Shown here: positions 1-64,000 of the stretch, piece by piece
Position numbering within the stretch: the first letter of the stretch is position 1
Layout: each line of letters starts with the position of its first letter
Assembly: GCF_014962245.1 (NCBI RefSeq)
Contig: NZ_CP063144.1
Span: 734,582 to 798,581, forward strand
Length of the DNA stretch: 64,000 nucleotides
Direction of reading: 5' to 3'
Source of the DNA: Thermosphaera aggregans
GTDB lineage: Archaea; Thermoproteota; Thermoprotei_A; Sulfolobales; Desulfurococcaceae
Position numbers and translations under genes: made by a program
Notes under the pieces: model-generated
Database searches by the model: none
What the model saw: only the letters and a program-made list of their open reading frames with translations
Told to the model about the DNA's origin: nothing

Positions 1-1
1 C

Positions 2-1081
2 TTAAAGAATGCCAAGTACAGCATAGTAGGGATTTTCGGCCCAACTGGGTCAGGGAAAAGCTTGTTCAGCATCCTGTACGGAGTAGAAAGCGTTCTAAAC
101 GAGAAGTATAGGAGATTCATTATAGCGCGTCCCCTGGTTGACGTTACATCGGGGAGCGAGCTCACACCCGCAGACCTTGGCGAGCTTTACTACGAGCTCG
201 CCTCTTCATACTTGAGGGATATTTTATACGGGTATATTGAATGGGCCAAGGTAGAGGAGATGATCAAAAACTACAAAATAGTAATAGCAGACTCCCATTA
301 TCTGAGAGGGAGAACCTTTGACGATTCACTGATATTTCTAGACGATGTTCAAAGTATTCCGGTGGAGAGCGCTATAGAGGTTGTTACAAGAATAGGAAAT
401 AATAGCAGGCTTGTAATAGCCGGGGACCCTATCTTCCAGAGGGCTCACACGGTTAAAGACTCCACAATCATGTTAAGGGAGCTCCTGCTTAACGAGGAGT
501 CAGCCAGAGTGGTTGATCTCGGGTTGAAAGATATTGTTAGGCCTGGGGCAAAGATGGGGATAAAGTTATTGTTCGAGTCGAAGATGCGCTCTAGAAAGCT
601 AACTGAGACAGAGAAGCAGATAGTTGAAACAGCTAGATTACACGCTCCTGACGCTGACTTAGTAACTGCGGTAGAGTTTGTTGAACTCAAAAAGAAACTA
701 GGCGTGACAACTGAGAGCGTTCCCGACGCGTTAATAGTTGTTAAAGAAGGGCATCTTGGAAGAATCATTGGGAAGAAAGGCGAAAGAATAGAAGCGGTAG
801 AGAAAGACTTAGGCTTGAAAATAAGGGCTTGCCAGCTCTCACTGGATTTCACTCCGTTCATAAGGGCTCTTCACCCTGTTGCATGGATTACAAAGCATGT
901 GAAGGAAGTGGATTTCGCAGGGCCGGTTCTGGCCGTGAAGATAAGTGAAGAAGGCTATGGGGCTTTCGTAGGACAGAAAGGTGTTTATATCAGGCTTATC
1001 GACGGCGTGTTCAGCAAGCTCCTGGGAGTTTCCGTGAGGGTTTACGAGGTTAAGAGTGATCGCTCGGAAAGAGAGAAGTGA
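2..1081 (+). CDS. PhoH-like P-loop ATPase with KH domains (5' partial)
   Basis: The reading frame is already open at base 2, so the N-terminus lies left of the window. A Walker A motif (GPTGSGKS) is encoded at about 38-61, upstream of the first in-window start-like codon (TTG at 62). RGRTFDDSLIFLDDVQ matches the PhoH signature around Walker B, and RLVIAGDP matches the following PhoH motif III. The C-terminal third has a KH-type loop (GRIIGKKGERI) and a second KH-like stretch (GAFVGQKGVYIR). Such ATPases are thought to act on RNA; the substrate is unknown. The gene ends tail to tail with the Trm5-like gene, 21 bases away. The family call is firm, the function is inferred. Confidence 0.85.
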   Translation, partial: LKNAKYSIVGIFGPTGSGKSLFSILYGVESVLNEKYRRFIIARPLVDVTSGSELTPADLGELYYELASSYLRDILYGYIEWAKVEEMIKNYKIVIADSHYLRGRTFDDSLIFLDDVQSIPVESAIEVVTRIGNNSRLVIAGDPIFQRAHTVKDSTIMLRELLLNEESARVVDLGLKDIVRPGAKMGIKLLFESKMRSRKLTETEKQIVETARLHAPDADLVTAVEFVELKKKLGVTTESVPDALIVVKEGHLGRIIGKKGERIEAVEKDLGLKIRACQLSLDFTPFIRALHPVAWITKHVKEVDFAGPVLAVKISEEGYGAFVGQKGVYIRLIDGVFSKLLGVSVRVYEVKSDRSEREK

Positions 1082-1102
1082 AATATTCAAGGTCTTTTAA
1101 GG

Positions 1103-1963
1103 TTACTCGACATACAAATCCACTACAACTTGAACCAGTCGAGGGCCAACGTTTCTCACTATTCTCGAGTTTTCAATAACGTACTTCCCCACGCCCACGC
1201 TTGAAGCTGTTTTTACAACAGCCTCTTCAGCTTCTTTAAGGGGATTCTTCCCCTTAAGGGATTTCACGTGGAGGTAAACATGTATCCATCCAGCACGTTG
1301 TTTTAGCGCTTTAACAGCTGTTTCAAAATATTCCAAGGCTAGCTCCGGATAAGGCATCAAAACCCTGTCCGCGGTATTCAGCAGGTGTTTCTCGATAATT
1401 TCCTTAGCGTCACCTAGGTAGGGGATAACAATGTTTTCAACTTTGTTGAGCCTTATGTTTTCAACCATGTATTCAAACGCGTATGGATTTATGTCGATAC
1501 TGTGGACTTTATCAGGCTTCGAATATTTCGCAATAATTATGCTGAACAATCCAATGCCTGCGAACATGTTTACAACAGTCTCGCCCTGCCTAACCAGTTT
1601 AGCAATTCTTTTATGCTCGTAGTTTAAAGCCGGGGAAACATAGGCCTTGTTTATGTCAACCTTAAAGACACATCCGTGTTCCCTGTATATGGTCTCGCTT
1701 CGAACCTCGCCTGCGAGATGAACATGACGCCTAAGCCTGTACGGTCCTTCGACGCCCGGCAATCCAGCCCACACGCTTTTAACCATGGGGAATTTTGAAA
1801 GAATCGATTCAGCCAGAGGCTTCAACTCCTCCGGCGTCATTTTCAGAGGGCACCGTATAATGGCTAAATCACCTACGAATTCAATCCGCTTCCACACCTC
1901 CATGGCTTTTTCAGGGCCGTAAATCTTTAATGCCAATTCCCGTAGAATTTTACCCCTTCCCAT
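1103..1963 (-). CDS. Trm5/Met-10+ family tRNA methyltransferase
   Basis: 286 aa SAM-dependent methyltransferase. NMFAGIGLFSI (about 133-143) is the glycine-rich SAM loop and IDINPYAFEYMVENI the acidic loop typical of Trm5/TYW2 proteins; VDINKAYVSPALNYEHKRI matches the lead-in to the catalytic domain. The family methylates N1 of G37 in tRNA or transfers the aminocarboxypropyl group for wyosine. The usual catalytic NLP motif appears here as MPYPELA, so paralogue assignment (Trm5a, b or c, or Taw2) is open. The N-terminal recognition domain is present. The start is ATG. It follows nth by one base, so the two are probably cotranscribed. Confidence 0.75.
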   Translation of the reverse strand: MGRGKILRELALKIYGPEKAMEVWKRIEFVGDLAIIRCPLKMTPEELKPLAESILSKFPMVKSVWAGLPGVEGPYRLRRHVHLAGEVRSETIYREHGCVFKVDINKAYVSPALNYEHKRIAKLVRQGETVVNMFAGIGLFSIIIAKYSKPDKVHSIDINPYAFEYMVENIRLNKVENIVIPYLGDAKEIIEKHLLNTADRVLMPYPELALEYFETAVKALKQRAGWIHVYLHVKSLKGKNPLKEAEEAVVKTASSVGVGKYVIENSRIVRNVGPRLVQVVVDLYVE

Positions 1964-1964
1964 T

Positions 1965-2642
1965 TTAAACCACTCTCTTCCCGTGCTCGCAGAAACTGGT
2001 TATTGGGCAAGCACTACATAATGGCTTGATCGCTCTGCAGGTCCTCCTTCCATGAGTTATCAATAAGAGATGGAGTTTCATATAATTAGCCTGGCTCGTG
2101 CTAGCGGACCAGAAACCAGATATTTCATAATAGTTATCCCTTCTAACATATCCCAACCTTTTCGTAATTCTCCTGATATGGGTATCAACAGGGAATACCG
2201 GTTTACCGAAAAATGCTAGGAGAACGACGTCAGCGGTTTTAGGGCCTACTCCCGGCAGGCTTGTCAATATTTTTCTAGAAGTTTCAACATCACTCTTATT
2301 GATTTCCTCAATCAACTTTTTCTCAAAGCCGTTTTCAGAGAAGATCTTTGCCAGTTCAAGGATAACTCTACTTCTCTCACGGTACATTCCAGCTGGCTTG
2401 ATCAAATCCGTGAGTTCATTGTTTCCTATGTTTAAAATTTTTTCGGGATCGATCACTCCCAGGTTTTTCCTTAAGTTTTCAAGTGCTCTCACAGCGTTTT
2501 TATCCAAAGTATTCTGGCTTAAGACAACTGCGATAATGAACTCAAATAATGAGGTTTTGCTTACGTGTGAAACGGTGAATTCTTTTTCATCAAGCTTGTA
2601 AAATTTTTCCAGTTTTTCAAGTATGATATCTCCAATATTCAA
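1965..2642 (-). CDS. nth: endonuclease III, DNA glycosylase/AP lyase
   Basis: 225 aa, the usual length for Nth. It removes oxidised pyrimidines and cleaves the abasic site in base excision repair. The helix-hairpin-helix is LPGVGPKTADVVLL with the catalytic lysine in GPKTA, followed by FPVDTHIRRI with the catalytic aspartate. The C-terminus carries the [4Fe-4S] ligand pattern C-x6-C-x2-C-x5-C (from TCRAIKPLC to FC). The start is TTG with a GAGGATC-like ribosome binding site. It lies 11 bases downstream of asnS and upstream of the methyltransferase on the same strand. Confidence 0.93.
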   Translation of the reverse strand: MNIGDIILEKLEKFYKLDEKEFTVSHVSKTSLFEFIIAVVLSQNTLDKNAVRALENLRKNLGVIDPEKILNIGNNELTDLIKPAGMYRERSRVILELAKIFSENGFEKKLIEEINKSDVETSRKILTSLPGVGPKTADVVLLAFFGKPVFPVDTHIRRITKRLGYVRRDNYYEISGFWSASTSQANYMKLHLLLITHGRRTCRAIKPLCSACPITSFCEHGKRVV

Positions 2643-2653
2643 CCCTGATCCTC

Positions 2654-3952
2654 TTACGGATATATGCGTTCCCTATATCTCGGGAAGGGCATGGTTTCTC
2701 TTATGTGTTCTAAACCAGTTATCCACATCACTATTCTTTCGATTCCAAGGCCGAATCCGCTGTGGGGGACACTCCCATATTTTCTCAGGTCTAGATACCA
2801 TTTGTAGTCGTCAGGGTTATATCCTTGCTCGATTAACCTTTCCAGCAGTAACTTGTAATCATCTTCACGCTGGCCCCCGCCTATTATTTCCCCATAACCT
2901 TCGGGAGCGAGCAAGTCGAACCCGAGAACTACTTCGGGGTTGCTTGGGTCCAGCTTCATGTAGAAGCTTTTGATATGTCTCGGGAAGTGGGTTAGGAAGA
3001 ACGGTGATTCAAACTCCATTGTTAATACTCTTTCCTCATCCGCTCCGAGGTCGTCGCCCCATTTAACATTGACCCCTTTCTTCTGAAGTATTTCTATTGC
3101 TTCATCATACCTGATCCTAGGGTATGGGGTTTCCAACGCTTTCTTAAGCTTTTTAACATCCCGCCCAAATTCCTCCAACTCTCTCCTCCTATCCTCAAGG
3201 ACTTTTGAAACAATGTAAGCAACAAGCTCCTCTGCCACCTTCATCATGTCATTCATATCATACCATGCCGCCTCGGGCTCGAGATGCCAGTATTCGGCTA
3301 AATGCCTTCTTGTCCTGGATTTTTCGGCGCGGAAACTAGGTGTTAAGCTGTAGACTTTCTCAAGAGTGTAAATCAAAACCTCCAGGTATAGCTGGGCGCT
3401 CTGGCTTAGGAAGGCGGTTTGATCGAAGTACTGGACTGGGAAGAGTGTTGCTCCACCTTCGCAGGCAGAAGCGGTTAGGATTGGAGGCGTAACCTCCCAC
3501 CAGCCGTTTCTGCTGAAGTACTCCCTACCAGCGTTTATCACGGTGTGCTTAATCTTGAATAGTGCAGCGTAGCGGGGACTCCTAATCCATAAGTGCCTAA
3601 CATTCAACAAGTACTCGTCTCCTTCACCGCCTTTGATCGGGAAATCCCGGCTGTCTCCTATTATTTTGAAAAAGCTTGCGTGAAGCTCGAAACCTCCCGG
3701 AGCCTTAGATTCTTCTCGAACCTCTCCACAAGCCATGACGCTTGCTTCTAAACCAATGTTTTTTAATGAATCGACTAATTCATCCCCGAGTCTTGACGAG
3801 TCAACAACCACTTGCATGACGCCGGAGGAGTCTCTGACCCTTACGAAAGCCTTGCCCCCAACAACGCTTCTCCTGTAAACCCAGCCTCTAATGCACACTT
3901 CTCTACCAACATACTCCCTGTTCATAACAGATGCTATGGGTTTGAAATCCAT
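2654..3952 (-). CDS. asnS: asparagine--tRNA ligase (class II AspRS/AsnRS group)
   Basis: 432 aa class II synthetase. It has an N-terminal OB-fold anticodon domain (about 15-100, VCIRGWVYRRS) and class II motif 2 (FRAEKSRTRRHLAEYWHLEPE). Motif 3 is at the C-terminus (GFGLGIERIVMWITG). HLWIRSPRYAALFKIK and the SACEGGATLFPVQYF region resemble AsnRS more than archaeal AspRS, whose motif 2 reads ETPK/DEHL-type. I therefore call AsnRS, with a nondiscriminating AspRS as the alternative. The start is ATG. It leads the unit asnS-nth-trm5 on the minus strand. Confidence 0.82.
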   Translation of the reverse strand: MDFKPIASVMNREYVGREVCIRGWVYRRSVVGGKAFVRVRDSSGVMQVVVDSSRLGDELVDSLKNIGLEASVMACGEVREESKAPGGFELHASFFKIIGDSRDFPIKGGEGDEYLLNVRHLWIRSPRYAALFKIKHTVINAGREYFSRNGWWEVTPPILTASACEGGATLFPVQYFDQTAFLSQSAQLYLEVLIYTLEKVYSLTPSFRAEKSRTRRHLAEYWHLEPEAAWYDMNDMMKVAEELVAYIVSKVLEDRRRELEEFGRDVKKLKKALETPYPRIRYDEAIEILQKKGVNVKWGDDLGADEERVLTMEFESPFFLTHFPRHIKSFYMKLDPSNPEVVLGFDLLAPEGYGEIIGGGQREDDYKLLLERLIEQGYNPDDYKWYLDLRKYGSVPHSGFGLGIERIVMWITGLEHIRETMPFPRYRERIYP

Positions 3953-4028
3953 GTACTCGCACCATTTTCGTTTTAAACTATGTAGAATTGATTATTTAAC
4001 GCCTGTTTATAAGAAATTTCTTCCAGGC

Positions 4029-4589
4029 TTAAGGAAGGGGTCTCGCCATGATATACGCGTCTTCACCGTCTAGGTAGTACTGTTTCTCCACCCTTATCTT
4101 TACGTAGCCGAGTTTCTCATACAGATTGATAGCGGGGGTATTGCTCACCCTGACCTCCAAGTATGTTTCAGAACACCCGTAGCTTTCATAGAGGTTTTTC
4201 AACGCGTGAGCCATAAGCCCTAGCCCTAGACTCCTCCCCCTATGCTCTTTAAGAACGGCTATGCTCACGATGTGCCCGCTCTTAACAAGCAGGGTTTTAA
4301 AGAAACCAGGCTTGTATTCAACCCTGCACATGACGTAGCCAACTACTTCGCCGTTAGGTGCCTCAGCTACGAAGAAGGATTTTCCATAAGAATTATACAA
4401 ATCCTCGAAGAAAGCCCTTGGATAGTTCTCCGGGAGAGCCTCCCGATTAATACGTATAATGGATTCTATGTCTTCCTTCCTGGCCAGCCTTATCGTGTAC
4501 CCTGGCGCTTCCCTACTCAAGGTTGCCAGCGCGTTTTCAAATATCGTGGTTACCGATGGTACTGCGGGTTTTTCCTTCTTGAAAAGCAT
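4029..4589 (-). CDS. GNAT acetyltransferase, RimI/Ard1-like
   Basis: GCN5-related N-acetyltransferase. VSIAVLKEHRGRSLGLGLM is the beta4 and acetyl-CoA pyrophosphate loop (R/Q-x-x-G-x-G/A type), and YLEVRVSNTPAINLYEKLGY is the classical RimI/Ard1 C-terminal motif, so it probably acetylates protein N-termini. I place the start at ATG 4589, which has GGTGATTTC just before it. An in-frame TTG at 4607 lacks a ribosome binding site. The gene is divergent from coaBC. Confidence 0.82.
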   Translation of the reverse strand: MLFKKEKPAVPSVTTIFENALATLSREAPGYTIRLARKEDIESIIRINREALPENYPRAFFEDLYNSYGKSFFVAEAPNGEVVGYVMCRVEYKPGFFKTLLVKSGHIVSIAVLKEHRGRSLGLGLMAHALKNLYESYGCSETYLEVRVSNTPAINLYEKLGYVKIRVEKQYYLDGEDAYIMARPLP

Positions 4590-4604
4590 GAAATCACCAT
4601 TCCT

Positions 4605-4662
4605 CAAAGCATTATAATAAATAGTTGTGAGGAATTAATATATTCTGGTGAAGGTGAGCTGG
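4605..4662. promoter_or_regulatory. divergent promoter region (acetyltransferase / coaBC)
   Basis: AT-rich space between two divergent genes. TTATAATAAAT at about 4612-4622 is a TATA-like element about 25-33 bases ahead of the minus-strand ATG (4589). TTAATATATT at about 4635-4644 could serve coaBC, whose ATG follows GGTGAGCTGG. No transcription data; based on motif and spacing only. Confidence 0.4.
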
Positions 4663-5883
4663 ATGCTTATTGAAGAAATAAGGAAGCATGAGCATATGCC
4701 GCTAGCGGGTAAACGCATCGCTTTAGGTGTTTCCGGTTCAGTAGCTGCATACAGGTCCGTGGACTTGGCTAGGAAGCTGATTAGAATGGGCGCGGAGGTT
4801 AGGCCCATACTCACACGGTTTGCAACTAAGCTGATCGGACCTGATCTACTGTGGTGGGCAACGGGGAATAAGCCGCTTGTGGAGATGACCGGGGAGACGG
4901 AGCACATAGATGTTGCGAAATGGGCTGACGCGCTTGTAATCGCTCCAGCCACTCTTAACACCATGAGCAAGATAGCTTACGGAATTCTCGATGAATTACT
5001 ACCGTTAACAGCTGCCACCATGATGGGTGACGGTAAGAAAATCATTATTGCACCCGCAATGAACATGAGGCTGTACACCTCGCCACAGTATGAGAAGGCT
5101 AGGAGGCTTCTTGAAGACTATAACGTGGTGATTATTCCCCCTTTTATTGAGGAGAACAAGGTCAAGTTTCCACCGCTCGACGACCTAGCCCACTGTGTTG
5201 ACGCGGTTGTCAACAGGGGACAGGATTTAAAGGGTAAAAGGATTGTTGTAACCGCAGGAGCAACAAGAGAGTATTTAGACCCTGTCAGAGTATTGACCAA
5301 TCCAAGTAGCGGTTTAATGGGGATTTTAATCGCTCGCGAAGCAGCATGCAGGGGCGCTATAGTCGACCTTGTCTCAGGCATCTCAAGGTTTGACCCTCCT
5401 TACATGGTGAACAACATAAGCGTGGAGACAACGAGCGACATGGCGCTGGCAATAGAGAGATTGACTAGCGAGAGAGAATATGATGCAGGGATTTTCGCGG
5501 CAGCACCCGCTGATTACAAGCCCAAAGTTTACCATGAGGAAAAACTGTCTACGAGAGATATGAGAAGCTTGGTGATAGAGCTCGAGGCAACTAAAAAAGT
5601 TTTAAAATCCATCGTTAAAAGGCCAAGGCTTCTCATCGGTTTTGCTGCTGAGAGCTCGAAGGTTTCCGAGGAGCTGGTTGAAAAAAGCAGAGTTAAACTT
5701 CTCGACTATAACCTCGACCTTGTAGTAGCCAATAACATCTTGTCAGAAAAGGCAGGGTTTTCGAAGCCGCTTCTGGAAGTATGTTATGTCTGGAAAGAAG
5801 GATTCCAGTGTCCGGGCGAATCCTTCAAGGAGGTAGTGGCCAGGGCGATAGTTGACTACGTGGCTGGCAGATTTAAGTTATAG
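4663..5883 (+). CDS. coaBC: bifunctional phosphopantothenoylcysteine decarboxylase / phosphopantothenate-cysteine ligase
   Basis: About 406 aa, two-domain coenzyme A enzyme. N-terminal CoaC: flavodoxin-like GVSGSVAAYRS, active-site histidine in TEHIDVAKWAD, and the PAMNM substrate clamp. C-terminal CoaB: GKRIVVTAGATREYLDPVR followed by NPSSG, typical of the nucleotide-dependent ligase. It joins 4'-phosphopantothenate to cysteine and decarboxylates the product to 4'-phosphopantetheine in the cytosol. I prefer ATG 4663 over GTG 4648 because GGTGAG lies five bases before it. It stands alone on the plus strand next to the phosphopantothenate-forming operon, which is on the other strand. Confidence 0.93.
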   Translation: MLIEEIRKHEHMPLAGKRIALGVSGSVAAYRSVDLARKLIRMGAEVRPILTRFATKLIGPDLLWWATGNKPLVEMTGETEHIDVAKWADALVIAPATLNTMSKIAYGILDELLPLTAATMMGDGKKIIIAPAMNMRLYTSPQYEKARRLLEDYNVVIIPPFIEENKVKFPPLDDLAHCVDAVVNRGQDLKGKRIVVTAGATREYLDPVRVLTNPSSGLMGILIAREAACRGAIVDLVSGISRFDPPYMVNNISVETTSDMALAIERLTSEREYDAGIFAAAPADYKPKVYHEEKLSTRDMRSLVIELEATKKVLKSIVKRPRLLIGFAAESSKVSEELVEKSRVKLLDYNLDLVVANNILSEKAGFSKPLLEVCYVWKEGFQCPGESFKEVVARAIVDYVAGRFKL

Positions 5884-5975
5884 GATTCCATGACATTTGA
5901 AGCGAGAACATCTCTAAGAGCGTTCACCAAGAAAAGGGTTTGATATGCATTGAAATAGATTTAAGCACACACAGC

Positions 5976-6908
5976 CTATATGGTGGAGTGAGAATTTAAC
6001 ACTGTGTTTTCAAATATCTCTGGCACTGAACCAAAAACTTCGAAAACCTTGTCATGATAGTCTTTTTCAACAATTTCGAGAAAAATTTGTAACGTCCTCG
6101 CCACATCCTCGGTGATCAAATTGCCAAGAGGTTGAGGCTCGTAATAATCCACACCTTTCAACAGGCTTGTCGAGAAATACCACAGTGTTTTCCTAATTTT
6201 CCTGCCCGTAATGGGCGATGCGCTGAACCCTTTGCAGGTAAAGCCTGAGTGGATGACAAACACTTTATCAACATCCAGTTCTCCCAGCTGATTCACGCCC
6301 CGCGCTTCTAGGTCCAGGTATTCGTACCCATGCTTGGTAACACCGTCAGGAGTGATTTTCACACCATACAGGTTTCTGATTGCTGGATCGTAGACTAGCA
6401 TTGATGTACCGTTAACTATTTTTAAAGGACTGGTAACTTTTATAACCGTGTTCTCTGTAGCGTAAACCTTGAATCCTCGAGAAAACGCCACTGCTGAGAT
6501 AGAGCTTTTGCCCGAGTGAGGATACCCTAGAAAGAGCAAGGCTTTTCCACCGCGTTCTATCGTGATTGAATCGGTTAGCATTACATAGCCTTTCTTTCCC
6601 AACACGTATGCTATTACTTGAAGGAGGAAGAAGAATGGGGATTCATTTGAATATGCTGAAGGGTATTTTCCTTCAACAATGAAGAGTGATGGAAGCCCGT
6701 GAGGAAGCAGGTCGTGCGTCAACACTTTAAACTTCACGTCTTTGTTGAACCAATAGATTACGGCGTCAGGTCTGCACTCACTAGTGTTTTTTAAACGGGG
6801 CAGGTATCTCTTGGCGAAAGCGCTGGAAAGAGATGCCCATAACTCCTGGGCCCTTTCTGTTTGAATCTGAATGCTTGAATCAGCTACGTTAATACATAAG
6901 GTCTCCAA
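5976..6908 (-). CDS. unknown P-loop protein, HPr kinase-like
   Basis: 310 aa, no named function recognised. LLFLGYPHSGKSSISAVAF (about 126-144) is a Walker A loop preceded by a beta strand, followed by SRGFKVYATENTVIKV, which resembles HPr kinase/phosphorylase folds where a lid residue follows the P-loop helix. The N-terminal 120 residues may be a separate domain. No membrane segment or signal peptide is visible. The start is TTG, 12 bases after the phosphopantoate ligase, so it is the last gene of apgM-pantoate kinase-ligase. Context suggests a CoA-linked or regulatory kinase, but this is inference. Confidence 0.6.
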   Translation of the reverse strand: METLCINVADSSIQIQTERAQELWASLSSAFAKRYLPRLKNTSECRPDAVIYWFNKDVKFKVLTHDLLPHGLPSLFIVEGKYPSAYSNESPFFFLLQVIAYVLGKKGYVMLTDSITIERGGKALLFLGYPHSGKSSISAVAFSRGFKVYATENTVIKVTSPLKIVNGTSMLVYDPAIRNLYGVKITPDGVTKHGYEYLDLEARGVNQLGELDVDKVFVIHSGFTCKGFSASPITGRKIRKTLWYFSTSLLKGVDYYEPQPLGNLITEDVARTLQIFLEIVEKDYHDKVFEVFGSVPEIFENTVLNSHSTI

Positions 6909-6920
6909 GGTTTCACAGCC

Positions 6921-7706
6921 TCATGCATGTAGTTTAAGATCTTTGGAGGCCAGTTCGAGAAGTCTATGGGTTATGAATCTTAATGCTTCTTGAAGTACTT
7001 CGTTATTGTTGTACGACGATACAATGTTTTTCAAAAACCCCCGGTCCTCCCCCTTAAGCTCAGATACTTTTTCAACAAGCAACGGCATTGCTCTCACTAC
7101 GTTATCTACGATGGTGATGTCGGCGGCTCGAGCAGTTCTAGACAACGGGTTTAGATCAATAGTTATAACATACTTGCCGAGACGTTTAAGCGCTTCTGTG
7201 CGGTCTCCGTCTTCAAGAGGTACCAGGACAACATCTGCAATCAATATGCCGCGGGGACTCACGCGTCTTCTCTCGCTAAATAGTTCGGGAATCGTTGCAG
7301 AAGCGTCTTCGCCAACCCCTAAAACCTCGCGTGCTCCATGAGAGAGCAGGAACTGCTTTATAGCCTCCTCCCGCTCCCTGGTTCTGTAGAACAAGTTAAC
7401 CTCGATAAGCGCTCCTGATGCTTCAGCAAGTTTAACAACGTGCTCAGGGACAAGGGCTGCAACATTCCCATTCACAGATATAACTGCGTGGTTAGCGAGT
7501 AATAGTGCGGCAGCAGCCGCTTCAATAGCCTTTAAAGCGAATCCCTGGGTTTTCTCTCCTATAAGGTAATCGAAGCATTCCCCTCTCCCATGGGCAATTA
7601 AGCCCTCGGGCGCGACAATCCCTTTCTTAAATCCTTCTACCAGCTTCTCCCTTATCAAAAGGCTCTCGCGCCTAGGGTGGTTTGCCGGAATATTCAATTT
7701 CAACAC
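6921..7706 (-). CDS. 4-phosphopantoate--beta-alanine ligase (archaeal phosphopantothenate synthetase, DUF137)
   Basis: Archaeal-specific CoA enzyme joining 4-phosphopantoate to beta-alanine with ATP. Family features seen: [12 protein letters not shown] near the N-terminus, [35 protein letters not shown], and [19 protein letters not shown]. The open frame reaches back to ATG 7790, but that would overlap pantoate kinase by 119 bases and adds residues not expected in the family. I choose GTG 7706, just before [13 protein letters not shown] 7697 is also possible. It sits between pantoate kinase and the P-loop protein in one operon. Function call is strong, start uncertain. Confidence 0.88.
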
Positions 7707-8532
7707 CAGTCCTAGAGATTTCACTCTCCATGAAAAATAATTGCCTACGGGATAAAATATCGGTAATCTCTGTGACGTGATCCTTCTCAACCCAAATGAT
7801 GAGCGCCGACTTCTTCAAGTAGAGGCCTACAACTCCCGGTGAGCGAAGTATTTCAGCAGGTATTGAAGAATAGTCGAAAATACCCTGAGTGTACTCCTTC
7901 GCAGCGTTGAAGTAATCCATCAAATCCTCGCTGCTTGCAACTTTTTTGAGAAGTGATAATCCTTTCTCGTAATGGCTTAACGGTATCCTTTCAAGCATTT
8001 TACCAGTTGGCTCGGAGTAGGGAAGGCTGGACACGATTAGTTTAACACGGTATTTAACAGGGATTTTGAAAGCTTCACCGATGCCGGGCGGCCCGGGACG
8101 GGTTCTAATGACGAAGCCACCATAGTATTGAGAGATAACATCCCCCAGCCCCGTCCCTCTCACAACTTCGAGCTCGTGAGCCTTCTGAAAAGCATTGAGT
8201 AACGAGCTCCCTGCATAGATGGAGTTAACCAGTGTGTGCGCGATTAAGAGAGTGGATGAGAGTGCGAAACCCTTCCCTAAGTTGAAGGGAGATTCCACTG
8301 TGACGCCTACTTTTGTCTTGTAAAACTCGCAAACATCCTTAGCCTGCTCGTGAAAAACTTTTTGATTGTTCAACCGAATCGTGCACTCATCCTCAACAGG
8401 GAGTGCAACGCTCGATACTGAAAGGTTTATCCCGGCCCCAATACTTCCTGAGAACAAAGGATTACTGCTCAGTACAGGAATCCACAATCCAGAGACGTGG
8501 TGAGGTATAGTCAGCTTTATCAAAAAGATCAC
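7672..8532 (-). CDS. pantoate kinase (GHMP family)
   Basis: 286 aa. It phosphorylates pantoate to 4-phosphopantoate, the archaeal alternative to bacterial pantothenate kinase. [19 protein letters not shown] is the GHMP glycine/serine ATP loop, [18 protein letters not shown] the second conserved region, and the N-terminus ([12 protein letters not shown]) fits the archaeal pantoate kinases. The start is GTG 8532, whose GTGA overlaps the stop of apgM, showing translational coupling. Followed by phosphopantoate ligase, its pathway partner. Confidence 0.88.
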
Positions 8533-9809
8533 TCTTTCAGATACTTGACCACCATTGGAAGGAGCATCCAGCCATGTTCTATTAATCCTAGACTTCCTTT
8601 AGCAAACTCCTTCTCGCTGAAAGCCTTCAACCCGTCTGCTTTAATCCCTGGAGCGTAGAAAGCCACTGGCACGGGATCATCCGTGTGCGACTTCACTGAG
8701 GGCGGAGTTGCGTGATCAGCGGTAACCAGCAAGGCTGTGTTGTCTTTCAATCTCGCTAAGAGTGGTTGAACGTAGTGCCTATCTATCTCCTCAATCCTCT
8801 TTCGTTTCAGCGCGGCATCGCCGTCGTGACCCGGCTCGTCCGGGCCTTTCAAATGCACGTAGACTATGTCGGATTTTTCAAGAGCCTCAAACGTCTTCTC
8901 AAGCCTAATCTTGTAATCAATCTCTGGCCTACCGGTTGGGGGATCCATAACGATTGTTTCCGCACCAAATGCACGACCAATACCTATTTCGACAGGCATT
9001 TCTGCGAGCACCGTGAACCTCCCCCCGTATTTTTCACCTAAAGGTGTTGCTCTCGGGAACGAGCCCCCTGCATCCCTCAACAGTAACGCGTTAGCTGGAG
9101 GAAGCCCTCGTTTAACCCTCTCCTTGTTCACAGGATGAGTGTCAAGGATTTCTATGGATTTCTTCATGAACAAGTTAGCGAGTTCAGCGGTAGCCCTTGC
9201 TTCCTCCGAATTATCCAATGGCTCTATCTCCTTAAGGAATGGATTGAAAGACTGGTTCGCGATGCTGACCAACCCCACTCTCTTGTAGGCTGGATCATTG
9301 TTATCCACCATAGGCGATAGCCTGCGGGTCCTACTGCCAATCACAACCACTGCCCTGTGACCAATCGTTGCAATCACTCTAACATATCCATCATACTTTT
9401 CCAGCTCCATCTTATCAAGAGCCTCGGCAAGCTTACGGGCCTCTTCAGTTTTCAAGCTCCTACCAACTCTTCTATCAATAATTCTTAGCGAAGAAGAATC
9501 TACCGTTGCAAAATTAGCCCTGAAGGCTACCTCATACCCTTCCTTAATCGGTATTCCCGCTCCTAATGCTTCCAGAGGGCCTCTACCAGTGTATACTTCG
9601 TGAGGATCGTACCCTAATAGCGAGATAACGGCTTCGTCACTCTCCGGCGCAACCCCTTTCCCCACCGTATACATCAACCCGCACTTAGAATTGGAGGCTA
9701 TGAAGTCTAAACCGGGTTTTTCAGCAGATTCAAGCGTCGTAACAGGATCTGACAGCCTGTCGCCCATGCCATCGAGTACAAGGTATATTAATTTTAAGTT
9801 GAAACCCAT
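8529..9809 (-). CDS. apgM: 2,3-bisphosphoglycerate-independent phosphoglycerate mutase (archaeal type)
   Basis: About 426 aa, alkaline phosphatase superfamily. LIYLVLDGMGDR is the first metal site, and SDEAVISLLGYDP follows with the active-site serine region of the archaeal enzyme. GPDEPGHDGD and LLVTADHATPPSVKSHTDDPVP give the remaining metal ligands. It interconverts 3- and 2-phosphoglycerate. The start is put at ATG 9809, which has GGTGG before it; the upstream in-frame ATG 9833 has no ribosome binding site. It leads the pantoate kinase operon, an odd partner for glycolysis. Confidence 0.92.
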   Translation of the reverse strand: MGFNLKLIYLVLDGMGDRLSDPVTTLESAEKPGLDFIASNSKCGLMYTVGKGVAPESDEAVISLLGYDPHEVYTGRGPLEALGAGIPIKEGYEVAFRANFATVDSSSLRIIDRRVGRSLKTEEARKLAEALDKMELEKYDGYVRVIATIGHRAVVVIGSRTRRLSPMVDNNDPAYKRVGLVSIANQSFNPFLKEIEPLDNSEEARATAELANLFMKKSIEILDTHPVNKERVKRGLPPANALLLRDAGGSFPRATPLGEKYGGRFTVLAEMPVEIGIGRAFGAETIVMDPPTGRPEIDYKIRLEKTFEALEKSDIVYVHLKGPDEPGHDGDAALKRKRIEEIDRHYVQPLLARLKDNTALLVTADHATPPSVKSHTDDPVPVAFYAPGIKADGLKAFSEKEFAKGSLGLIEHGWMLLPMVVKYLKE

Positions 9810-10172
9810 GTTGCCACCCAAATAGATAATCATTTGGCAAGGTAAAAATACTATTCAAGCACGGATTTGTTAGAATAATAGAAAACCACCTGAGTCACCG
9901 AATTCTCCGCGACTTAGATGCCTGGAGCACTTTCTTATCTTAGAGCTGTGCATGGTTACCTGGCTTATTGGGAGAAGGCCGGGTTTCCTTAGTCAAATCA
10001 CGATTTTAATCCTAGCAGAGGCTTCATCCTCACCTTTCCCAACGCGTTTTTCGAAGCGTCCTCCTTTATGCCTTTTTAACATGCTGGATGGGAAAGGTTA
10101 AGAGGTATTTCTAGAAGCTAGAAGGAAATTATTAAATTGATTGTTGAATTAGTTTTAAACATTGGTGTGTAT
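9810..10172. promoter_or_regulatory. 363-bp divergent intergenic region with inverted repeats
   Basis: Longest non-coding stretch in the window, between apgM (minus) and an ABC exporter (plus). I see no convincing ORF, tRNA or box C/D RNA. It has a perfect 10-base inverted repeat, ACCTTTCCCA at 10032-10041 and TGGGAAAGGT at 10089-10098, with a short ACGC/GCGT pair inside. A second perfect inverted repeat, TTCTAGAAGCTAGAA, lies at 10109-10123. CCTTTTTAAC near 10071-10080 and TTTTAAA near 10152 are TATA-like. Roles as operator or structured RNA are guesses. Confidence 0.45.
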
Positions 10173-10910
10173 ATGCCGGAGTACGCGATCCTTACAAGAA
10201 ATCTGACAAAAATCTACAGGGGCGGAAACATCGGTGTTAACTCTCTGACTTTTACTGTTGAAGAAGGAGAGATATATGGGCTAATAGGGCCGAATGGAAG
10301 CGGTAAGACAACTACTTTGAGAATAATTGCGACGCTTTTAAAGCCTACCAGGGGAGAGGTATACGTGTACGGGATTGACGTGGTTAAAAACCCTTTAGAA
10401 GCCCGGAGGCTCATGAACTATCTCCCCGAGGAAGCTGGGGCTTACAGGGATCTGTCAGGCTTGGATTTCATCAGGTTCATGCTCTCGGTGAGGTTTTCTG
10501 GCAGAAGATTGGAGGAGGCTGTGAGCGAAGCGATTGAAATAGCTGATTTAGGTAACGACTTGAAGAGACCGATTAGGGGTTATAGCAAAGGTATGAAGAG
10601 AATTTTAGCATTGAGCACGGTTTTAGCATCACATCCGAAGTTGTTGATTCTTGATGAGCCTACCAGCGGGCTGGACGTGGAGAGAAGCATTTATGTAAGA
10701 AAAATGATCAAGAGGTATAACAAGGAATTCGGCATCACAGTATTATTGAGTAGCCACAACATGCTTGAAGTAGAATATTTGTGTAGAAAGGTTGGAATAC
10801 TTTACAGAGGCACTCTCTTAAGGGAGGGTCCGGTTGAGGAGTTGAAAGCGAGGACAAACTCCGTGAATCTCGAAGAAGTATTTCTGAAGATAAAGGGTGA
10901 AGCAGCATGA
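10173..10910 (+). CDS. ABC transporter ATP-binding protein (ABC-2 type exporter)
   Basis: About 245 aa ATPase of a drug/lipid-type ABC-2 exporter. Walker A is GPNGSGKT, the signature region is YSKGMKRILALST (degenerate LSGGQ), Walker B is LLILDEPTSGLDV, and the switch histidine is in LLSSHNMLE. The C-terminus ends with the LEEVFLKI motif common in this group. I place the start at ATG 10173 (GGTGTGTAT before it); TTG 10137 is also in frame. Its stop overlaps the permease start (ATGA). Substrate unknown. Closely similar in motifs to the ATPase at 15581. Confidence 0.88.
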   Translation: MPEYAILTRNLTKIYRGGNIGVNSLTFTVEEGEIYGLIGPNGSGKTTTLRIIATLLKPTRGEVYVYGIDVVKNPLEARRLMNYLPEEAGAYRDLSGLDFIRFMLSVRFSGRRLEEAVSEAIEIADLGNDLKRPIRGYSKGMKRILALSTVLASHPKLLILDEPTSGLDVERSIYVRKMIKRYNKEFGITVLLSSHNMLEVEYLCRKVGILYRGTLLREGPVEELKARTNSVNLEEVFLKIKGEAA

Positions 10911-12178
10911 GCTTGACGCCTTTGATAATAAGGGAGGTTAAAGCGTTCGTTAAAAACCCAGCGTTCATAATGAGTATTGTGTTATTATTCGTATTCTATG
11001 GCGCCCTGGGTAGATTGATTTCAACAGGGGTTCAAACAGTTGTTGAGGAAACACTTAACGTGCAAGTGGGTGTTGTTGTTGAGGATAACTCAGAGTTCGT
11101 GAATAAGGTGCTTTCTATAGCGAATGAAACAAGTGGCGGTCGATTAAAGCTGGTTGGAAGTGTAGACTCAGGGCTAAGCATGTACGAGATCGTGGTGGTC
11201 ATACCACCAGATTTCACATCTAGAGCGATGAATTTGAATGAAACACTAGTTTTAGAATCATACACAAAAATCAACACTGTTTCACCAGTGGTGAGCAGTG
11301 CTAAAACAGGGATTGCCATGACGATTAGCGAGCTCATTAGGAAATCCGTGGCATTCACAATAGCGGTTGAAAACAATATAGACCCTTCATTAATAGAAAA
11401 ACCCATAGTGGTTAACTCAACGGTTGAACTATATGGGAAAACCATGAGAATGGAGGAATACACGGCATTCTCATCCATCCTAGGCATCATACCAGTGATA
11501 GTGGCAATAATCATTGGCGTCAACGCAATGTATGCTTCACAGTTTACCGCTACTGAAAAAGTTGAGAAGGCTTTTGAAATGCTCCTAGCGCAACCTATTC
11601 CTCGCAGAAACGTTGTTTTCGCAAAAATCATTGGCTCCATAGTGGCTTCACTACTTATGGGGATCGCTTATTTTGCAGGAATACTGTTTATGCTCTCAAG
11701 CGCTGCCACGCCTTCGGCGCCGGCTCCTTCGGAAACATCTATAAACCTAGCTGATTTCCTGTATCAAACGTTCGGGTTCGAATCCATATCGATATCCATC
11801 GTGTCAATAGTTCTAGGATTGGTATATTCAGGAGCAATAGGTGTAACCCTTGGCTCCATAGTCTCAGATGAGAGGATAGCAGGTGCGCTTACCACTCCAA
11901 TATTGTTTGTCTTCATAGGTGTTGGATACGCACTGCTCTTTATCGGTTTACCAATAAACGTTGTCACTGGCGTGATCGCAGGAGTTACTATTGCCCCCTT
12001 GCCCATTGTTGCAGTGGTTTCAACCATGATGGGGGATACTACGACTCTGGCTGTTTCACTCTTAGTCGCAGTGGTTTCAACACTGAGCGTAATGTCGATA
12101 GCCGTGTATGTGTTTAACAGGGACATAGTGGTTCTAGGTTTAAGAATAGGAAGGTTGAAAATAAGGGAAAGAACGTGA
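10907..12178 (+). CDS. ABC-2 type permease
   Basis: 423 aa membrane protein. One N-terminal membrane segment (about 18-38) is followed by a large external domain of roughly 150 residues and then about five hydrophobic segments from residue 190 on (IPVIVAIIIGVNAMY, IVASLLMGIAYFAGILFML and others). This is the NatB/YhaP-type ABC-2 layout. ATPase contact region is probably FTATEKVEKAFEMLLAQP, a pattern typical of these permeases. The start is ATG and overlaps the ATPase gene by four bases. Exported substrate cannot be read from sequence. Confidence 0.85.
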   Translation: MSLTPLIIREVKAFVKNPAFIMSIVLLFVFYGALGRLISTGVQTVVEETLNVQVGVVVEDNSEFVNKVLSIANETSGGRLKLVGSVDSGLSMYEIVVVIPPDFTSRAMNLNETLVLESYTKINTVSPVVSSAKTGIAMTISELIRKSVAFTIAVENNIDPSLIEKPIVVNSTVELYGKTMRMEEYTAFSSILGIIPVIVAIIIGVNAMYASQFTATEKVEKAFEMLLAQPIPRRNVVFAKIIGSIVASLLMGIAYFAGILFMLSSAATPSAPAPSETSINLADFLYQTFGFESISISIVSIVLGLVYSGAIGVTLGSIVSDERIAGALTTPILFVFIGVGYALLFIGLPINVVTGVIAGVTIAPLPIVAVVSTMMGDTTTLAVSLLVAVVSTLSVMSIAVYVFNRDIVVLGLRIGRLKIRERT

Positions 12179-12233
12179 AAGTCTCATGAAGAGAGTTTTA
12201 AAACAGCTGTGAAGTCTTGCTGACGTGAAACAA

Positions 12234-13040
12234 TCAATCTTTTTTCTCTATAAAATAGTGTCTTTCCTCGGGAAACCTCCCGGTTTTCACTTCCTCAACA
12301 TAGGACCTTACCGCGTTAGTGATAATTTCCTTTAGATTTGCGTACTGCTTGGAAAACGGCGGCGGGTTCTCGCTCAGCCCGAGGAGGTCGTGGAAGACCA
12401 ATACTTGCCCATCACACCATGGCCCGCTTCCTATGCAAATAGTGGGGATGCTGACCTGCTCGGTTACTTCTTTAGCCACGTCAGCCGAGGTGTACTCAAT
12501 AACTATTGAGAAGGCTCCTGCTCTTTCAAGGGCTTTAGCGTCTTCCAGGATTTTCTCCCTCTCCTTCTCGCTAACCCCTCTTTTCTTATAACCTCCTATG
12601 AGCAAGGCTCTCTGAGGGTTTAACCCGATGTGGCCCATGACAGGTATTCCAGCCTTTACAAGCGCTTTAACCGTTTCCTCGTATTCTAAACCGCCCTCTA
12701 GTTTCACTGCGTCGGCGCCTGTTTTCATCATTAAACCCGCGTTTCGAACAGCTTCTTCAATACTGGCCTCGTAGCTTAGGAAGGGCATATCCCCAACTAC
12801 TAGTGCACGGGGCTGGGCCCTTGTCACGCTTGATAGATGGAGAAGCATCATGGCCATGTCTACGGGTAATGTAGAGGTGAATCCGTGAGCAACCATTCCA
12901 ACGCTGTCCCCTACCAGTATTATGTCCACGCCCGCTGAGTCAACAAGCTTCGCCGAGACATAATCATACGCTGTTATCATGGCGATTTTTTCACGGCCTT
13001 TCATTTTCACAATTGTTTTAACATTAACTTTTGACTTCAT
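12234..13040 (-). CDS. panB: 3-methyl-2-oxobutanoate hydroxymethyltransferase
   Basis: 268 aa TIM-barrel enzyme that adds a hydroxymethyl group from methylene-tetrahydropterin to ketoisovalerate, the first step to pantoate. Conserved stretches: MITAYDYVSAKLVDSAGVDIILVGDS, GFTSTLPVDMAMMLLH, DAVKLEGG with the metal and substrate residues, PVMGHIGLNPQ and IGSGPWCDGQ. The start is ATG 13040 and overlaps panE by 17 bases, so it is the last gene of the pan operon. Its one-carbon donor in this organism is presumably the methanopterin-like pterin made by the genes at 55-64 kb. Confidence 0.95.
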   Translation of the reverse strand: MKSKVNVKTIVKMKGREKIAMITAYDYVSAKLVDSAGVDIILVGDSVGMVAHGFTSTLPVDMAMMLLHLSSVTRAQPRALVVGDMPFLSYEASIEEAVRNAGLMMKTGADAVKLEGGLEYEETVKALVKAGIPVMGHIGLNPQRALLIGGYKKRGVSEKEREKILEDAKALERAGAFSIVIEYTSADVAKEVTEQVSIPTICIGSGPWCDGQVLVFHDLLGLSENPPPFSKQYANLKEIITNAVRSYVEEVKTGRFPEERHYFIEKKD

Positions 13041-13953
13041 CTCCAGCCCCTTCTAATAAATGAATCAAGCGAGTAATAAAATAGTTCAATCCCGGATAAT
13101 CCAGCTCTTTTGCAATGAAACCATTGATGTAATCTATCTCGGTCTTACCCCCTCTCAACACATCCTGGAGCATGCTTGACAGATTCTCTCTCGTCAGCTC
13201 AACATTCCTATACACGTAGCCTTTCAGATAGGATTTATCAAACCTGAATCCATGCTTGTGCGCTACTTGTATAAACTCCTCTAGGATTCTGTCGACCAAT
13301 TCTTCTGCATTCTTGCTTAAAACAATCTTATTCCTCTGCCTAGTCAGCGCGGTCAACGGGTTGACGACACAGTTTAGAGCAAGCTTCAGCCACCGGTAAT
13401 ATTCAATATTGGATGTGATCCTGAAATCCATCCCTCCCCTAATGAGAACTGTGGAGACCGGGGATAATTCATGGCATGGTTTGCCGGGACAGCCCGCGAC
13501 AACCGTTTTACCACCATTGTATCGTATTGTGTAGGGGTTCAATCTTTCTGCTCCAATATAGGCTACGCCTACTGCGACCTTAGCCTCCTGTAATCTCTCA
13601 GCAACTAGCTCATAACTCCCGAAACCGTTTTGAAGCATAACTATAACGGAGTCCCTATGGGAAAGCCTTTTCATCAATTCTATGGTTGATTCTACATCAT
13701 ATGCTTTCACAGTGTTGAATATGAAATCACACTTGTCCCACGGGACATTAGATAGCCTCGGCTCTACTGGGACAGCATATACCTCACCTGATGAAGGCAT
13801 GATTATGTTGATAGCCCGTGTTTCCAGTATTTTACGGTAGCTCTCCTCGGATCTGTAGTAAATTGGAATCCTGGATAGACCTCCCTTATACAGGTAGTAA
13901 GCTATAATGCTTCCGATGCTGCCCCCGCCTATTATGCAAGCGCTGATGCTCAT
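13024..13953 (-). CDS. panE: 2-dehydropantoate 2-reductase
   Basis: About 309 aa. It reduces ketopantoate to pantoate with NAD(P)H. The N-terminal Rossmann motif is IIGGGSIGSIIAYYL (GxGxxG-type). NTVKAYDVESTIELM holds the conserved lysine region, MLQNGFGSYE is a family hallmark, and the helical C-terminal domain has the WLKLALNCVVNPLTAL motif. ATG 13953 with GTGAGGGAA before it is a better start than GTG 13962. It sits between the ThiN-type regulator and panB. Confidence 0.92.
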   Translation of the reverse strand: MSISACIIGGGSIGSIIAYYLYKGGLSRIPIYYRSEESYRKILETRAINIIMPSSGEVYAVPVEPRLSNVPWDKCDFIFNTVKAYDVESTIELMKRLSHRDSVIVMLQNGFGSYELVAERLQEAKVAVGVAYIGAERLNPYTIRYNGGKTVVAGCPGKPCHELSPVSTVLIRGGMDFRITSNIEYYRWLKLALNCVVNPLTALTRQRNKIVLSKNAEELVDRILEEFIQVAHKHGFRFDKSYLKGYVYRNVELTRENLSSMLQDVLRGGKTEIDYINGFIAKELDYPGLNYFITRLIHLLEGAGDEVKS

Positions 13954-13961
13954 TTCCCTCA

Positions 13962-14825
13962 CTAGAGCAGTATTTCAAGAATGGATTCTAGTTCGTAAAA
14001 ATCTTTAGTGAAAACATAAGTAACAGGTTCGAGCCCTGTACCTCCTTTATCAACAATTACGTCTGGCTTTCTCCCTGCAACATCCTCCATGGTTTTCCAG
14101 AAACCACTCAAGTCGGTATGGGGCCCTGTGTACACTACGTGATAGATATGATGCTTCAGCCTAGTCACTAAAGAATAGTCGTATTTGAAGTTAAAGCCTA
14201 CTTTCTTCATAGGATTATGTCTCACGATGAGGAGGAGTAATTTCGCTAAGTGCCGGCTACCTCCGTAAAAAGGTTCGCCGGTAACCACTATTCCAGTTAA
14301 AGTTTTGACAATCCTACCCGTTAGCCCTATTATGTCTGCCTCCGAGGTTGGAGGTTCTGGCGCGTAAACGAGATTACTGCCAACCTCTGGAAGAATCCTG
14401 GCCAAACCCGGCTTAGACATGATTCTGGAGAGCGCGGTCTTATACACTTCAATATACGGGTCTTTAAGCAATCCCTTAACGCATTCTTCTCGTAGCTCCG
14501 TGAATTCCTTACAAGCAATAATTGCTGATAAGTAACTTGTAAACCCGTGGGAGGTTATCACGAATCTTGCAAAGTTCTCGCTTACTGCTAAATCCGCAAG
14601 AATCCTGCATTGGTGGAGAACAATTTCCTCATCTATAGAGTACTTCTTTAAATTTTCAACATAGTGTTCAACCGGCTTGCTGAGGAGCTTGTGGACAAGC
14701 GGCTGAGTAATGTTTAGAATCTTTGCGATCCTATGCTGGCTCAACCCACGGTTTCTCAACACGTGTGCTAGAATTCCCCTTATATTGGGTAGAACGATTT
14801 CACTAGCTATGTCCTCTATGATCAT
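13962..14825 (-). CDS. HTH transcription regulator with ThiN domain (ThiR-like)
   Basis: 287 aa. The N-terminus carries a helix-turn-helix (LSQHRIAKILNITQPLVHKL, about 29-48). The C-terminal 150 residues are a ThiN-type thiamine-phosphate synthase domain: LPEVGSNLVYAPEPPTS, GRIVK, GGSRHLAKLLL and KPDVIVDKGGTGLEPVTYVF. HTH-ThiN proteins are known in archaea as thiamine-responsive regulators (ThiR). Here it lies inside the pan operon with no thiamine gene in the window, overlapping both neighbours. A role in pantothenate control, or in sensing a thiazole/pyrimidine phosphate, is inference. Start ATG. Confidence 0.8.
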   Translation of the reverse strand: MIIEDIASEIVLPNIRGILAHVLRNRGLSQHRIAKILNITQPLVHKLLSKPVEHYVENLKKYSIDEEIVLHQCRILADLAVSENFARFVITSHGFTSYLSAIIACKEFTELREECVKGLLKDPYIEVYKTALSRIMSKPGLARILPEVGSNLVYAPEPPTSEADIIGLTGRIVKTLTGIVVTGEPFYGGSRHLAKLLLLIVRHNPMKKVGFNFKYDYSLVTRLKHHIYHVVYTGPHTDLSGFWKTMEDVAGRKPDVIVDKGGTGLEPVTYVFTKDFYELESILEILL

Positions 14826-15477
14826 CCCTTAAAATATCCTCCTGTGAGATTGTTTGCCTGCCTCTAAATCCTCTTAAATGCTCGTTTTCAATCCTCCTGG
14901 ACAGCTTCTCAGCCAACTTGAAGATTTCCTTGATGAAGCTAATCTCGTATTCGAAAAACTCTTCGTAATTATACATTTCGTCAACTAGTTTTACAAGCTG
15001 ATCTATTTCGTTGAAAACCATCGACCTAAACTTGGCCTTATCGGCTGGGGTTAAAGAAGGCTTAATTAGGGTTTTCTGCAGAAAAGCATATATTTCAGCT
15101 GGCTCCAGCGAGCGGTATTTCACGGCGATCAGTCTAATTTTCGGGTCTTCAACTTTTTCCACATCATTCTCGGAGTAAACCGCTTCCTCGACAGCATCAA
15201 TATCCTTAAACCGCCACCAAGTCTGGTTGCTTGATGAATAAGTCTTCTCTATAAGGCCGAATTCTTTCTCAAGAATCCTTATCAAGTTGACAGGGTTGTA
15301 CGAGAAGCCCATTGAGTTAAGCTTTAATACTAAGTGTTTGAAGCTGAAATCCCCCAGCTTGTGGTCAATATTAGGGTCTTTAGCGATGGATAAAGCCGTC
15401 TTTAAAACTATGAAACCCTTGTCTCCATACTTCTGGAGGAAAGAGAAAACCTTTTCTTTCAAATCGCTGGAAAGCAC
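14803..15477 (-). CDS. unknown protein at head of the pan operon
   Basis: 224 aa, not recognised. The first 100 residues look like a winged-helix or helical bundle (DLKEKVFSFLQKYGDKGFIVL, NLIRILEKEFGLIEK) and end with a WWRF motif; the rest is charged and helical and may form coiled coil. No cysteine pairs, signal peptide or membrane segment. Start GTG 15477 follows GGGGTTTTGA. It overlaps the ThiN regulator by 23 bases, so it is cotranscribed with the regulator, panE and panB. A DNA-binding or partner role is possible but unproven. Confidence 0.6.
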   Translation of the reverse strand: MLSSDLKEKVFSFLQKYGDKGFIVLKTALSIAKDPNIDHKLGDFSFKHLVLKLNSMGFSYNPVNLIRILEKEFGLIEKTYSSSNQTWWRFKDIDAVEEAVYSENDVEKVEDPKIRLIAVKYRSLEPAEIYAFLQKTLIKPSLTPADKAKFRSMVFNEIDQLVKLVDEMYNYEEFFEYEISFIKEIFKLAEKLSRRIENEHLRGFRGRQTISQEDILRDDHRGHS

Positions 15478-15580
15478 TCAAAACCCCACTATTAATTAGG
15501 CTGGGTAGGTTTTAAAATAGTTTTTTATTGATCAATGATTGAAGTATGTGTTTTCAGCAGGGTTTTGAGAGGGGTGTTTA
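15478..15580. promoter_or_regulatory. divergent promoter between pan operon and ABC exporter
   Basis: The 103 bases hold TTTTAAAATAGTTTTTTA (about 15510-15527), usable as a TATA element on either strand, directly followed by a perfect 10-base palindrome ATTGATCAAT at 15527-15536. The palindrome sits where a repressor could block either promoter. GGGGTG precedes the TTG start of the exporter ATPase. Functional role not tested. Confidence 0.4.
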
Positions 15581-16312
15581 TTGCCTAACCTACTGTTAGA
15601 GGTTAGAAACATTAGAAAAACATACGGCAAGAAAATCTTAGCGGTGGATAATCTCTCTTTCCACGTCATGGAAGGCGAGATTTACGGCTTGATAGGTCCG
15701 AACGGGGCTGGCAAGACAACGTCTCTCCGAATTATTGCGGGGCTAATAAAACCAGATGGGGGAGAGGTTCTGATCCGCGGTGTTAATGTTCACGAAAGTC
15801 TCAAGAACAATAGGAGAATGATTGGTTACCTTCCTGAAGAGGCAAATACCTACCCGCTCTTAACTGGAATGGAGCATTTAAAAATCTATGGAGGATTATA
15901 TGGGGCCAGTAGCGAGGACTTAGAGTTCGGGGCAAGAATCACGGGCCTTGGGAACCGTTTGTTGATGAAGACTTCAGAGTACAGTCACGGCATGAAGAGA
16001 AGACTCTTGCTAGGAGCAGTGTTGATGACTAAGCCAAGGCTTGCCATCCTGGATGAGCCTACAAGCGGGCTTGACGTCCACGCCAGCGTTTCTGTTAGGA
16101 AAACCATTAGGGATTATGTTAAATCAACAGGTGCCGCAGCCATTGTGAGCAGCCACAACATGCTTGAGATAGAGTACTTGTGCGACAGGATCGGCCTCAT
16201 ATTTAAAGGGAAGATTATTGAGGAGGGACGCCCGCGCGAGCTGGTCGAGAAGTACGGCGTTGCAAATCTTGAAGAGGTATTCACCCTTCTCGTTAGAGGT
16301 GTTGAGTCTTGA
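15581..16312 (+). CDS. ABC transporter ATP-binding protein (ABC-2 type exporter)
   Basis: 243 aa. Walker A GPNGAGKT, signature YSHGMKRRLLLG, Walker B LAILDEPTSGLDV, switch SSHNMLEIEYLC, and a C-terminal LEEVFTLL. The start is TTG 15581 directly after GGGGTGTTTA. Motifs match the ATPase at 10173 almost one for one, suggesting that the two flanking exporters are paralogues. Its last codon overlaps the permease start (TTGA). Substrate unknown. Confidence 0.88.
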   Translation: MPNLLLEVRNIRKTYGKKILAVDNLSFHVMEGEIYGLIGPNGAGKTTSLRIIAGLIKPDGGEVLIRGVNVHESLKNNRRMIGYLPEEANTYPLLTGMEHLKIYGGLYGASSEDLEFGARITGLGNRLLMKTSEYSHGMKRRLLLGAVLMTKPRLAILDEPTSGLDVHASVSVRKTIRDYVKSTGAAAIVSSHNMLEIEYLCDRIGLIFKGKIIEEGRPRELVEKYGVANLEEVFTLLVRGVES

Positions 16313-17586
16313 AGGGTTATTCAAGGCTTAAGGTTCTCCTTGAAAAAGAAATTAAAGACTTGTTTAGAGATAGAAAGGCGCTTTTAACCACAGTACTACT
16401 ACCCCTTATATCACTCCCCTCAATAGGGGTTTTCACTCTATTGTTGATATCTCAGCAACCTGTTAATATTGCGTTGATAGATGAGGATAATTCCTACTAC
16501 GTGAATCCAGAGTTGAACGTGGCAATGTCCTCGGAATGGGTCGTGGGTAATCTCACCTTAGCGTTCACTTCTCGGGGTTACAGCGTTGTCAATTTACCGA
16601 GCAGAAGCGAAGCTCTTGAAAACAACAGTATTGACCTAATCATCATCATTCCCAGCGGTTTTTCCAGGAACGCTACTAGTGTTGACTCTGTCGGGCAAGT
16701 TGAGATACTGAGAAGGGCAAATGTTCAGCCTGCCCTCAATGCAGAGGGGGTTGCGAGAGGCATTTTGAACGCTATCTCCGTAAACTTATCCCTCATTAAG
16801 ATAGCGAGACTGTATGAGAAGGCCGGGTTGGACCCAGGAGTGTTCAAACCAGAAGCCTTCAGGGACCCTGTGTCAACCGGCCCAACTATACTGTTATCCC
16901 CTGAAGGGGAGAGAGTGGGGGTTGAAGCCGAGCTGAGGACTTATATTGCCCGCTTACTCGTTATCGCCTTCGCCTTCGTCGTCACCCCAGCCTCCGCCTT
17001 CGTTATCGATGGGATAATAGGTGAAAGGCAGAGGAAAACTTTAGAGCTTCTCCTAGCATCGCCGGCATCGCTAGGCGAAATACTTGCGGCTAAAATAATA
17101 GTCGCAACTATTCTAGGGCTTCTGGCATCACTGGCGGATATAACGGCACTGCTAGCCTATGTGGGTAGCCTTGTTCTCGCATACGGTGGCCAATTGTTCA
17201 TACTTCTTGACCCGGGGCTACTCCTCCTCCACTCTGTAACGTCTTTCTTCACTATCCTGGTTACTGTGGCGATAGCAACTCCCTTCATAACGAGGACTCG
17301 TGGAATAAGGAGTGCTGGTAATGTAGCCGGCTTGATAACAAGCGTGGCAATAGTATTCTTCTTCCTCGGATTTTTCATAGACTTCCCTAAGCTCGAGGCA
17401 AACGTGTTGAACATGTTGCAGATTATACCTTACACTCAAAGCATATTGAGTGTTCAAAATTACATTTATGGGAGACCGGATTTATCTATTATAAACCTCT
17501 TAGCTTTAGCCTTATTATCCTCACTCATACTGTTAATAGCGGTTAAAACCGTGGACAAGGAGAAAATACTGTTAACCCAGGATTAG
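16309..17586 (+). CDS. ABC-2 type permease
   Basis: 425 aa, with one N-terminal membrane segment (ALLTTVLLPLISLPSIGVFT), a large external domain to about residue 200, then five or six hydrophobic segments. IDGIIGERQRKTLELLLASP is the typical ABC-2 coupling region after the second segment. The start is TTG 16309, translationally coupled to its ATPase. Layout equals that of the permease at 10907. No gene nearby names the exported compound. Confidence 0.85.
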   Translation: MKGYSRLKVLLEKEIKDLFRDRKALLTTVLLPLISLPSIGVFTLLLISQQPVNIALIDEDNSYYVNPELNVAMSSEWVVGNLTLAFTSRGYSVVNLPSRSEALENNSIDLIIIIPSGFSRNATSVDSVGQVEILRRANVQPALNAEGVARGILNAISVNLSLIKIARLYEKAGLDPGVFKPEAFRDPVSTGPTILLSPEGERVGVEAELRTYIARLLVIAFAFVVTPASAFVIDGIIGERQRKTLELLLASPASLGEILAAKIIVATILGLLASLADITALLAYVGSLVLAYGGQLFILLDPGLLLLHSVTSFFTILVTVAIATPFITRTRGIRSAGNVAGLITSVAIVFFFLGFFIDFPKLEANVLNMLQIIPYTQSILSVQNYIYGRPDLSIINLLALALLSSLILLIAVKTVDKEKILLTQD

Positions 17587-17604
17587 CGTAAATGGGCTTC
17601 TAAA

Positions 17605-17646
17605 TACATATTTTTATAGGTTAATGATAGGATATATTTATACGAG
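17605..17646 (+). promoter_or_regulatory. TATA-type promoter of the winged-helix gene
   Basis: ATATTTTTATAGG at about 17607-17619 lies 28-40 bases ahead of the ATG at 17647, and no ribosome binding site is seen next to that ATG. This fits an archaeal leaderless transcript starting at or near the ATG. A second AT-rich stretch (ATATATTTATAC, about 17630-17641) overlaps the presumed start of transcription. Confidence 0.4.
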
Positions 17647-18162
17647 ATGAAAAGTATGACGTATAAAACAGCTTACAGGTTGATAACAATAGCTGATGAA
17701 AACAACGCGATCGATATTGACAAGGCTAGCCAGTTATTAGGCGTTTCTACTTCAACCGTCAAGAAATACGTTCAACAATTGATTAATGAAGGATTCGTTG
17801 AGAAAACGAAAGAGGGTAAATACGTCTTGACGAGGCTGGGTGTTTCAATAAAGAAAGTTATGGAGATATCTACTTCTAAAAATATTCCTAATTACGTGAT
17901 CACAGATGTTTCAACCGGTCAGCCCATACCTCTTTCCTTTAACAACTACGAGCAACTCTACGCAGTCATAACTTATCAGTTAGCGCCTCGAGAAGTATTG
18001 GAACACCATCTGAGAAACTACCTGCCTGAATGGGTGAGGAGCTCAATAGGGGATGAATTATTGGCTGAGAAAATCAGTAAGGGCGAGATAAACTCGATCG
18101 AGGATTTGAAAAAATATTTAGAATTTATATTATCCATTACGAGTTCATTAACTACTAGGTAA
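17647..18162 (+). CDS. winged-helix transcription regulator
   Basis: 171 aa. An N-terminal winged helix (about 8-65): IDIDKASQLLGVSTSTVKKYVQQLI is the helix-turn-helix, and GFVEKTKEGKYVLTRLG the wing. The remaining 100 residues (LAPREVLEHHLRNYLPEWV) are not recognised and may bind a ligand or dimerise. It lies six bases ahead of the maltokinase-like gene and heads the plus-strand alpha-glucan block, so it is a candidate local regulator of glycogen metabolism. Start ATG, probably leaderless. Confidence 0.75.
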   Translation: MKSMTYKTAYRLITIADENNAIDIDKASQLLGVSTSTVKKYVQQLINEGFVEKTKEGKYVLTRLGVSIKKVMEISTSKNIPNYVITDVSTGQPIPLSFNNYEQLYAVITYQLAPREVLEHHLRNYLPEWVRSSIGDELLAEKISKGEINSIEDLKKYLEFILSITSSLTTR

Positions 18163-18168
18163 GAGGGC

Positions 18169-19599
18169 TTGGAGCACGGGCTTAACAGGCTGAAAGAAAT
18201 ATTAGAGAACAATTATCTCCCTAAGGCCAGATGGTGGCCTTGGAAAAACACTAGGAGACAAATAACTATTGTTTCATTTCAGGAGCTGGACGGCTTAGTG
18301 TTTCTCAAGTTTAAAGCTGATAATCAAAACTTTCAACTCCCATTAATGAAAACCACCGGGGAGGTTAATGCTTTACGGGAACGCACTCTATGTGTTGAAA
18401 AAGAATGCTTTGTGGAGGCGGAGTATCACCCTGAATATTACTCCCTAATTTCTAAGCTACCGGGGATTGAAATAGAGGTTATTTCGGAGCCGCCCCGTAA
18501 GATTGTAAGCGCTAAACCTGTTACTCTTGAGTCAACAAATGCTGTTTCCCTGTTGGTTGATGATGCTGGGGAAAAATACGTTCTAAAGAGCTATAGGCTG
18601 TTACCGGAGACTAATCTGGAAGCTTTAATGATAAAAGCTCTGGCACTTAAAAAATTTGAAAACATACCTAAGGTCTATTTACTCATAAAGCATGAAGAGC
18701 AGGTTGCAGGAATATTGATGAAATACGTTGAGGGCGTTGGGGACGGCGGTTATCCTTTCTACACACACCTAATAGAGTATTTGAGAAAGTCTGCAAGATT
18801 ACTCGCGACCGTGGGTTTGTCAGCTAAGCTAGGCACGATCATAGGTAATATGCATAAAGCATTAAACATCGGGCACTCTGACCGGTTTTACGGTTTAGAG
18901 GAAATAGGTTTAGACGATATCGAGAACTGGATAAAAAGGATGCACAGATATCTCAACACGATTTTAACAAGGCTTGATGAAATAGCCGCGGCAGGGGAGT
19001 CTGTCAGCCCTGAATGGATGGAGAAGTGGAGGGGGTTAATTGATAACAAGGGTTTAAGCGTTGTTGAGGAGGCTTCATCATATTTGAGGGCTTACGAGGG
19101 CCTTGACAAGGGAAGGATTCACCAGGATCTCCACCTGGCTCAAATGATTTATATCCCATCCACTAACGACTTCATCATAACGGATTTCGAGGGGGAGCCG
19201 GGGAGAAGCCCTGAGGAGAGGGTTGCGAAAGAGCCGCTTCTGAGAGACCTAGCGACTATGGTGAGGAGTTATCATTATCTTTCACACGCGGCTGTTATGA
19301 ACGCTTATGCAGTATCAATAGACCAGGCGAGCGATATTATGTTGAATCATGATCCAACGCTTGAGTGGAGACTTAGAAACATGATTGCGATGGTCAACTC
19401 TTATTTAGCCAGTATAGTAGGCTCCGAGTTAGCTAGAAGGTATAAGGAAATGAGTCCTAGGAAGCAATTGTCTTTGATTTACCCATGGATTGTTGAGCGA
19501 TCCCTATACGAGGCGTACTATGAATCAATGTATAGGAGTGAATGGGTCTCCATTCCAATAATAGGGTTATTCGACCCATTGCTTGTTTTCTTAAAGTAG
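18169..19599 (+). CDS. maltokinase-like sugar kinase (Mak/Pep2 family)
   Basis: 476 aa, close to the usual length of maltokinases. The protein-kinase-like fold is shown by RIHQDLHLAQMIY (catalytic aspartate, Brenner-type motif) and FIITDFEGEPGRSPEERV, the DFE metal motif typical of Mak, with LRDLATMVRSYHYL after it. An N-terminal cap (YLPKARWWPWKNTRR) resembles the Mak intermediate domain. Known members phosphorylate maltose at C1 or glucosamine with ATP. The start is TTG 18169. With the GH57 and glycogen synthase genes it suggests recycling of maltose or a related sugar; the substrate is inferred. Confidence 0.72.
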   Translation: MEHGLNRLKEILENNYLPKARWWPWKNTRRQITIVSFQELDGLVFLKFKADNQNFQLPLMKTTGEVNALRERTLCVEKECFVEAEYHPEYYSLISKLPGIEIEVISEPPRKIVSAKPVTLESTNAVSLLVDDAGEKYVLKSYRLLPETNLEALMIKALALKKFENIPKVYLLIKHEEQVAGILMKYVEGVGDGGYPFYTHLIEYLRKSARLLATVGLSAKLGTIIGNMHKALNIGHSDRFYGLEEIGLDDIENWIKRMHRYLNTILTRLDEIAAAGESVSPEWMEKWRGLIDNKGLSVVEEASSYLRAYEGLDKGRIHQDLHLAQMIYIPSTNDFIITDFEGEPGRSPEERVAKEPLLRDLATMVRSYHYLSHAAVMNAYAVSIDQASDIMLNHDPTLEWRLRNMIAMVNSYLASIVGSELARRYKEMSPRKQLSLIYPWIVERSLYEAYYESMYRSEWVSIPIIGLFDPLLVFLK

Positions 19600-19614
19600 C
19601 CAGATAGTATGAGG

Positions 19615-19650
19615 GTTGAATATATTTATTCCAGTTGATAATACCTAAAC
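19615..19650 (+). promoter_or_regulatory. internal promoter ahead of the first GH57 gene
   Basis: GAATATATTTATTCC at 19618-19632 is a good TATA element about 20-33 bases before GTG 19651 and 25-39 before ATG 19657. It would give a leaderless or very short leader mRNA for the GH57 genes independent of the kinase gene. Confidence 0.4.
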
Positions 19651-21210
19651 GTGGCGATGGGTTTGACGAGCATAGTTTTCCTCTTCGAGGTTCACCAGCC
19701 CTACAGGCTTGACAGGAGAATGCATGAGAAGCTGATGGAGAAGGCTTTAAAAGGCAGTCTAGAATACGATGATATTCAAGAAGCCGTGTTTGATAACTCC
19801 CTTAACAAGTACGTCATGGAAAGGGCTGCTGAAAGATGCTATATTCCAGCGACCAAGATAATAGTGGAGAATCTTAAGAGGTATAAGGACTCCTCCAAAC
19901 CTTTCAAGGTGTCATTCAGCATTAGCGGCGTTTTCCTTGAGCAGGCGTCTAAATGGGCGCCGGGGATAATTCAGGTTCTCCAAGAAGCAGTAGCAACCGG
20001 GATGGTCGAGCTAGTAGAGCAGACGTATTATCACAGTATAGCGGCATTCCTCCCTAACCATGGTTTTGAAGAATTAAAGGAGCAGGTGCTTCAGCACAGG
20101 GAAGTGTTAAAGAATACTTTCAATTACGAGCCAGTTTCCATAGAGAATACGGAGTTCACTTTCAATAACGATTTAGCCTGCTTCTTTTACAACATGGGGT
20201 ACAAGGTCATCGTGACAGAAGGAGTCGACCACATTCTAGGGTGGAGAAGCCCTAACTACGTGTACAAAGCATGGGGCTGTGACGCGAGAGTTTTAACAAG
20301 AAACTATAGGTTGAGCGATGACGTCGGGTTCAGGTTCAGCGATAGGAAATGGGACCAATATCCCTTGACCGCAGATAAGTACGCTTCATGGCTGGCAGCA
20401 ACCCCTGGCGATGTAGTGTTTTTAGCCATGGATTATGAAACATTTGGCGAGCATCACTGGCCGGAGTCCGGCATTCACGAGTTTCTCAGATGGCTTCCTG
20501 GCGAGGTCTTGAAGTACGGCCATTTGGAGTTCTCTACACCCCGGGAAGTGGCTGAGAAGTATCCTCCACGAGATGTTTTCGACGTTCCCCCGTGGTCGAC
20601 GATTAGTTGGGCTGATGAGAGAGATTTGAGCGCATGGATTGGGAACATAATGCAACAAGAAGCGGTCAGGGCTTTAGCCAGTCTCTACCCATACGTGAAA
20701 GCATTGGAGGATCCAGGTTTAACAAGGCTGTGGAAGATGTTAACCATAAGCGATCATTTCTACTACATGGCTACTAAGTTTGGAACTATAGAGGAGGTTC
20801 ACGCCTACTTCTCCCCCTTCAAGAACGCTAGCATAGCGTATGGATTATTCACGGAGGCTTTGGGAGTATTGTCTAAGTTGATATATGATAGAATAAGGGA
20901 GAAACCTGTCAAAGTCGTTTCTAATTTAACCCTCCCATTAGAGAAGGCGTTCTACTTTACAATGCCCGATGGTACTTACACAGGAGTTTATGTTAGATCA
21001 TTAAAGGAACTGTACTTTAAACTCGGAAGCGTGCCTTTGGAAAGCGTTGTCTACCACTTAAGAAGCGGGCATATATCCGCATGGATTAGCCAGGTCCTGC
21101 TTTTAGAGGAATTATCGAGGAAGATACAGGTATTGTCGCGTGAAGTTGATGAGCCTTTGAAACTTGTAGAACTTGTTAAAAAGGAAATTCAATCCTACCT
21201 AGAGGGCTGA
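19651..21210 (+). CDS. GH57 alpha-amylase family glycosidase
   Basis: About 519 aa, cytosolic (no signal peptide). GH57 conserved regions visible: VFLFEVHQPYRL (region 1, HQP), GVFLEQ region, SIENTEFTFNND (candidate catalytic nucleophile region) and LAMDYETFGEHHW (candidate acid/base aspartate region). It should cleave alpha-1,4 glucan. GTG 19651 and ATG 19657 are both possible starts; I keep the first. It is four bases from the second GH57 gene, forming a tight operon with glycogen synthase. Exact specificity cannot be read. Confidence 0.85.
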   Translation: MAMGLTSIVFLFEVHQPYRLDRRMHEKLMEKALKGSLEYDDIQEAVFDNSLNKYVMERAAERCYIPATKIIVENLKRYKDSSKPFKVSFSISGVFLEQASKWAPGIIQVLQEAVATGMVELVEQTYYHSIAAFLPNHGFEELKEQVLQHREVLKNTFNYEPVSIENTEFTFNNDLACFFYNMGYKVIVTEGVDHILGWRSPNYVYKAWGCDARVLTRNYRLSDDVGFRFSDRKWDQYPLTADKYASWLAATPGDVVFLAMDYETFGEHHWPESGIHEFLRWLPGEVLKYGHLEFSTPREVAEKYPPRDVFDVPPWSTISWADERDLSAWIGNIMQQEAVRALASLYPYVKALEDPGLTRLWKMLTISDHFYYMATKFGTIEEVHAYFSPFKNASIAYGLFTEALGVLSKLIYDRIREKPVKVVSNLTLPLEKAFYFTMPDGTYTGVYVRSLKELYFKLGSVPLESVVYHLRSGHISAWISQVLLLEELSRKIQVLSREVDEPLKLVELVKKEIQSYLEG

Positions 21211-21214
21211 AAAC

Positions 21215-23140
21215 ATGGCTCCCGTGAACTTCATATTCGCGCTTCACTACCACCAGCCAACAGGGCAGTTTGAATATGTGAATGAAAGGATAATGGAGAA
21301 TAGTTACAAACTATTGCTCGACGTTTTCAAGGAGTATAGTAGTTTTAAGTTCACAGTTCACGTTAGCGGCCCACTCCTAATTTACATGAAGGAGAGATAT
21401 CCTGATTATCTCCATGATTTGTTAAAGCTTCATGACTATGGAACGATAGAGTTCATGGCTGGAAGCATTGGTGAAGCAATCATACCACTCCTCCCTATTG
21501 ATGACAGAGTAAGACAGATTAGAATCTACCTCGAAGAATTCGAGAAGATCGCCGGGTTCAGGCCTAAGGGGTTGTGGCTTCCTGAAAGGGTTTGGGAGCC
21601 AAGTATCCCGTTCGTTACGGCTGAAAACAATATCGAATACGTGCTGATAGATGACTCCACCCTTGCTAAGACAGGCTTGGACCCAGGGTTCTCAAACTAT
21701 GCATGGATGACGGAGGAAGGAGGCAATAAGTTAAAGGTGTTCTTTATCGATGCAGGGCTGAGGTATATCCTTCCCTGGGAGCACCCGGATAAGATAATTA
21801 ATTACATGTGGAGTAGGTCTGGAGATGAGGTCCGAGTCCTATTATGGGGAAGTGATGCCGAGAAGTTCGGGGAGTGGATGGACCCTAGCTGGAGCAGGTC
21901 TTGGCTGAAGAGCTTTCTCGAAGCCCTCAGATACAATAGTGATAAGGTTAGAATGATTCAGCCGTCAGAGTACCTGGATCTCTACGGGGTAAAGGGGCTG
22001 ATATACCTTAACACAGGAAGCTATGATAAAATGCTAGAGTGGAGCGGGGGATTCTTCCGCAACTTCCTGGTAAAGTACAGGGAGAGCAACAACATGCATA
22101 AGAAAATACTGTATGTGAGAAGCAAACTTGTTAAAGCAGAATTGCCAAGGGATTTAATGATGAAATACTATCTCGCGCAATGCAATGACGCATTTTGGCA
22201 CGGGTTGTTCGGCGGGATATATCTTACGCATCTAAGGCAGGCAATATATGAAAACCTGATCAAGGTGGAGAAGTATGCAGAGGAAAAATCCAACTACTTT
22301 GGAAGCAATGAAGTCGTTTACAAGCTGTACGACTTCGACTTCGATGGGAAAGACGAGTTATTGGTTGAAACCCCTGTCCAGAACCTTTACATTAAACCTG
22401 ATGATGGAGGCACATTGTTCGAGTATGATGTTAAAATAAGCGGTTTGGAACATAATCTTCAAAACACTATGTCAAGGTATCATGAACCATACCTGAACAT
22501 TCAATGGTTCCGCCCAGACTGGTATAGGAGGGTTAGCTGGCGGTTACACCTCTGGAGTCACGATACGGGATTGTTCGAATGGATTAATAATTCACCTTTC
22601 AAAGATCTCAGCGATCTAGCCCTTTCAAAACATTATGTCTCGGTTAACCCAGAGCCTTTTGAAATAATTTTAAGGGCGCAGGGAGGGTTCTACGTCTTCG
22701 GAAACCTTATCTCCAGGGTTTTAGTTGAGAAACGGGTTAAGATTACTGAAGAAGGTCATGTTACCATTTACAAGGTAGTGAACAAGGGTCCTGAAACCGT
22801 GAAGGCGAGAGTTGGTATTGAGTATCATACATCGCCTAAACTGAATACTAAGACGGAAGAGAGGGCTAAGTACGTGGTGAACGGGGAGGAGAGGGAGCTG
22901 TCTTCGTTTTTCATAGGCAGAGGTAAGAGTGTACAGGTTAAGACAACACCGTACCCGGTGTTTTCCCTCAATGCGTCTAGGGATACCGATTTATGGGTAG
23001 CCCCGTTAAACATGTATGCTAGGACGGAGAAAGGAGTCATGGAGATTCCTCAAGGATTAGCATTGATGTTTAGCGAGCTTGTTGAGCTGAAGAAAGATGA
23101 TGAGTTTTCATTAAATGTTGAATGGCGGATCAAGGCGTAG
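21215..23140 (+). CDS. GH57 4-alpha-glucanotransferase
   Basis: 641 aa, close to the Thermococcus GH57 4-alpha-glucanotransferases (about 650 aa). FALHYHQPTGQF is region 1, GLWLPERVWEPSIPF carries the nucleophile glutamate, and LLWGSDAEKFGEW the catalytic aspartate. A beta-rich C-terminal half (DUF1925/1926 type, from about 300) follows, as in the structure-solved enzyme. It transfers maltooligosaccharide segments between alpha-1,4 glucans in the cytosol. Start ATG 21215. Placed between the first GH57 gene and glycogen synthase. Confidence 0.88.
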   Translation: MAPVNFIFALHYHQPTGQFEYVNERIMENSYKLLLDVFKEYSSFKFTVHVSGPLLIYMKERYPDYLHDLLKLHDYGTIEFMAGSIGEAIIPLLPIDDRVRQIRIYLEEFEKIAGFRPKGLWLPERVWEPSIPFVTAENNIEYVLIDDSTLAKTGLDPGFSNYAWMTEEGGNKLKVFFIDAGLRYILPWEHPDKIINYMWSRSGDEVRVLLWGSDAEKFGEWMDPSWSRSWLKSFLEALRYNSDKVRMIQPSEYLDLYGVKGLIYLNTGSYDKMLEWSGGFFRNFLVKYRESNNMHKKILYVRSKLVKAELPRDLMMKYYLAQCNDAFWHGLFGGIYLTHLRQAIYENLIKVEKYAEEKSNYFGSNEVVYKLYDFDFDGKDELLVETPVQNLYIKPDDGGTLFEYDVKISGLEHNLQNTMSRYHEPYLNIQWFRPDWYRRVSWRLHLWSHDTGLFEWINNSPFKDLSDLALSKHYVSVNPEPFEIILRAQGGFYVFGNLISRVLVEKRVKITEEGHVTIYKVVNKGPETVKARVGIEYHTSPKLNTKTEERAKYVVNGEERELSSFFIGRGKSVQVKTTPYPVFSLNASRDTDLWVAPLNMYARTEKGVMEIPQGLALMFSELVELKKDDEFSLNVEWRIKA

Positions 23141-23150
23141 GCTGGTGGGA

Positions 23151-24665
23151 ATGAAGCCTATTTGGCTACTCAGTTTCGAATCATACATGGTTAGGAAGGT
23201 TGGAGGCTTAGGCGAGGTTCCACCTAGGTTAGCGAGGGCGTTGCGCGAGAAAGGCTATGAAGCAATAGTTTTCACACCAAGCCATGGTGTGAAGCTCATT
23301 GAAAACGTGGAGGAGCTCTATTCCGTTAACATTCGTGGAGAGAATTATAGAATCTTAAGATACAGGGTTAACCCGGAGCATTTTGTAATCGAGGGCGGTG
23401 TTTTCAAGGATGAGAATGTCTACTCAGGGGGCCGGTTGCTGGAGAAATCAGCTGTTTTCGGCCTTGTAGTAAGTAGTTACTTGAGACATGTTGTTGAAAC
23501 AGGCTTTGACAAAGTACCTATTGTCATTCACGGGAATGACTGGCATAGCTACCCTGCCCTTCTCTTATCAAACATGTTAAAGGTTGAGAAGGGATTGAGC
23601 CTTAAACTTGTCTATCAGCTCCACCTACTCTCAAAGATGAAAATAGATTTAGACTTCTTCACAAGTGTTATTGGTGTTAGAATGCATGCTCCTATAACCG
23701 GTGTTGAAGGCGTTAAACCCTTTGAATACTACTTTAATAGAGCAGGAGGTTGGGTTGAAAAGCTAGCCTATCTTACAGTAGACCATTACGTAACCGTTAG
23801 CAATGGTTATGTGAAGGACGTTGAGAAGAATCTGGGATGGGAGACTGCAGGCAGGATAGATTATATCCCGAATGCGCTTGTATGGACATCGAAAGAAGTC
23901 TTCGACACAGTAGCGAAACATTACGATGTTAAGAATCCTCTAGACCCGGAGGAGCGGAAAAGAGTTCGGAGAAAGATATTAACCGAAGATATGGCCGGGT
24001 TTAAAGGCGTGATCACGGAGCCTCATGTTAAAGAATCTCTTAAATCCCTACTGGAACACTACGAGTTAGATAAGCCTAAAGCTTTCGACAAGGATGGCCA
24101 GCTCGTGTTCCTCTCGGGGAGGCTGGCAGGGCAGAAGGGATTGGACACCTTGCTTGGATCGCTGGAACGTATTATCGTTGAAAACCCGCGGGTTAGAATA
24201 GTCCTCGCGTACATTCCGGTTGAGGGAAGCGAGCCACTGATTAGAAAACTAGGCGAGTATCACTGGGCTTTTAATGAGAACTTACGGATAATAATAGGAA
24301 AGATGTCCCCAGAGGATTATATGTCGCTTTACTTCGCTGCTGATGCTTACCTTGTCCCCAGCCGGTATGAGCCTTTCGGACTCGTCGCTGTTGAATCATT
24401 GGCAGCTGGTACACCGGTGGTTGCCTCTTTCACGGGTGGATTGAAAGACATAGTAGTGGATCTTAGAGAAAACCCTGAAGAAGGGGTGGGGTTCTTAATA
24501 AGGCCTGGAAACAGGTTCGAACTTGCTGAAGCCGTCGTCATGCTTCTCGAGATAATGAAAAACCCTGCTAATCAGGAAAGAATAAGGCGTAACTGTGTTA
24601 AAAGATCTCAGGAGTTTTCATGGGAGAAATCAGCCGGCAAAGCCCTAAAAATCTACTTCTCCTAA
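23151..24665 (+). CDS. glgA: glycogen synthase (GT5)
   Basis: About 504 aa, GT-B fold. KVGGLGEVPPRLARAL is the N-terminal KxGGL ADP/UDP-glucose motif of GT5, HGNDWHSYPALLLSNML follows, and SRYEPFGLVAVESLAAGTPVVAS is the C-terminal E-x7-E nucleotide-sugar motif. It elongates alpha-1,4 glucan from a nucleotide-glucose. I start at ATG 23151 with GGTGGGA just before it; an upstream frame to 23115 would overlap the glucanotransferase. Together with the GH57 enzymes it forms a glycogen synthesis and turnover block. Confidence 0.9.
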   Translation: MKPIWLLSFESYMVRKVGGLGEVPPRLARALREKGYEAIVFTPSHGVKLIENVEELYSVNIRGENYRILRYRVNPEHFVIEGGVFKDENVYSGGRLLEKSAVFGLVVSSYLRHVVETGFDKVPIVIHGNDWHSYPALLLSNMLKVEKGLSLKLVYQLHLLSKMKIDLDFFTSVIGVRMHAPITGVEGVKPFEYYFNRAGGWVEKLAYLTVDHYVTVSNGYVKDVEKNLGWETAGRIDYIPNALVWTSKEVFDTVAKHYDVKNPLDPEERKRVRRKILTEDMAGFKGVITEPHVKESLKSLLEHYELDKPKAFDKDGQLVFLSGRLAGQKGLDTLLGSLERIIVENPRVRIVLAYIPVEGSEPLIRKLGEYHWAFNENLRIIIGKMSPEDYMSLYFAADAYLVPSRYEPFGLVAVESLAAGTPVVASFTGGLKDIVVDLRENPEEGVGFLIRPGNRFELAEAVVMLLEIMKNPANQERIRRNCVKRSQEFSWEKSAGKALKIYFS

Positions 24666-24722
24666 CATTTTTAACACACCTAGAGAGTAGAGTATGATTA
24701 AATCTAAGCGAAGGTTTTCCCA

Positions 24723-26606
24723 ATGAGTTCACTGGTGCTACCTAAATTACTGGATGGTTTAGAAGGATATATTGTGCTTAATAAGCCCGTATTTAGACCC
24801 GGAGAGGAAGGAAAAATACATTTGCTAGTAAAGGCGGTTGGGGGGTCGAAAAACGTTCACTACGCAATTTTCAATGGAAACGTTAAAGTACATGAAGGAG
24901 TTCTGACAGTTCCCGAGTCGCAAGCGAAAATCGAGATTATTCCATTCACTGCGGATGAGAAACCGGGAGAGTACGGCCTGGAACTGAGGCTTAATGACGC
25001 TCCTTTCGACACTGTAAGATACATTGTGACAGAGGGTTTCGACAGGATCCCTCTTCTTGGTTTCGTATGGCATCATCACCAGGCTCCAAACTATCTGCCA
25101 AACAGGGTGTTTCACTCTCCATGGGCTTTCATCTATGTGTACGGGGAGCAGTTGAAGCCGTATGGAAAAGGACCTTACCACTACCATGTTGAAATGTTTC
25201 AGAAACATAAGGATTACAAGGCGACATATAATCTAAGCCCCAGCCTTCTACAGCAGTGGCAGATGGCTATTGAGGAAGGCATCCTGTTCCACTCTGGCGA
25301 GAAGATCGAGAAGAGTGATGAGAGAATTAAGTTGATACAGGAAACGTTAAAACGTTATAAGCAATCCGTTAAGAGTGGGCAAATCGATGTCTTAACAAGC
25401 ATTTACGCACACACTATTGCTGGATTTATCTCAGGCGTTTTCAACGCGCAGGACATAGTCGCAGAGGAACTTAAGTACGGCCTAGAGATTACTAGGAAGG
25501 TTTTAGACGGGTATGACCCCCTTGGGGCTTGGACTCCTGAAATGTCTTTCTCAATGGATTTGGTTGATGTCTACTATGAAAACAGAATTGAATACACGGT
25601 TTTAGACGATCGCTGCCACTTCTACCCTGCAGAGGGCGAGAAGAACTCAAAGTACGAGCCATACCTTTTACTGAATTCATCAACTGGCAAGCATATAACA
25701 GTTTTCTTCCGGGATCATGAGCTAAGCGATATTCTTGGCTTCAAAAACAATTTTGAAAACGAAGTACATGCTTGGAGGAATGCATATGAGACATCATTTG
25801 TCATAGCGAGGAAAGTGGTGAGTGAGAAGCCCAAGATTCTCACTCTCGCGCTTGACGGGGAAAACTGGATGGTTTTCGCGAAGAATCCACCGCTTACAGC
25901 TTACTTCTTCGACAAGCTCCTGCTGTATTTAGAATCCCTGTATGATTCAGGCGTGCTGAAAATGGTTAGCTTAAGGGAGGCCGTGGAGAATGTTCCGGTT
26001 CGTAGGATTTTAACTAAAATCCCTCCCACCACCTGGCTTTGCACATACCGAAAGTGGAGAGGCCAGCATCCCGATCAAGAAAAGTACTGGGTGAAGGCTA
26101 AAGAGGCTTATTTACAGATCAAAGCCTACGAGTCCGCGGTAGGGGGTAAAGACGAATACAGTGGAGAAGCTAGATGGGCCATATGGCATGCTCTCGACAG
26201 CGATTACTGGTGGGCCGAGTTCTGGATGCCAAAAGTGATAGAAACCTGGATAAACGAAGCAGGCAGGATTATTGGGTCAAGATTTTCCCAGATAAATATT
26301 AGGCAGGTAATCATACCTTCACAGGTTTACGAGAACATCGAGTTCGAAGCGGTGGTTGAGGTGGAGAACAATCTTGAAAAACAGCTAAAGCTGGAATTGA
26401 TAGCTCTTCCATGCGCTGAAGAATATTGCATGGATAGAGAAATCCTGGTTAAGCCGAGAGGAGTGACTAGCTTCAACGTCAAGATGAGGCTTACACGTGT
26501 TGGGAAACAACCAATATTTATCGGCTTGTTAAAGAATAATATGATAATCACTAGTAAGATTGTTGAGGCAGAGGTGAAACCGTTTTTACCAGCGAGCCCT
26601 TCATAG
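24723..26606 (+). CDS. GH57 glycosidase, amylopullulanase-like, cytosolic
   Basis: 627 aa. An N-terminal beta domain (about 1-105, PVFRPGEEGKIHLLVKAV) precedes the GH57 barrel. FVWHHHQAPNYLPNR is region 1, GAWTPEMSFSMDLVDVY carries the nucleophile glutamate, and LALDGENWMVF the catalytic aspartate in the LDGEN form seen in amylopullulanases. A C-terminal beta domain (QINIRQVIIPSQVYENIEFEA) may bind glucan. There is no signal peptide, so it should act on intracellular glycogen, possibly as debranching enzyme. Start ATG, with ATTAAATC about 25 bases upstream as a weak TATA. Confidence 0.83.
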   Translation: MSSLVLPKLLDGLEGYIVLNKPVFRPGEEGKIHLLVKAVGGSKNVHYAIFNGNVKVHEGVLTVPESQAKIEIIPFTADEKPGEYGLELRLNDAPFDTVRYIVTEGFDRIPLLGFVWHHHQAPNYLPNRVFHSPWAFIYVYGEQLKPYGKGPYHYHVEMFQKHKDYKATYNLSPSLLQQWQMAIEEGILFHSGEKIEKSDERIKLIQETLKRYKQSVKSGQIDVLTSIYAHTIAGFISGVFNAQDIVAEELKYGLEITRKVLDGYDPLGAWTPEMSFSMDLVDVYYENRIEYTVLDDRCHFYPAEGEKNSKYEPYLLLNSSTGKHITVFFRDHELSDILGFKNNFENEVHAWRNAYETSFVIARKVVSEKPKILTLALDGENWMVFAKNPPLTAYFFDKLLLYLESLYDSGVLKMVSLREAVENVPVRRILTKIPPTTWLCTYRKWRGQHPDQEKYWVKAKEAYLQIKAYESAVGGKDEYSGEARWAIWHALDSDYWWAEFWMPKVIETWINEAGRIIGSRFSQINIRQVIIPSQVYENIEFEAVVEVENNLEKQLKLELIALPCAEEYCMDREILVKPRGVTSFNVKMRLTRVGKQPIFIGLLKNNMIITSKIVEAEVKPFLPASPS

Positions 26607-26621
26607 TTGTTAAAGCCAAAT

Positions 26622-26645
26622 GTTTATATAAACTAATTGCGCAAT
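26622..26645 (+). promoter_or_regulatory. double palindrome promoter of the DHH gene
   Basis: GTTTATATAAAC (26622-26633) is a perfect 12-base palindrome that contains a strong TATA box, and ATTGCGCAAT (26636-26645) is a perfect 10-base palindrome placed between the TATA box and the expected transcription start. The second is in the right place for a repressor site. Seen directly; function inferred. Confidence 0.45.
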
Positions 26646-26685
26646 ATCTAATTGTTTAATGGTTGATTTAGCAGTAGGGTGCTAA

Positions 26686-27627
26686 TTGTTGAGAACAGTG
26701 CGGAGAAGAGGAGTTATAACCCATTGGGATATTGATGGCTTAGCTTCGGCAGTAATTTTATGCAGAGTGTTGAATCCTGAGAAGAAAGTATTATCATCAG
26801 TGAACAGTGTTACACGCTACATCGAGGAGTTGCTGAGTTTAGGGTTGAATGAGATATGGATAGCTGATTTAAACCCTGCAAGCTCTATGAAAAACCAGCT
26901 AAACATGGCTTTAGAGAAAGCTAGGAGGCTGAGGGCAAAACTCTACTGGTTTGACCACCATCAATGGTCCCAGGATATGGTAAGCTTGTTCAACCAGTAT
27001 CCAGACGTGGTCTTCTTCATGCACGAACCTTCAATGGTTGCTTCAGACATCGTTGCCAACCATTTCGGGGTCGGCGGGAACGAATACTACCGAAAGCTGA
27101 TAAGCCTTGCTTACGATGACGACTTCTTTGAAAACAAGTTTGAGATCACAAGGGTTTACAGGAGGGTTCTAAAGTGGGATGGCTGGGACATAAGATACAG
27201 GGTTTTAGAGTCTCTTTTACAAGGTGATTTAGAGCCGAGATGGCTAATCGACTACTACGTTAATGAAGTGAAAAACGTGTATGAAAATCTAATACGTGAG
27301 GCAATAGGCAGGATGGAGATTGTTGAGAAAAACGGTGTAAGGCTCCTCGTATTTCCTGACGTAGACCCAAGGGTTCACCCAGGAGAGTTAATCGAAGTAG
27401 TTGCGGGACAAGGCTTTCACGCTCACGCATATGTTGTGAGATATCCGAAAGGAGTAAGCCTGAGGAGCGATTACGTAGATGTATCCCAAATAGCATCCCA
27501 ATACGGAGGAGGAGGGCATTCAAGAGTTGCCGGCATCCCTGGGGGAGTGAGGATGGAAAATATCCTGAAAACATTAATGGAGGCTTTCGAGAAACACGGG
27601 GTGAACCGCCCTATATACATTAGCTAA
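26686..27627 (+). CDS. DHH/DHHA1 family phosphoesterase
   Basis: 313 aa. All motifs of the RecJ/nanoRNase superfamily are visible: ITHWDIDGLASA (motif I), WIADLNP (II), LYWFDHHQW (III, DHH), SLAYDDDFF (IV), and the C-terminal DHHA1 motif IASQYGGGGHSRVAG. It is likely a manganese-dependent nuclease or oligoribonuclease acting on short nucleic acids or cyclic dinucleotides. Start is TTG 26686 or the following TTG 26689, behind AGGGTG. Ends tail to tail with ccdA. Confidence 0.85.
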   Translation: MLRTVRRRGVITHWDIDGLASAVILCRVLNPEKKVLSSVNSVTRYIEELLSLGLNEIWIADLNPASSMKNQLNMALEKARRLRAKLYWFDHHQWSQDMVSLFNQYPDVVFFMHEPSMVASDIVANHFGVGGNEYYRKLISLAYDDDFFENKFEITRVYRRVLKWDGWDIRYRVLESLLQGDLEPRWLIDYYVNEVKNVYENLIREAIGRMEIVEKNGVRLLVFPDVDPRVHPGELIEVVAGQGFHAHAYVVRYPKGVSLRSDYVDVSQIASQYGGGGHSRVAGIPGGVRMENILKTLMEAFEKHGVNRPIYIS

Positions 27628-27633
27628 TCTTTC

Positions 27634-28320
27634 TCAGGAAGTCAGTATAAGATAGGTTCCTGCTCCTAAGGCGAGAACGCCACCCATAATCTTAAACAAC
27701 CTCTCATGACGTATCATGATGGAGAAAACATTTCCTATTTTCGCAAGCCCAACCAGCCCTGCCGTCATAAGTATGAGTGGCGAGATAAATACGAAGACAT
27801 ATAGCATTGTGAGAGGAAGCCAGACTAACATGTCGTACTTCGTAGTTATCACTACATAGACAATGTAGAGCCCAGCGCTACATGGGAGTATGGTTAAGGA
27901 GGATAACAATCCTAGGAGCACGATATAGGGGATTGTGAAACTGCGTGCAAGTCCTAACGCGTTAATGATTTTGCACTCAAGATTGTCCTCCCTGCACAAT
28001 TCTTTATTCCCGCCTTTTCTAGGCGCGAGGTAAGTGTAGCTGATTAACACGGAGCCGTATAATAGTAGCAGTATTCCAGTATGCCATCTTTCAATCAACA
28101 CTTGGGAGGCAAGGCTCTTCACAAGGAACCCGAATAATAAGTATCCGAGGTAAACGCTTGAGAGAAACGCCCCTGCGGTTTTCAACATGTTTCTAACATT
28201 TGACAGCGTGGTTGAGGCTATGATGCTTAGGTAAAGCGCGTAGAAACAAGGGTCAATAGAATCTATTAACGCAGATGTAACGATCCATGCTATTAGTGAC
28301 GGTAAATCCTGCTCGAACAT
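27634..28320 (-). CDS. ccdA: CcdA/DsbD-type thiol-disulfide membrane transporter
   Basis: 228 aa, about six hydrophobic segments. The paired cysteines of CcdA lie in the first and fourth segments: SIDPCFYALYL and ILPCSAGLYIVY. CcdA carries electrons from cytosolic thioredoxin across the membrane to keep external thiols reduced. The gene is divergent from the membrane-anchored thioredoxin-like gene at 28386, its likely external partner. Start ATG. Confidence 0.85.
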   Translation of the reverse strand: MFEQDLPSLIAWIVTSALIDSIDPCFYALYLSIIASTTLSNVRNMLKTAGAFLSSVYLGYLLFGFLVKSLASQVLIERWHTGILLLLYGSVLISYTYLAPRKGGNKELCREDNLECKIINALGLARSFTIPYIVLLGLLSSLTILPCSAGLYIVYVVITTKYDMLVWLPLTMLYVFVFISPLILMTAGLVGLAKIGNVFSIMIRHERLFKIMGGVLALGAGTYLILTS

Positions 28321-28385
28321 ATCTACTCAGTCAACCAAATATTAAAACGCGTGATTATAAATAATAAATCTAAGTTGGGCTGACG
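28321..28385. promoter_or_regulatory. divergent promoter of ccdA and thioredoxin-like gene
   Basis: GATTATAAATAATA at about 28353-28365 is a TATA element 20-33 bases ahead of GTG 28386. CCAAATATTAAAAC at about 28335-28347 gives a TATA-like GTTTTAATATTTGG on the minus strand 15-27 bases ahead of the ccdA ATG. The shared spacer supports common control of the two redox partners. Confidence 0.4.
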
Positions 28386-28970
28386 GTGGAGCAAGTGTCA
28401 AAGAAGAAGAGCGTTGGTAAAGCTCGGCCTAAAAGAAACAATAGTTATGTCATTCCTATCTTAGTTACCGTCGTATTTGCCGTCATAGCTTTAGGGGCGT
28501 ACCTTGCTCTGTCCAGGGCGGCTGAGAATAGTGTTGAGTTTAAATGGTGTGAGCTCAGCGAGGGCTCTATCGGTGTTTACGTCGGGGGTGATTGTGTTAA
28601 AGTTATTAGAAATGCTACAAGGGTTCAGCAGGTTGTAGAAAATGTTACCAATACTTACGAATTAGCTAATATGAGATTGTTAATGTTTGGCTCTAAGACT
28701 TGTCCTCACTGTGGAGCAATGAACGATTTCCTTACCAAGGAATTTCAGGACAAGTACTTCGTGGTCTGGGTTTCCACTGGTGAGAACTTAAACCTTACAT
28801 TGTTTGTGGAGATCGCCACAGCAGAGTATGAGGCCGGGCTTCCAGAGCAGTACGCCTATGCAGTACCGCAGATCTTGGTATTAGATGGGAATGGGCGTGT
28901 GAAAGCAATAGTGATTGGTGAATTAACGGACAAAAAGTTCTGGAGCTCATTATTAGAGAAGTTAAGCTAG
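28386..28970 (+). CDS. membrane-anchored thioredoxin-like protein
   Basis: 194 aa. Lysine/arginine-rich N-terminus followed by one membrane anchor (about 22-43, VIPILVTVVFAVIALGAYLA), then an external thioredoxin fold with FGSKTCPHCGAMNDFL (CPHC, a DsbA-like active site) and the cis-proline loop YAVPQILVL. Probably an extracytoplasmic disulfide reductase or oxidase served by CcdA. Start GTG 28386. It ends one base before the mbh operon end on the opposite strand. Confidence 0.82.
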   Translation: MEQVSKKKSVGKARPKRNNSYVIPILVTVVFAVIALGAYLALSRAAENSVEFKWCELSEGSIGVYVGGDCVKVIRNATRVQQVVENVTNTYELANMRLLMFGSKTCPHCGAMNDFLTKEFQDKYFVVWVSTGENLNLTLFVEIATAEYEAGLPEQYAYAVPQILVLDGNGRVKAIVIGELTDKKFWSSLLEKLS

Positions 28971-29957
28971 TTAAAGATAAAGGTAGATTGAGCCTAGAAC
29001 ACCTGCTATTACTGCAGGCATTAACCCGTATTTTAGGAGAAGTACTAGTGCTTGATCTATCCTGTATCTTCCGAACACGTTTTTAACATAGGTTGCCACA
29101 GTAATCACTAAGAAATACTTTAGAATTACGAGCAATACGCCTTCAATGCTTGCGTGTGAAAACGGTGCGGGACCGCCGAGGACAAGGTAGACGATCGCTA
29201 AGGCTGACACAACCGTATCCATATCGTGAAGCAGTATTGCGAGCGCTAGGAGGGGTCCAGAAAACTCTGTTTCATACCCAGCTATTATTTCCTGCTCGGC
29301 CTCAGGAATATTGAATGGCGGGAGCATTAGTTTAGACTGGACAGCAACGATTAGTGAAATAGTTACTAGTATCATTATTGGAAGAGTTAAAGGATTCATC
29401 CATAGGTTGACGACTCTCACAGCGGTTGCGGAGATCATTAAGGGAGCGTTAGTGTCGAAAGATGCGAGAGCCACCGGTACTAAGAGTCCTGTGAAGAAAG
29501 CAGGCTCTGAAACTGTGAGTATAGATAGTAGTCTTGACACGCCGACACTGGTGTATGGACCGGGCATCGATAGAGATGCTATTATGATCATTATTATAGG
29601 CCATATGCTCGCCATGTAGAAGAATATGAGGAAGTCGTACGGGCTTCCCACGCTGTAAACATTCAATGGCAGGAGGAGCATTGAAGCCACCAGTGAGGAA
29701 AGGCCTAGGAGAAGCGATATCTCCGCCGCCCTGATCATGCTGTACCTGGTTTTCAGCAACTCCTTAGCTCGAAGCAGTTTTAGAAAATCGTACACAGGCT
29801 GAAGGATCCCGACAGGACCCACGTACTTTGGGCCCATTCTCCTCTGCATTCTAGCACTCAGTTTTCTAACAAGGTACTGGGTCAGGAATGACAACGCGGT
29901 TAGAAAAACCAAGCCCGGGAATATAAGGGTTGCAAATAGTAGTTGAAACACATCCAT
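28971..29957 (-). CDS. mbhM: membrane-bound hydrogenase subunit M (NuoH-like)
   Basis: About 328 aa, about eight hydrophobic segments, complex I NuoH/HycD family. It anchors the hydrogenase peripheral arm to the membrane. RKLSARMQRRMGPKYVGPVGILQPVYDFLKLL is split into the conserved QRRxGPxxVGPxGxLQ and D-x-K parts, and FNIPEAEQEIIAGYETEFSG is the acidic quinone-site loop equivalent. I start at ATG 29957 with a perfect GAGGTGA, not the GTG-type frame to 30047, which overlaps the previous gene. Last gene of the operon. Confidence 0.88.
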   Translation of the reverse strand: MDVFQLLFATLIFPGLVFLTALSFLTQYLVRKLSARMQRRMGPKYVGPVGILQPVYDFLKLLRAKELLKTRYSMIRAAEISLLLGLSSLVASMLLLPLNVYSVGSPYDFLIFFYMASIWPIIMIIIASLSMPGPYTSVGVSRLLSILTVSEPAFFTGLLVPVALASFDTNAPLMISATAVRVVNLWMNPLTLPIMILVTISLIVAVQSKLMLPPFNIPEAEQEIIAGYETEFSGPLLALAILLHDMDTVVSALAIVYLVLGGPAPFSHASIEGVLLVILKYFLVITVATYVKNVFGRYRIDQALVLLLKYGLMPAVIAGVLGSIYLYL

Positions 29958-29962
29958 GGGTT

Positions 29963-30322
29963 TCACCTCGCCAGTAAGTACAAGATGCTCATCAATACTG
30001 CCAGAAGGATTAGGATGCCTAGCCATGAGGATATGAAACTGAACCATTCATGGATACTGCCGGTTTGGACTTTATTGATTAATGTGTTGAAAATCGACCG
30101 CGCGAACTTCTTGATGAACCCCCAATAAAGGTTTCCCACGCTAGGGGACGCCTCTCTTACTACTTCCTCTGGCTCACCTGATAGGTAGATTTTTGTCTCC
30201 CTGACCACTCTGGATTTCAATGATTGATAAATAATCAGTAAAACTAGGAAGCTAACGCTCATTGACGTGAAAACCAGTATTGTTGTTACCAAGGGATCAT
30301 TTAGACTGTATGAATGAGTCAT
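29963..30322 (-). CDS. mbhI: membrane-bound hydrogenase subunit I-like
   Basis: 119 aa with a membrane segment at each end (about 14-33 and 97-117) and an amphipathic middle (SVGNLYWGFIKKFARSIFNTL). This is the layout of MbhI, whose lateral helix links the antiporter and NuoH modules. Sequence similarity is weak, so the call rests on topology and position between mbhH and mbhM. It overlaps mbhH by four bases. Start ATG. Confidence 0.65.
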   Translation of the reverse strand: MTHSYSLNDPLVTTILVFTSMSVSFLVLLIIYQSLKSRVVRETKIYLSGEPEEVVREASPSVGNLYWGFIKKFARSIFNTLINKVQTGSIHEWFSFISSWLGILILLAVLMSILYLLAR

Positions 30323-31941
30323 GGAGCAGCACCTCCCAGCTTCATAATGGCTGAGAATGTTTCGTAAACATATTTCAAGGCTCCCGTCAAGGACGTGGAT
30401 GTTAACTCGGTGTTCGAGACGAGTCCAAGCAAGGGGATAACCAATCCTCCCATCACTAATAAGGATATTGAAATAGCAAGCATCAATACTTCAACACTGT
30501 GACCTGTGTTCTCTAGTGATTTCTCGCTACCAATTGCGAAAACTATCGAGTACAGTGCTTTCAAGTACCCTGGGATCGACACTGCCGAGGCAATTATCAG
30601 GAGGACGCCTCCAATAGGGAAGCCGGCTTCCATATAGGCTTGATACATTAATAGCTTCGAGAAGAAGCCTATGAAGGGCACCAGGCCTATCAGGTTGAGG
30701 AATCCTATTGTGAAAGCGGTTGACGCAAGCGGATGTTTCCTGCCAATCCCTCTCATCTCATCCATGTTTCTGGTTCCAGCCGAGTCTATGAAGATCCCGC
30801 TGGTCATGAAGAGCAGAGCTTTTGAGACCCCGTGTGAGATTATGTGAAGGGCTGCAGCCGCTACTGCTAATTCGGTAACTCTTAAGGAGCTGGAGAATGC
30901 GGGGGCTGATAAAACCATGAATATTAGGCCCATGTGGCTCACCGTGCTGTAGGCTAGTAGTCTTTTAATGTCTTTCTGAATCATCATCATCAAGGCTCCG
31001 AGAAGGGCGCCTGCCACGCCGAGGATAAACAACGCTATCAGGACAATGCTTCTATACTCACCCAGCAGGCTTCCTTCACCGAAGATTGTATATAAGAATC
31101 TCATAGTAGCGTAAACGCCTATGTTAACAACCAGACCTGACAGGGCTGCTGAAACAGGGGTTGGAGCCTCGGGATGGGCGTCAGGGAGCCAGAAGTGATT
31201 GGGGAATAAGGCGGCCTTATAGGTGAAAACCCATAGGGAGAGAGCCACTGCGAGCAAGCTGGCGAGCCGGTAGACCTCAATGCTTCCCACAACCGGGACA
31301 ATTGAGAGGCATGATGGCGTTCTAGATAGGCAGGACAACACGCCCATGTTTAGGGAGCCGAATGTTGCGTAGACTACGACCAGGGCTGTGAAGTATATTG
31401 TGGTTGCAACAGCACCGATTAAAGCATACTTGGCAGAAGCTTCAACAGCCTCAGCCCTCTCCTTATGGAAGGCAACCAATCCATACGCTGAAATACCTAG
31501 TACTTCCAACATTACGAACAAGTTGAAAGCGTCGCCGGTGTAAAGGCATCCCAGCATTCCGGCGAGGAGGCCGATTAACAATACATGATACCATACAGGC
31601 TCGTCGAGGTGTCTACCATACCACAGCGAGTATAACGCGATAGCGAGGAATACCCAGGAGGTCATCAACCCTATTATACCGTTCAACCCGTCGACAGCGT
31701 AACTTATCCCGAAGTGAGGCGGCCACCCGCCGAACCCGTATATTATGGGTTTCTCATTTACAACTATCCAGTAGTACATTATACTGCTCGCTATTGATGC
31801 CCACGCGCCTGCTATAACGCTCATGAAACCTATTAGCTTCTTATTTCTGGTGAGCTTGTCAACTAGGGGGGTTGAAAAAGCGAGTAGGGCTAGGACCGGG
31901 ACCAAAGACCCTGTTAAAACGTGTGCAAGAGAGTCAACCAT
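30319..31941 (-). CDS. mbhH: membrane-bound hydrogenase subunit H (MrpD/NuoN-like antiporter)
   Basis: About 540 aa, around 14 membrane segments, the proton or sodium pumping subunit. The key glutamate is in AFNLFVMLEVLGISAYGLVAF (split over the window of segment 5), the key lysines in TYKAALFPNHFWLPDAHPEA (segment 7 and broken helix) and MMMIQKDIKRLLAYSTVSHMG. These are MrpD-type signatures. Start ATG 31941 follows AGGTGGTGGGA; GTG 31950 is also open. Coupled by overlap to mbhI. Confidence 0.9.
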   Translation of the reverse strand: MVDSLAHVLTGSLVPVLALLAFSTPLVDKLTRNKKLIGFMSVIAGAWASIASSIMYYWIVVNEKPIIYGFGGWPPHFGISYAVDGLNGIIGLMTSWVFLAIALYSLWYGRHLDEPVWYHVLLIGLLAGMLGCLYTGDAFNLFVMLEVLGISAYGLVAFHKERAEAVEASAKYALIGAVATTIYFTALVVVYATFGSLNMGVLSCLSRTPSCLSIVPVVGSIEVYRLASLLAVALSLWVFTYKAALFPNHFWLPDAHPEAPTPVSAALSGLVVNIGVYATMRFLYTIFGEGSLLGEYRSIVLIALFILGVAGALLGALMMMIQKDIKRLLAYSTVSHMGLIFMVLSAPAFSSSLRVTELAVAAAALHIISHGVSKALLFMTSGIFIDSAGTRNMDEMRGIGRKHPLASTAFTIGFLNLIGLVPFIGFFSKLLMYQAYMEAGFPIGGVLLIIASAVSIPGYLKALYSIVFAIGSEKSLENTGHSVEVLMLAISISLLVMGGLVIPLLGLVSNTELTSTSLTGALKYVYETFSAIMKLGGAAP

Positions 31942-31952
31942 TCCCACCACCT

Positions 31953-32462
31953 CTAGTCAAACATATTCCCAGCATACTTTTCAAACACTGAGGAAATTGC
32001 TTCACGAGCTTTCTCGGGCTCTAAGGTTTTAGCATCTATCCAGTGCACGTAAAAGACTTTCCCTTTTTCATCAACGTCTACAACGACCGTGCCAGGAGTA
32101 TTAGTTATGGAGTTCGCTATAGCTGTAATGGCGTAGTCTGTGGAAACATTGAACGGGACTTTAACTATTGCAGGGTTAACAGGGGTTTTCGGGTGGAGTA
32201 TGCGTTTAATAACATCCACATGGGCTTTTGTCTCATCGATGATTAGATATCTTAATGCATATATTACGAATAAGGCCCAACGCTTAGGGTTTAATGCTTT
32301 GCGAGGGTTGCTTAGCGTTATAGTGGAGAAAATAAAGCCGGTTACTAATGAAACAATTACCCCGGTGATTATGTCGTAAGTTGTGATACTGCCTGAGAAT
32401 ACAATGTAAGTTATAAACGCGATTAATGCAACAACTAAACCATTAACGATCTTCAAATCCAT
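31953..32462 (-). CDS. mbhA: membrane-bound hydrogenase subunit A (MnhE-like)
   Basis: About 169 aa MnhE/MrpE family. Three N-terminal hydrophobic segments (VNGLVVALIAFITYIVFSG, ITGVIVSLVTGFIF, ALFVIYALRYLI), then a soluble ferredoxin-like tail with ITAIANSITNTPGTVVVDV, the family motif. Part of the Mrp module. The start is ATG 32462 (GTG 32465 just upstream). It overlaps mbhG. Its place after G and before H differs from Pyrococcus, where it comes first. Confidence 0.85.
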   Translation of the reverse strand: MDLKIVNGLVVALIAFITYIVFSGSITTYDIITGVIVSLVTGFIFSTITLSNPRKALNPKRWALFVIYALRYLIIDETKAHVDVIKRILHPKTPVNPAIVKVPFNVSTDYAITAIANSITNTPGTVVVDVDEKGKVFYVHWIDAKTLEPEKAREAISSVFEKYAGNMFD

Positions 32463-32881
32463 CACCCCTTAAGCTTCTTTATCCTCCTCATGTCTAGTGT
32501 CTTGTAGTGGATGAATAATTGGTATCCTAGGAAAACTAAGAAGATAGTCACTGCTAAGCCTATAACCACTGCGGTTAGGACGAGAGCCTGAGGCAGAGGG
32601 TCCACGCTCCTTGCCACGAATTCGGATAACACCCCGGGTGTTACTTCGGTAGTTGGTATAACGGGGGGTCTTGGATTCACGCCACCCTCAGAAATCCACC
32701 TTCTATAACCAATGTAGATTGCGAAAGTGTTTGCAGTATCAGATAGTATTGTTAAAGCAATAATCTTCTTAATGTAGTGAGGCCTGTAGAACAATCCGTA
32801 CAGTGAGAGTGCGAAGTTTAATATAAGTGAGAATACGACTATGGACAATAAGTAGGTATTGAGGAACTCGATGCTTATCAC
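32462..32881 (-). CDS. mbhG: membrane-bound hydrogenase subunit G (MnhC/NuoK-like)
   Basis: 139 aa, three hydrophobic segments, MrpC/NuoK family. YIKKIIALTILSDTANTFAIYIGY aligns with the second helix of MrpC, and LPQALVLTAVVIGLAVTIFLVFL carries the PQALVLTAIVI motif. It forms part of the ion pathway next to the MrpD-like subunit. Start GTG 32881 overlaps the previous stop (GTGA). Confidence 0.88.
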   Translation of the reverse strand: MISIEFLNTYLLSIVVFSLILNFALSLYGLFYRPHYIKKIIALTILSDTANTFAIYIGYRRWISEGGVNPRPPVIPTTEVTPGVLSEFVARSVDPLPQALVLTAVVIGLAVTIFLVFLGYQLFIHYKTLDMRRIKKLKG

Positions 32882-33666
32882 GCGTTCTCACCCTCCTTCT
32901 TCTCCGGGTAGGTTAGTAATAGGAAAGCTATAGTGAAACCTGCTGCGACAGCAATCATTTCAAACAGGTTGAAAAACCATAGGGTTCCACTTACCAATGA
33001 TCCGTTAAAGTATGCTGGAAAGGATACTTCTGAAGTAGGCTTAGCCATGTTTTGAATCACGTAAGCAGTTTTCCCTACTGCCAGCCCGATTATCAAGGCT
33101 GCGAGCGCTGTTAAACCAATGCCTACTAGTCCAATACTTCTTAGAACAAGCATTTTCTCCTTGGTAACCCCTTTACCTATGACGAAGAACACGGAGAACG
33201 CTATTATGATCACTAGAGGAATGACAGCGATTGTCGCGCCGCCTTGGAAGCCTCCACCGGGGGTTAGGTGACCGTGGAGTCCTATCGAAGCCCCTACGGC
33301 CACTATCATCGGACCAGTTATCCTTGTAACAGTTTTAACAATAACTGACAATCCCCCCTCGCTGTTGGGGTCAGCCCTGAGTGAAACCCCGCGAGCGAGA
33401 GCTATTCCAGCAATGAGTGCTAAGTAGAATACGGCTGTCTCAAACAATGTGTCCAGCCCTCTGTAATCCCATACTATGGCTGTAACGGCTTCTGGAGAGT
33501 TCACTGTTAAATGTGGGATCCAGGGGTTAAACGTCGTGGAGAGGTAGAAGACTGCCAAGGGTCTTACAGCTTCGCCTGGTATGAAGTATTCGGATGCCAC
33601 AGCCAATATTAGACTAAAACCTAGTATGATTGAAACCAGGACTAGGGTTTTAACCAGCCTCTTCAT
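32878..33666 (-). CDS. membrane-bound hydrogenase subunits E and F fused (MnhB domain)
   Basis: 262 aa. The N-terminal 95 residues hold hydrophobic segments and DYRGLDTLFETAVFYLALIAGIALA, matching MbhE. The C-terminal part is MnhB: GPMIVAVGASIGLHGHLTPGGGFQGG, with the conserved histidines and glycine-rich loop. In Pyrococcus furiosus E and F are separate genes, here they are one frame with no internal stop. Membrane part of the antiporter module. Start ATG 33666, overlapping mbhD by 17 bases. Confidence 0.85.
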   Translation of the reverse strand: MKRLVKTLVLVSIILGFSLILAVASEYFIPGEAVRPLAVFYLSTTFNPWIPHLTVNSPEAVTAIVWDYRGLDTLFETAVFYLALIAGIALARGVSLRADPNSEGGLSVIVKTVTRITGPMIVAVGASIGLHGHLTPGGGFQGGATIAVIPLVIIIAFSVFFVIGKGVTKEKMLVLRSIGLVGIGLTALAALIIGLAVGKTAYVIQNMAKPTSEVSFPAYFNGSLVSGTLWFFNLFEMIAVAAGFTIAFLLLTYPEKKEGENA

Positions 33667-33928
33667 CCACCCTCTCCTCCCTCTCAGTCTTGCTGATCAG
33701 AATAATTAATACTCCAGGTATGAGGCCGACCGCGACCGGGAGATACACGAGAACGATGTCAGGAGCCATGAGTAAAAAGTATAATAAAGCATAGAAAGTG
33801 CTTTGAATAGCGCTGAAGATAACTGCTTTCAATAAATCCTTTTCGAAAATAGCATAATACACGGATATTGTTGAACCTATTCCTGCTACAGCCATGAATA
33901 GGTAAACCAAGGTCTCAGGCGGGATCAT
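33650..33928 (-). CDS. mbhD: membrane-bound hydrogenase subunit D (DUF4040)
   Basis: 92 aa, three hydrophobic segments. KDLLKAVIFSAIQSTFYALLYFLLMAPDIVLVYLPVAVG resembles the C-terminal MrpA-like domain known as DUF4040/MbhD, including the APDI motif. It belongs to the antiporter-like module. Start ATG 33928, ATGA overlap with the MnhG gene. Confidence 0.85.
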   Translation of the reverse strand: MIPPETLVYLFMAVAGIGSTISVYYAIFEKDLLKAVIFSAIQSTFYALLYFLLMAPDIVLVYLPVAVGLIPGVLIILISKTEREERVDEEAG

Positions 33929-34299
33929 TGCCTATCACCACAAAGCTGGGGGTTCAACTCATCGTGAATACATGGGACAACCCTGGCGACCCCTGCTCTG
34001 TGAACTGCTCGCGCTATTGCATGGGAGCCTGCAGGAGCTAGTAGCATAATTATCAAGGCTGTGACTAGGCCGGCTCCCCCCATGAGGTATCTGTAAGAAC
34101 CTAATGGCTCGTAGACGAAAGCTATTAGGGAAGCTCCTATGATCGGGAAGACCGCGCCCCAGATGGTTCCAACAGTGGTAGCGTGAAGACGGAGGTAGAA
34201 GTTTTTAAACCGATGCATACCTATGGACGCGATTAGATCTGATAACGCGCCCAGGCCAATTAATGCTAACCCGATATAAGTGATTATTTCATCAATCAT
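33925..34299 (-). CDS. mbhC: membrane-bound hydrogenase subunit C (MnhG-like)
   Basis: About 124 aa MrpG/MnhG family: ALIGLGALSDLIASIGMHRFKNFYLRLHATTVGTIWG is the family core (split: GALSDLIASIG and FYLRLHATTVGT). Three membrane segments. I start at ATG 34299, which has GGTGGTTAAGG before it and lies two bases after the previous stop. The upstream ORF extension to 34365 would overlap the MnhF gene by 64 bases and is unlikely. Confidence 0.87.
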   Translation of the reverse strand: MIDEIITYIGLALIGLGALSDLIASIGMHRFKNFYLRLHATTVGTIWGAVFPIIGASLIAFVYEPLGSYRYLMGGAGLVTALIIMLLAPAGSHAIARAVHRAGVARVVPCIHDELNPQLCGDRQ

Positions 34300-34301
34300 C
34301 C

Positions 34302-34577
34302 TTAACCACCCATCTCGCCTTTCTCGAGATACTTCGCAATATAGATGTCTAGAGAGTAAATCCATAAAGCTAAGGGTATGGCCGTAACGATAAGGACTGG
34401 CTCTTTGAAAAATAAGCCAAGTATTACTAGCAACGCTGCCAGGTCATACGTCATTGAATCGATTGCGAGAACCTGGTCCCCTATTGTAGGTCCCTTTATA
34501 CCTCTTATCAAGTAGAGGACTATGGCTGCTAAGTAGAATGGGAGGAATATTATAATTAAACTTTGAACTAAATCCAT
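34302..34577 (-). CDS. mbhB: membrane-bound hydrogenase subunit B (MnhF-like)
   Basis: 91 aa, three hydrophobic segments, MrpF/MnhF family: YLIRGIKGPTIGDQVLAIDSM is the GPTxxDRVLAxD family motif. Part of the small-subunit cluster of the antiporter module. Start ATG 34577 with GGGTGAT before it. First gene of the Mrp-type section, four bases after mbhN. Confidence 0.88.
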   Translation of the reverse strand: MDLVQSLIIIFLPFYLAAIVLYLIRGIKGPTIGDQVLAIDSMTYDLAALLVILGLFFKEPVLIVTAIPLALWIYSLDIYIAKYLEKGEMGG

Positions 34578-34581
34578 CGAA

Positions 34582-34986
34582 TCACCCTTCTTTAACGATT
34601 TTCTTCAGTGTTGAAAGCGAGAGCTCGGATGAATCATTCTTAGCTGTGTCTGCAAGCCTGTGCTCGCTGGTTGAAACGTAAGCGTTAAACGGGCATACCG
34701 TGATACATCTGTAGCAGAAAACACACCTACCATAGTTGATTAGAGGGTATAGTCTTCTAGGATTGGATTTGGGGACTTCGTAATCCGGTGGGATAGGCGT
34801 CATCTTGATAGTGTCTGCAGGACACTCTATGCTACATAAGGAGCAACCTGTACATTTGCTTAAGTCTGCGTAGTGTCTTCCTCTAAAATCCTTCTCAATC
34901 ACGGTTTGCTCATAGGGGTATTGAATAGTTGCTGGTTTTGAAACCAAGTTCTCCAGCGCTAGCTTCAAAAGCTTCGGCTTCCTCAT
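34582..34986 (-). CDS. mbhN: membrane-bound hydrogenase subunit N (NuoI-like ferredoxin)
   Basis: 134 aa. Two [4Fe-4S] motifs: CTGCSLCSIECP and CVFCYRCITVCP, spaced as in NuoI/HycF. It passes electrons from reduced ferredoxin to the small subunit. TIQYPYEQTVIEKDFRGRHY is the usual N-terminal lead. Start ATG 34986, immediately after the mbhL stop. In Pyrococcus this gene is last, here it follows mbhL. Confidence 0.9.
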   Translation of the reverse strand: MRKPKLLKLALENLVSKPATIQYPYEQTVIEKDFRGRHYADLSKCTGCSLCSIECPADTIKMTPIPPDYEVPKSNPRRLYPLINYGRCVFCYRCITVCPFNAYVSTSEHRLADTAKNDSSELSLSTLKKIVKEG

Positions 34987-36180
34987 TTAAACCCCCTTCC
35001 CCAATTCTTTGAAAGGTAGCTTGTAGGAAACATTCTTGATTACGTCTACAACGGTCACTCTTTCCATGCAGGAGATGCAGGGGTCGAGCGAGGTCAGTAT
35101 CACGGGGAGGTCTGCAATAGTGTACCCCACATACATGAAACCGGTACTGATGATGTTGTTGAAGCTGGGCGTCCTAATCTTCACTCTGTAAGGATTAGGT
35201 GATTTGCCATCGCTCATCACGTAGTAGGTTAATTCGCCTCTCTGCGCCTCAACCCTGGTGTAAGCCTCCCCAGCAGGTATTTTCCTAGGTAGCTTCTTCT
35301 CATCCGGCACGGGGTTTGCGTCGCTTGGTAAGTGGTCGAGAACGTGTAAAGCTATTTTAACCGACTCTAAAGCCTCATCCCATCTAACCATCATCCTGGC
35401 CCATGAATCTCCCTCGGTCCTTGTAATAACGTTGAAAGGTATCTCTGAGTAAGCATCGTATTTGTCGCTTGCCCTTGAATCAATCTTTACCCCGGAAGCG
35501 CGAGCCACAGGCCCGACGAGAGAGTGTATTACCGCATCCCTCGTTGAGACCTTCCCGACGTCGACAAGTCTTTTAAGAATAGTGGGGTCTTCCTCGAAAA
35601 CTTTCTTGTAGTATTTAATTCTCTCCTCCGTTTTCAAAAGAATATCCCTAATCTTCTCTTTTTTCACATCATCAATATCTCTCCTAACGCCCCCAACCAT
35701 TACGTAGTCTGATAGTACGCGATTACCGGTTAGAATCTCCTTTGCCTTCATAATTTTTTCACGGTCCAGCATGATGTTCATGAAGAGGTTTTCAAAACCT
35801 ATGTTCTCCGCCATTACAGCGTTTATTAACATGTGGCTGTGGAGACGCTCCAGCTCCATTGCAAGAACTCTGAGATACTTAGCCCTATTGCTTATCTCCA
35901 TTCCAAGTATTTGTTCAACCGCTCTCACATAGCAGTCTGCATGGACAAGGTTGCATATACCGCAGACCCGTGCAACAATGAATATGTCTCTGTAGAACGA
36001 GTTCTTCTCGCATAACTTTTCAATTCCGCGATGATTGTACCCGGTGTTTATTTCAACCTTGACGATTTCCTCTCCATCGGCATAAGCCTTAAGCAGGACT
36101 GGCTCGTGGAGAGCTGGATGCTGGGGTCCAACCGGGAGCTCAAGCGCAAGCGGCACCTCTATGATTTTCGAAACACTCAT
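34987..36180 (-). CDS. mbhL: membrane-bound [NiFe] hydrogenase large subunit
   Basis: About 397 aa, NuoD/HycE family. Both nickel-iron cysteine pairs are intact: ARVCGICNLVHADC near residue 75 and DPCISCMER near residue 370. A 23-residue tail beginning VTVVDV follows the arginine, as in HycE-type precursors cleaved after nickel insertion. These features indicate a functional hydrogen-evolving site, unlike the Mbs sulfur reductase paralogue, which lacks part of the set. ATG 36180 behind GGGGTG is preferred to GTG 36186. The maturation protease is not in the window. Confidence 0.92.
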   Translation of the reverse strand: MSVSKIIEVPLALELPVGPQHPALHEPVLLKAYADGEEIVKVEINTGYNHRGIEKLCEKNSFYRDIFIVARVCGICNLVHADCYVRAVEQILGMEISNRAKYLRVLAMELERLHSHMLINAVMAENIGFENLFMNIMLDREKIMKAKEILTGNRVLSDYVMVGGVRRDIDDVKKEKIRDILLKTEERIKYYKKVFEEDPTILKRLVDVGKVSTRDAVIHSLVGPVARASGVKIDSRASDKYDAYSEIPFNVITRTEGDSWARMMVRWDEALESVKIALHVLDHLPSDANPVPDEKKLPRKIPAGEAYTRVEAQRGELTYYVMSDGKSPNPYRVKIRTPSFNNIISTGFMYVGYTIADLPVILTSLDPCISCMERVTVVDVIKNVSYKLPFKELGKGV

Positions 36181-36182
36181 TC

Positions 36183-36626
36183 TCACACCCCGCTATCCTT
36201 TCTTAATGGATATTTGCCTTGTTCAACAACGTCGGAGGGGACAAAGAAACCACGCTTTAAAAACGGGTTCCCTTTGAAAACAACCCCGAGGAGGTCGTGG
36301 GTTTCACACTCACCAGGTAAAACCCCAGGGATTAAATCTATGAGAGAATCAACCGTGGGATTATCCCGTGGGATAAATGTCCTGAAAACAACGGTTTCTT
36401 CCTCGGGTAGAACCACTACGTAGTAATCCAGGCGAATCCTTCCTTCATCCTTAAGATCTGTTCCAATTATGGTGGATACGTAAAACGATGAATCCCCTAA
36501 CACTTCAATCATTTTCGAGAAAACATTTCTCAAATCCTCAGGCTTCACAACATAAACTTTTCTACCCGGCTTAACCACCTGGGTCTCCAGCGTGAAAGGT
36601 GAGAGAAAATCGAGCCGGCTACTCAT
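36183..36626 (-). CDS. mbhK: membrane-bound hydrogenase subunit K (NuoC-like)
   Basis: About 147 aa, complex I 30-kDa/HycE-N family. IRLDYYVVVLPEEETVVFRTFIPRDNPTVDSL and ETHDLLGVVFKGNP (the ExxDLxGxxFxGHP motif, here with N for H) identify it. It shields the large subunit. Among several nearby in-frame starts I choose ATG 36626 with GGGGGAA before it; ATG 36635 or GTG 36638 would overlap mbhJ more. Confidence 0.87.
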   Translation of the reverse strand: MSSRLDFLSPFTLETQVVKPGRKVYVVKPEDLRNVFSKMIEVLGDSSFYVSTIIGTDLKDEGRIRLDYYVVVLPEEETVVFRTFIPRDNPTVDSLIDLIPGVLPGECETHDLLGVVFKGNPFLKRGFFVPSDVVEQGKYPLRKDSGV

Positions 36627-37104
36627 TTCCCCCATCACCTGCTTCGAGTTTTTTCAAAAGCTTGACGATACCATCCAGTATTGCCTCCGGCCTGGGAGGA
36701 CACCCTGGTATGTATATTGATACTGGAACGGCCTTGTCAGCTCCTCCTTCAACACTGTATGATTTGTAGAAAACGCCTCCATCGACGGCGCAAGCCCCTA
36801 CCGCTACTACGAATTTCGGATTGGGCATTTGATCGTATAATCGCCGAAGCCTTTCGCCAGCTTTCTTAGTCACAGCGCCCGTCACAACTAAGATATCCCC
36901 GTGCCTAATGCTCGGCGCAAGCTTTACCCCGAACCTCTCGGGATCGTATAGAGGAGTTATGGAGGCTAGTACTTCGATATCGCACCCGTTGCATGCCCCA
37001 GTGTTGAAGTGGACGAGCCATGGCGAGTACCGAATGATTTTACAGGTTTTACAGGTTTTGCTAGTTTCCTCTTTCGTCGAAGCCAGCGTAATCACCTGTG
37101 TCAA
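36619..37104 (-). CDS. mbhJ: membrane-bound hydrogenase small subunit (NuoB-like)
   Basis: 161 aa, complex I 20-kDa family. FNTGACNGCDIEVLAS holds the first two cluster cysteines, VGACAVDGGVF the third and YIPGCPPRPEAILDGI the fourth, so the proximal [4Fe-4S] site is complete. It relays electrons between MbhN and the nickel site. Start TTG 37104 has no ribosome binding site but a TATA-like element 25-34 bases upstream, pointing to a leaderless operon mRNA. First gene of the 13-gene operon. Confidence 0.9.
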   Translation of the reverse strand: MTQVITLASTKEETSKTCKTCKIIRYSPWLVHFNTGACNGCDIEVLASITPLYDPERFGVKLAPSIRHGDILVVTGAVTKKAGERLRRLYDQMPNPKFVVAVGACAVDGGVFYKSYSVEGGADKAVPVSIYIPGCPPRPEAILDGIVKLLKKLEAGDGGNE

Positions 37105-37126
37105 GTTGGATTAATCAAGGGTGAGC

Positions 37127-37139
37127 ATTAAAAATAAAG
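37127..37139 (-). promoter_or_regulatory. TATA element of the mbh operon
   Basis: On the minus strand the bases read CTTTATTTTTAAT, a plausible archaeal TATA box. It lies 23-35 bases before TTG 37104 of mbhJ and inside the 47-base spacer after hypF, so mbh can be transcribed separately from hypE-hypC-hypF. Confidence 0.45.
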
Positions 37140-37151
37140 CGTTAGGGATTC

Positions 37152-39461
37152 CTAATAGCGTTCTAAACCCTGCGAAGCAATTAGTGAACAAGCTTGTCCA
37201 AAGGAGAGCCCACCGTCTCCTGCCGGGATTCTGCGAGGGAGATGTATTGTAAATCCTTCAAGTTGCAATCTCTCCTTTAATCCTTGGTAAATGTGCTCGT
37301 TGACTATTGCTCCACCGCTCGCAACCACATAATCGATCCCATGCTTCAATGCTGATTTAACAGCAAGCTCCCCTATGTAGTATCCGTACGAGTATAGGAA
37401 GCTCCTGGCGAGCGTGGCGGGATCCACTTCATTTCTCTTATTTATGATCTCATCGATAATCCCATCGTAATCTAGAATGTGTAACCCGTTAACCTGCTTG
37501 AAGTAAGCATTTTCTAAAAGAACCCTCTCTCCTCTCGAAGCAACAGCCTCTAGCTTGATCGCGGGTTCACCATCATATGTTCTGATATAGGAAACGCCTA
37601 GGAGTGCCGCGACCAGATCTATCAACCTACCCGTGCTTGAAGCCTTCACATACTTCCCATGATTAAACATCGTGTAAACGAGCCTGTGCTCGATTACTTC
37701 CTTCTCGCTGACTGGTTTGAGAACCCTCATTATTTCATCGAGCGACCATTTTCTCTTAGCAAAGTAAAGGGTTACCAGACGCCTAATACTGATCGCATCC
37801 CTATCACTAGTTAACGGAATCCATTCAATACTACCCACTCTCTCATAATGGTTATTCTCAGTGTTGAAAACTATTACCTCGCCGCCCCAGACAGAGTCGT
37901 CATCGCCCCATCCCAAGCCGTCCAATGCTATCCCAGCTACCCTGCCACCCAACTCATTGTCGATGGCTGTGCCTAGAAGGTGTGCGTAGTGATGCTGAAC
38001 TTCAACGATTCTACAGCCATGTTTTCTTGCAGTATCTAGCCCTATCCTCCTCGAGTGATACGCCTTGTGCTTGTCAACAACGATGGTTAGATCCGTATAC
38101 TTGAGTCCGTAGACTCTAATGAAGAAATCTATACTCCTGAGTAGCTGTTCCTGGGTTTCAGGATCATCTAAATCTCCTATGTATTGAGAAATTATGATCT
38201 TGTCCTCGAAACCGAGGGCGAAAGTGTTGGATAAGTCTCCCCCCATCCCTAATACTGGGCTTTCAAGGTTTCTCTTAATTCTAATCCATCTTGGAGCGTA
38301 GCCTCTGCTTCTTCTCAGTAGCACGTAGTGCTCTCCTGTCTTTCTAACCACACTATCATCGACACGGTTGACTATGACCCTGTTATGCACTAGAAAGTAG
38401 TCTGCTATGCTTCTCAGCTTGCTCTTGGCACACTCCTCGGTGGTGCACATTGGAGCCCCTGTTGAGTTCCCACTTGTCATTATCAAAAACTTATCCTTCG
38501 TGTGCATTAACAGTAAGAAGTGGAGCGGGGTGTAGGCAATGAAAACTCCTTCGTGGCTCAGCCCCGGAGACACATGCTTGGACACGGGGCTGTCATCACG
38601 TTTAGGAAGCAGTAGTATGGGGGCTTGAGGCGATGAAAGCAGTCTTTCATCATCTTCAGACATATGAACGAGGAGTTTAAGGATAGAGGTGTCGAGACCC
38701 ATTATTGCAAAAGGTTTCGAGGGCCTGTTCTTTCTCCTCCTCAGTTTTAAAACAACATCATCGCTTGTAGCTAAAGCAGCAATATGGTATCCTCCGATTC
38801 CTTTAACAGCTATGATGTTTCCTTCATCAATAAGTCTGGCAGCCTCCTTTAAGGGTTCATCAGTGCTTAAAGGTTTGAAATCGCTGTCTAACAGAGCAAG
38901 GCTTGGCCCATCGCGCGGGCAACTGATCCCTTGGGCGTGGTATCTTCGAACGTTCTCGTGGTCAGAGTACTCTTTTAAACAGGACTCACATAGAGGAAAG
39001 GATCTCATGCTTGTGTTTTCTCGATCATACGGGACTGTATACATCATTGAAAACCTTGGCCCACACCAGGCACAGGAGTTGAAAGGATACATATACCTTG
39101 GATTTGAGGGGTCCATGATTTCTATCAAACAATCCCTACAAACAGCGAAATCCGGCGGGATCATGGAGCCAGTAACCTTGACCGTCCCGCTTCTTTCAAT
39201 GTGAGAGTTCTTGTAACCGACTGGTTGTGTAAGCTCTAGAAATACTTCCTCTATTTCGGCTGGGGGAGGTTTCTCAATGTAGAGAGTGGAGAGGAATTCA
39301 TAGACAGCTTCCTCATCACCTTCGACGAAAACCTCTACTTCCGAACCACCAACATTCCTTACATAACCCGTCAGCCCCAGTCTCCTCATTGCTCTATCTA
39401 TGAATGGTCTGAACCCGACTCCTTGAACAATCCCGTTAATAACTAGTCTTGCAGCTATCAA
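37152..39461 (-). CDS. hypF: carbamoyltransferase HypF ([NiFe] hydrogenase maturation)
   Basis: 769 aa, full length. Acylphosphatase domain (GIVQGVGFRPFIDRAM, about 10-25), zinc-finger region (CRDC, CAWC, CESC, then CPRD, about 107-185), YrdC-like domain (GIGGYHIAALATSDD, SGNSTGAPM), Kae1-like domain (VQHHYAHLLG, ALDGLGWGDDDSVWGGE). It makes the thiocarboxamide on HypE that becomes the cyanide ligands. The last zinc-finger motif reads CPRDGP where CPxCGP is usual, so one zinc ligand is an aspartate (codon 38910-38912). Start TTG 39461. Third in hypE-hypC-hypF. Confidence 0.93.
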   Translation of the reverse strand: MIAARLVINGIVQGVGFRPFIDRAMRRLGLTGYVRNVGGSEVEVFVEGDEEAVYEFLSTLYIEKPPPAEIEEVFLELTQPVGYKNSHIERSGTVKVTGSMIPPDFAVCRDCLIEIMDPSNPRYMYPFNSCAWCGPRFSMMYTVPYDRENTSMRSFPLCESCLKEYSDHENVRRYHAQGISCPRDGPSLALLDSDFKPLSTDEPLKEAARLIDEGNIIAVKGIGGYHIAALATSDDVVLKLRRRKNRPSKPFAIMGLDTSILKLLVHMSEDDERLLSSPQAPILLLPKRDDSPVSKHVSPGLSHEGVFIAYTPLHFLLLMHTKDKFLIMTSGNSTGAPMCTTEECAKSKLRSIADYFLVHNRVIVNRVDDSVVRKTGEHYVLLRRSRGYAPRWIRIKRNLESPVLGMGGDLSNTFALGFEDKIIISQYIGDLDDPETQEQLLRSIDFFIRVYGLKYTDLTIVVDKHKAYHSRRIGLDTARKHGCRIVEVQHHYAHLLGTAIDNELGGRVAGIALDGLGWGDDDSVWGGEVIVFNTENNHYERVGSIEWIPLTSDRDAISIRRLVTLYFAKRKWSLDEIMRVLKPVSEKEVIEHRLVYTMFNHGKYVKASSTGRLIDLVAALLGVSYIRTYDGEPAIKLEAVASRGERVLLENAYFKQVNGLHILDYDGIIDEIINKRNEVDPATLARSFLYSYGYYIGELAVKSALKHGIDYVVASGGAIVNEHIYQGLKERLQLEGFTIHLPRRIPAGDGGLSFGQACSLIASQGLERY

Positions 39462-39471
39462 GGAGGGATCC

Positions 39472-39717
39472 TCACAACTCTATTTCTCCGCCTAGACCGG
39501 AAACAGTTTTGAGAAGCTTGATGAGTTCTTCAAACTCCTCCTTGCCGACCTTACTTATCACTACGCCTGCGTGAACAATTACGAAATCCCCAGGCACCAC
39601 CTCTTCATCAATGGCCAATAGGGTCTCTTTCACAAGACCACCTATCTTAACCTTGGCAATTGGTGGCGTGGAGCTCTTATCAATGCTGACTACTTCTCCT
39701 GGCACACCGAGACACAT
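39472..39717 (-). CDS. hypC: hydrogenase maturation chaperone HypC/HybG
   Basis: 81 aa from ATG 39717. The N-terminus reads MCLGVPGEV, the MCxxxP motif whose cysteine 2 holds the iron ligand complex with HypD after methionine removal; this fixes the start at 39717, with AGGTGATACGG before it, although the frame opens to 39726. GDFVIVHAGVVISKV is the second conserved stretch. HypA, HypB and HypD genes are not in the window. Confidence 0.93.
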   Translation of the reverse strand: MCLGVPGEVVSIDKSSTPPIAKVKIGGLVKETLLAIDEEVVPGDFVIVHAGVVISKVGKEEFEELIKLLKTVSGLGGEIEL

Positions 39718-39726
39718 CCGTATCAC

Positions 39727-40761
<1,035 letters not shown>

Positions 40762-40884
40762 TTCAAACCCTCGATGTAGGTATCTATAACATGATTATAA
40801 AATAAAGGAGTTTTATACTTAAATAAAAATTATATACTTGTACAGATAGTTTTTAATGCTCGGCACAGGATTAGGCTGGTAGTG
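40762..40884. promoter_or_regulatory. divergent promoter of hypE and the dehydrogenase operon
   Basis: Very AT-rich spacer. TTTATAATCAT-type sequence on the minus strand (about 40792-40804) can serve hypE. On the plus strand GTTTTTAATG (about 40849-40858) lies 27-36 bases ahead of ATG 40885, and TTATATACTTG (40830-40840) is a second AT element. An imperfect direct repeat, TTATACTT at 40812-40819 and TATACTTG at 40833-40840, is also present. Confidence 0.38.
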
Positions 40885-42345
40885 ATGAAGGATTATAGAA
40901 TTGTTGAGCACCCGATAATAGATTTCAAGCGGGGTAGAAAAGTTTCTCTAACATACAATGGGAAAATTGTGGAGGCATATGAGGGGGAAAGCATTCTCGC
41001 AGGATTATATGCCGCCGGATTTCGCGTTTTCGCTACAAGCCCTCAGGGAGATAGGCTTAGAGGAGCGTTCTGCATGATAGGAAGATGCTCAAGCTGCCTT
41101 TCCAGAGTCAACGGCATTCCAAACACCAGGATTTGTATTGAACCGGTTAGGGACGGATTGATCGTTGAAACACAGGAGGGCTTACCAGACATTCCAAAAG
41201 TCTCCCGCGAGATTGTTGACGTGGTTGAAGAAATGAAAGACGTGGATGTTTTAATTATCGGAGCGGGCCCAGCGGGATTGAAGGCCGCTGAAATACTAGG
41301 AGGATACGGGCTCCGGGTTCTAGTAGCAACTGATCACTTCAGGGCTGGCGGCCAGCTGGTCAAGCAAACACACAAGTTTTTCGGCGACACAACATACTAC
41401 GGGGGTGTTCGCGGATTCAAAATCGCGGAGAAATTGATCTCAAATCTTAGTAGAAACCCAAATGTTGAGATCTCAACAAGGACTTTCGTGTATGGATATT
41501 TTAAGGAAGGATTTTTCGGCGCGGAGAAAATCGGGGATCCCAGCCTCCACCTCCTAATTAGAGCTAAATACGTAATAGTTGCTGCGGGCGCCTCTGAAAG
41601 AAGCTTGTTATTCGAGAACAATGATCTACCAGGGATTATGGGGGCAGGTGGCGCGCAAACACTCATGAATGAATACGGGGTCAAACCGGGTGAGGATGCT
41701 CTTGTAATAGGTAGTGGTAATGTTGGATTGATTGTTGCTTATCAGTTGTTGCAAGCAGGGGTCAGGGTACACGGGATCGCTGAGGTGTTAAGGGAGATAG
41801 GCGGGTGGTTCGTCCACGCTGCTAAGATTAGAAGGCACGGGGTACCAATATTCACGGGTCACACTATTGTGAGGGCTGAGGGTAGAGATAGGGTTGAGAA
41901 GGCCGTGATCAGCCAGGTTGGTAAAGACTTAAAGCCGCTTCCGGGCACGGAGAAGGAGTTTAACGTTGACCTAGTTCTTTTAGCAGTTGGCCTGCAGCCT
42001 AACTATTCACTGCTGAGCCAGATGGGGGCGTTGATGAAGTACCTGCCTGAGGCAGGGGGTTTAATCCCATTGAGAACCAGATATATGGAGACAAGCATTA
42101 GAAACGTTTTCGTTGCCGGCGATCTATCCGGGATCGAGGAAGCTACCACAGCTTTTATAGAAGGAGAAATAGCGGCTTACACTATTTTAGAACGTGAAGG
42201 ATTTGCTAAAGCGGTTGAGGAAAGAGAGAGAATACTCAACTACCTGTGGAATGAGTACAGGCAGTCCCCCGTGGTCCAGCGGTCCAGGGACGCAAAGCTT
42301 AAGGTTACCGTGAGTGAGGAGGAAATGAAAAGGTTGAGGGGGTAG
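40885..42345 (+). CDS. FAD/NAD-dependent dehydrogenase alpha subunit with [2Fe-2S] domain (proline dehydrogenase complex type)
   Basis: About 486 aa. N-terminal [2Fe-2S] domain with C-x4-C-x2-C-x12-C (from FCMIGRCSSC to RIC). FAD site IIGAGPAGLKAAEIL (about 130), NAD site VIGSGNVGLIVAYQLL (about 275), and NVFVAGDLSGIEEA near the end. This matches the alpha subunit of archaeal dye-linked L-proline dehydrogenase and of sarcosine oxidase-type complexes. It would transfer electrons to NAD or a carrier. ATG 40885 and GTG 40882 are both possible. First gene of a four-gene operon. Confidence 0.82.
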   Translation: MKDYRIVEHPIIDFKRGRKVSLTYNGKIVEAYEGESILAGLYAAGFRVFATSPQGDRLRGAFCMIGRCSSCLSRVNGIPNTRICIEPVRDGLIVETQEGLPDIPKVSREIVDVVEEMKDVDVLIIGAGPAGLKAAEILGGYGLRVLVATDHFRAGGQLVKQTHKFFGDTTYYGGVRGFKIAEKLISNLSRNPNVEISTRTFVYGYFKEGFFGAEKIGDPSLHLLIRAKYVIVAAGASERSLLFENNDLPGIMGAGGAQTLMNEYGVKPGEDALVIGSGNVGLIVAYQLLQAGVRVHGIAEVLREIGGWFVHAAKIRRHGVPIFTGHTIVRAEGRDRVEKAVISQVGKDLKPLPGTEKEFNVDLVLLAVGLQPNYSLLSQMGALMKYLPEAGGLIPLRTRYMETSIRNVFVAGDLSGIEEATTAFIEGEIAAYTILEREGFAKAVEERERILNYLWNEYRQSPVVQRSRDAKLKVTVSEEEMKRLRG

Positions 42346-42351
42346 ACGGGC

Positions 42352-42837
42352 ATGGGGTTTAAAGAAACCGGGGTTTTAACTTTGGAGGATATGATGAGAG
42401 CAGGCTTGATGCCGTCGGAAGAGAGGTTGAGAAAGGGGCCTGTAGCACTGCTGGAATGCCCGGAGCAAATCCCGTGCAATATTTGCGTCTCCGCATGCCC
42501 GTTCAAAGCAATAAGCATGGATAAGATATATGAACTTCCCAGGCTGGATGAAAACAAGTGTGTAGGATGCGGAGTATGCGTTGCCAAATGCCCCGGGCTC
42601 GCGATATTTGTGATTGACGTCAGCAAAGGCGACAAGGCCTATATAACCCTTCCATACGAGTTTCTCCCCAGACCTTCGAAAGGAGTGAAAGTCAAATTGC
42701 TCAATAGGGAGGGCAAAATCGTGGGCGAAGGAGTAATTGTGAAGGCGTGGGAATATGAAAAAACATGGGTTGTCACGGTCGAAGTTGAGAAAAACCTATG
42801 GTTTGATGTAAGAGCTATTAGAATCGAGGGGAGGTAA
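42352..42837 (+). CDS. ferredoxin-like [4Fe-4S] subunit of the amine dehydrogenase complex
   Basis: 161 aa. Two [4Fe-4S] motifs: CPEQIPCNICVSACP and CVGCGVCVAKCP, followed by a small beta domain of about 70 residues (GVKVKLLNREGKIVGEG) of unknown role. Acts as electron relay between the FAD subunits. Corresponds by position to the small iron-sulfur subunit of the proline dehydrogenase complexes of Thermococcus. Start ATG, six bases after the alpha subunit. Confidence 0.8.
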   Translation: MGFKETGVLTLEDMMRAGLMPSEERLRKGPVALLECPEQIPCNICVSACPFKAISMDKIYELPRLDENKCVGCGVCVAKCPGLAIFVIDVSKGDKAYITLPYEFLPRPSKGVKVKLLNREGKIVGEGVIVKAWEYEKTWVVTVEVEKNLWFDVRAIRIEGR

Positions 42838-43125
42838 ATGACTCAGCAGGATCCTAGGAAGATAATCGTGTGCAGATGCGAGAACGTCACCCTTGAGCAG
42901 ATTCTACGCGCTATTGAGGAGGGTTTCGACAGCCTCGAGCTATTGAAGAGAAAGCTGAGAGTTGGCATGGGACCGTGTCAAGGCACCACCTGCTTGCTAA
43001 TGATTGCTAGAATTCTAATGCAGAAAACGGGGAAGTCTTTTGAGGAGGTTTTCTTACCGGTTAACCGCCCACCTATCCACCCTGTAAAATTGAAAAACTT
43101 CATAGGTGGTAGTCGTGAAGGCTGA
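42838..43125 (+). CDS. BFD-like [2Fe-2S] subunit
   Basis: 95 aa. IIVCRCENVTLEQI and GMGPCQGTTC give the CxC...C-x4-C pattern of bacterioferritin-associated ferredoxin-like [2Fe-2S] domains, found as separate or fused parts in sarcosine oxidase and proline dehydrogenase systems. Start ATG 42838 immediately after the preceding TAA, with GGGGAGGTAA as binding site. It overlaps the next gene by about 11 bases. Confidence 0.82.
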   Translation: MTQQDPRKIIVCRCENVTLEQILRAIEEGFDSLELLKRKLRVGMGPCQGTTCLLMIARILMQKTGKSFEEVFLPVNRPPIHPVKLKNFIGGSREG

Positions 43126-44248
43126 AGTGGTCGTGGTTGGCGCGGGCGTCACAGGTGTTTTAACCTCGGCAGCACTGTTTGAGAAAGGGATACACAATAT
43201 AGTAGTGGTCGAGAAGAACTATCCGGGTTCAGGCGGGAGTTTCAGGTGTGCTACCGGTATTAGGGCAAGCTTTACAAGTAGGGAGCACATAGAGGTAATG
43301 AAGAGGGCTATAGAGCTCTGGCCAGTCATATCGGCTAAGTATGGTATAAAATATTCGCGAGACGGATACTTGTGGATTCTCACTAGGGAGCGTGATGTCG
43401 AGTTTTTCAAAAAAGTTGTCGAATTCCAAAACTCTAGAGGAGTCCCTACAAGAATGATAGGGCCCAGTCAGGTCCAAGAGCTTGTTCCCACCATGAGGAC
43501 TGATAAAATTATCGCGGCAGTCCACGACCCTATGGCCGGAAAAGCTAGTTGCTTCGAAGCAGTTTTGAACCCGTTAGCAGTTTTGAGAAAACAAGGTATT
43601 ACTATTCTCTCCAACACTCAAGCTAACAAGCTAATAGTAGAGAATAATGTTATCAAAGGGGTTTTGACGAGTAAAGGGATTATACATGCGGATCAAGTCC
43701 TTGTTGCCGCTGGCGGAGAGTCAAGGGATCTTTTGAAGACGATAGGGATTGATCTCCCAATTAGGAATCTCCCGAAACACGTAATGGTTTCTGAAACCTT
43801 CAAGCCACTTATTAAGCCTTTAATAATTGACTGGTCAACCTCCTCGTATATTCTCCAACTCCTACACGGCAACTTCTATATTGGTGCGGACATCCCCGAG
43901 GAATATGATGTTGAAGCATCTAACAGGTTGGAATTCCTACGGAAGGCGGCCAGGGTTTGGAGTACATATTTCCCGTGGCTGAGAGAAGTTTACATTTTAA
44001 GGTACTGGACAGGTTACTACGACATGACCCCTGACCACCACCCGATCATAGGGCCTATTAAGGAGGTTGAAGGATTGTATGTTGCGGCAGGCTTCAGCGG
44101 GCACGGTTTTATGATGGCTCCCGCTGTTGCCGAAGCCCTTGCCGAATACATGACCGGTGGGAAGCCCGTTGTGAGAGAGTTTGAAAACTTAAACTATGAA
44201 AGGTTCACTAAAGGAGAGGTCATTAAGGAGATTGCAGTGTTCGGCTAG
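43115..44248 (+). CDS. FAD-dependent amine dehydrogenase beta subunit (DadA/proline dehydrogenase type)
   Basis: About 377 aa, D-amino acid oxidase fold. VVVVGAGVTGVLTSAALFEKG is the N-terminal FAD site, GSGGSFRCATGIRASF the second contact, and GLYVAAGFSGHGFMMAPAVAEALA the C-terminal signature with the catalytic region. This is the likely substrate-oxidising subunit for proline, sarcosine or another secondary amine; which one is not readable. GTG 43115 with AGGTGG before it is preferred to GTG 43106. Ends by a four-base convergent overlap with moaE. Confidence 0.82.
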   Translation: MKAEVVVVGAGVTGVLTSAALFEKGIHNIVVVEKNYPGSGGSFRCATGIRASFTSREHIEVMKRAIELWPVISAKYGIKYSRDGYLWILTRERDVEFFKKVVEFQNSRGVPTRMIGPSQVQELVPTMRTDKIIAAVHDPMAGKASCFEAVLNPLAVLRKQGITILSNTQANKLIVENNVIKGVLTSKGIIHADQVLVAAGGESRDLLKTIGIDLPIRNLPKHVMVSETFKPLIKPLIIDWSTSSYILQLLHGNFYIGADIPEEYDVEASNRLEFLRKAARVWSTYFPWLREVYILRYWTGYYDMTPDHHPIIGPIKEVEGLYVAAGFSGHGFMMAPAVAEALAEYMTGGKPVVREFENLNYERFTKGEVIKEIAVFG

Positions 44249-44709
44249 CTTGTTTTTCTAGGTATCCTGGTTGAATCACCTATGATCCAGTAGTCTCCAT
44301 CGGATCGATGCTCTAGCTTGAAGACCGGTACTTCTTTTTTAACCCTCTCCAACGCTTCTGATAAGGCTGGCATAACGTTGACACGGCTTTTCCCAGCCAC
44401 AGCTATTATCAGAGTCGTCTCCCCGGGTTTCAGATCCCCTATTCTGTGATATATTAGTACTCCTTGGAGACCATATTTCTCGGCAATTTCATAAGCTATA
44501 TGATTCAAAGCTTTCTCAGCTACCTCCTTGATAGCTGAGTACTCTAGTGAAGTCACTGTTGAACCGTTGATCTCGCCTTTAACCAGCCCTATGAACAATC
44601 CAACGCCGCCTACGAGGTGGTCTGCGTCTTCCCTGACTAGATCGTTAATTATTGAATCTATGGAAATTGGTTCTCCCCTATCTAAAATTTTAACGTTTAC
44701 AAACACCAT
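44245..44709 (-). CDS. moaE: molybdopterin synthase catalytic subunit
   Basis: About 154 aa. GGVGLFIGLVKGEI is the conserved N-terminal region, VLIYHRIGDLKPGETTLIIAVAGKSR the central motif, and LERVKKEVPVFKLEH holds the catalytic lysines. With MoaD it converts cyclic pyranopterin phosphate to molybdopterin. ATG 44709 with AGGTGG before it is preferred to GTG 44718. Last gene of the Mo/W operon. Confidence 0.93.
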   Translation of the reverse strand: MVFVNVKILDRGEPISIDSIINDLVREDADHLVGGVGLFIGLVKGEINGSTVTSLEYSAIKEVAEKALNHIAYEIAEKYGLQGVLIYHRIGDLKPGETTLIIAVAGKSRVNVMPALSEALERVKKEVPVFKLEHRSDGDYWIIGDSTRIPRKTS

Positions 44710-44710
44710 T

Positions 44711-44941
44711 TTAGCCACCTGAAAAAGGAGGTGTTAGAATTACCTCGTCTCCATCTCTTAAAACCCTGTCGAGCCCTGCTTTCTCCTTGTTGACGAAAAC
44801 TATTGGGGTGACCCCCCTGTACTCTAACCCGCCAAGAAGCATTTCAATCAAGTCCTTAACGGTTGAATAATCATTTATCTCAACAACTCCATCCCTGATT
44901 ATCTCGCTGAAAAGGGAGTATGCTCTTACATTAACTTTCAT
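44711..44941 (-). CDS. moaD: molybdopterin synthase sulfur carrier subunit
   Basis: 76 aa ubiquitin-like protein ending in PPFSGG, the C-terminal diglycine that becomes a thiocarboxylate. VRAYSLFSEIIRDG and DEVILTPPFSGG are the family ends. Start ATG 44941 (GTG 44944 directly upstream). It lies between moaC and moaE and overlaps moaC by one base. Confidence 0.93.
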   Translation of the reverse strand: MKVNVRAYSLFSEIIRDGVVEINDYSTVKDLIEMLLGGLEYRGVTPIVFVNKEKAGLDRVLRDGDEVILTPPFSGG

Positions 44942-45393
44942 CACACATCACCCTGGGGGGTCTTGACTTTAGAAAGCACTCTTACATCAGTGATTACTGT
45001 TTCAGGATACTGGCCTTTCTCATCCTTCTCGTATTTTTTCACCATATCCCATATGTTTAGTAACGCCGCAGTCGCTCCTACTAAAGCCTCCATTTCCACC
45101 CCTGTTTTAGCTGTGGTTTTAACGGTCACGTAAACCCGGATTCCTTCTTCCTCAATATTGAAGTCTACCTTAACGTTGGAAATAGGTATGTTATGCGTTA
45201 ATGGAAGTAGCTCAGGGGTTTTCTTCACCCCAAGAATTGCCGAGACGGATGAAACATCGAGAACGTTTCCTTTCTCTATTTTCCCGCTTTTTATAAGTTC
45301 GATAGTGCTTTTCTTAAGCTTGATGAAGCCGGTTGCGACTGCCTCGCGCTGGGAATCCGGCTTTCCCGAAACATCCACCATGTGAACGCTCAT
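44941..45393 (-). CDS. moaC: cyclic pyranopterin monophosphate synthase
   Basis: 150 aa. HMVDVSGKPDSQREAVATG at the N-terminus, LLPLTHNIPISNVKV with the active-site region, and VTVKTTAKTGVEMEALVGA, all typical of MoaC. It turns 3',8-cyclo-GTP into cyclic pyranopterin phosphate. Start ATG 45393, ATGA overlap with moaA, its pathway partner. The usual HP-x-CH histidine motif appears as LTHNIP. Confidence 0.93.
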   Translation of the reverse strand: MSVHMVDVSGKPDSQREAVATGFIKLKKSTIELIKSGKIEKGNVLDVSSVSAILGVKKTPELLPLTHNIPISNVKVDFNIEEEGIRVYVTVKTTAKTGVEMEALVGATAALLNIWDMVKKYEKDEKGQYPETVITDVRVLSKVKTPQGDV

Positions 45394-46310
45394 GACCGGC
45401 CCCTCGTAAAATAGGGTTTTCGAATAGAGACAGCCTTCTTGATTTTTTCAACTACTCCATACTCATCTTTATTCTTTAATTCCTTACTAATATCGACGAA
45501 CGGTTCTTCCAGGAAGATACAGGTTTTAATCCAGCCCTCCGGGGTGAGCCTTAGCCTGGTGCATCTTGCACATAAATCGGGGTTTCCATAACCCTTTATC
45601 ACGTTGACTTTTATACCAGATGGCAGAGTGTAAATGGGTCTGTTTTGAAAGTTAGATATTGTTATATTGGAAGAGATCCTGTGTAGTTTTTCAATGATAG
45701 GGTCAAGGCTTGTTCTCTGCTCGAGATATACATGGTGCGGCGTTCCAAGAGGAATGAGTTCAATGACGTTGACGTCAACCCCTTTTGATGAGGCGTACTC
45801 GATTATTTTTTCAAATTCTCCAAGGTTTATCTTCATCGCGAGAAAGTTTAGTTTTACCTTTATACCGTGGTCTAATGCTTGTTCAATTCCCTCAAGGATT
45901 AGCTTGACGCTACCCCTTGTACGAGTAATAGCTTGGTAAACCTCATCGTTTAGTGAGTGAACGCTTACGTTAAGCCCGTCGAGGCCCGCATCAGCAAGCT
46001 TTCCAGCTAGGTTTTTCAAAAAATACCCGTTTGTTGTCAAGGACACCTCTTTGGAATATTCTCGAATCCCTTTTATTATATCCGGGGTATCCCTTCTGAG
46101 AAGAGGCTCTCCCCCAGTGATTTTAAAGTACACTATTCCGAGTTTACGGGACACGTATGCGAGATACCGGTAATCGTCAGGGGTTAGCACCTCCGCTCTA
46201 TCTAAACCAGTTAAACCCTCCCTATGGCAAAAAATACAGTTGTAGTTGCATCTCATCGTGACAACTATTCTGAAGCTGTCCACCTCTCTTCCAAAACCAT
46301 CCCTAAGCAT
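45390..46310 (-). CDS. moaA: GTP 3',8-cyclase (radical SAM)
   Basis: About 306 aa. TMRCNYNCIFCHREG gives the CxxxCxxC radical-SAM cluster, ITGGEPLLRRD the SAM-binding GGEP, and NPDLCARCTRLRLTPEGWIKTC the second [4Fe-4S] cluster that binds GTP. The C-terminus ends RKPYFTRGRS and does not show the usual glycine-glycine tail, which in other MoaA proteins helps catalysis. Start ATG 46310 with GGGTGG; overlaps the transporter ATPase by eight bases. Confidence 0.93.
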   Translation of the reverse strand: MLRDGFGREVDSFRIVVTMRCNYNCIFCHREGLTGLDRAEVLTPDDYRYLAYVSRKLGIVYFKITGGEPLLRRDTPDIIKGIREYSKEVSLTTNGYFLKNLAGKLADAGLDGLNVSVHSLNDEVYQAITRTRGSVKLILEGIEQALDHGIKVKLNFLAMKINLGEFEKIIEYASSKGVDVNVIELIPLGTPHHVYLEQRTSLDPIIEKLHRISSNITISNFQNRPIYTLPSGIKVNVIKGYGNPDLCARCTRLRLTPEGWIKTCIFLEEPFVDISKELKNKDEYGVVEKIKKAVSIRKPYFTRGRS

Positions 46311-47439
46311 TCCATCCACCCGGCGCTCGTTTTTCTATTATCGAAACCGAATTCTCGGGGAGTATGAGAGTTAGACAATTCCCGGAAACCATGCTACGCA
46401 GTTTTTCCCATTCTCTCCGAAGTAGGTTTACTCGAACCTTTGATGAATCGATTTCCAATAGAAGTGTGACGTGATCGAATCTCTCAATTACCTCTAATAA
46501 ATTACCTTTCAAGGAGTTTACTTCAACGCTTTCACTACATCCGGGTGTTAACTTCGAGACAACGGGCGGGAATACGATATTCACTAGGCTTCCCTCAGCT
46601 AGTTTATTCCCTACGCTACCGCTAGTTGCTAAGACAGTCGACTTCCCTATTTCGACAAGATACTTGCCAGGTTTCATGATTTGTATAATTCTTCCCTCTA
46701 GAACGTTAAATCCCAGGGACTTCGCTAAGTACTCATTACTTATGGTTTCTTCCGAAAGGAAGGGAGAGTCATAAGTGAGCTTCCTACCGTTTAATACGAG
46801 TACTCTATCGTGAAACCAAAATGCGTCTTCAACATCGTGGGTTGCTATAATGGTTGTAATCTTCCATGAAGCTAGAAGCTTTTTCAACTCGTAGCGTATC
46901 ACGGGTTTGCTCGCTGGGTCGATAGAGGAGAACGGCTCGTCGAGTAGGAGGAGCTTGGGCTCAGCCACGAGGGCTCTGGCCAGCGCTACTTTCTGCTTTA
47001 ACCCGTTGCTGAGCGCTGGCGGCTTCATATTAGAATATCTCTCCAAGCTCATGAACTCTAGAATATCTCTAACTTTTTTCTCCTTCTCATGCCTGCTGAA
47101 AGGCTTCTTGGCAAGACCAAGCATTACGTTTTCCCACACGGTTAAGTGGTCGAGGAGGGCGTAGTCTGATGGCACGTACCCTATTTTCCTCAAATGAGGT
47201 GGAGCGTTAACAACTATACGTCCATCGCTTCTCCTGGTTTCGAAAACAGTGTTGTCATCAATGAGTATCCTACCTTTAAATGGGGTTATCAACCCCGCAA
47301 TGGCTTTAATTAGGGTGGTTTTCCCCGAGGCGTTAGGCCCCATTAAGACAGCGACCTCCCCCCTTCTCAATTGAAAAGAGATATCCTCGATGATTGGAAC
47401 GTTATTGAAGACTACTGTTAACTCCTCTACTGTAAGCGT
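46303..47439 (-). CDS. molybdate/tungstate ABC transporter ATP-binding protein, unusual start
   Basis: About 355-378 aa. Walker A GPNASGKTT, signature LSNGLKQKVALARAL, Walker B LLLLDEPFSSIDP, switch IATHDVEDAFW, then a regulatory C-terminal domain of about 130 residues, as in ModC/WtpC. The first normal start codon is TTG 47370, but the same frame codes for a good N-terminal beta strand upstream (LTVEELTVVFNNVPIIEDIS), needed for the fold. Back to the permease stop (TGA 47446-47448, same frame) there is no ATG, GTG or TTG. GGAGAGGTGA precedes an ACG at 47439, which I take as the most likely start. Confidence 0.82.
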   Translation of the reverse strand, partial: TLTVEELTVVFNNVPIIEDISFQLRRGEVAVLMGPNASGKTTLIKAIAGLITPFKGRILIDDNTVFETRRSDGRIVVNAPPHLRKIGYVPSDYALLDHLTVWENVMLGLAKKPFSRHEKEKKVRDILEFMSLERYSNMKPPALSNGLKQKVALARALVAEPKLLLLDEPFSSIDPASKPVIRYELKKLLASWKITTIIATHDVEDAFWFHDRVLVLNGRKLTYDSPFLSEETISNEYLAKSLGFNVLEGRIIQIMKPGKYLVEIGKSTVLATSGSVGNKLAEGSLVNIVFPPVVSKLTPGCSESVEVNSLKGNLLEVIERFDHVTLLLEIDSSKVRVNLLRREWEKLRSMVSGNCLTLILPENSVSIIEKRAPGGWNA

Positions 47440-47445
47440 TGAAGC

Positions 47446-48216
47446 TCACCTCTCCAGTATGCTGGTTAAGAACAGGATTAAGTAAGCTATGAGTACATAG
47501 CTGGATAAGGCATAAGCCAGTAGCACGATGTCTCCATATTGATTTATAAAATATAGTGCTATTGGAAGCGTAACAGTCCTCCCTCTGATCCCTCCCCCGA
47601 GAATTAGGGAGGCTCCGAAGTCTCCGAAGGCTCGTGCGAAAACGAGGAGCGCTCCCGACACAACTTGGGGTTTTAAAGAAGGGAGAAAAATCCTGTACAA
47701 TGCTTCTAATCTCCCGTATCCAAGAGTTCTAGCAACTTCCTCCAGGGATGGCGGTATCGTCTTGAAGAGTGCAGTGAAATATATCAACGCGATTGGGAAG
47801 GCGAGAAAGCTCTGTGCTAACACGATCCCCTTGAAATCGTTCACGATTTCAAAGGAGTCGTTGAGCGTTCTCCCGAGGGGGTTTTTCACAAGGAAGATTA
47901 GTAGTATTAAACCGCTGGCTGATGGGGAAAGGATGTAGGGTATACTTAGGAGTGCCCTCAAAGCATGCTTTCCCTTCAAATTCTGCCGTGAGAACCAGTA
48001 AGACACTGGAATGCTGAGCATCAACACTACCAGCGTTGTTATTAACGATGTTTCAACCGAGAGTATTGTGGAATCCCTAACCTCCTTAAACAGTTCAGGA
48101 TTAGACGGGAGGCTTGAAATCGACAAGTAAAACACTGTTGCCAAAACTATTAATTCAAATGCTATTATGAATCCTACTACCAGGCTTAGAGGAGTCAACT
48201 CACCCACGAGCCCCAC
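47446..48216 (-). CDS. molybdate/tungstate ABC transporter permease
   Basis: 256 aa, about five or six membrane segments, ModB/WtpB family. EVARTLGYGRLEALYRIFLPSLKP is the EAA loop that docks the ATPase, and AFGDFGASLILGG follows as in molybdate permeases. Start GTG 48216; GTG 48207 behind GGTGGGG is an alternative. It overlaps the binding-protein gene by 17 bases and ends with a TGA in frame with the ATPase. Confidence 0.88.
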   Translation of the reverse strand: MGLVGELTPLSLVVGFIIAFELIVLATVFYLSISSLPSNPELFKEVRDSTILSVETSLITTLVVLMLSIPVSYWFSRQNLKGKHALRALLSIPYILSPSASGLILLIFLVKNPLGRTLNDSFEIVNDFKGIVLAQSFLAFPIALIYFTALFKTIPPSLEEVARTLGYGRLEALYRIFLPSLKPQVVSGALLVFARAFGDFGASLILGGGIRGRTVTLPIALYFINQYGDIVLLAYALSSYVLIAYLILFLTSILER

Positions 48217-49072
48217 CCATGTAGCATGCTGGCGGAATGGGCCATTGAAAATCAGTGTAAGGGGTAATATTCTTTAAATCCTCGATTGCCTGAAAATACC
48301 CCAGTTTACGCATTTCACTGTCCATCCTTGCTTTTTCAAGTATTGTTTTTAAAACTCTTTCTGCTAACTCTGGGTTTTTACTGGTTTTTAAAACACCTAT
48401 TAATTGACAATCGATCCCAGGTATTTCAGTAGGGTCGAGCCAGACAATATCTGTCTCGCCGGGATACCAGTAGTAGATGAAATGGTAAGCTATGGCAACA
48501 TCTACAAGACCAAGTGAAACCTGCTTCGCAACCTGGGTGGCATCTGCCAGGATGATCAAGCGATCCTTGACGGCTTCGTAAACTCCATTATACTTTAACA
48601 GGTTCACGGCCATTTTACCGGAGGGGGCAGTTTCCGGGTCTGCAATCGCGATCTTGACTTCTTTTGCGACGAGGTCTTGGAGGCGGGTGATATTGGAAGG
48701 GTTGCCTTTAGGGACTATAAGTGCTGGAATGGAGTAGGAGACTAAGAACACCTTGTCACCGTAAACTAACCCTTCCTCCAGCATGGCTCTCATGTACTCG
48801 GAGTCAGCGGAGCCGAAAACGTCTCCCTCTCCTGAAAGCCTAATCCTGGTTATAAGCGAACCTGTTGGTTGAACATACACGGTGATCTTGTAAGCCGAGG
48901 AGTCGGAGTTGAACTGGTCTATGTAGGGTTGCAAAGGCTTGTAAAGTGAAGGAGGCAGTAGGAACAGTATTTCCTCAGGTTTCCCGACTGGTGCCAAGCT
49001 AGGGTATATTATAATGTACGCGATGAGAATTAAAGTGATCAGGCTTAAAAACAAGTAAGCGCGAAACGCCAC
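48200..49072 (-). CDS. molybdate/tungstate-binding protein (ModA/WtpA family)
   Basis: 290 aa. N-terminal hydrophobic segment (about 5-25, AYLFLSLITLILIAYIIIYP) acts as signal or anchor. Ligand-binding fold: VYVQPTGSLITRIRLSGEGDVFGSADSEYM, IAIADPETAPSGKMAVNLL and VDVAIAYHFIYY are ModA-family blocks. It catches oxyanion outside the cell. Metal preference (Mo or W) cannot be told; hyperthermophiles often use W. Start GTG 49072 behind GGAGGGTAGC. Confidence 0.85.
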   Translation of the reverse strand: MAFRAYLFLSLITLILIAYIIIYPSLAPVGKPEEILFLLPPSLYKPLQPYIDQFNSDSSAYKITVYVQPTGSLITRIRLSGEGDVFGSADSEYMRAMLEEGLVYGDKVFLVSYSIPALIVPKGNPSNITRLQDLVAKEVKIAIADPETAPSGKMAVNLLKYNGVYEAVKDRLIILADATQVAKQVSLGLVDVAIAYHFIYYWYPGETDIVWLDPTEIPGIDCQLIGVLKTSKNPELAERVLKTILEKARMDSEMRKLGYFQAIEDLKNITPYTDFQWPIPPACYMGGARG

Positions 49073-49085
49073 GCTACCCTCCCTC

Positions 49086-50081
49086 TTAGAGCTTCATTTT
49101 CTCCAAGAAGTATTTAGAAATCCCGCCTTCCCCCAGTTCCGCAATATACTCCCTCGAGGGCTCCGTGTTTGACACTATCCATGGTAGAATAACGTCGAGT
49201 ACGTTGTACTCTGGAAAGTGAATGATCCCGCTGGAAACACCTAAGATTGCCTTATCGTTTTTATAGGCGAGCATGGACATGGTTGTGGGCTTTATTGGTA
49301 TTCCGTAGAAGACTACCCTATCAGCTACCCTAGCTATAGCTAAGGGAGTTTTATCGGTGGGGTCAACGCTCATACCGCCTGAAACAACCACCACATCCGC
49401 TACTTCGACAGCTTCCAGAATATTACGAACAATCTCATCCTCATCGTCACGGGACTGGGCGTAAAACACGACTGAACAATCAAAACGCTTAAGCTTTGCT
49501 TCAATAATGGGTCCTGCGAGATCCTTCTTCAACCCGTCAATTATTTCATTTCCTGTGACAATGATTCCAGCCTTCTTAGACACTGCTGGCTTAACTGAAA
49601 CTATAGGAGTTTCCATCTTCACGTCTTCCAAGAGCTTATTGAACGAGCTCCTGCTTATCTTCAATGGGACCATGTCAATAATACCTATTAAGCTGTTTTC
49701 GCGGACGAATGAACCTGTTTTCAGAGTTATCAATAAAAATATGCCTGTTGAGTTTACCTTCATCAAGCCTGCGCGATTGATTCTTACTAATCCCTTACTT
49801 CTTGCAAGTAGGAATGCTTTTCCCTCGCTTTTTAAAACAACCTCGACGTTTTCACCAGCAATGTATTTTCCAAACTCAACAACCGCTACATCCTCCCACA
49901 GCCAATCCGTATCCTCCTCTTCAACGAAAACGTAATAGTGACCGTGTTGCTTCATGAGCTCAACATGTTCTTCCTTAATAACCTCCCCCTTCTTCAAAAT
50001 TGGACCTTTAAACTCCGGGGTTACAGCAGAATAGTCGTGAGCCGCCCTCAACCCTACTGAGTCCTCAATTATTTTCAACAT
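49086..50081 (-). CDS. molybdopterin-binding protein (MoeA/CinA-like MPT domain)
   Basis: 331 aa. The C-terminal part has the MPT-binding fold: GIIVTGNEIIDG, DVVVVSGGMSVDPTDKTPLAIA (GGxSxxxxD/T type) and a late SSGIIHFPEYNVLD. The N-terminal 160 residues (LRAAHDYSAVTPEFKGPILKKGEVI) resemble the MoeA-linked domain with a sandwich fold. It may insert metal into or hold molybdopterin. Start ATG 50081 with AGGAG. First gene of the Mo/W operon, behind a long inverted repeat. Confidence 0.82.
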   Translation of the reverse strand: MLKIIEDSVGLRAAHDYSAVTPEFKGPILKKGEVIKEEHVELMKQHGHYYVFVEEEDTDWLWEDVAVVEFGKYIAGENVEVVLKSEGKAFLLARSKGLVRINRAGLMKVNSTGIFLLITLKTGSFVRENSLIGIIDMVPLKISRSSFNKLLEDVKMETPIVSVKPAVSKKAGIIVTGNEIIDGLKKDLAGPIIEAKLKRFDCSVVFYAQSRDDEDEIVRNILEAVEVADVVVVSGGMSVDPTDKTPLAIARVADRVVFYGIPIKPTTMSMLAYKNDKAILGVSSGIIHFPEYNVLDVILPWIVSNTEPSREYIAELGEGGISKYFLEKMKL

Positions 50082-50104
50082 GACTAGCTCCTACTATGTA
50101 AAAT

Positions 50105-50166
50105 GATGGAATTGACAATATAAAAGTGTATTTAGCGAATTGTTAAATACTTTTATTGTCATTCAT
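50105..50166. promoter_or_regulatory. long imperfect inverted repeat upstream of the Mo/W operon
   Basis: The right arm, read on the minus strand, is GACAATAAAAGTATTTA (50144-50160). The left arm (50114-50134) is the same with two 2-base insertions. Flanking GATG and AAT bases also match. The space between the arms is 9 bases. TTTTATATTG on the minus strand within it is a good TATA box for the operon. The core AAAGTATTT recurs in the tandem repeat at 51110-51155. It may be an operator; an attenuator or terminator for the upstream gene at 50172 is an alternative. Confidence 0.5.
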
Positions 50167-50171
50167 CAAAT

Positions 50172-51080
50172 TTACGGCAGTTCTCTCAAACCCCAAAGCC
50201 TGGCCTGTATTTCAGCATCGTAAAGCAAAACCGTTATTTTTTCGAAATCTTTCCCACTCCCTCTATACTCTACGCCTTCAATTCGCCCTTTGAAACCAAC
50301 GGGGATTCCAGACGGTTTTATAAATAAGAAGAGTTCAGCCCTCCCGTCAAGCGTTTTCAAGGTCAGGATTGACAACTTATACTCCTGAATCTTTTTCAGG
50401 TTAGAATCTATTATTTCATTAATGCTGTGGACGCTCCATATAGGTTTCAATGTCACTGTAGTTATAAGCTCAGCCTTCATGATCGCCATGGCAAGTGTGA
50501 ATTCATCGTAGAGTTTATTGATTTCGAACTTTTCCTCTATGCTTACCGGGGTCGGCGGGCTTGCTGGCTTGTCTGAGACAGCTTCGGCGGGAGGTGGTGG
50601 AGGCGGGGGAGGCACTGCCTTCTTCTCCGGGACAACCGGTTTTTGCTCAATAGGCTTCTCTTTGGGGGTCTTTACGATATACTCTCTGAGTTCATCTAGG
50701 ATTGGCGTGAAGAATTTATCGCATATGTCTCTGGAGACTCCTTTGCACACAACTTTAATGCTGGTGTGGACCGCGTAGAACACTTGAAGGATCTTGCAGT
50801 TTACTGTGAAATCCATGTCTTCCGAGACTCCCTCGATAACTACTGTATCATCCCTTGCCTTCCTAGATTTTACCTTCAGAACCAGCTTTTTGCTGGAAAT
50901 CGCCGAGGGCTTGTAAACCCACTGGACCTCCACATCGCTACCGCCACCGGAGGTCTTTAAAATTTTGTAAAAACTGAACAGTGCCTCCAAGTTCAGTAGG
51001 GCATTTTCGACTTCTTCTTTAGAAACCGGCAGTATCAATAGTTTCTCATATTCTTTCGTATACTGTTTCGTTTGTGACAA
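50172..51080 (-). CDS. unknown two-domain protein with proline-rich linker
   Basis: 302 aa, not recognised. An N-terminal domain (about 8-140, KEYEKLLILPVSKEEVENAL) has a pattern a little like SRPBCC/CoxG folds. A linker with eight prolines in a row and alanine/proline runs (about 152-180) joins it to a C-terminal domain with ISILTLKTLDGRAELFLF-like strands ending WGLRELP. No membrane segment. Start TTG 51080 behind GGTGATTTTGAT. Lies between the Mo/W operon and the tandem repeat. A CoxG-like link to molybdoenzymes is a guess. Confidence 0.6.
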   Translation of the reverse strand: MSQTKQYTKEYEKLLILPVSKEEVENALLNLEALFSFYKILKTSGGGSDVEVQWVYKPSAISSKKLVLKVKSRKARDDTVVIEGVSEDMDFTVNCKILQVFYAVHTSIKVVCKGVSRDICDKFFTPILDELREYIVKTPKEKPIEQKPVVPEKKAVPPPPPPPPAEAVSDKPASPPTPVSIEEKFEINKLYDEFTLAMAIMKAELITTVTLKPIWSVHSINEIIDSNLKKIQEYKLSILTLKTLDGRAELFLFIKPSGIPVGFKGRIEGVEYRGSGKDFEKITVLLYDAEIQARLWGLRELP

Positions 51081-51109
51081 ATCAAAATCACCACTATTAA
51101 GATCATTTT

Positions 51110-51155
51110 AATTTTACATAAAAAGTATTTGTTAATTTTACATATAAAGTATTTG
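51110..51155. repeat. tandem 22-bp direct repeats (period 24)
   Basis: Two 22-base units, 51110-51131 and 51134-51155, identical except at position 13 (A or T). Each begins AATTTTACAT and ends AAGTATTTG. Two bases separate them. They lie between the divergent genes at 50172 and 51223 and share AAAGTATTT with the inverted repeat at 50105-50166. Probably tandem binding sites for the HTH protein encoded next door. Confidence 0.55.
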
Positions 51156-51210
51156 CCTGAAACTTAAATATTCGATACTCGTTTACAACGCTCTCCAATA
51201 ACAATGTTTA

Positions 51211-51223
51211 TTAACTTTGTTAA
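51211..51223. promoter_or_regulatory. inverted repeat at the start of the HTH gene
   Basis: TTAACTTTGTTAA is a perfect inverted repeat (5-base arms, 3-base centre) ending at the first base of ATG 51223. No ribosome binding site precedes that ATG. A protein bound here would block a leaderless transcript, so autoregulation is possible. Confidence 0.35.
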
Positions 51224-51612
51224 TGGTTAGGAAACAATGGTGGAGGTTTTTGAAATCTTTTTGCGAAGTATACAATAGAAAAATACTTCCAGCGGTAAGG
51301 ATGTACCTGAGCAGAAAACTCGTCTTAGAGTACAAATTAAGCCAGTTAGACGCGGCTAAAATTCTCGGGTTAAAGCAATCCCTCGTCAACTATGCTGTGA
51401 CAGGCCGTAGAAGAAGCAAGTATTTCGAAGTCATCCTGGGTTTCGAGGCCTTCAGGAAATACCTGGATACTCTAGCTATGGAAATGTCCTCTAAGAAACA
51501 TAGAGAACCCTATGCTTGCGAGCTGTGCCGCTTTTTAATGAAGACGGGTTTGGTTGATGAAGTTTTAAAGGCGGTTGAAGAAAGCCCTTCAAGGATTTAT
51601 AAGCAGTATTAG
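51223..51612 (+). CDS. small HTH transcription regulator (COG2522 type)
   Basis: About 129 aa. ILPAVRMYLSRKLVLEYKLS leads into the helix-turn-helix LSQLDAAKILGLKQSLVNYAV (about 45-65), a layout typical of the archaeal COG2522 regulators. A CELC pair near residue 105 may bind metal or a cluster together with other cysteines. ATG 51223 is preferred to TTG 51217. Next to two repeat sites and the Mo/W genes, so it is a candidate regulator for them; unproven. Confidence 0.75.
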   Translation: MVRKQWWRFLKSFCEVYNRKILPAVRMYLSRKLVLEYKLSQLDAAKILGLKQSLVNYAVTGRRRSKYFEVILGFEAFRKYLDTLAMEMSSKKHREPYACELCRFLMKTGLVDEVLKAVEESPSRIYKQY

Positions 51613-51983
51613 CGGGCTGAGCCGAGTAGTTCATCTAACCTGAAGAAAGCATTCTTGGGCACGCCGGGCTTGTCACTATCTCCTAAAGCCCCCTCGATTC
51701 TCAATATTTTCGCCTTAATCTTGGGGCCACCAAACGAGTAACCACCGAGCCTCCCATTCTTGCGAACAACTCGGTGGCAGGGAATCACTATAGGGTTTTT
51801 ATTCCTCATTAAACACTGGGCGACAAGTCTTGGATGGGCACCTAGTAGCCTGCCGATATCGCTATATGAGGATACTTTCCCGATAGGGATTAGGCTGACA
51901 AGTATTAAGACGGCTTCGCATATGTCGTCAAATCTTGCGGGGCGTACTTCCAGAGTCTCATGATCAACGGTTACTACAAGCAT
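51609..51983 (-). CDS. ogt: methylated-DNA--protein-cysteine methyltransferase
   Basis: About 124 aa, only the C-terminal active domain of the family, which is common in archaea. PIGKVSSYSDIGRLLGAHPRLVAQCL holds the DNA-binding helix with the arginine finger, IPCHRVVRKNGRLGGYSFGG the active cysteine (PCHRV). It repairs O6-methylguanine by self-methylation. ATG 51983 is chosen; GTG 51992 is in frame. It overlaps the HTH gene by four bases at the 3' ends. Confidence 0.92.
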   Translation of the reverse strand: MLVVTVDHETLEVRPARFDDICEAVLILVSLIPIGKVSSYSDIGRLLGAHPRLVAQCLMRNKNPIVIPCHRVVRKNGRLGGYSFGGPKIKAKILRIEGALGDSDKPGVPKNAFFRLDELLGSAR

Positions 51984-52046
51984 CGTATTCACGTTTTTTA
52001 TTTATAATCTTAATGATAAATAACGCTTAATACGAGCTGACGGCGC

Positions 52047-52529
52047 ATGCGCATCTCAGTGAGCATTATAGTAGTTAGCGACAGGGTTCATGAAGGGTTA
52101 GCCGAGGATGCTAGCGGCTCGTTGGCTAGGAGAATGGTTGAGGAAAAAGGGTTTTTTGTGGAAGAGTTTACAGTTATTCCCAATTCTCACCGTGAGTTGC
52201 TCAGAGTTGTGAGAACTTCTAAGTCTAGATTAATAATCTTCATCGGGGGAACCGGGCCCGGCCCTCGGGATATTACAGTGGATGTTGTATCGCAGGTTGC
52301 ATGGAGGCATCTCCCAGGCTTTGGAGAGCTTTTCAGGGCCAAGTCTTTTGAAGTAAAAGGTTTCAGGGGCATTTTAACTAGGAGCGAGCTTTTCATTCTC
52401 CCCGATGGGAGAATAGCGGTCTGCCTCCCAGGATCCCCGGGGGCTGTTGAGCTAGGCTTGAACATTCTGTTAAACATTATTGAGCATCTTGTTGAGGAGG
52501 TTGACAGGTTTGAGGGGCAACATAATTGA
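52047..52529 (+). CDS. moaB: MoaB/Mog-type molybdopterin adenylyltransferase
   Basis: 160 aa. IIVVSDRVHEGLAEDASG at the N-terminus, IIFIGGTGPGPRDITVDVV with the GGTG MPT loop, and AVCLPGSPGAVELGLNILL at the end are all family marks. It adenylylates molybdopterin before metal insertion. Separate from the main Mo/W operon, on the other strand. Start ATG 52047. Overlaps the HAD gene at its 3' end. Confidence 0.92.
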   Translation: MRISVSIIVVSDRVHEGLAEDASGSLARRMVEEKGFFVEEFTVIPNSHRELLRVVRTSKSRLIIFIGGTGPGPRDITVDVVSQVAWRHLPGFGELFRAKSFEVKGFRGILTRSELFILPDGRIAVCLPGSPGAVELGLNILLNIIEHLVEEVDRFEGQHN

Positions 52530-53232
52530 GAAATACTGCAGTGTATCGTTCGATGTTTGGGGGACTCTCATAGACCTTAACTACATGTTGAGGAGAATAG
52601 CTTATGTCGCTGCGGAGAAAAAGAGAGAGAATGTGAACCTTTACACTTCCAAAGTGTTAGAGGCTTATGAAAAGTCTAAGATGTTGAGGAGGAGAAACCC
52701 TGAGATAACTCCAAACCAGCTTTTGGAGAAGTCAAAGGAGATAATGGCTGAAAAATTAGAGATGAACATAGGGGCGGTTGACAATATAATCGGGGAAGCC
52801 TTCAGGACAGCGGAAGTAGACAAGGCGGTTTATCAAGACGTGATTCCAACTCTTGACGGACTGGGTCGATTAGGCTTGAAAATAGGTGTTACAGGTAACG
52901 TTCTCTTCTGGCCGAGTAGGCTAACCATCTCGCTTCTTGAAAAAGTTGGTTTATCTAAATACTTCTCCATCTATGTTTTCTCGGACGAAATCGGGTATTC
53001 TAAACCCGATAGAGAAGCTTTTTTAAAATACGCAGAAACCGCGGAGTGCGAGCCCGAGAGGGTAATCCACGTGGGAGACAATGTCGTCGAGGATGTGGGT
53101 GGCGCTCTTTCCGCCGGATTCTATGCTGTGTTAATTCAACGAGGTCTTAACGATTCAATAGTTGTCAAGGCTTTGCGGTCTGCGGTAATAAACGATATGC
53201 GGGAGCTGTTAAGAGTGATTGAACAGTTTTAA
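52510..53232 (+). CDS. HAD-family hydrolase
   Basis: About 240 aa. Motif I FDVWGTLID (nucleophile and acid/base aspartates), motif II GVTGNV, lysine motif around GYSKPDREAFLKYAE, and motif IV HVGDNVVEDVGGAL. A helical cap lies between I and II. A phosphatase or dehalogenase of small molecules; a missing pterin-phosphate phosphatase would fit the context but is speculation. TTG 52510 behind GGAGG is taken as start; the frame opens to 52480 inside moaB. Confidence 0.82.
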   Translation: MRGNIIEKYCSVSFDVWGTLIDLNYMLRRIAYVAAEKKRENVNLYTSKVLEAYEKSKMLRRRNPEITPNQLLEKSKEIMAEKLEMNIGAVDNIIGEAFRTAEVDKAVYQDVIPTLDGLGRLGLKIGVTGNVLFWPSRLTISLLEKVGLSKYFSIYVFSDEIGYSKPDREAFLKYAETAECEPERVIHVGDNVVEDVGGALSAGFYAVLIQRGLNDSIVVKALRSAVINDMRELLRVIEQF

Positions 53233-53242
53233 GGCGGTTTAT

Positions 53243-54673
53243 ATGGAGTCCCTCGGGAAGTTTAGAGACAATATTTTAAACGGCCCGATCGGTAGGACGC
53301 TACTGTGGCTCGGCCTCCCGCTGATGCTGGTTCAATTAGTTAATATCTCGTACAACCTGGTTGATTCATTCTGGCTTAGCAGATACAGTGAGATAGCTCT
53401 GGCTGTTCCAAGACAAGTGTGGCCCACCTTCATGTTTCTCAATGCTGTTATACATGGATTGATGACCGCGAACCTCGCAATTATCAGTCAATTAGTAGGT
53501 GGGAGAAGATATGAGGAAGCCCACAAGACCGTTTCACAGTTCGTGACGGTCTCTTTATCGCTTAACGCGGTGCTTGCGATAGCTTACTTCTATCTTAGAC
53601 CATTCATTTTCAGATACATCGTTCAAACGCCGCCTGCACTGTACGATGATGTTCTAGGGTATTCCGGAATCATCGCGATAGACATAGTGTTTTCGGCCCT
53701 AACGCTTACTTATTCAACGATTCTCCAGTCGATAGGTGACACGAGAACCCCGGCCTACGTAAACCTGGTCGCGGCAATAGCAAACTTCATCCTGGATCCG
53801 CCATTCATTATAGGCTTAAGAATCAGTGGGGCTTACATAATCCCTCCCATGGGTGCGGTTGGAGCAGCTATGGCCACGGTGTTGGCAAGATCTGCGGGAT
53901 TGGTAGCCCTTATGGTGTTTCTGAATAAAAAATATCCTTATTTGACCCCTAAGCTGACAAGACGCTTAGAGAAAGAATGGGTGTTGATGAGTTTTAAAAT
54001 AGGTGTACCAGTTACACTAATGATGGCTTCCAATTCTCTCGCCTTCATGTTTCAAAACGCGTTGATCAATCAATACGGTGAGTATGCTGCTACGGCTGCC
54101 GCTATAGGGTTTTTGCTGATGGATCTAGCCGACGCTTTTTTATGGGGGTTTACAAGTAGCGTGGCGGTGATGATTGGCCAGGCGTTGGGCGCCAATCTCA
54201 TTGAGCGTGCTAGGAAAATAGCGAGGCTGGCCTCGCTGTACATTGCTGTTTCTACGGGCATTGCATCCATGATCGTGTTTATATTTAGGGGCTTTTTCAT
54301 CAACATATTCACCAGTAATGCGGCAGTCTACGCTGAAGCAGAAAGATTTGTTTCATTATTTCTTCCAAGCCTCCCATTCTTCACCTTATTCTTCATAGGC
54401 ATGTCGGTTGGAAGAGGCTCCGGCAAGACGTTTATCCCGACGGTAGTGGGCGTTGTAAGGCTGTGGGGGGTGAGATTGGCTTTCGGATACTTCCTGTCTA
54501 ATCAGCTGGGATGGGGAACAGTGGGTATTTGGCTGGCTATGGCTTTAAGCAACTACTTCTCCGGCCTAGCCATGTACGGATGGGTTCACAGAGGCTCGTG
54601 GGCTGTCCCCTTATTTAGGCATCAAGAAAAAATAATGCTTCACGGAATGGGGAATAAACCCTTGAACAGGTGA
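53243..54673 (+). CDS. MATE family efflux transporter
   Basis: About 476 aa, 12 predicted membrane segments in two six-helix halves. GRTLLWLGLPLMLVQLVNISYNLVDSFWLSR starts half one, and FKIGVPVTLMMASNSLAFMFQN half two, both MatE signature positions. It exports cationic organic compounds using Na+ or H+. ATG 53243 is preferred over TTG 53219, which overlaps the HAD gene. Followed by the pterin triad 6 bases later. Confidence 0.88.
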   Translation: MESLGKFRDNILNGPIGRTLLWLGLPLMLVQLVNISYNLVDSFWLSRYSEIALAVPRQVWPTFMFLNAVIHGLMTANLAIISQLVGGRRYEEAHKTVSQFVTVSLSLNAVLAIAYFYLRPFIFRYIVQTPPALYDDVLGYSGIIAIDIVFSALTLTYSTILQSIGDTRTPAYVNLVAAIANFILDPPFIIGLRISGAYIIPPMGAVGAAMATVLARSAGLVALMVFLNKKYPYLTPKLTRRLEKEWVLMSFKIGVPVTLMMASNSLAFMFQNALINQYGEYAATAAAIGFLLMDLADAFLWGFTSSVAVMIGQALGANLIERARKIARLASLYIAVSTGIASMIVFIFRGFFINIFTSNAAVYAEAERFVSLFLPSLPFFTLFFIGMSVGRGSGKTFIPTVVGVVRLWGVRLAFGYFLSNQLGWGTVGIWLAMALSNYFSGLAMYGWVHRGSWAVPLFRHQEKIMLHGMGNKPLNR

Positions 54674-54679
54674 CCCGGC

Positions 54680-55870
54680 ATGAGGGTCTTGGGGATAGAC
54701 CCTGGTACAAAAACCATGGATCTCTGTCTTCTCGACAACGGGGAAGTAGTGGGTGAAGCATCTATCGAAACCAGTAAGGTTGCTTCTAACCCTGAGACAG
54801 TCCTTGAAGAAATATCGGAACTTAAGCCTTTCGACGTCGTAGTCGTGCCCTCGGGGTATGGTGTTGAGCCATTGGATTTGGAACGGGTTCCGCGAGATCT
54901 ACTGGAGGAATGGTATTATACGTTCGTCCTGGCTACGACGCGCGAGGAAATACGGGAGGGCTTTGAAAAAGGAATCATTGGCGCTAAAATATATTACGCC
55001 ATGGTGAGGCTCGTAGAGAAACTATACGAGCTTGAGGCGAAAAAGATACTGATTCCAGGGGTTATTAACCTACCCACAGTTCCGCTTCACCGCAAGATTA
55101 ATAAAATAGATATGGGTACTGCTGACAAGCTTGCGGTAGCTGTTTTAGGGATTCATGAAGTAGCGAGTGCTTTGGGCGTCGACTACGAGCATGTTAATTA
55201 CATACATGTCGAGCTCGGATTCGGATATAATGCGGTGATGGGGGTTGAAAAAGGCTTAATCGTTGATGGTATTGGAGGCTCATTCACGCCGGGGCCAGGG
55301 TTCCTGACGGCTGGGGCGTTAGACTTAGAGGTTGCCCAGTCAATTGGAAAACTCGATAAGAAAGATGTTTTCACAACAGGATGCGGCCCATTGACAGGAG
55401 TGTCTACTCCTGAAGACATGGTAGAGAAGTCCGGTAGCGACTGGAGAAGCAGGATATGCCTTGAGGCTTTTATTGAGGGGGTTGTTAAAGCTGTTCACCA
55501 GATAATGCACAGTGTTAAGAACCCTGATTTAATCCTGCTCTCAGGGAGGGTTTCGAGAATCCCTGGAATCAGGCTTGAATTGGAGAAGAGATTGGGAGGA
55601 ATTAGCGAAGTAAAGGCTATGAAGGGATTACCAGGGGCTAGAAGCGTCAAGGAAACGGCTCAAGGATATTCCGTAGTCGGGGATGGCTTAACAGGTGGGG
55701 TGTTCAAAGGCCTTATCATCCATGTAAAAGTAGGTGAAGCTGTGGGAAGCGCCTTAGACTATGTCTTAATTCCCGCCTTCTTTGAAAGCAGGCTGGGCAG
55801 GAATTTCCTCCGGCTCAGGGGAGTAGGGTTTAGGACCCAGCCCTTGAACACTTCATGGTGGAGTTCTTGA
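54680..55870 (+). CDS. DUF1464 actin/hexokinase-fold protein
   Basis: 396 aa archaeal family, annotated in some databases as predicted kinase. LGIDPGTKTMDLCLLDNG is the phosphate-1 loop of the ASKHA fold, VELGFGYNAVMGVEKGLIVDGIGG and ILLSGRVSRIPGIRLELEKRLG are the phosphate-2 and adenosine regions. Substrate unknown. Start ATG 54680. It overlaps DUF447 and is cotranscribed with it and mptG, which suggests a role in pterin cofactor synthesis; this link is by context only. Confidence 0.78.
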   Translation: MRVLGIDPGTKTMDLCLLDNGEVVGEASIETSKVASNPETVLEEISELKPFDVVVVPSGYGVEPLDLERVPRDLLEEWYYTFVLATTREEIREGFEKGIIGAKIYYAMVRLVEKLYELEAKKILIPGVINLPTVPLHRKINKIDMGTADKLAVAVLGIHEVASALGVDYEHVNYIHVELGFGYNAVMGVEKGLIVDGIGGSFTPGPGFLTAGALDLEVAQSIGKLDKKDVFTTGCGPLTGVSTPEDMVEKSGSDWRSRICLEAFIEGVVKAVHQIMHSVKNPDLILLSGRVSRIPGIRLELEKRLGGISEVKAMKGLPGARSVKETAQGYSVVGDGLTGGVFKGLIIHVKVGEAVGSALDYVLIPAFFESRLGRNFLRLRGVGFRTQPLNTSWWSS

Positions 55871-56484
55871 AGATTAGGGAAAAGGTGTGGTATGAAGGCA
55901 TTGTAAGCGTTTTAGCTGGTGAGCAACCCTATTTCACCCCGCTCGGCTTTCAAATAGTCAACGGGGTTGTCAAGCTAAAAGTGTATAGTTCTGCGAAAAC
56001 CTCCTCGCTGTTAACCATATACCCTGAAGCCGTTCTGAACATCACAGACGACCCATATCTATTCTTTCTATCAACATTCAAGGAGCAGACAGGCGGCATT
56101 CCTAAAGATGAAGTGGAATTCATAAATGGCTACCCCGTGTTAAGAAAGGCCTATGGCTACATAATGATGAAGAGGAGAAAGTTCTCACCACAGGGTGAAG
56201 TGCTTCTTTTTGACTACAACATTGAGAAAATCATGGATAATCCTTTGTACTGTGATAATATTGAGCCTTATTCGAGGTGCAGGGCGTTTCTTATAGAAAT
56301 GATAATCTATGCATCGAAGATCCGAGACGTATCAATCAAGGAAGGAGCCGGAGACCTTCTGAACCGTTTCGAGAAATCGCTCGACTATTCATATGAAATA
56401 GTAATTAAAACATGTATGGATCAGGCTGAATTAGGGATTGCGAACAAGTTGAAGGAGATGGTTTCAGGTTGGCTGAGGAAATAA
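55867..56484 (+). CDS. DUF447 protein (flavin reductase-like fold)
   Basis: About 205 aa. EGIVSVLAGEQPYFTPLGFQIV and VLNITDDPYLFFLSTFKE match the archaeal DUF447 family, a split-barrel fold that in other archaea sits next to methanopterin genes. Reaction unknown. I choose TTG 55867, whose TTGA overlaps the DUF1464 stop, with GGTGGAG before it; ATG 55855 is also open. Overlaps mptG by 16 bases. Confidence 0.75.
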   Translation: MKIREKVWYEGIVSVLAGEQPYFTPLGFQIVNGVVKLKVYSSAKTSSLLTIYPEAVLNITDDPYLFFLSTFKEQTGGIPKDEVEFINGYPVLRKAYGYIMMKRRKFSPQGEVLLFDYNIEKIMDNPLYCDNIEPYSRCRAFLIEMIIYASKIRDVSIKEGAGDLLNRFEKSLDYSYEIVIKTCMDQAELGIANKLKEMVSGWLRK

Positions 56485-57404
56485 CTGTTTCGGCGCCTGC
56501 CCGTCTTCACTTTGGAATGATCAATCCTTTTAGAAGAGATCTCAGACTCTACCTGGGAGCTGGATTAGCCGTAAACAAACCCCGGGTTGAAGTTGTTGTT
56601 AGAAAGAATAAGGAATTATCCTTCAGAGGGCCCAGATCTGAGGAAGTAGGGGTGAAGCTAAGACCACTCATAGAAAAGTATGATTTGCGGAAGGGAGAAG
56701 TAGAAGTAAGGAAGACTATTCCGAAGCACGTTGGCTTGGGTTCGACAACGCAACTGCTCCTCTCGGTAGCCAAAGGTCTTCTCGTAGCCAATGATATTCC
56801 TTTCAACATTGAGGAAGTCTCATCCGTTTTAAACATTGGGAGGGTTTCCGGCATAGGGAAATACGCATTCCAGTATGGAGGGTTTATCGTTGACTCCGGC
56901 GTGAAAGGGAAGGACTCTGCAACGCTTTACATGAGGTTAAAGTTTCCCGAGGATTGGAGGTTTATCATAGTAATACCTGAAGGGCGCGGCTTGAGCGATG
57001 AGGAGGAGAATAGGGTTTTCGAAGCTGTCGAAACCATTCCCGAGTCGTTAATTCACGAAGCATCATACCACTTATTCGTTGAATTGATACCCTCAATCAT
57101 CGAGGAAGATGTTGAAGGTTTCTCCGAGGGTTTAGAAAAGCTCCAGCTGGTTGTCGGGAAAATGTTCAGCAAGTATCAAGGAGGTGTTTTCTCGAAGCAT
57201 TCTGAAAAAGTGGTTGACATTTTAAAGAAGCTGGGTGTTAGAGGGGTAGGCCAGTCCTCGTGGGGTCCCGCGGTCTACGGGGTAATCCCTCCTGGTGGAA
57301 ACCCCTACGAGATAAGAAACCTTGTCTCCATCATGGTGAGCGGTGATGTTTTAATAGTTGAGCCAGATAACTCCGGCGCACTCTTAACCATTACAAAGCA
57401 ATAG
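56469..57404 (+). CDS. mptG: beta-ribofuranosylaminobenzene 5'-phosphate synthase
   Basis: 311 aa, GHMP-fold enzyme of methanopterin synthesis. It joins 4-aminobenzoate (or hydroxybenzoate) to PRPP with loss of CO2. SAPARLHFGMINPF is the family N-terminus, IPKHVGLGSTTQLLLSVAKG the phosphate loop, and GRVSGIGKYAFQYGGFIVDSG the next conserved block. Presence in a non-methanogen suggests a methanopterin-like one-carbon carrier. Start TTG 56469. Ends with a 14-base convergent overlap with ggt. Confidence 0.87.
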   Translation: MAEEITVSAPARLHFGMINPFRRDLRLYLGAGLAVNKPRVEVVVRKNKELSFRGPRSEEVGVKLRPLIEKYDLRKGEVEVRKTIPKHVGLGSTTQLLLSVAKGLLVANDIPFNIEEVSSVLNIGRVSGIGKYAFQYGGFIVDSGVKGKDSATLYMRLKFPEDWRFIIVIPEGRGLSDEEENRVFEAVETIPESLIHEASYHLFVELIPSIIEEDVEGFSEGLEKLQLVVGKMFSKYQGGVFSKHSEKVVDILKKLGVRGVGQSSWGPAVYGVIPPGGNPYEIRNLVSIMVSGDVLIVEPDNSGALLTITKQ

Positions 57405-58878
57405 CAATCCCCTCGCTCCTTGGATCGTTGCCTAAAACCACATATCCCTTCTTCTTAATAGCAACGTGGACGTGGCCATGTGTTCCGTAGGGTCTAGTCA
57501 ACACTGATGAAATCTTACCTGTCTCAACCGTGTTGAGCGGAGGCTCTACTTCAACGGTTTGCTTAACATAAGGTTTAGTATAAATGAACCTCGGAGCATC
57601 TAGCGCCTCAGCAAGATCCATGTTATATATGAAGAGGTTTTCATACACTCGCAAATGAAGTTGCGGCCTATAGTCTCCCCCGACACATCCTATGATATAT
57701 TTGCCCTCCCCGGCATCAATCCCAAGTATTGACAACGTGTGGAGGGGAAGCTTCTTAGGGGCTGGGCTATTAGGTAAACCCTTAGTCTTCGCGAACCCGA
57801 TTCCCCTGTTTTGCACTGGGAAACCGCCCATCATGAGCCCGGAGCCAAATGGGTGGAATAAGCTCTGTATGAAGCCCACAACGGCCTCCCCATCGGAAAC
57901 TATGAAGAAAGTCGTGTCGCCACCGCCTAAGCCTTCAGTAGCGAATGTTTTTACATCCTTGATTTTCCCGTAGTGCAGGTACTCGTAAGGATTAACCACC
58001 ATGTAGTCAGGATCTCCTATGAAATTATCTCTAAACAAGTATGATTTCTCAACAGGCTCGGACCATGCGAGAATTCTTTGAGGATCGTTGAACCCATACC
58101 TGTCTAAGCCAAGCTCGTGGAGCGCTGTTATCAAGTTTAAAGTCGTTATACCTTGAGAGTTGGGAGGAAGCTCGTAGAATGTTCTTCCATCAAGCTCGAG
58201 CTTCAAAGGAGTCACCCTGAATCCCTCATGCTCCATAAAGTCCTCCAAGCCCAGGTCGACCCCCTGTTCTTGCAGCTCACTCACCAACTCTTCAGCCAGT
58301 TTTCCATGATAGAACTCGTCCCAACCCCTAGTAGCTATGATTCTAAGCGTTCTACCCGCATCCCTGTTAACCACTAAATCACCGTGGGAAAGTCCCATGT
58401 AATACTTGGCCCACTTATAGTTTGAAAGAATATCCCTTCGAGCCTTCACGGATGACGCCAGGAACCAGCCCGCCCTAAAGCCATTGTAGGCTAGACTGAT
58501 CGCGGGCTTCAACAAGGTAGACATGGGGAGAGTACCATATTCCTCGTTAATCATGCCCCAGAGGTAGACAAGGCCCGGAACAGTCACCGTTAATGGTCCC
58601 GTTATCGGTTTTTCCTGGATGAATCTCTCAGGGTTGAACCCTGATGGAGACCTCCCCGACGAAGAGTAGGCTATTACATCCTGATCCAGGAATCCCAGTA
58701 GGAATCCATCGCCGCCTGGGCCTCCCATTTGCGGCTGGACAACTGAGAGAACGCTGCTAACCGCTATCGCGGCATCGAAGGCGTTTCCTCCTTGCTCGAG
58801 AATTTCAATGCCTGCTTTAACAGCTAGGTAATGATCAGCGGATACCCCTTTTCCTCCCTGAGCTATCTTCACCGGCAT
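57391..58878 (-). CDS. ggt: gamma-glutamyltransferase family protein (cytosolic)
   Basis: 495 aa Ntn-hydrolase precursor. GGNAFDAAIAVSSVLSVVQPQMGGPGGDGF is split into the GGNAxDAAVA and GxGGGGF regions of Ggt. The catalytic threonine is in LGGGDTTFFIVSDGEAV, where self-cleavage gives the small subunit. NRGIGFAKT and GGDYRPQLHLRVYEN follow. There is no signal peptide, unlike most bacterial Ggt, so it acts in the cytosol, on glutathione-like amides or another gamma-glutamyl compound. Start ATG 58878. Same strand as the CoA-transferase. Confidence 0.87.
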   Translation of the reverse strand: MPVKIAQGGKGVSADHYLAVKAGIEILEQGGNAFDAAIAVSSVLSVVQPQMGGPGGDGFLLGFLDQDVIAYSSSGRSPSGFNPERFIQEKPITGPLTVTVPGLVYLWGMINEEYGTLPMSTLLKPAISLAYNGFRAGWFLASSVKARRDILSNYKWAKYYMGLSHGDLVVNRDAGRTLRIIATRGWDEFYHGKLAEELVSELQEQGVDLGLEDFMEHEGFRVTPLKLELDGRTFYELPPNSQGITTLNLITALHELGLDRYGFNDPQRILAWSEPVEKSYLFRDNFIGDPDYMVVNPYEYLHYGKIKDVKTFATEGLGGGDTTFFIVSDGEAVVGFIQSLFHPFGSGLMMGGFPVQNRGIGFAKTKGLPNSPAPKKLPLHTLSILGIDAGEGKYIIGCVGGDYRPQLHLRVYENLFIYNMDLAEALDAPRFIYTKPYVKQTVEVEPPLNTVETGKISSVLTRPYGTHGHVHVAIKKKGYVVLGNDPRSEGIAIAL

Positions 58879-58897
58879 ATGACGCCACTCTCTAATC

Positions 58898-60076
58898 CTA
58901 TGGATAGTATACTACTCCCTCTTTCCTCAGTACTTCTATCTCCGGCTCCGAGTAACCCAGTTCCTTTAAAACTTCCACCGTATCCTGTCCCAGCGTTGGC
59001 GGGGGAGTAAGGCTATTGCTTCTCGCGCCGTTAATGAAGCCTGGTGAAGAGAGCTGCGGTATTTCTCCAAGCTTACGGTGCCTGACTTTGAAGACTATTC
59101 CTTGGTTTTTAACGTAAGGGTCTTCAAACACTTCGTCAATCTCATACACAGGTGCCGCGGGGACTCCCGATTTACTCAATGTTTCAATCCAAAATTCCCG
59201 AGTGTTTCCATGGAAAATTTCCTGTAAAATCTTGATCAACTCATCCCTGTTCTTAACCCTTTCAGGATTGGTGGCAAACCTTGGATCGCTCGCCAAGTCT
59301 TCTCTCCCAATCGCTTTACAAAGGTTTAACCATAACCTATCATTCGCGGCTGCCACTATGAACCACTTCCCATGCTTGTCTTGGAAGGCTTGGTATGGAA
59401 CCATTGAAGGATGCGCATGCCCCATTCTTCTAGGCTTTCGTCCAGTAGTTAAATACATCATGGGAACATAGCACATTGAAAATATGGCGGCATCATACAT
59501 GGGGACTTCAATTCTGAGCGGCCTTATGCCGCTGTATAGGCCTGCAAGAATGTAGTTGGCAATTATCAGCCCGGTTATAACGTCGAAAAGCGCGAAGCTC
59601 ACTCTAACCGGGGGTGAGCCTTCTTCCCCGGTCGTCGTCATAAGCCCGGACATTGCTTGGATTATAAGGTCGTACGCGGGCTTTTCCTCGTAAATGCTGT
59701 TCTTACTGAAGCCTTTGATGCTCGCGTATATGAGGTTTTGGTTTATTTTGACGAGTGTTTCATAGTCGACTCCGAGCTTCTCAGCTACTCCCGGCCTGAA
59801 GTTTTCTATGACCACTTGAACCCTTTTAACGAGATCATGGATTATTTTCACTCCTCTAGGGTCTTTCAAGTTTACAACCACGCTTCTTTTTCCACGGTTA
59901 ATCGAGAGGTAGTACGAGCTTTCCCCGTCAACGAACGGAGCCCAGCTCCGTGTCTCGTCGCCGGAGGGAGACTCTATCTTTATAACCTCCGCGCCAAGGT
60001 CGGCCAATACCATTGTCGCGAATGGGCCTGCTAAAGTATGGCTTAAGTCAAGCACTTTTAATCCTTTTAAAAGCAT
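58898..60076 (-). CDS. class III CoA-transferase (CaiB/BaiF family)
   Basis: 392 aa. LKVLDLSHTLAGPFATMVLADLGAEVIKIE is covered by the family N-terminus; YDLIIQAMSGLMTTTG holds the catalytic aspartate that forms an acyl anhydride with the donor. PHPSMVPYQAFQ is seen as AHPSMVPYQAF. It moves CoA between carboxylic acids; acids not known (formyl-CoA or succinyl-CoA/benzylsuccinate type are family precedents). Start ATG 60076. Same-strand neighbour of ggt with 19 bases between. Confidence 0.87.
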   Translation of the reverse strand: MLLKGLKVLDLSHTLAGPFATMVLADLGAEVIKIESPSGDETRSWAPFVDGESSYYLSINRGKRSVVVNLKDPRGVKIIHDLVKRVQVVIENFRPGVAEKLGVDYETLVKINQNLIYASIKGFSKNSIYEEKPAYDLIIQAMSGLMTTTGEEGSPPVRVSFALFDVITGLIIANYILAGLYSGIRPLRIEVPMYDAAIFSMCYVPMMYLTTGRKPRRMGHAHPSMVPYQAFQDKHGKWFIVAAANDRLWLNLCKAIGREDLASDPRFATNPERVKNRDELIKILQEIFHGNTREFWIETLSKSGVPAAPVYEIDEVFEDPYVKNQGIVFKVRHRKLGEIPQLSSPGFINGARSNSLTPPPTLGQDTVEVLKELGYSEPEIEVLRKEGVVYYP

Positions 60077-60112
60077 GAACTACACCCTACGGTTTAACAG
60101 AATCATACTATA

Positions 60113-60886
60113 TTACTTTGAGGTTTTAATAACCACGGGTTTTACTCCTTCCTTATCAATGGTGAAGAGGGTCCATACTGCCCTGTGAGGAACGCCTTTC
60201 ATCTTTCTCACCAGCATTTGCCTCAACGGTATTTGTAATTCCCCTAGGTTCTTGTCTTTGAGGGTCTGCATTTCAATTATTCCGTCAACCAAGTGCTCGA
60301 TGCTTAGCAAGTATGAGAGGAAGTCCTCCGTTGAAGTGTGAAGTGTTGCTATTGTGGTCACACTCCTATGTTTGGCTACATTTGCCCTTATGGTTTTCAC
60401 GAACTCTATGATCCTGGTCGGGTCCAGTGTGATCATGATCTCGTTCAGGCTGTCTATCATTACCATTCCACGCCCCCTCATGTTGAAGGAGTCAACATGT
60501 TTAAGGAGAGAGTAGACAAGGCTGTCTAAGTCGCTTGGGTTGACTTCGTCAAGAACCATGGGGTGGCTCTTCCCTTTCTTACCCTTGATTAAATAGCTGA
60601 AACCATCTATGATTCCAAATCTTCCCTCATTGAATACTTTTTCAATGTCAACGTTGAAAGAGCTTAACTGGTCCACGATGGTTGCCGGATCATCGTCAAG
60701 CCCTAGGTAAAGCAAGGGCTCATTGTTCTTAATAACTGATTTAGCAATATTAGCCAGTAAAGCGCTCTTGCCAGCACCGCCTTCGCCGGCAACAATTATG
60801 AGTGAGTTTCTCTTAACACCTTCAGGTAAAACGTAGAGAAGAATATCAACATCCAGTATTAAATTGCTCTCAGGCAAATCAATCAC
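60113..60886 (-). CDS. KaiC/RecA-superfamily ATPase
   Basis: 257 aa single-domain KaiC-like protein. Walker A is AGEGGAGKSALLANIA, Walker B is GRGMVMIDSLNEI, and glutamate/histidine switch TIATLHTSTEDF. YLGLDDDPATIVDQL is the usual catalytic glutamate region, here with aspartates. Archaeal KaiC-like ATPases act in signalling with unclear targets. It lies upstream of the CoA-transferase on the same strand and downstream of the DHPS-like gene. Start ATG 60886. Confidence 0.83.
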   Translation of the reverse strand: MIDLPESNLILDVDILLYVLPEGVKRNSLIIVAGEGGAGKSALLANIAKSVIKNNEPLLYLGLDDDPATIVDQLSSFNVDIEKVFNEGRFGIIDGFSYLIKGKKGKSHPMVLDEVNPSDLDSLVYSLLKHVDSFNMRGRGMVMIDSLNEIMITLDPTRIIEFVKTIRANVAKHRSVTTIATLHTSTEDFLSYLLSIEHLVDGIIEMQTLKDKNLGELQIPLRQMLVRKMKGVPHRAVWTLFTIDKEGVKPVVIKTSK

Positions 60887-60950
60887 TAATAATGATCTTC
60901 TATATCCTTACTAATAAACGTCTATATTCTAAAAGCAGTGTAATGGGGGC

Positions 60951-62474
60951 TTAGAAGAGTTCTTCATCTTGAACATAATCCTTGCCGAGCTTCAAGGCTG
61001 TCTTGGCTTTCCAAAGCTCTCTACCAAGATAGTAGAAGTGTTCAGGGGCTGAGGCAAGCTTCCTCTCAAGTATTTCATTAATTATCGCAGACGGATCAGT
61101 CCCTAGTATTGTAATGCTCGGCTTACTATCTCCATGCTTATAGTGTTCTACGATTATTGCTTCCTGATCGTGGTCGACATATATTTTAAAGTACCCAGAG
61201 GGGTCTGCTTTAAGAGGGTAGGGTCTGGAGGCTTTAACAGGGTTTACCAGCTCCTGGGGCTTCAAGCCTCTCCTCTTCTTGCTTTTACACACTAGTAAGT
61301 TGACAGAGAAATCTTTCGGAGGCTTTTCCATTTCTCTAGCAAGCAGGGCCATATCCAGTGCTTTCCTAAACTCTCTGACCGAGTACGAGGTTTTAGCACT
61401 TTCTTCCGTGACAAGGAACAGGTCTACTCCTGCCTCAACCCCGATACTGGCTAACACAGCGTTTACTCCAATACTGTCAGCATCTATCAACTCTGTGAAA
61501 TTGCTGACCCCCATCAATATCGGATAGCCCGGAAACTCCTTCCTCGCTGTTTTAAACGCATACAATGATTCTATAAATGCTTGCTGAGGAGGGTTTAACA
61601 CCGGGTCCAGGATAATTTTTCCGAATCCTTTATCAATAGCATGTTTTAAACCCGCTCTTAAGCTTGAGATCTTGTCTCCGACAGTGGTGGAGAACGGGTC
61701 TGGGATTAGGACTACGGCTGTTTTTCGAAATTCCTCCTTGGGATTGAAATGGAGTATTGAGTCAGCTGGGAAGCTTAAAAGAATATCGACTTCTCCATCG
61801 CTAAGGGAGCTGAAATCCTCGTATTTGAAATAGTCTAACCCCACCGGAATGTTCAACAACCTCTTAACCTTTTTTGAATAGTCTGCTACAACATCTAAGG
61901 GGAGACGGCTGGACCCAATTACCAGTATGTCGGAACCGTGAGATACTAGTCTATGTGCCTTGGAGGCGATTGTGTCAAAATCCACCTCCTCATTCACGAA
62001 AACCTCGCCCATTATTAAAGGATATTTAGGCGAGACCGGTTTTCCACCAACCTCAAAACAAGACTTGGTAGCTTCTCTCCTTAATTCAGCAAGAATAATC
62101 TCCTCTCTCCTCTTCTTCTCCTTGCTCAATAATTCATCTAGCGGGTTAACCGTTGACAACTCTCCGCCTTTTTTCAAATATTCAACTAAGATGGGAATGT
62201 CATAAGCATACAAGCACCCCTTGTAAACGGGCTTCCCTAACTTCTTAGCCACGTCTTTTAAATCCCCTTTCGTGAAGCCTGGTGCTATTATTATGTCTGC
62301 CCACTCAATGAGCTCAGGGTATCGGGGTAGCTCCCGTGTTAAATACTCGCTAGTCATCATTGCGGCTATGGGAATAGGGAGCGATAAAACCTTGGCTTCT
62401 ACATCTGAAAGCTGTTTTACAATTTTCTCCAAGAAGGGTTTTGCCACCATCCCTGTTACGAACAAAATCTTCAG
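60951..62474 (-). CDS. dihydropteroate synthase-like protein (MJ0107 type), probable CTG start
   Basis: About 507 aa. N-terminal domain (about 1-130) of the DUF6513 type, then a pterin-binding TIM barrel: HGSDILVIGSSRLPLD, IILDPVLNPP, YPILMGVSNFTELIDADS. It probably couples the pterin unit to the aryl-ribose of methanopterin. The first usual start is TTG 62465, but the family begins LKILFVTG and the frame starts with CTG 62474 giving exactly that. CTG overlaps the upstream stop as CTGA, with GGTGA six bases before. Cotranscribed with the three genes upstream. Confidence 0.82.
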   Translation of the reverse strand: MKILFVTGMVAKPFLEKIVKQLSDVEAKVLSLPIPIAAMMTSEYLTRELPRYPELIEWADIIIAPGFTKGDLKDVAKKLGKPVYKGCLYAYDIPILVEYLKKGGELSTVNPLDELLSKEKKRREEIILAELRREATKSCFEVGGKPVSPKYPLIMGEVFVNEEVDFDTIASKAHRLVSHGSDILVIGSSRLPLDVVADYSKKVKRLLNIPVGLDYFKYEDFSSLSDGEVDILLSFPADSILHFNPKEEFRKTAVVLIPDPFSTTVGDKISSLRAGLKHAIDKGFGKIILDPVLNPPQQAFIESLYAFKTARKEFPGYPILMGVSNFTELIDADSIGVNAVLASIGVEAGVDLFLVTEESAKTSYSVREFRKALDMALLAREMEKPPKDFSVNLLVCKSKKRRGLKPQELVNPVKASRPYPLKADPSGYFKIYVDHDQEAIIVEHYKHGDSKPSITILGTDPSAIINEILERKLASAPEHFYYLGRELWKAKTALKLGKDYVQDEELF

Positions 62475-63196
62475 GGGCGTTCACCACTCAATAACTCTAG
62501 GACTTTTCTAGGATGTTCAATAATTCTCACATTTGGGATTTCGTATAGCTTTTCGATAATTTTAACGTAGTACGGGTTAGGCTTAACCATGATCTCCACG
62601 TCGAATAGTATCGCGTTCCATGGGCAATTCCTTAAGCATTCGAAACACCTGGTACACTTAGAAATATCTAGCCTTACTTTCCAGTTACTATCATTGGTTA
62701 AAGCCCCGGTTGGACATGCTTCAGCAGCGGTGCATTCAAAGCATTTACCGCAGTTGTCGCGCAGTATTTTGATGGGGATAGTGCTTTTGGTCTCAAAATA
62801 GTCTACCGGCAGTATGAGGAGCTGAATGTTGTTCTTCAACGCATGCGATGCTAGGTTTGATACTAAGGAATCCGATATTCCATGGACTATTTTGCTGGAA
62901 GTATTCAGGGTTGCAGGCGATATGACAGCTAAATCGTATATGTCAACGTAGAAGCGCCCTGTTGATGGGTAGCTTGGAGGCTCCTTAGACTCGTAAACTA
63001 TCTCTGTAGGATACGCTCCTTTCACGCGTGCTGCCAGCTTATCAATCAACCCATAAGATTTCAACAATGATTCTCCCGCTTTAGAACAGTAAACAGTGAC
63101 CGGTATCCCTCTCTCCACGATCTCAATTATCGTTTCCACCGATTCTCTTAGAAAGCTTCCAGCTCCAGTTATTCCCCACGCAATAGCCTTAGGCAA
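62471..63196 (-). CDS. flavoprotein with two [4Fe-4S] clusters (dihydromethanopterin reductase-like)
   Basis: 241 aa. An N-terminal flavoprotein domain of the CoaC/DmrB fold (WGITGAGSFLRESVETI, SPATLNTSSKIVHGISDSL) is followed by ferredoxin motifs CGKCFECTAAEACP and CTRCFECLRNCP and a short tail. Resembles archaeal dihydromethanopterin reductase (acceptor) types that use reduced ferredoxin. It would reduce the dihydropterin to the tetrahydro form. Start TTG 63196 with GAGGAGGAG before it. Operon with mptD, mptE and the DHPS-like gene. Confidence 0.8.
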   Translation of the reverse strand: MPKAIAWGITGAGSFLRESVETIIEIVERGIPVTVYCSKAGESLLKSYGLIDKLAARVKGAYPTEIVYESKEPPSYPSTGRFYVDIYDLAVISPATLNTSSKIVHGISDSLVSNLASHALKNNIQLLILPVDYFETKSTIPIKILRDNCGKCFECTAAEACPTGALTNDSNWKVRLDISKCTRCFECLRNCPWNAILFDVEIMVKPNPYYVKIIEKLYEIPNVRIIEHPRKVLELLSGERP

Positions 63197-63583
63197 CTAC
63201 TCCTCCTCTATTATCTCTTCTATGTAGGCTAGATTGTAGTCTAACTCATCAATGTGTCTTAGAGCAGCCTTCACCACAGCCTTACCGTATTTCACAGTAA
63301 CTTTCACATTCATGTTTCTTGTTTTCAGCGCCGTATAATCGTAGGGGTTATCCGTGTTTTTCAGGTCAACGTTTATCACGACTTCTGCATCGATCTTGAA
63401 AGGTTGCGCTTTAATAGCGTTCTCAATAACTTTTTCCAGTATACTAATGTCATCGCGTTTTCTCAATGGAACACCTGTAAACTGGTGTACAACCATGCCT
63501 AGAGCAATTCCTGCTTCGAAAGCGGCCCTCTCTCTATCTGTTACGTCCTTGTGAAAGTATTTCCTAGCAGGATCAGAGAACAT
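63197..63583 (-). CDS. mptD: 7,8-dihydroneopterin aldolase MptD (DUF372)
   Basis: 128 aa, the usual size of the archaeal MptD family, which is unrelated to bacterial FolB in sequence. DRERAAFEAGIALGMVVHQFTGVPL and DNPYDYTALKTRNMNVKV are conserved blocks. It splits dihydroneopterin to 6-hydroxymethyl-dihydropterin and glycolaldehyde. Start ATG 63583, overlapping mptE by 11 bases; the two enzymes act in sequence. Confidence 0.88.
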   Translation of the reverse strand: MFSDPARKYFHKDVTDRERAAFEAGIALGMVVHQFTGVPLRKRDDISILEKVIENAIKAQPFKIDAEVVINVDLKNTDNPYDYTALKTRNMNVKVTVKYGKAVVKAALRHIDELDYNLAYIEEIIEEE

Positions 63584-64000
63584 AGGGCTCTCCCTTGACG
63601 TTGAAATATCTTACCCCTTTTGACTCCAATTCTTTCAACAATGTCTTCGCTATTTCTAACTTCTTCTTCTTAACCCTTTTGTTAAACGGGACTAGCTTAC
63701 CTGGGCATGAATAGGGCTCTCCATCCAGGTCGAAGCCTGCGAGAATGATTCTCGATATCCCTAGTGAGTGAGAAAGGAAAACACCTCTATCGCCGTCGGT
63801 GAAACCTCCGAAGTTGTAAACATGAGGTCTTGGCTCAACCTGTGTAGAACCTATTATTCTCCCCTTGAACATAGGGACAAATTTCGAGACTCTATCAATA
63901 TTGTCTCCGTGAGCGTGAACCACTATTACCGATCCCTTGAGGGATGCCCATGCTATGTCGGCTACGAGGCCGTCTAAGTCCGTGACAACAATGTGCGGTG
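63573..64000 (-). CDS. mptE: 6-hydroxymethyl-7,8-dihydropterin pyrophosphokinase MptE (partial, start beyond the window)
   Basis: The frame stays open to the right edge, so the N-terminus is missing. Visible: PHIVVTDLDGLVADIAWAS, VIVVHAHGDNIDRV and FGGFTDGDRGVFLSHSLG, with ILAGFDLDG after them, the MptE (DUF115-type) motifs. It activates hydroxymethyl-dihydropterin with ATP before coupling to the aryl ribose. The internal GTG 63923 is not the real start. Ends ahead of mptD with an 11-base overlap. Confidence 0.87.
   Translation of the reverse strand, partial: PHIVVTDLDGLVADIAWASLKGSVIVVHAHGDNIDRVSKFVPMFKGRIIGSTQVEPRPHVYNFGGFTDGDRGVFLSHSLGISRIILAGFDLDGEPYSCPGKLVPFNKRVKKKKLEIAKTLLKELESKGVRYFNVKGEPYVL

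Follow-up and report, generated by a model that had tools for sequence, protein, structure and literature searches.

Probable near-cognate start codons in Thermosphaera: an ACG behind a strong Shine-Dalgarno sequence in an oxyanion transporter ATPase gene

In Thermosphaera sp. strain 3507, the ATPase of an oxyanion-type ABC transporter is very probably a separate protein of ~378 amino acids (aa) that is initiated at a near-cognate codon, the ACG at positions 47437-47439 (minus strand) of the 64-kb window, the whole stretch of 64,000 nt analysed here. The gene lacks a canonical start codon, its N-terminal segment is coding, the Shine-Dalgarno (SD) sequence in front of the ACG is strong and normally spaced, the junction with the preceding permease gene is conserved, and the same design recurs in other genes. 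About ten Thermosphaera genes, a ribosomal protein gene included, appear to start at near-cognate codons with a strong SD alongside.

The upstream gene (47446..48216, minus strand) encodes a ModB-like ABC permease with matches to TIGR01581 and TIGR02141, both below cut-off. It ends with the codons CTG GAG AGG TGA (L E R, stop). Past this TGA (47446..47448), the same frame continues with GCT TCA ACG CTT ACA GTA GAG GAG TTA ACA GTA GTC TTC and stays open as far as the stop at 46303. The ATPase gene (46303..47439, minus strand; PF00005) has 378 codons counted from the ACG. Reading of the open reading frames bore out two observations of an earlier note on this DNA: the permease stops at TGA 47446-47448 and the ATPase follows in the same frame, and neither ATG nor GTG nor TTG occurs in the ATPase frame between the permease stop and a TTG at 47370. 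The sequence that the note had placed just before the ACG is indeed there; it reads GGAGAGGTGA and lies directly 5′ of 47439-47437.

The heptamer GAGGTGA (47446..47452, minus strand) in front of the ACG is a 7-nt SD match whose final three bases form the permease stop codon. The corresponding anti-SD GGATCACCTCCT, in the 16S rRNA 3′ end sequence, is present in the genome. If spacing is counted as the nucleotides after the GGTG core, the ACG lies at spacing 7. For ATG-first genes of this genome whose SD is 5 nt or longer, the spacing distribution has maxima at 5 and 7, the latter being the most frequent. Computed duplex energies are -12.0 kcal/mol for the SD of the ACG, -5.9 kcal/mol before TTG 47370 and -10.5 to +1.2 kcal/mol before five neighbouring genes. 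The arrangement GAGGTGA-N6-ACG occurs once in the window, while 100 dinucleotide shuffles gave a mean of 0.09, nine of them containing one match or more. Because of these chance matches the motif is weak on its own, and the comparative data carry the case.

The 23 codons from the ACG up to the TTG are genuinely coding and align with other ABC ATPases. Between strain 3507 and T. aggregans this segment has accumulated 3 synonymous and 2 non-synonymous changes, giving a dN/dS of 0.17 (from few sites), against 0.16 in the rest of the gene and 0.16 over the whole gene. Structure prediction places strands at residues 2-11 and 14-24, in a block with pLDDT of 91-95. Alignment, dN/dS and predicted strands thus uphold the view of the earlier note that an ABC ATPase-type N-terminus follows the TGA. 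They also bear on a start at TTG 47370 (47368..47370, minus strand), which would yield a protein without the first 23 residues and which we regard as highly improbable. This TTG is the first canonical start codon in the ATPase frame, and TTG opens 28 of the 87 canonical genes with SD spacing 7. It is, however, residue 24 counted from the ACG, so that both N-terminal strands would be lost. These strands are conserved, the aromatic residue of the A-loop region would go with them, and the part removed is under purifying selection. Moreover, the SD before the TTG is weak and badly spaced, and none of the relatives examined begins there. We therefore rejected it as the true start, in agreement with the note, which had considered it a poor one. 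Further inside the gene, an ATG at 47343 has an SD-like stretch (-11.3 kcal/mol); initiation there would remove part of the ATP-binding loop.

The genome of strain 3507, the host of the window, is a single contig of 1,305,106 bp obtained by Illumina sequencing (PMC7729421), and that of T. aggregans M11TL, with 1,316,595 bp, was sequenced by 454 plus Illumina (PMC3035292). The average nucleotide identity (ANI) between them is 83.2% and the average amino acid identity 86.5% (PMC7729421). In T. aggregans the junction reads GAGAGGTGA GCA TCA ACG CTT GCA GTA, a layout identical to that of strain 3507 including the ACG. A third Thermosphaera genome, whose ATPase shows 52% aa identity, has two successive TGA codons at the junction, AAAGGTGATGA ACC ATC CTA CTT GTG, with ATC at the aligned site; the GTG three codons past the ATC may be its start instead. 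Comparison of related genomes, proposed in the earlier note as a search for ATG at the position of the ACG, showed ATG at the aligned site in four more distant relatives (MLEV, MLVVES and similar), and ACG and ATC in the two other Thermosphaera genomes. Residue 4 counted from the ACG aligns with residue 4 of the Methanosarcina acetivorans ModC 3d31. Because the relatives and ModC 3d31 align in this way, the ACG is where Met1 should stand. A search of genome contigs for related loci returned distant ABC ATPases only.

The shared frame of the two genes, with a single TGA between them in strain 3507 and T. aggregans, had suggested in the earlier note that the TGA might be read through to give a permease-ATPase fusion. 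We found no support for this reading and assign it a very low probability. The TGA sits inside the SD, and a GGTGA at spacing 7 always yields an in-frame TGA three codons before the start. The same-frame relation between the permease stop and the ATPase is hence a by-product of the SD. In nine other genes with near-cognate starts such a TGA ends no detected upstream gene, so that readthrough cannot explain those genes; conversely, the coupled TGA of the ATPase layout recurs in 5 of the 87 canonical genes with spacing 7, all of which have an ordinary start. The tandem TGA TGA of the third species departs from the conservation of a single stop that is specific to readthrough. Reported stop codon readthrough in archaea concerns selenocysteine and pyrrolysine (PMC8211752), and no sign of either was noticed here.

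Less probable still is a pseudogene status of the ATPase gene, or its expression by frameshifting from an out-of-frame GTG overlapping the permease stop. The GTG in GAGGTGAGC does open a frame of 15 codons in both close species, but the 378-codon frame is intact with a whole-gene dN/dS of 0.16, no base run typical of frameshift sites was seen there by eye, and the third species differs in sequence at this place. Although one T in place of the middle base would turn the ACG into ATG, the sequencing or assembly error considered in the earlier note is the least credible explanation, because the ACG is common to strain 3507 and the independently sequenced T. aggregans (PMC7729421, PMC3035292), and many other genes behave alike.

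We also observed that the permease-ATPase stretch (46303-48216) has ~96% or more DNA identity to T. aggregans versus an ANI of 83%. For the ATPase gene the DNA identity is 96.4% with a dS of 0.11, far above the genome average. Such identity suggests recent exchange or unusual constraint. If the locus was exchanged recently, as may be the case, the ACG of T. aggregans counts only in part as independent support with regard to selection; as evidence about sequencing error it remains independent.

Initiation at the ACG, the remaining option of the earlier note, is supported by the Met1 alignment, the strength and spacing of the SD, the conserved junction and the parallel genes. No canonical start fits, a codon one base off ATG stands at Met1, and the SD before it is normally spaced. 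ACG would be expected to initiate weakly. We infer initiation at this codon with insertion of Met and coupling to permease translation. Ribosomes would terminate permease synthesis at the TGA, the overlapping GAGGTGA would hold or re-recruit the small subunit and thereby place the ACG in the P site, and the initiator Met-tRNA would be accepted on the ACG despite the middle-base mismatch. If it is accepted there, the ATPase should begin with Met (predicted N-terminus MLTVEELTVVF). Haloferax provides an established archaeal example of termination-reinitiation at gene pairs that lie close together (PMC10666635), and stronger SD sequences have been reported to compensate for weaker GUG and UUG starts (PMC5622118). 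For S. solfataricus, aIF1 has been reported to select against non-canonical starts (PMC8211752). Loss of this factor was considered as a cause of the near-cognate starts and rejected, as both Thermosphaera and relatives possess aIF1. A tRNA scan detected one Met(cat) tRNA only.

The recurrence of this design was surveyed in ~1.26 Mb of strain 3507 against 1.2 Mb of T. aggregans, with the third species covered to 0.4 Mb. The codon behind an SD upstream of the first canonical start was recorded for non-overlapping coding genes, shadow open reading frames having swamped an unfiltered version. CTG, ATA, ATC, ATT, ACG, AAG and AGG were counted as near-cognate. In strain 3507 alone, near-cognate codons accounted for 25 of the 63 non-canonical ones at spacing 7, versus 71 of the 509 at control spacings (p = 3e-6). 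Requiring the SD in both species left 17 near-cognate codons and 24 others at spacing 7, versus 29 and 260 at the controls (p = 2e-6). At a background of 10%, ~4 of these 41 codons would be near-cognate by chance, hence ~13 are in excess. The signal emerged only once the counts were split by spacing; pooled over all SD spacings they were uninformative. Some of the genes listed by the survey are noise, and AAG and AGG themselves contain SD-like letters. The hits at 1882 (near the 16S rRNA 3′ end), 320817, 946761, 993370, 1191852, 460864 and 817612 were excluded as noise or as ambiguous.

Given in the order strain 3507, T. aggregans and, where covered, the third species, the candidate start codons are ACG/ACG/ATC for the oxyanion ATPase and ATC/ATC/ATA for rpl12, encoding ribosomal protein L12/P1 (genome positions 412199-412519, plus strand), in which no canonical start follows for 53 codons. 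The tRNA-intron endonuclease gene EndA (615621-616196, plus strand) has ACG/ACG/ACG and lacks a canonical start over 111 codons, and the gene of a FAD-binding molybdopterin dehydrogenase subunit (1133885-1134769, plus strand) has ATA/ATA and lacks one over 62 codons. ATA/ATA also occurs in an unassigned gene at 251502-251921, ATA/ATC in a PolB1-binding-protein-2-like gene, and ATT/ATT/ATT, behind an SD of the GTGAGGTG type, in a protein gene without Pfam match (661188-662645, minus strand). Within the window, a TIGR00284 (dihydropteroate synthase-like) gene at 60951..62474 (minus strand) has CTG at 62472-62474, as in T. aggregans, with a GGTGA SD at spacing 7; its residues 1-506 match positions 1-497 of the 497 profile positions, residue 1 falling on position 1. 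For a phosphoesterase the codons are CTG/TTG/ATG, so that one position alternates between canonical and near-cognate. KsgA (ATA/ATA) is a weaker case, since the family profile also accommodates initiation at a TTG, residue 19. As a separate observation, a HemK-like methyltransferase gene (genome positions 31775-32422, plus strand) and a Dph2-like gene (genome positions ~24505-25530, minus strand) are without a clear canonical start near the conserved N-terminus; no well-placed SD was found for either of them.

To follow rpl12 across relatives, 61 genomes of the order were examined for the L12 pattern (M)EYIYA, and the codons were taken at the located L12 places. The first codon was ATC in 15 genomes, ATA in 15, ACG in one and ATG in 9. 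Within the family of the host the counts were ATC 15, ATA 10 and ATG 3, hence ATC or ATA in 25 of the 28 genomes in which the motif was read. In a wider sample of the class, one large family had ATG throughout where the L12 motif was read. Most members of the host's family have GGTG-N7 before the ATC or ATA of L12. For strain 3507 and T. aggregans, the predicted L12 N-terminus under the ATC reading is MEYIYASLLLYK or EYIYASLLLYK. This kind of start was already known, because a 2009 paper found Staphylothermus marinus L12ae (Smar_1096) to be without a valid start codon and inferred an apparent ATC start (PMC2678158). Our literature search returned few papers on archaeal non-AUG starts and none treating near-cognate starts as a wider phenomenon. 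Among 61,358 reconstructed prokaryotic AUG starts, the very rare switches to codons other than ATG, GTG and TTG comprised 2 from AUG to CUG and one from AUG to AUU (PMC5622118), and according to a review elongation and termination were the only stages for which non-canonical translation had been demonstrated in Archaea (PMC8211752). The extent of near-cognate starts in Thermosphaera appears undescribed so far.

A broader reading, which we put forward tentatively and hold to be somewhat short of probable, is that start choice is relaxed or regulated lineage-wide in Desulfurococcaceae and neighbouring families. About 1% of the genes, including the essential rpl12, would keep ATC, ATA, ACG, ATT or CTG behind a strong, 7-nt-spaced SD over deep evolutionary time, possibly tuning or autoregulating expression. 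Such a lineage-wide set with a ribosomal protein in it is more interesting than a single ATPase gene. If true, near-cognate starts conserved in one archaeal lineage would offer a natural system for start-codon checking by a eukaryote-like initiation apparatus, and gene callers restricted to ATG, GTG and TTG would truncate or miss genes here, a ribosomal protein gene among them.

The bacterial infC gene has a conserved near-cognate AUU start with an SD, and this AUU serves the autoregulation of IF3. The ATPase gene resembles it in combining a conserved near-cognate start with an SD, while the regulatory role is that of infC. Work of Baudet from 2010, as cited in PMC3219674, is said to have identified non-canonical initiation codons in Deinococcus deserti by proteomics. 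That organism is a bacterium with proteomic support, whereas the Thermosphaera starts are candidates proposed from sequence. The L12ae gene of S. marinus is like the ATPase gene in having no valid start and a near-cognate codon at the aligned Met, within the same family (PMC3035292). It differs in that one gene was mentioned in passing, with ATC rather than ACG and without SD analysis or survey (PMC2678158). The archaeal termination-reinitiation pairs are likewise adjacent genes for subunits of one complex, with only a few bases between stop and start, but they use canonical starts, and near-cognate codons were only discussed as rare (PMC10666635).

The transporter itself is a candidate molybdate/tungstate-type system, judging from its genes and their neighbours. 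The substrate-binding protein (48200..49072, minus strand) belongs to the ModA family (TIGR01256, 70.3 bits versus a cut-off of 62.5). The ATPase scored 171.7 of the 440 bits for WtpC and 138.6 of 285.05 bits for ModC, the permease 149 of 182.6 bits for ModB and 112.5 of 340 bits for WtpB. Because ATPase and permease fall below these NCBIfam equivalog cut-offs, molybdate and tungstate are candidate substrates. Upstream lies a gene for a MoeA-like protein with a molybdenum cofactor synthesis domain (49086..50081, minus strand; TIGR00177, below cut-off). The next gene downstream of the ATPase encodes MoaA (45390..46319, minus strand; NF001199, above cut-off), and MoaC (44941..45393, minus strand; NF008999 and TIGR00581, above cut-off) and a MoaE-like gene are likewise found downstream. 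Compared with ModABC and WtpABC, the Thermosphaera locus differs in its ATPase and permease being below the equivalog cut-offs, with the ModA-family protein above, and is alike in gene order, domains and the neighbourhood of molybdenum cofactor genes.
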